Positions 1-22,123 of a stretch of 22,123 nucleotides of DNA are shown here, in pieces. Within the stretch, counting starts at the first letter, position 1. The number at the start of each line of letters is the position of its first letter. The DNA is taken from positions 1-22,123 of the IMG/VR virus record IMGVR_UViG_3300044631_000255; one strand, given 5' to 3'. A program made the translations under genes and the position numbers. The notes under the pieces were generated by a model. That model saw nothing but the letters and a program-made list of their open reading frames with translations, searched no databases and was not told where the DNA came from. The stretch is from a virus.

Positions 1-233
1 AGGCCAACGTACCAAGTGGTAATGCGAGCCGTAGCGCCATCGAGTGCTGTACCCGCCATGTACTGAAGACCGACGTTAACGACAAGATTAGGAGCTTCGT
101 CCGACCATTTGAGGTTTCCATTCTTGTCAAAACACTCAACAAAATATTTACCCATAGCGATCAATCCTTCGCCATTTTGCGAACGGCAAATCAAATCGCT
201 AGACACTACATCAACAGATTTTGCAATTTCCAT
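1..233 (-). CDS. Small conserved phage protein, 3' end outside window
   Basis: This open frame starts at an ATG at 233 and runs without a stop off the left edge, so about 77 residues are visible. An AAGGA ribosome site lies a few bases upstream of the ATG. A second possible start is the ATG at 155 (residue 27), which also has an AAGGA upstream, and the region following it (MGKYFVECFDKNGNLKW) looks like the natural beginning of the family. The pattern FDKNGNLKW, then NLVVNVGLQYM and ITTWYVGL, resembles a small protein I recall from many phage structural regions, usually annotated as hypothetical. The gene follows the collagen-like fibre gene with a 9-base gap, so it probably belongs to the same late operon. 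No enzymatic motif is visible. Function is unknown; a virion-associated or fibre-accessory role is only inferred from position. Confidence 0.7.
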   Translation of the reverse strand, partial: MEIAKSVDVVSSDLICRSQNGEGLIAMGKYFVECFDKNGNLKWSDEAPNLVVNVGLQYMAGTALDGATARITTWYVG

Positions 234-242
234 GATATTTCC

Positions 243-926
243 TTAAGTTTGAACAGCAGCAGCTATGACATCCCAATAAGGGCCGGCAGAATTGTAAATA
301 CAACCCACGTACATTACTTTGTTTGCAGTCGTAGCTGTCGGCAACAAAGCATTGATTTCTCGATAAATAGCATTCCATGTCAAATTTCTTGACGTGCCAT
401 TATCAAGAATTCTAAAAATTAACTTATCGCCATCCTGCGGCGACCCTATCGGAGCAAGAATAGATAAATTGGATTGCAATCCAGTCAAAACATATTGATC
501 GTAATTTGCTATTGAAGGCGTAATGGTTGTTGCCGTGGCAGCACTATTTACTCTTGGATCAATCCGCTTACCTGTCAAAGTAGCAGCCCCATCGCTTGTA
601 ACCATGCCGCCCGTGGCATTTAAATTTACCTGCAACGCCGACAAAACATTAGATCCAAGTGCTCCAGACGAAGCCCACGAATTGTCTGACACAAAATAAG
701 GTATGCCGCCCGTTGTACCCGAAACAGACAAAACCGGGCTTGATGTCGGATTCGCCACGGAAACAATGCCGCCGACAAAAGTAACACTCCCAACGCCGCC
801 AATCGGACCAGTCGGCCCCGTGGGACCGCCAGCCGGACCAGCGGGACCAGTAGGCCCAATTACGCCCTGATCGACTGTAAGCGTAATTTGATTGCCAGAC
901 GTTACCACCATATTTACATCGCTCAA
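243..926 (-). CDS. Collagen-like phage tail fibre protein
   Basis: The 227-residue product has a short beta-rich N-terminus, a Gly-X-Y stretch at about residues 24-46 rich in GPTGP and GPAG, and a C-terminal beta-rich domain (about 130-227). That domain contains DGDKLIFRILDNG and ends with a VMYVGCIYN and WDVIA pattern that I associate with phage fibre tips. Collagen-like stretches in phage proteins form trimeric stalks, so this is probably a small trimeric fibre or fibre accessory at the tail tip. I chose the TTG start at 926 because it makes a TTGA four-base overlap with the preceding stop and has a GGGGTG ribosome site close upstream; an in-frame ATG at 911 is the alternative. It follows the 923-1405 gene and precedes the left-edge gene in the same operon. 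The fibre role is well supported; the receptor is unknown. Confidence 0.75.
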   Translation of the reverse strand: MSDVNMVVTSGNQITLTVDQGVIGPTGPAGPAGGPTGPTGPIGGVGSVTFVGGIVSVANPTSSPVLSVSGTTGGIPYFVSDNSWASSGALGSNVLSALQVNLNATGGMVTSDGAATLTGKRIDPRVNSAATATTITPSIANYDQYVLTGLQSNLSILAPIGSPQDGDKLIFRILDNGTSRNLTWNAIYREINALLPTATTANKVMYVGCIYNSAGPYWDVIAAAVQT

Positions 927-1405
927 TTTGTCACCCCATCAGAACGCACAAGGAATAACAAAAAGATGATGAGATCTTGCGCTGGCGTTGAGCCACTAGC
1001 AGGAATGGCAATCTTGATATTGCCGCTGAATCCAACTGGATTTTCAGCGTTTATATCTAGCTGAGGATCTGTCGAAAGAACAGACCAGACAGATTCATCT
1101 ATAACTAATGTAAATTGACCATCAACCAAACTTTGATTTGTAATGGTCAAATTGACCGGAGATGGAGGCGGAGTGTAATCCGCTATGTCAAAGGTCAGTC
1201 CGTACCGGCTGTCTTTTACGTTTGAAAGCTGCCGACGAAGAATTTGGCTTGTTATTGTCGCGCCGGTTAAATTGTTTGGCGTTCCGTCAGCATTTGAAAG
1301 CGTTACATTCCAAAAGGTTTTTTGGTTGTAAACAAGCTCGCCTGCAATGATTTGATTATTGAACCCGCTGATTTGCGTCAGCGTATTCTTATTGAAAATA
1401 GCCAT
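923..1405 (-). CDS. Putative tail/baseplate beta-domain protein (BppU N-terminal-like)
   Basis: The 160-residue product begins at an ATG at 1405, chosen because a purine-rich AGGAAAGGGAA ribosome site lies directly upstream; an in-frame start at 1447 would add 14 residues and put the stem-loop at 1429-1453 inside the gene. The layout AGELVYNQKTFWNVTLSN followed by GTPNNLTGATITSQILRR resembles the immunoglobulin-like N-terminal domain found in baseplate and fibre adaptor proteins of siphoviruses (the BppU-type fold). The remainder is predicted beta-strand, ending with a hydrophobic LIIFLLFLV strand. It lies between the broken glycosyltransferase and the collagen-like fibre gene, which it overlaps by four bases. 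A role as adaptor joining fibres to the tail tip is inferred from position and weak motif resemblance; no catalytic residues are visible. Confidence 0.6.
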   Translation of the reverse strand: MAIFNKNTLTQISGFNNQIIAGELVYNQKTFWNVTLSNADGTPNNLTGATITSQILRRQLSNVKDSRYGLTFDIADYTPPPSPVNLTITNQSLVDGQFTLVIDESVWSVLSTDPQLDINAENPVGFSGNIKIAIPASGSTPAQDLIIFLLFLVRSDGVTN

Positions 1406-1428
1406 ATTCCCTTTCCTCGGTACATGAC

Positions 1429-1453
1429 GCTGCTCGCGTACTCGCAAGACAGC
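1429..1453 (-). other. Intergenic stem-loop upstream of the 923-1405 gene
   Basis: An inverted repeat pairs CTTGCG with CGCGAG around an AGTA loop (minus strand), extended by GCTG/CAGC after a single bulged T: ten pairs, one of them G-T. It lies in the 64-base spacer after the glycosyltransferase stop (1470), about 24 bases upstream of the ATG at 1405. No U-tract follows it on the minus strand, so it is not a classical intrinsic terminator. RNA processing, transcript-end protection or translational tuning are possible; chance is not excluded. Confidence 0.35.
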
Positions 1454-1469
1454 ATGGCTATCGTGTTTT

Positions 1470-2508
1470 TTACGATTCTAACATTGCCTTTGAATAAAAG
1501 ACAAGGTTCATTTTTAGTCTTTCATCATCCGGGCAATGATTGACCGCATCTTGTCCATGCTTCAAAGCCTCAGCCTTCTTTTTCAAATGATGGGCAGAAA
1601 TAGCTGCCAAATCATGAGGTTTAAAACCCCATACTTCAGGATCGCATGTGTAAACCAATTGCTTATCTTTGATTTCCAAAGCCATTGTAGATGCGTGATA
1701 ACACTCTTTCCACATTGCTTTCATGTAAAAAGAATTTGCAGCATCTACCCAAGGTTCTCTTGTCCCTGGAGCCTCTGCAATCGCCATACGATACCACTTT
1801 AAGGCTTCCCAACAATCGCATGGCATAACACCGTTCGTTAGGCCAATTGGCTTCAGGCATGTCAAGGTAGGCGTTAAGAGCGGTTATGGCCTCATCCCAA
1901 AGATGGTAGAAAGTAAGTTCACGTGCAAAGTAAAAGGCGTTCCTTGGGCATCTAGGATCTTCTTTTACCGCCATTCTCAAAAGATCTAAATATTGACCTC
2001 GGCTTTTAGTGGGGTCTGGATGATGCGAAACTAAAAGTCTATCGGTGTGCGCGTAGACTTCTGTGATACGAAGATCGGGTCTTGGATATTCGTGTACAGG
2101 ATGATGCCAGTGGTAGCCGTGTCGGTGATGGATCTTTTCGTAATAGAAAAGAATGTTATGACCCCAATCAAATTTATATCTTAATCTGGTTGTTTCTGGT
2201 TGCCATACTCGTTCAATTTCCTCACGCCATCCCGGTTCTAAAACCTCATCCAAATCAAGAGAGACACAGACATCATAGTCGCCGGGGATGAGGCAAAGAG
2301 CCGCGTCTCGCGCCATATCAAATCGCCAAGGCTTTACCGATATGTCGTAAACCATAGCACCAAACGCTTTAGCAAGGCTGACAGTGTTATCCGTTGACCC
2401 TGTATCAGCGATTAAGATCATGTCAGCATCTTGCGCTGAATTGCAAAATCTTTTGACAAATTGCTCTTCGTTTTTTGAGATTGCGTATACGCAGATTTTT
2501 AGTGTCAT
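1470..2508 (-). pseudogene. Family 2-type glycosyltransferase with TPR C-terminus, frameshifted
   Basis: The first frame (from ATG 2508) encodes a GT-A glycosyltransferase N-terminus: ISKNEE near residue 10, ADTGSTDNT near 34 (nucleotide-binding region) and DLDE near 85 (DxD-like metal site). A histidine-rich middle and a helical region follow. Around 1807-1815 the meaningful protein jumps to the +1 frame, which supplies a TPR-like C-terminus (EALKWYRMAIAEAP through the stop at 1470). In the original frame the sequence after RLLG loses family character. Read together the two parts make roughly 340 residues, a normal size for phage and bacterial TPR-glycosyltransferases. Such enzymes transfer sugars from nucleotide-sugar donors, possibly to virion proteins or host surface glycans; the acceptor is unknown. 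It starts 16 bases after the J-like gene. The break may be a real mutation, a sequencing error or, less likely, programmed frameshifting. Confidence 0.75.
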
Positions 2509-2524
2509 GTATTACCAGAATGTT

Positions 2525-5500
2525 TTAAACAAATTGAACTTCTTTCCAAGCCGTACCGTTATGAAAATATAGTTTGTTTGAGACTACGCATAAAGCACCG
2601 GAAATGGCTCCCGTAGTTGGAAGAGATCCACTTGCATTGATATACAACGGTGCTGATGTTGTCCCACCGTAAAAAGCACCACCGAAATAACTTGTAGATC
2701 GGCCTTCTACGCCAACGCCACTTGCGGCGGTTGCATTGCCCTTGACTCCGATACCAGACGTTCCCGTAGCTTCACCAAACACACCGTCGCCCGTGGTTGT
2801 TTTTCCGTAAACACCATCGCCGCCAGCAGTAGATTCACCAAAAACACCGGCTCCCGTGGCGCTTTTTCCCGTCACGGCAATTGTCGACCCAAGATTGGTA
2901 ATTACCATATAACCAAGCGAAGCATAAATTTCTGTCCGCAGGTTATTGCTTGAGTCGTAACCCTTTAGTGCATTGTCTGAGCTGGCGTTAAGCGTGAATC
3001 GAGCGCCGCTAGTACCCGTCTGAAATGCAGATCCCGTTATCGTTCCACCGCTAACAGTTAAATTTGCACCATCCCATTTAATAGAATTTGTTGAGTTTCC
3101 TATACTAAATTTGTACGCGGCTCCACTGTATCCAAGAAAGAAGCCTGTCCCCGTGTCATAACCCGTCTGACCACCTCTGATATAACCAGTTGTATCCGTA
3201 ATAAAACCAGTGCCAGTTATAGTTCCGCCAGTGACAGTTAAATTTGCACCATCCCATTTAACAGAATTAGTTGAGTTGCCTATGCTGAACTTGTACGCAG
3301 TTCCGCTATATCCAAGAAAGAAACCTGTCCCGGTGTCGTAACCCGTCTGACCGCCTCTAACGTAACCGGTTGTGTCCGTAACAAAACCCGCGCCAGTTAC
3401 AGTGCCGCCAGTAACCGTAAGATTTGTACCGTCCCACTTTATTGAATTGGTTGCATTACCAAAAGAAAATTTATAAGCGCCAGCGCTATAGCCCAAGAAA
3501 AATCCTGTGCCAGTTGCATAACCTGTTTGCCCTCCAAGGATATAACCAGTGGTTCCAACAGTAAGAACATCATTGACTGTCAAGGCTCCAGTGTTGACTG
3601 AGACGGCTGAAAGAGCGCCTACTTTCAAACTTGATATGTAGGGCGTTGACCATACAGAATTAGTCCCGTTGTAAATACCATCGCTTTGATATAACGAATT
3701 GTTACTCGACGGATCGGGGTCGGTTGCATACCAAGTAACCGCAAAAGAAGCACCCCAGACAGCAGAAGATTGCGCTGACGAAGGGCGATTGTCGCCAACC
3801 ACAGTAACATTTCCGCTAACCGGAACTGGATTGCTCGCAATCCTTGCGTACATGATTCTAGCCTGAGCACCGGTGGCTCCGGTGGCCCCATTGGTTCCCG
3901 CGTATCCTTCAACCAAAATTGAAGCGCCTGTCCAATTTATGGTTGATGTTGTAGTGGACCCGGCGGCAATTAAGTTAACTGTGGCTGCATAAAGGTTATA
4001 GCCACCAGCAGGGGGAGATCCTGGAGTTAAGTACCAATCTGCCGGAGCTGGAAAAGTGGCAGTCGACCATGTAAATAATGTGCTGCCAGAAATAGCGGGG
4101 GTTGAAAGATCCCATCGGTAAACTTTTGGGTACGCATATTTCACACCGTCCGCGCCCGTCGGTCCCATATCTCCGTTTGCGCTCAAGGCATAAACAGAGA
4201 AACCGGTTGCCCAACTTACAGTTGTCGTCGTAGCGGTAGCAACATCTGAAATTGATTTAGAAGCAACCCACAGTTTTATGCTGGAGGTTCCTGGGTTTGC
4301 TGGAACAGTCACTTGCCAATAGTTGCCACCGGTGTAACCAGAATTGGTAAGACTAGACCAAGTAAACGTTGAAGAACCTGATGGGTTTCCTGGTTGCGCC
4401 GCAGCCCATTGATAAAGAAAAACCGTGGCGGATTTGTCGCCAGATACCCCCGTCGGACCAACACCGCCGGAGGCTCCCGTAGGCCCCACACCTCCCGTCG
4501 GCCCAATACCTCCTGTCGGTCCAATGCCTCCTGTCGGACCAACGCCTCCCGTCGGGCCGTTGGGCCCAATTGGACCCGTGGGCCCGACTCCCGTCGGCCC
4601 AGTTGCACCAGAGGGAACTTTGGTGAGCGTAAAAGTTTTATCAATGTAACCCGTTGCAGTAGTTCCTCTGAACGTACATGACGCTTGCGTTTGAGTGCCG
4701 GTAAGCGAAAGCGAACTAACTGAAATAGTTCCTGTTGTTAAACCAATAGTGGCGGAACATCCAGAACTTGAAATCAATGAAAACGACACATCAGGATATG
4801 CAAGAACAGCACCGTTTTCATAAACCGTCATTTGATTGGAGACCGGAAACTGACCGCTTATGACCGTGTAGTTTGCGTCGTTTAAGCAAGAAATATTGAT
4901 AAACGATTTGGCTAATTCAGCGGTTACGCCAGACCCGTTGTAAGTTTTGTTAATTAAAAGCTGTCGATCAAAAGTCGTAGTCGAAGTTCCGCTTGTAATA
5001 GTGGCTCGAAAAATGGCAGAGGCCGATTGCACTGCTTGAGCGACAGCAGTAACTGTAATTACGCCTGTAGTGCTATTTATCGAAGTCGTGCAGTTAGTCT
5101 CTGATACTTTTGTAAATGCAACCGCTGGCGTTGTAACCAGAGAAGCTCCGTCGTAAACAACATAAGTCGTTGTCCACGGTAGTTGACCTGTTACTAAAAC
5201 ACCATCTGGGTCGGCGGTAAAGCTCTTAGAAGCTATTAAGATGTAAGCTGTTAGCGCTGAATAAGGTTGCCAAACAAATGATGCGCTTGTTGAGGATCGT
5301 ACAGCCGCGTATTCGTTACCAGCAACAAATTGAAAATAATAGGTATTTGCGGCTAATTGTAGTTTTGTAAAGGTAAACGTTGATGAGTTTGTAAATGCTT
5401 GACCATTGATTAGATTTTGAGTTGCTAGCTCAACCCAATCTGTTGCCGATGGAGTGGCTGAAGTGGTCACAAATAATTTTAAATAAGTGACTCTTCCAAC

Positions 5501-7084
5501 CGAAGGAATAGTGCAATCAACGTCAAAAGTTGCCGGCGAAGCAAAGGGAAGTTTATTAGTTACAGTTGGAGCGTTTGCGGCTGAAATATATTCGGCAGCG
5601 GATAGTTGCGAATTTGGAGCCGCCGAAAATGCTGTGATGCTAGCGTCATCATAAACTTGAACGTTGTATTCAGACAGCTCTAGCGTCGCGCCTAAATTGC
5701 CATCATCAATTGTCGCTTCCGAAACTTTCATCACCCGGAAAAGTTTGTTAGTCCATCCGTAATCGGCATTAGTAATATCAACAACATCACCAGCGTCTAC
5801 TTGAATACCGGGATAGGTAGAAGTTATCGTAACGATCAAATCTTCACGCGCTTGCTCTAACCTTCGATTTCCAAGATATTGAGCTTGTACAGAGTCATTT
5901 GTAAATTCAAGCGTTGTTGACTGTCTGTTAGCGGGTTCGTTTGCATAAAGCTGCCCCGCTGGAGTCTCCATAAAAACCAGATCCGGCTGATCTCGATTTA
6001 ACTTTGATGGAAACTCAATCTGAATTTGGTTAATTTGCTGATTGATGTCTACAGCAGAAACCCTAATTTCGCCGATAAGATTTGTGTCGTTAAATGAGAA
6101 CGAAGAAGTTTCTGCCTTATTGATGACAACCGACCATTTGCCTGATGCCGCGTTGTATGCCATCCAACTGTCGCAACATTCCAGCATCTTCTCAACGTTA
6201 TCCAGAACGGTCTTGCCCGTGTCTACAACACCGTTAATCCTGTATCGAGCCTGTGTCGCAGATCCGCCACCAGATGGCGTATAAGTAATTGTCTGATCGG
6301 AGTAGGTATTAAGAGCGGCAGCGCTTACAGAATCAACCAAACCCGTCATGCCAGCGCCATATCTCGCGTCGGTCATGTAGTCATACCAAACATCTCCAGG
6401 CTTTGCGACGCTGCCGCCTTTAGGATAATGCTTACAGTAAAACGTAATTGGCTGAAGCCCAGTGGTTCCAGCATCTGTGTTGTAGTTGAGTTTGACAATT
6501 GCAAAAGCCAACCCGTTCATCTGCCGACCAGAAGAGGGCCAGCGTAAAGCGGCTGAAATGTCTGCACCGCCCATAAATACATGCGGGGCCGTTCCGTTTA
6601 CTGGGGTTATAGCTCCTGCATTTGTTGATGTGTAGAGACTGATATAAAGATTGCCGCTGATCTTTGTGTCTACATTTCCATCGCCATCAGTAAGAGAAAC
6701 AACTTTTGTTTGGTCGGTTCCGTCGAACGTAACCAATCTGTCGCCGTAGTAAAACTTTGTACGGTCATAGGAAAATGTTGCGGAGGCGTCGGACGATATG
6801 GAAGAGATCGCCATAACGTAATACATTGTCTTTTGATCGGTGGATAGCACCGCGTCGACAAACGTACCGCCCAACCACGCGTCGCCATACACCACGGGAA
6901 TTGAGTTGTTGTTAGCAGGAGGAACTTGCTGTCTTGCACCTGTATCTTGAGACTGCGGAGGCTTAGATCCAAATGCCCTGGTAACAACAAACGACACCGC
7001 AAAGTTGATGGCAAACGTCGCCGCTGCCAACGCAACGCCCGTTAACTGAACACCTACTGCGGCTAAGATAATGGATGCTGGCAT
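2525..7084 (-). CDS. J-like central tail tip / host-specificity protein with collagen and tandem repeats
   Basis: This 1519-residue protein is the largest in the window and sits at the end of the tail-tip cluster, where lambda-type phages place J. It begins with a hydrophobic segment (residues 1-40), then a hub-like region of about 500 residues. YGDAWLGGTFVDAVL, DVWYDYMTDARYGAGM and the later region holding DVVDITNADYGW resemble J/tail-tip proteins. A beta-domain appears twice in tandem at about 615-820. Collagen-like GPTG repeats occupy 826-882 and smaller Gly-X-Y hinges (GPTGADG, GTNGATGATG) separate further beta-domains. Three 60-residue repeats lie at 1178-1357. The C-terminus has GVFGES/GVYGKT-type repeats and ends with a KLYFHNGTAWKEV motif typical of fibre ends. 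Start ATG has a GAGAGTA site upstream. It probably combines tail closure, a stalk and receptor binding in one chain; the receptor is unknown. Confidence 0.88.
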   Translation of the reverse strand: MPASIILAAVGVQLTGVALAAATFAINFAVSFVVTRAFGSKPPQSQDTGARQQVPPANNNSIPVVYGDAWLGGTFVDAVLSTDQKTMYYVMAISSISSDASATFSYDRTKFYYGDRLVTFDGTDQTKVVSLTDGDGNVDTKISGNLYISLYTSTNAGAITPVNGTAPHVFMGGADISAALRWPSSGRQMNGLAFAIVKLNYNTDAGTTGLQPITFYCKHYPKGGSVAKPGDVWYDYMTDARYGAGMTGLVDSVSAAALNTYSDQTITYTPSGGGSATQARYRINGVVDTGKTVLDNVEKMLECCDSWMAYNAASGKWSVVINKAETSSFSFNDTNLIGEIRVSAVDINQQINQIQIEFPSKLNRDQPDLVFMETPAGQLYANEPANRQSTTLEFTNDSVQAQYLGNRRLEQAREDLIVTITSTYPGIQVDAGDVVDITNADYGWTNKLFRVMKVSEATIDDGNLGATLELSEYNVQVYDDASITAFSAAPNSQLSAAEYISAANAPTVTNKLPFASPATFDVDCTIPSVGRVTYLKLFVTTSATPSATDWVELATQNLINGQAFTNSSTFTFTKLQLAANTYYFQFVAGNEYAAVRSSTSASFVWQPYSALTAYILIASKSFTADPDGVLVTGQLPWTTTYVVYDGASLVTTPAVAFTKVSETNCTTSINSTTGVITVTAVAQAVQSASAIFRATITSGTSTTTFDRQLLINKTYNGSGVTAELAKSFINISCLNDANYTVISGQFPVSNQMTVYENGAVLAYPDVSFSLISSSGCSATIGLTTGTISVSSLSLTGTQTQASCTFRGTTATGYIDKTFTLTKVPSGATGPTGVGPTGPIGPNGPTGGVGPTGGIGPTGGIGPTGGVGPTGASGGVGPTGVSGDKSATVFLYQWAAAQPGNPSGSSTFTWSSLTNSGYTGGNYWQVTVPANPGTSSIKLWVASKSISDVATATTTTVSWATGFSVYALSANGDMGPTGADGVKYAYPKVYRWDLSTPAISGSTLFTWSTATFPAPADWYLTPGSPPAGGYNLYAATVNLIAAGSTTTSTINWTGASILVEGYAGTNGATGATGAQARIMYARIASNPVPVSGNVTVVGDNRPSSAQSSAVWGASFAVTWYATDPDPSSNNSLYQSDGIYNGTNSVWSTPYISSLKVGALSAVSVNTGALTVNDVLTVGTTGYILGGQTGYATGTGFFLGYSAGAYKFSFGNATNSIKWDGTNLTVTGGTVTGAGFVTDTTGYVRGGQTGYDTGTGFFLGYSGTAYKFSIGNSTNSVKWDGANLTVTGGTITGTGFITDTTGYIRGGQTGYDTGTGFFLGYSGAAYKFSIGNSTNSIKWDGANLTVSGGTITGSAFQTGTSGARFTLNASSDNALKGYDSSNNLRTEIYASLGYMVITNLGSTIAVTGKSATGAGVFGESTAGGDGVYGKTTTGDGVFGEATGTSGIGVKGNATAASGVGVEGRSTSYFGGAFYGGTTSAPLYINASGSLPTTGAISGALCVVSNKLYFHNGTAWKEVQFV
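3014..3553 (-). repeat. Three tandem 180-bp repeats inside the J-like gene
   Basis: Units at 3553-3374, 3373-3194 and 3193-3014 each encode 60 residues with the shared core GGQTGY, GTGFFLGYS, YKFS, GN-TNS-KWDG and NLTV-GGT-TG. The second and third units are most alike at DNA level and the first is more divergent. The length is an exact multiple of 3, so gain or loss of a unit would keep the frame. The likely structure is a repetitive beta shaft in the receptor-binding portion. Confidence 0.9.
4491..4562 (-). repeat. Four tandem 18-bp repeats encoding collagen-like GPTGGV/I
   Basis: Four 18-bp units begin at 4491, 4509, 4527 and 4545, each a variant of CCTCCYGTCGGNCCAATR (plus strand), the last diverging at its end. 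Each encodes a six-residue Gly-rich unit of the collagen-like segment. Frame-preserving unit length makes copy-number slippage likely to be tolerated. The wider Gly-X-Y region spans about 4440-4609. Confidence 0.85.
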
Positions 7085-7087
7085 GAT

Positions 7088-7525
7088 CTACTCTCGAAAG
7101 AAGGTCGCTTGCATAGGCTTAAAGTTGTATCTTGTGTAATCAATATTGGGTGAATTTGGCATAAGACTCGTGCATACAATCTGTACCCGTTTTTGATTTA
7201 GCATGTCTTGTGCGAGCTTGTTAAATCTTAACCACAGCTTTCCACCAACAGATGTCTCTCTGAATTCTGGTTCAACCCACCACGCCACCTCATGGAGCTC
7301 TTTTACCGAACTGTTCCAAAAGTTTCGTGTCACATAAGCCGCCAGAAATCCACGGAGCTGATCGTCTATAAGAACAAATCCTCGTCCAGCGATCATTTGA
7401 TAAAAAAGCTGTTTAACGTGACTTTCATTCTGATTTTGTTTAAGTGTCTCTATTCCTGCTTCATCTGCGTAAGCCTTCATCATCTGTATAAGGTGAGGCA
7501 TATCGTATTTTGTGGCGTATCTCAT
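7088..7525 (-). CDS. GNAT-like N-acetyltransferase in the tail-tip cluster
   Basis: The 145-residue product starts at the ATG at 7525, chosen because it forms an ATGA overlap with the preceding stop; a longer frame up to 7684 would read through the upstream gene in another frame. The pattern fits a small GNAT fold: an N-terminal strand-helix (YATKYDMPHLIQMM), a central strand pair (RGFVLIDDQLRGFLAAYV), the strand HEVAWWVEPEFR, then SVGGKLWLRF at about 92-101, which resembles the acetyl-CoA pyrophosphate-binding loop and helix. GNAT enzymes move an acetyl group from acetyl-CoA to an amine. It sits between the L-position tail gene and the J-like gene (3-base gap), where lambda-type phages usually carry a tail peptidase and gpI. 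Whether it is packaged in the virion, modifies a tail protein or acts on a host factor cannot be told. Confidence 0.7.
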   Translation of the reverse strand: MRYATKYDMPHLIQMMKAYADEAGIETLKQNQNESHVKQLFYQMIAGRGFVLIDDQLRGFLAAYVTRNFWNSSVKELHEVAWWVEPEFRETSVGGKLWLRFNKLAQDMLNQKRVQIVCTSLMPNSPNIDYTRYNFKPMQATFFRE

Positions 7526-8178
7526 CCGGCTTGGCTTATATCGTTTAGATCGGTTTGTGATGGTTGAACGGTTCCCGGATCTGATTGCGAACCAGATTTG
7601 GGCGGCGCTCCAAAGTCGAAGTATTGACCGCTGATTGCAGCCACGCGACTCATGCTCGTATCGGACGCATAGCGTTGCTGCCATATCGTAAGGTTGGTTT
7701 TAATTCCGGCAATTCTGCTTTCAAGAATCGACCGGAAAGAAGCGCAAGAAATCGACGCGGTAGCCGTACGGCTGCGGATGTTTTCGTTCCAATCTTCAGT
7801 GATTGAAATGTTAGAAACGATTCCTTGATAGCGCTTAAAAAATTGTGTGGAAGGGCTTGTAATGATCTGATAGTTCGAATCAAAAAAGCCGCGCCAAATC
7901 TCTACAGTTGAGCCCTTAATATTGGTTCCCAAGACTAGCGAAATGTTTGTCGGGTCGATCCCTATCAGCCCAATTACCATGTCAATCGAAGTCGCCTTAA
8001 TTTCTCGATTAACCGCGCCGACAGAAAGAAGGCTCCCCAATCCTGAGAACGTATTGCCACCGACAGTAATTGCGGCAGATGCGTTGCAGAATGTGTAGGT
8101 TGTTGTTGAAGTTGTTAGCTTGACGAATTCACCGTGGGTAATGCTTGCGCTAGAAAGCGCTGTCATTGGGGTACTCAC
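7522..8178 (-). CDS. Minor tail / baseplate hub protein (lambda L position)
   Basis: The 218-residue product lies after the Dit-position gene and before the GNAT and J-like genes, the place of lambda gpL or the hub proteins of related phages. I chose the GTG start at 8178, which gives a GTGA overlap with the preceding stop and has a GGGAGAA ribosome site upstream; an ATG four codons further in (8166) is possible. The text is beta-rich (THGEFVKLTTSTTTYTF, GGNTFSGLGSLLSVG, STVEIWRGFFDSN), then a helical RSRTATASISCASFRSILESRIAG segment. A low-complexity C-terminus includes RYASDTSMSRVAAIS. Repeated cysteines (for example ISCASF) do not form an obvious iron-sulfur signature. Role in tail-tip assembly is inferred mainly from position and general appearance. 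Confidence 0.65.
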   Translation of the reverse strand: MSTPMTALSSASITHGEFVKLTTSTTTYTFCNASAAITVGGNTFSGLGSLLSVGAVNREIKATSIDMVIGLIGIDPTNISLVLGTNIKGSTVEIWRGFFDSNYQIITSPSTQFFKRYQGIVSNISITEDWNENIRSRTATASISCASFRSILESRIAGIKTNLTIWQQRYASDTSMSRVAAISGQYFDFGAPPKSGSQSDPGTVQPSQTDLNDISQAG

Positions 8179-8822
8179 TGGACGTTCTCCCTAAAGACAA
8201 AATCAGCATCCCAATCGACAAACGCGCCGTTGGTCATGGGTCGTAATGTATACGTCGGGCAAACCTCAGCAACCACGGAAAACGTACAAGCAGATCCTAC
8301 AGCAGTCAAAGTTCCCGCTGTGGGCGTACCGATCACCGGCCTGTGCAAAGTCACGTTAATGGTCGATCCTGAGCCTCTCAAGACCTGTGTGGTGACTTTG
8401 TAGGGGTAGCTTCCTAACTGGATAAAGTCTCCAGCCTTAAAGACAATAACCGAGCTTCCAACCGCAGGAAGATTGCCCACCGAAATCGTTGTCGCATTCG
8501 CCGCCGGTACGGATGCAAGCGTAAGCGCTGCCGCCTGACCGCTAGTCAACTCTCCTTGATAAGCCGTGAACCATTGAAGATTGGTCGAGCTAAATGTGAT
8601 CGTTGCCGCTGTCTGCCTGTCGAGGTTGTCAATGGTCTGAATTACATCCCGAACTTGTGGGTAATAAAGGAAAGCATGAGGCTTGACAGTGAACACCCAA
8701 GGAACAGATGTAACGTAAAGCGCCGTTCTCACTTGCCCCGATCTTGAGTATTGCTGCCCAACCATCCGCCGGTTGTTGACCGTGATGGTTTGGCTGATGT
8801 CTAGAATGGTTTGAAAGCTCAT
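8175..8822 (-). CDS. Distal tail-like minor tail protein (lambda M / Dit position)
   Basis: This 215-residue protein follows the tape measure gene with an ATGA overlap, the position of lambda gpM or Dit-type proteins that join the tail tube to the tip. Its N-terminus (ILDISQTITVNNRRMVGQQYSRSGQVR) and PWVFTVKPHAFLYYPQVRDVIQTIDNLDR look like the first domain of minor tail proteins I recall from environmental and marine phages. A second beta-domain contains SVIVFKAGDFIQLGSYPYKV, followed by INVTLHRP, an arrangement also seen in those proteins. There is no signal peptide, membrane segment or catalytic motif. It probably forms part of the ring at the distal tail end. The structural class is fairly secure; the precise ring assignment is inferred. 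Confidence 0.7.
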   Translation of the reverse strand: MSFQTILDISQTITVNNRRMVGQQYSRSGQVRTALYVTSVPWVFTVKPHAFLYYPQVRDVIQTIDNLDRQTAATITFSSTNLQWFTAYQGELTSGQAAALTLASVPAANATTISVGNLPAVGSSVIVFKAGDFIQLGSYPYKVTTQVLRGSGSTINVTLHRPVIGTPTAGTLTAVGSACTFSVVAEVCPTYTLRPMTNGAFVDWDADFVFRENVQ

Positions 8823-10555
8823 GCTCTGCCTCGCGGTGAGAGCGATTTCTGAGCGTAGGAATTAGCTGCCCAAACCGCTCGATTGCTGCCCATGATTCTT
8901 TCCTCGAAAGACTTTACATCAATTGCTTGGATGTTGTAATTGTTGACTGTCGATGTCCCGCTCATCGCATAAGACGGAACCACTTGGCCAGCCATGCTTG
9001 GAACGAATAGCTCTGGCCCTCTTTCGCCAACAAGGTACGGAGCGCCGGAGTTGACCGGACCGCCCCCGGCTCGTTTGCCAAAGATGCTGCCGAGAACGGG
9101 AACATTAGACATGAAGTTCTCAAACAAAGACGGAGCGCCCGTGATGTTTGATTTGAAAATAGTGTCTAAGAATTTATCTAGCGATCTAGATGCTAGCTTT
9201 TGCAGAAGGGAAGAAAGAGCAGATTTGAATGCTTGCGCGGCAGACTTGCCCGACATGAATGCCTCGACAATCGTTGTGCCTATTGACTTAAACCCATCCC
9301 GAATGTCTTCTAACATTTCTAATTGCTCTTGCCCGTCTTTTTTCTTTTCCTGCATGTCTTCCCATTGCTTATTAGCCATGATCTCCGCTTGCTGGCTAAG
9401 ATCAAGCATGACTTGCATACGCTCTTTTTCGATCTCAACTTCGCGTTCGTAATCTTTGACGATCTGATCTTGGCGCATCTTGCGGAGATCGTCCATCGCG
9501 GCCAGCTCTTGATTGGCTTCTTTTGTAAGCCTCATCATCTCTTCTTGCTGCTCGGCTTCCTCGCGGCGTAGACGGATTATTTCCTCCATCTTGGCAAGAC
9601 CAGCAGGCCCACCCTGCTTTGCCGCCTCGAACCGTAACGCAGCTTCTTCGCCTTCTTTCAGCTTGAGAATCTGAGCATCCAAGCCTTCAAGGTAAGTCTT
9701 AAGCGCTTTTGCAGCAGACTCCGCGCCCGAGTCTTTTACAGCCTTTACTCTTGTCCCAGACTGTCTGCCGCCCTGCGTGACACCGACAACCGGAGCGGGA
9801 ACAGCGGGCTCCTCTTCGCCAAAGCCGAGAAACTTTTTAATGCCCGTGTACGCGTCACGCGCTTTACCCATCAACGTTAAAAAGCCGATCTTTGCTTTCT
9901 CGGTCATCTGGTCGATAGCGTCGCCAATCTCACCGATAGCCAATACACCTTTCTTTGCTTCGCCTGAGAACTTGTCGGTGTTTCTTGAGAGTTGATCAAT
10001 CTTGGAAATATCAAGATTGCCAAACTGTTTTCCAAAAAGCTGAACCTGTAATCGAGCCCGTTCCGCGCCGGCGCTCATACCAGAAAGAACCGACGTAAGG
10101 TCTCGGAAGATGTCGATTTCGGGCCTTAACAGACCGCCAGCGTCAGCGATACTTACACCCAACTCTTTGAACAGATCAGCCTGTTCCTTTTGACCGTCAG
10201 CGGCAGCACCAAGCGTTACCGAAAACCGATCCCACATCTGAGCGGCGTTATCGGCTTCTTTCCCCGATTGCACCATCGCGCTTTGGAGGGCTAAGACTTC
10301 CTCAATCGCAAGCCCCGAGCCTTCAGCAAAATCATTAACCGCGTCTGCGGCTTTGAAAAATGAAGTGGCAAACGCTCCAGCGGCAGCGGCGGCTAGTAAC
10401 ATCGGGCTTCGTAGAGCGCCCATTGCAGTGCCAAGCAAATTGACACTGACTTGCATTTCGCGGGTTTTGGCTTTAGCCCTGTCAATCTCTTGAACGAACT
10501 TTGCGCTCTCAAGACCTAACGCGACTTGCAGGGCTGCGATTAGCTTACCGGCCAT
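8819..10555 (-). CDS. Tail tape measure protein
   Basis: The 578-residue product starts at an ATG with a strong AGGGGG site upstream and overlaps the end of the gpT-like frame by 11 bases. After an N-terminal ALQVALGLESAKFVQEIDRAKAKTR helix there is a hydrophobic alanine-rich segment (about 51-66, typical of these proteins). Long helices with strong coiled-coil character follow from about 290 to 420, rich in Glu, Lys, Arg and Gln. The C-terminal part carries GGGPVNSGAPYLVGERGPEL, a very common tape measure ending. The protein sets tail length as the tube polymerises around it and is released on infection. Using the usual rule of about 0.15 nm per residue, a tail of roughly 85 nm would be expected; this is an estimate. 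No peptidase or lysozyme domain is visible. Confidence 0.93.
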   Translation of the reverse strand: MAGKLIAALQVALGLESAKFVQEIDRAKAKTREMQVSVNLLGTAMGALRSPMLLAAAAAGAFATSFFKAADAVNDFAEGSGLAIEEVLALQSAMVQSGKEADNAAQMWDRFSVTLGAAADGQKEQADLFKELGVSIADAGGLLRPEIDIFRDLTSVLSGMSAGAERARLQVQLFGKQFGNLDISKIDQLSRNTDKFSGEAKKGVLAIGEIGDAIDQMTEKAKIGFLTLMGKARDAYTGIKKFLGFGEEEPAVPAPVVGVTQGGRQSGTRVKAVKDSGAESAAKALKTYLEGLDAQILKLKEGEEAALRFEAAKQGGPAGLAKMEEIIRLRREEAEQQEEMMRLTKEANQELAAMDDLRKMRQDQIVKDYEREVEIEKERMQVMLDLSQQAEIMANKQWEDMQEKKKDGQEQLEMLEDIRDGFKSIGTTIVEAFMSGKSAAQAFKSALSSLLQKLASRSLDKFLDTIFKSNITGAPSLFENFMSNVPVLGSIFGKRAGGGPVNSGAPYLVGERGPELFVPSMAGQVVPSYAMSGTSTVNNYNIQAIDVKSFEERIMGSNRAVWAANSYAQKSLSPRGRA

Positions 10556-10862
10556 TGTTTCCCCCTAAGATGTCTAAAAACTCTGACTTGAACCCTGGCA
10601 GACTTGTAAACGCCAAGAAGTCGCGCTCTTGTCTTGTCATGTAGTTTGGAGGAACGAAGTATTCCTCCAAGTGCGGGAAAAACTCTCGACTCTTGATTGG
10701 GTTTTTAGACAGCGCGTTATAAACAATCGCCATCAGATGCGAGGTCAACATTAAGTTTTGTCTCGCGCCAATCATGCCATCACGGTACATCAATTCTAAC
10801 TCTCGCGTGGTCACTACATCAAGGCTTTCTATGACCTCGGGAGACTGGCCGTTAAAGATCAT
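10545..10862 (-). CDS. gpT-like C-terminal part of tail assembly chaperone, made by -1 frameshift
   Basis: The frame carries MIFNGQSPEVIESLDVVTTRELELMYRDG and FPHLEEYF, resembling gpT-type chaperone extensions. It has no convincing ribosome site before the ATG at 10862. The same frame is open upstream to 10898, reading LKRSLYRQIRAA before that methionine, and joins the end of the G gene exactly at the slippery site at 10898-10904. The natural product is therefore most likely a G-T fusion of about 272 residues (155 from G, 12 linker, 105 from this frame). In lambda-type tails the T portion of gpG-T recruits tube subunits to the tape measure protein. It overlaps the tape measure start by 11 bases. 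Independent translation from 10862 is possible but poorly supported. Confidence 0.85.
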   Translation of the reverse strand: MIFNGQSPEVIESLDVVTTRELELMYRDGMIGARQNLMLTSHLMAIVYNALSKNPIKSREFFPHLEEYFVPPNYMTRQERDFLAFTSLPGFKSEFLDILGGNNGR

Positions 10863-10894
10863 CGCCGCCCGAATCTGCCGATATAGTGACCGCT

Positions 10895-11362
10895 TTAGTT
10901 TTTTTCGACTTCCTTGTAGTCTGGGTTTACTGCCTTTTCGATTAGCTCGGTTAGATGTTTAATCTGCGCCGGAGAGAAGGCTTCGGAAATATCTTCGTAT
11001 GACAGCGCGAAGAGCTCTTGCCCTTCCTCGAAACCAACTAAATTTATAAGCGCAATCTCGCGCATGATCTCTTGGGCTTTGAACCGTGATGCTTCTTTTA
11101 GGCTTCGGCCCTCGACCACAATATCATCGTCTTTACGCTCAACCTCTACAGTTTTATTGATCTTGTAGAGTTTCTCAAACGTATCGACCAGCTTTGAGTA
11201 TTCCTGATCTAGTAAAGCATCAGGAGGGTTTTTGATTTTGCCCTCAAGCTCAAGCATTTCTTTCCTGGTGGGAAGATAGACCTTTAGCGCATGACCAGCG
11301 AAATCAATGTCTGCGTATTTCTGTCTTTGGAACGAAGAACCGAATTTGTCTTGTAATCTCAT
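10895..11362 (-). CDS. gpG-like tail assembly chaperone
   Basis: The 155-residue product lies two genes before the tape measure protein, the standard place for the tail assembly chaperone that coats the tape measure protein during tail building and is absent from the mature virion. It starts with an ATGA overlap after the HK97 gp10-like gene. The sequence is charged and mostly helical (YLPTRKEMLELEGKI, LYKINKTVEVERK, EASRFKAQEIMREIALINLVGF, AQIKHLTELIEKAV), as expected for a G-type chaperone. The last codons are GAA AAA AAC followed by TAA, so a canonical -1 slippery heptamer abuts the stop. Ribosomes that slip continue into the gpT-like frame. The call rests on position, size and this frameshift site rather than on recognisable domain sequence. 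Confidence 0.85.
   Translation of the reverse strand: MRLQDKFGSSFQRQKYADIDFAGHALKVYLPTRKEMLELEGKIKNPPDALLDQEYSKLVDTFEKLYKINKTVEVERKDDDIVVEGRSLKEASRFKAQEIMREIALINLVGFEEGQELFALSYEDISEAFSPAQIKHLTELIEKAVNPDYKEVEKN
10898..10904 (-). promoter_or_regulatory. Programmed -1 ribosomal frameshift site A AAA AAC
   Basis: In the G reading frame the minus strand reads GAA AAA AAC TAA, giving the X XXY YYZ heptamer A AAA AAC with the stop codon directly after it. A single-base backward slip opens CTA AAG CGG TCA and stays open through the gpT-like frame to 10545. The downstream region is GC-rich (GGGCGGCG at 10863-10870), but I could not define a clear pseudoknot. Confidence 0.88.
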
Positions 11363-11835
11363 TTTCTAACCTTTGCTCGTTGTTTTGCCGCCCAGAGATC
11401 CATGTGAGCACTCATGAGAGACGCTAACCGATCAAGCGCGGAGCTTGCCATTGATTGAAAACTGTTTCGTATGAACGGCCTAGCAGGAACTTCTGCCGTA
11501 CCGAATTCTATAGCCTCGGCTGCTGGTCTGTACTCGCCTTTAGCATCCTTATAGCCGACACCAACATCGACAAAGCCGAAAGCAATAGTGTCGCGGGTAA
11601 GGTACTTTTTCTTTTTGTCTTTGCCTGTTGCAACCTTCGCACCGTTACGAACCTTGAGTTGTAGCTTGCCGGTATCAACAGGAACTCTTGCGCGGATCGC
11701 CGCTTTGACAGGCTCCATCGCAGACTTAAGACCGGGAAGTAAAGACCGTCTGGCTTTGGTCGTGCCGAACTCTTGAGCTAATTCTAAAAGCGAATCCTCA
11801 AACTCTCGGAAGCCCTTAACCTCAATCTTTCCCAT
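11359..11835 (-). CDS. HK97 gp10-like tail completion/adaptor protein
   Basis: The 158-residue product matches the HK97 gp10 family layout: an N-terminal VKGFREFEDSLLELA helix and the conserved RARVPVDTGKLQLKVR motif around residues 48-63. A lysine-rich loop, then a strand pair (FGFVDVGVGY) and AIEFGTAEVPARPFIRNSF near the end complete it. Proteins of this family act at the head-tail interface or tail terminus. In the usual order the gene precedes the tail tube gene; here it follows the tube and two small genes and directly precedes the chaperones. It overlaps the 11822-12046 gene by 14 bases. The ribosome site before the ATG at 11835 is weak, so translation may be coupled to the upstream gene. 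Family assignment is strong; exact position in the virion is not shown. Confidence 0.85.
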   Translation of the reverse strand: MGKIEVKGFREFEDSLLELAQEFGTTKARRSLLPGLKSAMEPVKAAIRARVPVDTGKLQLKVRNGAKVATGKDKKKKYLTRDTIAFGFVDVGVGYKDAKGEYRPAAEAIEFGTAEVPARPFIRNSFQSMASSALDRLASLMSAHMDLWAAKQRAKVRK

Positions 11836-12046
11836 TGGTCACGATCTTTTTGAAGATTAGATCGTTAAGACGAATCACATAATTTACTACTTCGTCTGGT
11901 GTCATGTCCGGCGCATGATTCTCTGCAATCTTATGACAGAGAGTGATGTTAATGAGCCTTTGTTGAGGATACCCAAACCAGTTCTTAGCTCCGGTTTGGG
12001 CTTGAGCAATGAGATAGCTCAGTAAATCATCACTCGCTCTTTGCAT
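11822..12046 (-). CDS. Small hypothetical tail-module protein, 74 aa
   Basis: I do not recognise this gene. The 74-residue product is helical, with SDDLLSYLIAQAQTG, an NITLCHKIAENHAPD segment and PDEVVNYVIRLNDLIFKKIV, and has no membrane segment or metal motif. A TGAGGG ribosome site stands right before the ATG at 12046, and the gene overlaps both neighbours (17 bases upstream, 14 bases downstream), which favours real, coupled translation. Position between the tail tube gene and the gp10-like and chaperone genes suggests a role in tail assembly, as a small chaperone or structural accessory. That role is inference only. Confidence 0.65.
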   Translation of the reverse strand: MQRASDDLLSYLIAQAQTGAKNWFGYPQQRLINITLCHKIAENHAPDMTPDEVVNYVIRLNDLIFKKIVTNGKD

Positions 12047-12218
12047 GAGCCCTCAACACAGATAGACAGACTGCTTCGGCCCCGCCGGGGCTGGCTTCCT
12101 GTAGGGCGGCATCCACCTCTTGTAAGGTAAAGGGATGCCCTTTTGCCATTGCATGAAGGTCGCCCCTGAATTCCGCCATCAGCGCCACTAATTCATCAAG
12201 TGTTGTTTGACCAGCCAT
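12030..12218 (-). CDS. Small hypothetical tail-module protein, 62 aa
   Basis: I do not recognise this gene. I chose the ATG at 12218, with GAGG eight bases upstream, giving 62 residues; the frame is open up to 12335 but would then overlap most of the end of the tail tube gene in another frame. The product contains TLDELVALMAEFRGDL and FTLQEVDAALQEASPGG helices and ends in LRAHAKSE. It overlaps the tail tube stop by 23 bases and the next small gene by 17. Since the frame is +1 to the tube gene, a programmed extension of the tube protein would need a +1 slip, for which I see no motif. Function unknown. Confidence 0.6.
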   Translation of the reverse strand: MAGQTTLDELVALMAEFRGDLHAMAKGHPFTLQEVDAALQEASPGGAEAVCLSVLRAHAKSE

Positions 12219-12690
12219 ATTGATTGCCTCGCGGATGAATCGTAAAAGTAACCTGAGCTTCTGCGCCAGGGGCTGGGTCAATCGTCCACTGACTAACGCG
12301 GCCATTGAAGGCATAGTTAACGATGTTTGTGCCATCTGTCGCCGAAATTACAAACGTACGGTCAATCGTACCGTTGTAAGCATCTGCGCGGAGCAAAAGA
12401 AGGTTTGTGTCTGCCGGATTCCATGCGGCCACAACAGTCATAGAAGTTGGTGCAGATTGAACCGGAATCTTGTCAGACTGACGCGAACCAGCGACAGCAA
12501 AGTTAGCTACCGCATCGTCTTGACCAAACGCCGGAATTGCTTCTACTGGTACAAGCTGAGCAGAAACCGCAATCGCAGAGGTTGAAGCATAGACGCTAAG
12601 GTTAGCGGTAGTTAAAGGAGTTGGAGTAGCCCCCGGCTGGCAATATAGCGAGGCGCTGAAGCCGGGTAAAACTTTATTAGGAAGAGCCAT
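12196..12690 (-). CDS. Major tail (tube) protein
   Basis: The 164-residue product has the size and beta-rich composition of a siphovirus tail tube subunit: PGFSASLYCQPGATP, alternating strands, MTVVAAWNPADTNLLLLRADAYNGTIDRTFVIS, and a final VNYAFNGRVSQWTIDPAPGAEAQVTFTIHPRG. The terminal phrase (strand, short turn, strand describing a change relative to a reference value) recalls lambda gpV-like tube proteins. It follows the tail-completion gene after 8 bases, with GTGAGGTG as ribosome site, and it is the only gene in the tail module with this profile. It is expected to polymerise as hexamer rings around the tape measure protein, assisted by the G/GT chaperones. No extra C-terminal Ig-like domain is present. 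The assignment is by position and fold appearance. Confidence 0.75.
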   Translation of the reverse strand: MALPNKVLPGFSASLYCQPGATPTPLTTANLSVYASTSAIAVSAQLVPVEAIPAFGQDDAVANFAVAGSRQSDKIPVQSAPTSMTVVAAWNPADTNLLLLRADAYNGTIDRTFVISATDGTNIVNYAFNGRVSQWTIDPAPGAEAQVTFTIHPRGNQYGWSNNT

Positions 12691-12698
12691 TTTTCACC

Positions 12699-13103
12699 TC
12701 ACGAAGGAATGTCTAAAGTTGAATCTAAAACAATCTGGTGTAGCTTGCTGTCATTATCGTATGTGTGGAAAAGCCAATCAACGTCAACTTTTGCCACAAA
12801 AAATAATCCGCCGAACGTCCCTTTATAGCCATGCAGGGCATCGACAATTTGCTGAGCTTTCGAGTAACAGTTAGCCATTTGCTGAGCAAAAACCGTCGCT
12901 TGAAAGACAGGTCGATCTATACCCTTAACTGATTGCGGACCGGTATAAACTGGCTGATGCACATCTCTTAGCTGCCAAGTTACAAAAGTCGGCTCGGTTG
13001 CAAAGTTGCGATTAAACACCGCATACACCGGAGTCGGCGTACAAACAGTATTTAGCTGCGCCTGTATCGCCTGGGCATAGGTAACGGCTGAATTCTGACC
13101 CAT
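12699..13103 (-). CDS. Tail completion / tail terminator-like protein (DUF3168-like)
   Basis: The 134-residue product starts at a TGATG overlap with the head-tail joining gene. It opens with a helix (VTYAQAIQAQLNTV), then PVYAVFNRNFATEPTFVTWQLRDV, a QATVFAQQMANCYSKAQQIVDAL helix-strand region and a C-terminal VDVDWLFHTYDNDSKLHQIVLDSTL. This matches the general plan of small tail terminator proteins that cap the tube at its head-proximal end: a variable loop, a strand naming the input range and a central helix that follows AQQ or similar. It directly precedes the tail tube gene, as in many HK97-like phages. The family resemblance is moderate and the DUF3168 name is from recall. Confidence 0.65.
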   Translation of the reverse strand: MGQNSAVTYAQAIQAQLNTVCTPTPVYAVFNRNFATEPTFVTWQLRDVHQPVYTGPQSVKGIDRPVFQATVFAQQMANCYSKAQQIVDALHGYKGTFGGLFFVAKVDVDWLFHTYDNDSKLHQIVLDSTLDIPS

Positions 13104-13444
13104 CAGACTGCAACCGTTGGTTCGTTACGGTAGCAAGTGAACGTCACCCACTGCCTATCGTCGTGCTCGTAAACCTCAGCGATGCGCCAAGATTTTTCAC
13201 GGAAAGAAATACTGTAAGCCTCTTGAGCGTCCGAGATTGTACGCATGTTGGGCGTGTAGTTCACAGTGAACTCAATCATGTTGTCGTATTGCCGAAACTT
13301 CTCAAGCGTCCGAATGCGGTTATGCACAGACTTTGTTTTTGCTCGCGTTTGAAACCACGCAGTTTCTGTCGTTGTTTGCTCGCCAAGATTGGTAAGCCCA
13401 AACGTCAGATTGTTTATCGTGATTTGATCAACGCGTAAAACCAT
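13103..13444 (-). CDS. Head-tail joining (head closure) protein
   Basis: I chose the ATG at 13444, which forms a TAATG overlap with the homing endonuclease stop and yields 113 residues; an in-frame start at 13474 would lie inside the endonuclease gene. The product has the usual head-closure plan: an N-terminal strand pair (RVDQITINNLTFG), ETAWFQTRAKTKSVHNRIRTLEKFRQYD, a FTVNYTPNMRTISDAQEAYSIS stretch, then SWRIAEVYEHDDRQWVTFTCYRN, typical of head-tail joining proteins (HK97 gp7 / SPP1 gp16 type). It probably closes the portal channel below the gp6-like connector. In the ancestral arrangement it would have followed the connector directly through the same TAATG junction. Confidence 0.72.
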   Translation of the reverse strand: MVLRVDQITINNLTFGLTNLGEQTTTETAWFQTRAKTKSVHNRIRTLEKFRQYDNMIEFTVNYTPNMRTISDAQEAYSISFREKSWRIAEVYEHDDRQWVTFTCYRNEPTVAV

Positions 13445-13454
13445 TACATCACCA
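13442..13454 (-). repeat. 13-bp direct repeat, downstream side of the homing endonuclease
   Basis: The minus strand reads TGGTGATGTAATG, identical to 14065-14077. It encodes the last codons of the endonuclease and the TAATG stop/start junction to the head-tail joining gene. The conserved context extends to AC..TGGTGATGTAATG.TTTTA on both sides. The two copies are 623 bases apart. Confidence 0.85.
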
Positions 13455-14067
13455 GCGTCATTGTTTTGATCCAAGCGTATTTGCCGGATCTTTTTGTCGA
13501 AGCCAAAAGATAAGCCAAGGAACCCGTTGGTATATGAAGCTGTTCGCTAGCCGATTTCCAGCTTGGGTAAATAACTCCATTTATTTCAATCTTCTGAAAT
13601 TTCTTCTCAGATATTTTTCTCTTGGTTTCAATTGATAACACTTTACCTAAATTGGCTTTCCTGCACTTTTCCTTTACTTCATCTTTATGCTTTTTACCTA
13701 GCATTCCGCTTACCCGGCCAACCAAAGCGGCGCATCGCTTTTTCAAATGCTCATCAGATTGTTTTATGCCTTTAAGATGCGATCCACCAGAATAACCGCC
13801 TATCGCTAAATTCCAACCTATTTTAGGTTGAAATCTAAGTTTTTTTTCAATTTCGGCGCAGTAATCTTTACTTCCTATTAAGACAATCTGTTTGATTAAA
13901 TTTTCCCATCCGTACTTACGGATAACCTTATAAATAACTTCATTGCCGCTTTTTTTAGCACAGGAGCGATGAGCAAACATCCTTTGATTGAAATTATTAG
14001 CAATGCCAACATATCCTTGACTAAATATGTCAGTGTGCTCTGGCAGTCTAATCCAATATAAAAACAT
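13444..14067 (-). CDS. GIY-YIG homing endonuclease with NUMOD motifs
   Basis: The 207-residue product has a GIY-YIG nuclease domain at 1-95 with a degenerate first motif (LYW at 3-5), YVG at 19-21, Arg29 and His33, AEIEKK around 71-76 containing the metal-binding glutamate, and GWNLAIGG at 84-91. DNA-binding modules follow: a NUMOD3-like segment around 121-142 (GKKHKDEVKEKCRKANLGK) and a NUMOD1-like segment at 160-201 (INGVIYPSWKSASEQLHIP). It begins and ends at TAATG junctions between two head genes. Its composition differs from its neighbours: 21 G+C in bases 13621-13680 against 28 G+C in bases 14161-14220 of the connector gene. Such nucleases cut a target lacking the gene and drive their own spread. 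The last codons (TLVM, stop) copy the end of the connector gene. It is intact; activity is not shown. Confidence 0.88.
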   Translation of the reverse strand: MFLYWIRLPEHTDIFSQGYVGIANNFNQRMFAHRSCAKKSGNEVIYKVIRKYGWENLIKQIVLIGSKDYCAEIEKKLRFQPKIGWNLAIGGYSGGSHLKGIKQSDEHLKKRCAALVGRVSGMLGKKHKDEVKEKCRKANLGKVLSIETKRKISEKKFQKIEINGVIYPSWKSASEQLHIPTGSLAYLLASTKRSGKYAWIKTMTLVM

Positions 14068-14077
14068 TACATCACCA
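14065..14077 (-). repeat. 13-bp direct repeat, upstream side of the homing endonuclease
   Basis: The minus strand reads TGGTGATGTAATG, identical to 13442-13454. Here it holds the end of the gp6-like connector gene and its TAATG junction to the endonuclease start. The pair brackets the inserted gene precisely and preserves both neighbouring reading frames. Confidence 0.85.
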
Positions 14078-14711
14078 AAGTGCGGTAAGGTCGCAATAAC
14101 TGGTCAATCGCCCACGGTAGCTGATACTGCTTAGCCTCGGAGATTGCAGAGCGATTGTTGTAGAAATGCGTGAGCAACATTAAGCCGGCTTGCTTAACTA
14201 CGGGATACTGACCGATAACGCTGCCCTGTAGTGTGTACTGGCAAAGCATCGGGGCGGTCATGTAAGTGTTAACGTTATTGGGAACCTCGAAAAGAACTAA
14301 CTTATTTCCCGTTGGGTCGTAGTAATACTGGGAGCTTGCAATCGTCGTAAGAACCGGAGGGTTTAGGTCGTTGTAATACTTGACCCAGTTGATCGTCACG
14401 CCGTTCTGCGAGACCTCGGGAAGATCTAGCGAAACCGGAGCCGCCATTAAACCCGAGATTAAATAAGAAGCCTGATACGTCACATTGAAAATTGGAACGC
14501 CTAAGTAATCCTCAATTGCCATTCGCGCTGCCAGCTCAAGCTGCGACAAAAACTCGTCTTGCGACTCATCGGCAAACAAATTGAGCTGATTGGTGATTTC
14601 GTCGAGCGTAAGCCATTGAGTAACCGGGTCGCGGTTACTCTGAATGACCTTCGAGTAGTTGAACGGGTTACGCGAACCCGCTCCGAAATTACCTTGCAGT
14701 TGGCTTGGCAT
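14067..14711 (-). CDS. gp6-like head-tail connector (adaptor) protein
   Basis: The 214-residue product has the helical N-terminal plan of HK97 gp6-type adaptors: VTQWLTLDEITNQLNLFADESQDEFLSQLELAARMAIEDYLG, then a beta-rich centre, a PTGNKLVLFEVP strand and a C-terminal helix (VKQAGLMLLTHFYNNRSAI). Adaptors of this type form a ring under the portal and prepare it for the head closure protein. The gene starts one base after the stop of the capsid paralogue, with a GGAACC site upstream. It ends at TAATG, shared with the start of the homing endonuclease, which separates it from its natural partner gene. Assignment is strong. Confidence 0.85.
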   Translation of the reverse strand: MPSQLQGNFGAGSRNPFNYSKVIQSNRDPVTQWLTLDEITNQLNLFADESQDEFLSQLELAARMAIEDYLGVPIFNVTYQASYLISGLMAAPVSLDLPEVSQNGVTINWVKYYNDLNPPVLTTIASSQYYYDPTGNKLVLFEVPNNVNTYMTAPMLCQYTLQGSVIGQYPVVKQAGLMLLTHFYNNRSAISEAKQYQLPWAIDQLLRPYRTLVM

Positions 14712-14712
14712 G

Positions 14713-15741
14713 TTAGGTTCCGATCAAACGAACGCCAGCGGTTACATCACGAACAGTCGAGACCAAACGCTTTTCCGCGTAGATCGTGATTGTCCCAGGC
14801 TGCGTCTGCTCCATGCGTTGCAACGTCATTTCTGAGTGGTCAACGATCCACATAAACCGAGGCCAGTTGGCTAGGTAAATGGGAGAAGCGCCGACAGCGG
14901 GAGCATCCAAATAGGGATTGGCAATAACCGGCCACCCCATGATGTTTACAGCAGGGCCTTCGCCTTCTTCGCCGGTTTCAACAAGCGCGTAAGAATTGCC
15001 GCCGTGCGTGTATTTCCTAAGCGTCTGGATCGCCGTGGGGTGCATCATCCACGCCGTTCCTGGCATCTTCCAAAACTGCCCAGGAAGAGCGTTAGCAACA
15101 TCCACAAGGGTTTCCCACTCAATGCCGCCAGCATGAGCATAGCCGACCGTGTTAAGCGTATGAATGCCGTTTGTAATCGCGGTTCCTGAGCTGCCATAAG
15201 CCGCCGTAGAACCCGCTGTTCCCGCGTACATCTTAAGACCGCGCAAGCCGTTAGTTGCGCCTGTGCTTGTCGTTGTCGATCCTGCTTGGTCGTTATTGAT
15301 CGCCATAGACGCGGCTTCGATCTGGCTAAATTCCATTGCAAGATCTTCGGCCAAAGCTGCATCTAGACCATTAATGTCATCCATTGCCGCTGCGCGGATA
15401 GGCATCTGAGCGCTAATAACGCGCATTGGAAGCTGCCAAATGCTCGTGGCAATGTTGGGAGATCCGCTGTTAGCGTTTACTGTGTAACCCCAAGGGTTTG
15501 TAGAGTTAGCCGCGTTACCGGTCTTAACAACAAACTGAATATCCGAATCCGAGGTCATCGTCTGGTTAGCGTAAACCCGGAAAGGGTTCCAATAGCGCAG
15601 ACTTGCAAATACATCTTCGTTATAGACGCGGCCACCAACGCCGGAGCCCGAGCCCGTGAGGGCTGAGGCTTCAGCGAGGTTCACCGTGGCTTTGCCCTCG
15701 TGGAGAGCCTGCTTAAGCCCTTCTAAAATCACCTGTTTCAT
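14713..15741 (-). CDS. Second HK97-fold capsid protein, paralogue without delta domain
   Basis: The 342-residue product aligns along its length with the capsid protein encoded just upstream, from residue 24 (EASALTGSG against EASALTASG at about residue 107 of that protein) to the C-terminus. In ATSIWQ..DDINGL, 18 of 29 positions are identical by eye, and NNDQ, GLRGL, YAG, NGIH/NGLH and the final VRD..AGVR are shared. It lacks the coiled-coil scaffold region and most of the protease-processed N-terminus; its start lies near the mature end of the other protein. It could be a vertex, minor capsid or decoration-like subunit that co-assembles with the main shell, comparable in principle to the T4 gp23/gp24 pair, or a redundant copy. 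A GGAGAGA site precedes the ATG at 15741. The frame is intact. Confidence 0.85.
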   Translation of the reverse strand: MKQVILEGLKQALHEGKATVNLAEASALTGSGSGVGGRVYNEDVFASLRYWNPFRVYANQTMTSDSDIQFVVKTGNAANSTNPWGYTVNANSGSPNIATSIWQLPMRVISAQMPIRAAAMDDINGLDAALAEDLAMEFSQIEAASMAINNDQAGSTTTSTGATNGLRGLKMYAGTAGSTAAYGSSGTAITNGIHTLNTVGYAHAGGIEWETLVDVANALPGQFWKMPGTAWMMHPTAIQTLRKYTHGGNSYALVETGEEGEGPAVNIMGWPVIANPYLDAPAVGASPIYLANWPRFMWIVDHSEMTLQRMEQTQPGTITIYAEKRLVSTVRDVTAGVRLIGT

Positions 15742-15758
15742 AGTCTCTCCATAGAGGG

Positions 15759-15776
15759 AGAGGGCTTTCGCCCTCT
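15759..15776 (-). other. Hairpin with GAAA loop between the two capsid genes
   Basis: The minus-strand RNA forms AGAGGGC GAAA GCCCTCT, a perfect 7-bp stem with a GNRA tetraloop, in the 39-base spacer between the capsid stop (15781) and the paralogue start (15741). No U-tract follows, so it is not a classical terminator. It may stabilise or process the messenger, or lower expression of the second gene. The ribosome site for the second gene lies just downstream of it. Confidence 0.65.
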
Positions 15777-15780
15777 TTAA

Positions 15781-17130
15781 TTAAGCCGCAGTGCCGGTCG
15801 AGCGATAACGTACGCCAGCGTTTGGATCGCGCACAGAAGTTGCTGCGCGAGTCTCGCCGTAGAACGTGATCGAGCCTGGGAGCGTCTGGTCATAACGACG
15901 CAGAACCATGCTTAGACGCATAACGATGGTATGAAACTGCTGGAAGTCAGCAAAGTACATTGGGTAGTAAGACGTCGTACCTGCCGCGCCGGTTGTGGGC
16001 TGAGAAGGATTGTCAACGTACTTGTTAACCACAACGTCAAAACCAAGCAGCTTACCAACGATGCCATCGTCACGGCTCAGACCGTCGATGTAGATTGGGC
16101 GCTTCTGATCATCAACCAAACCACGGATGCCCTGCAACAAGATTGGGTTAATCATGAAGCGAGCAGTCGGGGTCCAGTATTGCTGCGGCAAGCTGTAGAT
16201 GAAGTTAACAACGTCTTTATAAACGATGTTATTTGCACCGACAGTGTTTGCGTTGGTGGTCAACTGGTCATAGGTTGCAAGGCTATGCAGACCGTTCGTG
16301 GTTGCGGTTCCCGAGGTTCCAAAAGCAGCCGTGGAAACTGTACCGCCCGTGTAGGTTGCATTTGCGCCCGCATACTGATCCAAACCGCGCAGACCATCAG
16401 CGCCGCCCGTCGACACCGAGGTTCCGGTTCCGCTCTGATCGTTGTTCTGGATCATCGAGGTTGCCATTGCCTGCTGGAATTCCATCAGCATGTCGTCAAC
16501 AACGTTGGGCTCAAGACCATCAATATCGTCGAGCGCAGCAGTACGGATTGGGAACTGTGCGTTCAAGTCTTTAAGGATCACCTGCCAAATCGACGTTGCT
16601 TCAGTCGTGGATGCGCCGTTGTTCTGAACCGTGTAGCCCCACTGAGCACCAGCGTTGCCGGTCTTTACGCGAAACTGATAAGCGGAACCGTCAGTTGCAA
16701 CAATGCGAGAAATATTCATCATCGGATTGCCAAGACGCTTAGCGGCAAACACAGGATCGTAAGCGGTACGGCCACCAACGTCGTAACCAGAAGCGGTAAG
16801 CGCAGATGCTTCTTTGATATACCCGTCGAACTGATCGACCGATTCAAAGATCTTTACTTCGCGCTCAACCTGATTGCCACCCTTCATGTACTCTTTGAGC
16901 ACATCACGGAAGCGGCGGTTTGCCTCACCACGAACAGTCTTGTGGATTGGGCGAATGATCGAAGGAGCGGCAATCTTTGCCTCAAGAGCGGCAAGTTTTT
17001 GCTCGGTTTCTGCTTTGACTGCCTGAACAGCTTCGGTGACTTGAGTCTTTACGGCCTCGGCGGTCTCAGCAAGTTTTGCAGCGTTAGATGCTTCGATTGC
17101 ATCAAGTTTTTCAATGACTTTTTCAAGCAT
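15781..17130 (-). CDS. Major capsid protein, HK97 fold, with N-terminal scaffold domain
   Basis: The 449-residue product starts at an ATG with AAAGGAAC upstream (overlapping the protease stop). Residues 1-55 form an alanine-, lysine- and glutamate-rich coiled coil, the delta or scaffold domain removed by the prohead protease. A linker follows (about 56-106, with IRPIHKTVRGEANRRFRDVLKEYMKGG), then the HK97-fold body from EASALTASGYDVGGR to the end with FRVKTGNAG, GLRGLDQYAG, FMINPILLQGIRG and FYGETRAATSVRDPNAGVR. The cleavage site probably falls between 60 and 106 but cannot be fixed from sequence. The protein builds the icosahedral shell; neighbouring protease and portal genes complete the standard HK97-like block. 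It is followed by a paralogue lacking the delta domain. Confidence 0.93.
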   Translation of the reverse strand: MLEKVIEKLDAIEASNAAKLAETAEAVKTQVTEAVQAVKAETEQKLAALEAKIAAPSIIRPIHKTVRGEANRRFRDVLKEYMKGGNQVEREVKIFESVDQFDGYIKEASALTASGYDVGGRTAYDPVFAAKRLGNPMMNISRIVATDGSAYQFRVKTGNAGAQWGYTVQNNGASTTEATSIWQVILKDLNAQFPIRTAALDDIDGLEPNVVDDMLMEFQQAMATSMIQNNDQSGTGTSVSTGGADGLRGLDQYAGANATYTGGTVSTAAFGTSGTATTNGLHSLATYDQLTTNANTVGANNIVYKDVVNFIYSLPQQYWTPTARFMINPILLQGIRGLVDDQKRPIYIDGLSRDDGIVGKLLGFDVVVNKYVDNPSQPTTGAAGTTSYYPMYFADFQQFHTIVMRLSMVLRRYDQTLPGSITFYGETRAATSVRDPNAGVRYRSTGTAA

Positions 17131-17140
17131 GATAGTTCCT

Positions 17141-17902
17141 TTATCGGGTTGCGATTGCCTTCAGCAGCTCACGGTATTGGAGCGCCTCCAACAGTTTCAC
17201 CGCTGCGTCCGACTCACTCGGATTGGCGGGTTGCTTGGCAGATTCAGCGTCACGCTGTTCAATAATCTGTTTCAGCAAAGCAGATGCAGCGGTTGCATCC
17301 TTTCTTGAAAGCCCTGCATCACGCAGTGCCTTCTCGATTACTCTTGGATTGGGCTTGTTGTCCATCCAATATTCAAGTCTTGAAATCTCAGCTTTAGGAT
17401 TGTTGGGGTTCATCACAATCGAAACCTCAGCCAATCCGCCCCGCATGATCTGAAAGAAGCTATCAGGATCATCTGTCGGTTCGCCGTTCTCATCAACCAT
17501 TTGATATTCGTCAGCATAAGCTCCAACAGAAACACCACCGACCATGCGCGGCGATTCCTTCATGATCGTATAAAGATCTGATCCTGCCGTGGTATTCAGG
17601 AAAAGTTTCCCGGTTCCGGTCATGCCTTCGTCCGTAATGTCGAACTTCGACCATTCGCCCACGGGCATCATGTCTGAGCTGTGCTGGAAGTACATGGGAA
17701 GCGGTCTGCCGGCTTCCATCCAGCCTTCGTGCCACATCTCAAAAGCTGCTGGCGTATAAAAGAATCTGCGCCCGTCTGCGCCTTCTCTCGCGCCCCAGGT
17801 TGTCAGAGTTGCCTCGATCTCGCCGGTTGGTTCGCCGGTTGCCTCATCAGCCATACGGCCAAGCTCAACCTTTGCCTCGGTGAAGAATTGAACATGTTTC
17901 AT
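17141..17902 (-). CDS. Prohead maturation protease, HK97 gp4-type (S78 family)
   Basis: I chose the ATG at 17902, which has a TGAGGT site upstream; a longer frame from 17935 would overlap the previous gene. The 253-residue product has the S78-type layout: GEIEATLTTWGARE at the start, the His of FQHSSDMMPVG at 74, the Ser of VGGVSVGAY at 125, and LAEVSIVMNPNNPKAEI at 158-173, which supplies a conserved acidic residue and closing strand. His74 and Ser125 are the likely catalytic pair. The C-terminal part (about 180-253) is helical and may act as a scaffold-like tail. It cleaves the delta domain of the capsid protein and itself inside the prohead. It lies between the kinase-like gene (7-base gap) and the capsid gene (10-base gap). 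Confidence 0.92.
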   Translation of the reverse strand: MKHVQFFTEAKVELGRMADEATGEPTGEIEATLTTWGAREGADGRRFFYTPAAFEMWHEGWMEAGRPLPMYFQHSSDMMPVGEWSKFDITDEGMTGTGKLFLNTTAGSDLYTIMKESPRMVGGVSVGAYADEYQMVDENGEPTDDPDSFFQIMRGGLAEVSIVMNPNNPKAEISRLEYWMDNKPNPRVIEKALRDAGLSRKDATAASALLKQIIEQRDAESAKQPANPSESDAAVKLLEALQYRELLKAIATR

Positions 17903-17909
17903 AGTTACC

Positions 17910-18413
17910 TCACATAAACCTAAATGGTGAACCAACCGAGCTTCTTTCCAGTATTCGCTGCGCCGAATGGAGCATCACATCGTCTACATTTGCTGGCATC
18001 AAATTCATTTCCTGTATGACTGCTGGCGGCGATTGATACCACTGCATAATTTTCTCAACCGTCCCTTTAGACCTCTCACGCGCTCTTTCTAAGCAAACCT
18101 CCAAACCTGGATCAATTAAAACAAACTCAACGCGTCGGTTTCTGTAAAGCGCAATGTTTTCTTGTTTAGGGCTTGTGTCGATAATATAAGCATCCGATTT
18201 TAAGCCTTGAAATATTCTTCGTATTGCAGCCTCTCTTACAGCAAAAGCCACTTCTCTTATGTCGCCGGTTGATCTATGGCTAACCATCGAACCAAGCGCT
18301 TTAGCTAACGAATCAAAATCGACAACTACATCATCCGGTCCACGCACTTTCTTTATATAAGTGCTTTTGCCTGAGCAGGGAGCGCCAATAACTACTTTAA
18401 CTTTTCCGCTCAT
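17910..18413 (-). CDS. P-loop kinase-like ATPase (AAA_33/polynucleotide kinase-like)
   Basis: The 167-residue product begins with a strand and Walker A loop, GAPCSGKST at residues 10-18. VVVDFDSLAKALG follows, then a helical lid region (DIREVAFAVREAAIRRIFQG), the strand DAYIIDTSP, the strand VEFVLIDPG and the RARERSKGTVEKIMQWYQSPP helix, which carries arginines typical of nucleotide kinase lids. It looks like the small P-loop kinases (Zeta toxin / polynucleotide kinase superfamily) seen in some phage packaging regions. Substrate cannot be told: a DNA or RNA 5' end, a nucleotide or a protein are all possible. The ATG at 18413 lies inside the short upstream ORF (17-base overlap), and the gene ends 7 bases before the protease. 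A standard head-assembly role for such kinases is not known to me. Confidence 0.8.
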   Translation of the reverse strand: MSGKVKVVIGAPCSGKSTYIKKVRGPDDVVVDFDSLAKALGSMVSHRSTGDIREVAFAVREAAIRRIFQGLKSDAYIIDTSPKQENIALYRNRRVEFVLIDPGLEVCLERARERSKGTVEKIMQWYQSPPAVIQEMNLMPANVDDVMLHSAQRILERSSVGSPFRFM

Positions 18414-18513
18414 TTACCCGCTCTTTTTCCTGTCGTTTGCCATCAACCTGCTTCGGCGGCGGTTTACGCTTTGCCGCTTCATTTTTAAGACGCTGAAGAA
18501 CATCCTTAAGCAT
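18397..18513 (-). CDS. Small basic ORF, 38 aa, between portal and kinase genes
   Basis: A 38-codon frame starts at the ATG at 18513, overlapping the portal stop by eight bases (ATGCTTAA), and ends at a TAA at 18397, overlapping the kinase-like gene by 17 bases. The product is highly charged: MLKDVLQRLKNEAAKRK, then a PPPK stretch, KRQEKERVNERK and S. It would fill the only gap between these two genes and may be translationally coupled. A GGGCGAGCTGG stretch provides at best a weak ribosome site. Function unknown; nucleic acid binding or a leader effect on the kinase gene are only possibilities. It may also be non-coding. Confidence 0.45.
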   Translation of the reverse strand: MLKDVLQRLKNEAAKRKPPPKQVDGKRQEKERVNERKS

Positions 18514-19903
18514 TACCAGCTCGCCCGGTCTTACCTATGACCTTAAGATTTCCACCGCCGCCAGTATCCTGCGGCGAAGAGCCGGGAATAGGCTTATCAA
18601 CGCCACCGGCAGCAAGCAGAGAATCACCATCATCCACGCTATCAAGCCCAAGATAGTCTCTAGCTTCGTTGGGCGTGAGAATGCCATTCTTAACCCCCGC
18701 CACAACATAGTTCATCTGATCCAGCGGAGCACCTTTCAGGAAATCCTGAGTCTGAAACTGCACATAAAGATTTGGATAGCCACCAAGAAGGCTTGTCTTT
18801 AGCTTCTGCTCAATGTTCGTGATGAACGGCATCATTGTTGACTTGTAGAACTCATCAAGCATGGTTTGCGTGTTGTTAAACTTGGACTCACCCACGCCGA
18901 TCATCGCCGGAGGAACGCCGAATAAGCCAGCAATCCGCGCCATCGTTTGTTTCTTCAGCTCTCGTGCGTCTACGTCTTGCAGCGTTAAAGGCTTAATACT
19001 TTCGTACATCATACCTTGGTCTAATAGCATTGACTGCCCAGGCTTACTCAAGTCTGAGGGCTGGCTGTTTAGCATGTTTGTCCATGCTTCTTTTAGCCGC
19101 GCTGCAATCTCTTTGAACTTTGAATCGGGTATGACTTGCTCGGTACGGAACAAGCCAGAAGGCTTTGCTCCATTCAACATAATAAAATTGCTATATAAAT
19201 CTATGTCTTGATCCAGCGAAATCAGCTCGACAGCTTGCAAGCGGTTGAAAGACGAAGAACCTTGCCAAGGCTCGCTTTTAACGTGCATAACCTGGAAGTA
19301 TTGCAGCGGTTCATCCTTGTTGAATCCGTAAGAAGAGCTTGTAAGCGTATAAAACGGATATCTCGTCTCAGATATACGCGGGACAATTAAGGTCGAGTCG
19401 AGAACATAGACTTCAAGCGGAACCTGCTGAGGATCGGCTTCGTTCTTTCTCCAGAGTAATACGAAAGTCTCGCCGGCCAGCTCATGCCACATCGTGAACT
19501 GATACCAGAACTCGTATTGACTCTGGAAGTTATTAGGCTGAGCAAGAAGGTTAAGAATCGACTTTGCGCGGTTTTTTTCCCGCTCAGGAACCCCAGGTTC
19601 AGTTTGCGTATCGACTAAAGTACCGTCAGCCTGCCGAGACATGATCTTTACTGGCAGTTGTGCAAGCGCTCTAGCCTTGGTTCCGACGCAAGCCATAACC
19701 GTTGAGTTTCTGGCAAGCGTTGTAATGTCGAGCGAACGTCCAGCCTCATTGACAGCCGAGGTGGTTACATAAAGAAGCTGATTAGATCCGTAGCCTTGCC
19801 CCTTGCCACGGAGCATGACGTTATTACCCAAAACGGTGTTGCCGAACAACGAATTGCTAGAGTTGTCCGCTATTTTTCGCCGAAATATGTCGAATATGCC
19901 CAT
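18506..19903 (-). CDS. Portal protein, HK97 gp3-like
   Basis: The 465-residue product matches the HK97-type portal family in length and order: an N-terminal MGIFDIFRRK segment, SLDITTLARNSTVMACVGTKA (clip/wing start), LPVKIM, NLLAQPNNFQSQYEFWYQFTMWHELAGETFVLL, VYVLDSTLIVP and the later LFGVPPAMIG motif. FNNTQTMLDEFYKSTMMPFI and the closing NGILTPNEARDYLGLD complete it. Twelve copies form the DNA channel at one capsid vertex, binding terminase outside and the gp6-like connector below. It begins eight bases after the large terminase stop, with TAGGG upstream of the ATG, and ends in a glycine- and proline-rich tail (IPGSSPQDTGGGG). Its stop overlaps the short basic ORF. Confidence 0.94.
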   Translation of the reverse strand: MGIFDIFRRKIADNSSNSLFGNTVLGNNVMLRGKGQGYGSNQLLYVTTSAVNEAGRSLDITTLARNSTVMACVGTKARALAQLPVKIMSRQADGTLVDTQTEPGVPEREKNRAKSILNLLAQPNNFQSQYEFWYQFTMWHELAGETFVLLWRKNEADPQQVPLEVYVLDSTLIVPRISETRYPFYTLTSSSYGFNKDEPLQYFQVMHVKSEPWQGSSSFNRLQAVELISLDQDIDLYSNFIMLNGAKPSGLFRTEQVIPDSKFKEIAARLKEAWTNMLNSQPSDLSKPGQSMLLDQGMMYESIKPLTLQDVDARELKKQTMARIAGLFGVPPAMIGVGESKFNNTQTMLDEFYKSTMMPFITNIEQKLKTSLLGGYPNLYVQFQTQDFLKGAPLDQMNYVVAGVKNGILTPNEARDYLGLDSVDDGDSLLAAGGVDKPIPGSSPQDTGGGGNLKVIGKTGRAGNA

Positions 19904-19911
19904 TTTTAGCC

Positions 19912-21570
19912 CTAAAAGACTCTGAATCCGTATGATTCAGACGGCATCGGATTGTCTAAGCTACAGTGCATGGCGATAATAAGGGCAACGATCCCGTCGA
20001 CCTTCGCATGGCGGTCAACTCCGGCCTTCTTGACCTTGATGTTGCCCTGCACATCTACAAACACTTCGCAGTTTCCCAATTGGTGGCCTAAAAACGGGTT
20101 GCCATCGTGTTTGATTTTATGGCCTAGAATAAGCCGCTCTACATGTTTGGAAGGGTTAGAAAGTACCGCCATTCCTTGCCCAACTTTTTTAACCGGCATT
20201 CCAGCTTCGTATAGTCGCGCAACCAGCGCAGCCGCATTATATGCGTCGTAGCCAACCTCACGAACGTCGTATTTCTGGCTTTGTCCCAGAATATACTCCG
20301 AAATCTCGCGGTCGTCCATAACATTGCCTTCGGTCAGATGCAAAATGCCCGAATTAATGGCCTGTCGGAAAATATCCTGGTAATGCGCTGGCAATAAATC
20401 AAACCCATCCTCGGGAAGAAAGAACTTCCACTCAGCTTCGTAATCATCCTCTGCGTAACGCTTAAGCGTACATACCGCGTTGAGATCTCGTGTTGCTGCC
20501 AAGTCAAAACCAATAAACACAGCCTCGGGCTCACGGTCTGTAAGACCTACAGCTTCGTCCCAATGTGACCGATCTACCCACGCGGTTTCGGCGGAAACGT
20601 AGACGTTTAATGTTTTGCAGAGAAACTCGTTAAGCGCTGCCGGCTTGATCTTGGCCTCTTCGCAGCGAGCGGCAATCGCATCGTGTGAAACCGAGATATT
20701 GTGCATCGGATTAGCTTTGTGCCAGACCGTCGGGTCTCGCCAATCATCGCCTGCATCAAGCGAATAGAGAAGCCCGAACCATCGCGGGTTATCCGGTACA
20801 TCCTGATGGAGAATATGCTCCATCACCTGAAGATCTTCAAAGAACTTGGTGTCGCGTGTAAATGAAGCCGTGGTTATATATAGCCTTAATGGATTTGCTC
20901 GCGCTACCATCCCAGAATGCAAGACCTCAATCGTATTCCTGTCTACGATCTGAGAAGCCTCGTCGATAATCGCGCAAGAAGGGTTGAGCCCGTCACCCGT
21001 ACGCTTAGTGTCCCTGCTGAGCGCTTTGAACACCGATTGAGAGTCGCCATTCTTTACTATCGTGAACTTGCCAGGAATGAAGAGACCGGAGACCTCTCGG
21101 GGAAGGGTTTCGATAAACCCCTTAGCAGTCGTGAAAACAATGCTTGCTTGATCTCGATTAGTAGCGACTGTGTAGACCTCTGCGCCAGCATCGCCAAAGG
21201 CGAGCTCATAAAGAGCGATCAGAGCGGTAAGCGTTGACTTTCCAGCCTTGCGCGGGATGTAAACGATTACGTCTTGCACCATGCGCTTAGACCGATCCCG
21301 CTTAAGACGGAATCCGTAAATCGCGCAGATGATGAGGATCTGAAAGGGCTCAAGGTTTACAGGCTGGCCCGCCCACTGGCCTTTTACATGTCTGCAAAGA
21401 CTCGTGAACTGTAGGAAGTGATTAACCGCGCCAGGATCAAAAACGTATTCCCACTCTTTGTTTTCAAGATGATTTAGAAACCGCTGGCAAGCAAGACGGA
21501 CGTTTCGGCAAGCGTTGATCTCACCTTTTGCTACCGCTGCTGCATACCCGATTCCATCTTCTAGTTTCAT
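19912..21570 (-). CDS. Terminase large subunit
   Basis: The 552-residue product is a packaging motor with both expected domains. The ATPase has PRKAGKS (Walker A, 106-112) and AIIDEAS (Walker B, about 200-206). YITTAS around 231-236 may be the coupling motif. The C-terminal RNase H-like nuclease shows GFDLAATRDLNAV around 354-366 with the first catalytic aspartate, VGYDAYNA further on, and HAKVDGIVALIIAMHC near the end with the last acidic residue. Order and length fit the HK97-type large subunit that pairs with P27-like small subunits. It cuts concatemeric DNA and drives it through the portal. The start forms an ATGA overlap with the small subunit stop. Whether the phage uses cos or headful cutting is not shown. 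Confidence 0.95.
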   Translation of the reverse strand: MKLEDGIGYAAAVAKGEINACRNVRLACQRFLNHLENKEWEYVFDPGAVNHFLQFTSLCRHVKGQWAGQPVNLEPFQILIICAIYGFRLKRDRSKRMVQDVIVYIPRKAGKSTLTALIALYELAFGDAGAEVYTVATNRDQASIVFTTAKGFIETLPREVSGLFIPGKFTIVKNGDSQSVFKALSRDTKRTGDGLNPSCAIIDEASQIVDRNTIEVLHSGMVARANPLRLYITTASFTRDTKFFEDLQVMEHILHQDVPDNPRWFGLLYSLDAGDDWRDPTVWHKANPMHNISVSHDAIAARCEEAKIKPAALNEFLCKTLNVYVSAETAWVDRSHWDEAVGLTDREPEAVFIGFDLAATRDLNAVCTLKRYAEDDYEAEWKFFLPEDGFDLLPAHYQDIFRQAINSGILHLTEGNVMDDREISEYILGQSQKYDVREVGYDAYNAAALVARLYEAGMPVKKVGQGMAVLSNPSKHVERLILGHKIKHDGNPFLGHQLGNCEVFVDVQGNIKVKKAGVDRHAKVDGIVALIIAMHCSLDNPMPSESYGFRVF

Positions 21571-22037
21571 GTTCCGAACTTAGGCCCGCTTAGAAAGTCG
21601 TTTATCTTTTTATCTTCTGTCTTGTTGGTTGCCAATCTAGATTTAGGTGTTAAGCCTAATTCGTTCATCAGCTTGATCGCATGGATAACCGCATTATTAG
21701 CGATTGCGATATGTGGATTTGGTGCAGCGGTTTTACCGCCGTTCGTGTAAACCACTAGCTCCCCAGTTAGCATTTCTTGTCGAGCGTTAACGTAGATCTG
21801 GAGCTGGTCAGCAAGCATGATGAGCGTATGCCGATCTTGAGCGCTGCCAATCCCGTAAACCTGATACAAATATTCGGCAGTCTCTTCGACAAACTTAGCC
21901 GCATTGAAAGCGCTTGGGTTTTGCGCCCACTCCGCAAAAGGAATCCTTTGCTTGATTTGCTCAGGCAACTTGGTTCCCATTTTTGTCCCTTTGGTTCCGT
22001 GTATCGCGTGAACCTCAACCGGAATTCGAGCAGTCAT
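21567..22037 (-). CDS. Terminase small subunit, P27-like
   Basis: The 156-residue product begins at the ATG at 22037 with AAAAAAGGACA upstream. The N-terminal HAIHGTKGTK element recalls the LHGT motif of P27-type small terminases. Helices follow, including FNAAKFVEETAEYLYQVYGI, DRHTLIMLADQLQIYVNA and NPHIAIANNAVIHAIKLMNELGLTPKSR; NP...A...A...K...ELGLTP is a recognisable P27-type ending. The protein recognises the packaging site and recruits the large subunit. An in-frame ATG at residue 20 is a less likely start because it would drop the HGT motif. The gene is first in the visible operon and is followed by the large subunit with an ATGA overlap. Confidence 0.88.
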   Translation of the reverse strand: MTARIPVEVHAIHGTKGTKMGTKLPEQIKQRIPFAEWAQNPSAFNAAKFVEETAEYLYQVYGIGSAQDRHTLIMLADQLQIYVNARQEMLTGELVVYTNGGKTAAPNPHIAIANNAVIHAIKLMNELGLTPKSRLATNKTEDKKINDFLSGPKFGT

Positions 22038-22064
22038 GACATGTCCTTTTTTGCGTCTTGCGTT

Positions 22065-22078
22065 TAGGGAATTCCCTA
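22065..22078. promoter_or_regulatory. 14-bp perfect palindrome upstream of the terminase genes
   Basis: TAGGGAATTCCCTA is a perfect 14-bp palindrome lying 28 bases before the small terminase ATG, in the only visible non-coding leader of the module (22038-22123). It could be a site for a dimeric DNA-binding protein (regulator or small terminase) or part of a packaging site. No clear sigma70 promoter or gene was found in this leader; the right edge cuts it off. Confidence 0.35.
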
Positions 22079-22123
22079 TTTTGGACGAACCCCCCTATAA
22101 AAGTTACCTTGCAGAAAGTTAGG

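Follow-up and report, generated by a model that had tools for sequence, protein, structure and literature searches.

The window analysed here, a 22,123-nt stretch of viral DNA, carries a predicted homing endonuclease gene between two virion genes, all on the minus strand. The gene order is connector, nuclease, and head-closure, with a one-base TAATG overlap at both junctions, and the same short repeat covers each overlap.

14067–14711, minus strand: connector, or head-tail adaptor (gp6-like), matching PHROG_40, PHROG_442, and PF05135; C-terminus ...YRTLVM
13444–14067, minus strand: GIY-YIG/NUMOD3 homing endonuclease gene, 207 aa, matching PHROG_314, TIGR01453, NUMOD3, and an I-TevI-like model; C-terminus ...KTMTLVM
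13103–13444, minus strand: head-closure/head-completion gene, ATG at 13444, N-terminus MVLRVD; PF05521 at E 3e-4, under the curated cut-off
14065–14077, minus strand: upstream 13-bp copy, with connector tail LVM, stop TAA, and nuclease ATG; imperfect similarity over 14059–14081 (20/23)
13442–13454, minus strand: downstream 13-bp copy, with nuclease tail LVM, stop TAA, and head-closure ATG; imperfect similarity over 13436–13458

Elsewhere in the window, two neighbouring genes (14713–15741 and 15781–17130) each match the major capsid family (Phage_capsid), and a P-loop kinase/AAA-like gene with conflicting PHROG labels (17910–18413) lies between the portal and the protease/capsid region. The long tail gene (2525–7084) contains 180-base direct repeats at about 3050–3530.

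The nuclease and the repeat

The nuclease protein matches the PHROG_314 homing endonucleases (2.8e-21), and both TIGR01453 (group I intron endonuclease) and NUMOD3 match above their cut-offs; the Pfam GIY-YIG model scores 17.7 bits, under its 22.6 cut-off, and a profile match to 1mk0 has an E of 0.0078. In a structure model with a mean pLDDT of 84.9, residues 1–93 align with the I-TevI catalytic domain, i.e. a GIY-YIG fold (1mk0/1ln0, Z 10.9/10.2 over 85–88 residues), and the last 57 (residues 151–207) with the DNA-binding domain of I-TevI (Z 6.5). These domain matches came from realignment, the Foldseek search with the whole model being weak (best E 0.043). Y19, R29, E74, and N86 are invariant among 36 nuclease relatives, and Y4 is nearly so. 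On sequence and modelling, the fold, catalytic residues, DNA-binding region, and presence/absence polymorphism identify the protein as a GIY-YIG homing endonuclease, with NUMOD3 and the I-TevI-like domain forming a separate region predicted to bind DNA.

I-TevI itself, the GIY-YIG endonuclease of a T4 group I intron, has these catalytic and DNA-binding folds, the NUMOD3 region, and the catalytic residues in common with the window's nuclease. A group I intron-encoded enzyme was nevertheless rejected here: an Rfam scan of 12500–15000 gave no match with E up to 1, TIGR01453 hits nothing but the protein, and the ORF fills the insert.

As the preliminary description reported, TGGTGATGTAATG occurs in 2 exact copies spaced 623 bp apart (13442–13454 and 14065–14077, both minus strand). 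Their register is nonrandom, with each copy covering the last codons, the stop, and the overlapping ATG of consecutive genes. A third exact copy is found nowhere in the 22,123-nt window, and sites with up to 2 mismatches number 3, vs 0.46 expected. Exact repeated 13-mers are not rare in 22 kb (the window has about a dozen), so the length of the repeat alone is little proof. When mismatches are allowed, the copies are similar at 20/23 bases (ACTTTGGTGATGTAATGTTTTTA / ACGCTGGTGATGTAATGGTTTTA), which takes in Thr/Leu codons and TTTTA past the start, and their differences outside the 13-mer fit different native alleles (ACTTTG vs ACGCTG). The insert is also AT-richer than its flanks, as described before, with a G+C of 0.374 vs 0.49/0.47 in the neighbour genes.

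Empty and occupied junctions among relatives

A search of IMG/VR with the connector protein gave 80 loci, and 76 of these have no nuclease, the connector being followed by head-closure or the contig ending just past such a junction. The nuclease is absent from most relatives, and head-closure adjoins the connector directly in the empty ones. Connector identity in empty relatives reaches 100%, and about 30 of them are at 98–100% of amino acids. The preliminary description had predicted that deletion between the repeats would restore a direct junction, and this fusion, (T/C)TGGTGATG-T(A/G)A-TGG, is present in 63 of the 76. For example, the empty relative L034 reads GACCTTACCGCACTTTGGTGATG-TAA-TGGTTTTACGCG, equal to the collapsed window sequence over GACCTTACCGCACTTTGGTGATGTAATGGTTTTACGCG, and the isolate P19250A is also empty, with the junction TTGGTGATGTAAATGG. 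The empty relatives likewise show that the nuclease gene is seated exactly in this junction, as had been proposed, and that neither neighbour loses its end.

In a second junction allele, the spacer is 7–8 bases long (TGAGCACAAAATG) and the codons of the connector tail are rewritten (L031, L041–L046, L069, L071, L074, L075, L077, and L079; also L179–L180, L190, L193, and others). Because its tail codings reappear in occupied phages with a nuclease of the window's type (type 1), this allele may be target-resistant or may be the trace of a lost nuclease.

With 76 empty and several occupied relatives, the connector/head-closure junction is polymorphic at a fixed site. The insert of L001 is shared with the window (99.8% identity over 6.9 kb). 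At the same junction, L049/L050/L052 have a nuclease 68% identical to the window's, and L091 has one at 55%, its connector tail having drifted to LVF; further relatives lie there in L081, L090, L092, L093, L169, L192, L328, L330, L332, and L333. Type-1 nucleases at this junction span 48–68% identity to the window's. The nuclease tails of the window, L049, L081, and L091 read (T/S/N)LVM and are encoded with CTGGTGATG. Given that this tail is common to nucleases only 55–68% identical, we infer that the tail copy is older than the window's insertion and was inherited with the gene. As such, the recent target duplication claimed earlier is not supported in that form: the insertion in the window's lineage may be fairly recent, but the duplication is not fresh.

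Between L081, an error-rich contig, and the window, identity is about 98% in the nuclease but only about 89% in the left flank and 80% in the right; this difference suggests that the gene moved between diverged phages. Relative to the empty L004, divergence of the window rises from 0.7% to 16% at position −187.

14068–14253, minus strand: left flank unlike L004, a probable co-converted tract, with 29 mismatches in 186 bp vs 15 in the preceding 2232 bp

Connector codon changes in this tract are synonymous in 24 cases and nonsynonymous in 1. The breakpoint at −187 fits co-conversion, although these phages are mosaic and general phage mosaicism could mimic it, and no near-identical empty relative that would give a co-conversion border was found for the right flank. 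Together, the presence/absence polymorphism and the flank replacement suggest homing.

A second nuclease (MFYTYAH...) is seated at the same junction in L186, L400–L404, L411, L493, and the group L415/L416/L417/L423/L429. It matches PHROG_314 too, but its similarity to the window's nuclease is confined to residues 122–206 (51%). Specifically, the protein encoded at this site in L186 (2906–3433) and its relatives L400–L411 has a different catalytic N-terminus, joined to a DNA-binding C-terminus that is homologous. Tails of this type are LVM, RVM, or SVL and carry, ahead of the head-closure start, GGTGATG or a close variant; the connector tail has no GGTGATG. The empty L418 and the filled L416/L417 are near-identical over several hundred bases, the left flank as far as −18 and the right flank starting at −10 of head-closure. 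The connector ends with AAA CCT TTG GTG CTG TAA in L418 and with AAG CCA CTT GTT CTT TAG in L416/L417, all of these changes being synonymous, and the native GGTGCTGTAA stays beside head-closure as the end of the nuclease. As judged from these alignments, the insert of L416/L417 entered the last connector codons, head-closure kept the native end, and the connector got a substitute. Since upstream GGTGATG is missing from the second type and from most members of type 1, the L418 case may follow another route than the window's.

Nuclease relatives also lie close between genes at 30 junctions elsewhere, all in other phages: within 4 nt of the upstream gene in 20 cases and of the downstream gene in 22. 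A general copying of neighbour ends by these relatives was rejected by permutation over the 30 junctions (P = 0.36–0.87). The exception is Methylophilales phage MEP301 (L087:3968–4549), whose gp20 nuclease shares its first 9 residues, MASIKLQGD, with the downstream gene. There, gp20 begins MASIKLQGDTS and gp19, which follows it, MASIKLQGDVS; the two stretches show synonymous differences, and a TAATG overlap lies on either side of gp20. No close empty site was found among relatives of the MEP301 downstream gene, the best of which has 43% identity.

The connector tail as a probable start signal

In two clades, GGTGATG is present in 118 of 118 empty junctions with at most 1 base between the connector stop and the head-closure ATG, GTG being the only codon used there for the valine, and in 0 of 28 with a spacer of at least 7 bases (codons there are GTA, GTC, ATT, ATC, and ATA); sequences within a clade are related, so these counts are not independent events. 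Each of the two clades contains the spaced state, as does a third set of greater diversity, in which a few tight junctions deviate (GGTACTG, GGTAATG). At the 16S 3′ end, AUCACC is complementary to GGTGAT, with a computed duplex of −9.1 kcal/mol vs about −4 in spaced junctions. Based on this conservation and pairing, the connector tail is a probable Shine–Dalgarno of head-closure—i.e. the last connector codons (YTG GTG ATG) most likely double as its ribosome-binding signal. The window has the motif twice.

14071–14076, minus strand: GGTGAT in the connector's last codons, probable Shine–Dalgarno of the nuclease (anti-SD pairing)
13448–13453, minus strand: GGTGAT in the nuclease's last codons, probable Shine–Dalgarno of head-closure (anti-SD duplex −9.1 kcal/mol; tight/spaced contrast)

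From their sequence, the best reading of the two copies is that a translation-initiation region was duplicated along with the connector tail and that both are functionally constrained. By using a copy of the stop/start signal, the nuclease would borrow the translational coupling of the junction, in line with the earlier proposal. GGTGATG precedes both nuclease and head-closure in the window, L049, and L081; the remaining occupied junctions mostly have the strong signal before head-closure only, which makes the exact repeat a trait of the window's subgroup. What occupied junctions have in general is a predicted head-closure start signal held within the last codons of the nuclease.

Origin of the insert and its parallels

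Our main reading, to which we assign a probability of roughly 0.8, is that a free-standing GIY-YIG homing endonuclease gene sits in the connector/head-closure overlap and was inherited with a doubled initiation signal and connector tail. Because the connector tail is very probably the Shine–Dalgarno of head-closure, an insertion would be tolerated only if this signal stays beside head-closure and the connector is still supplied with an end. The right copy is the nuclease's own last codons and probably bears the initiation signal of head-closure, and the left copy terminates the connector and supplies a signal of this kind for the nuclease start. The C-terminal I-TevI-like domain presumably recognizes the junction region. 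During mixed infection, the nuclease would cut empty genomes, and repair from the occupied genome would copy the gene together with part of its flanks. Both repeat copies would pass down with the occupied allele and not be remade at each insertion, and its probable origin is an insertion within the last connector codons that doubled the tail.

A transposon-like jump, in which a staggered cut and fill-in recently made a fresh 13-bp target-site duplication, would also leave two exact copies around the insert and an empty junction that equals removal between them. We consider this very improbable. The copies differ just outside the 13-mer in the manner of different native alleles, the same tail is found at the same site in the 55–68% identical nucleases, the I-TevI stagger is 2 nt (cuts at 23 and 25 nt; PMC2988022), and there is no transposase in the insert and no repeat at other occupied junctions. 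It is also unlikely that the gene inserted just before or after the junction with no duplication and that selection for a strong initiation signal produced the second copy. GGTGATG is indeed strongly constrained when the start is adjacent, nuclease tails at other junctions bear unrelated Shine–Dalgarno sequences, and type-1 members, L090 for instance, use AAGGAAGTG. However, the 20/23 similarity, with its Thr/Leu codons and the TTTTA after the start, exceeds any Shine–Dalgarno, and the L418/L416 comparison directly shows a nuclease tail at this site that is the native connector end.

A nuclease that now serves the phage, for example by excluding competitors or by setting head-closure dosage, would explain why the coupling is preserved. 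Its ORF and catalytic residues are intact, two nuclease types have long persisted at the junction, and homing endonucleases can help their phage, as reported for SegB (PMC13096335). We give this little credence, as most relatives lack the nuclease and an island of nuclease identity between diverged phages is what is expected of a mobile parasite.

A free-standing homing endonuclease is a known kind of element, of which the window's is, in comparison with open-access full texts only, an unusual form. Free-standing endonucleases often cut far from their own location (PMC2988022). The seg/mob endonucleases of T4, especially mobE, are also stand-alone genes between two phage genes, and mobE is the nearest parallel for coupling: its start overlaps the nrdA stop (UAAUGA), translational coupling has been proposed, and its flanks are co-converted (PMC2988022). 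mobE is an HNH enzyme, however, whereas the window's is GIY-YIG, and that account of mobE reports no downstream initiation signal that is doubled or held in the last codons of the nuclease.

For substitute C-termini, the nearest parallel is found in fungal mitochondrial mobile ORFs (Allomyces atp6; Glomus atp6, atp9, cox2, and nad3; PMC3630166), where the insert brings a replacement 3′ end with synonymous differences and the native end is kept beyond it. The fungal cases involve long C-terminal pieces in organelles (PMC3630166), compared with 3–5 codons in the phage. Unlike in the fungi, the native end retained in the phage is still the predicted start signal of the next gene, and a direct view of this is given by the second nuclease type only. 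Homing endonuclease genes at boundaries of genetic exchange in phages also lie near essential structural genes, as here (PMC10448857), a study that contains no analysis of junction duplication or start signals.

These observations raise the prospect, on which we put even odds, of a class of phage homing endonucleases specialized for stop/start junctions. Its members would insert in the last codons of the upstream gene, give that gene a new end (often synonymously rewritten and no longer a target), and keep the native end and Shine–Dalgarno as their own C-terminus, with the DNA-binding domain kept and the catalytic domain exchanged. Because the two nucleases described here differ in their catalytic parts but agree in DNA-binding part, junction, and tail, target choice by the DNA-binding domain is directly testable, and the junction offers many natural empty/filled pairs. 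More broadly, an operon of essential virion genes that is translationally coupled and has no gaps can take in a selfish gene with no visible damage to the neighbours, and a structural gene can, as these junctions suggest, have its last codons fixed by the signal for the next gene.
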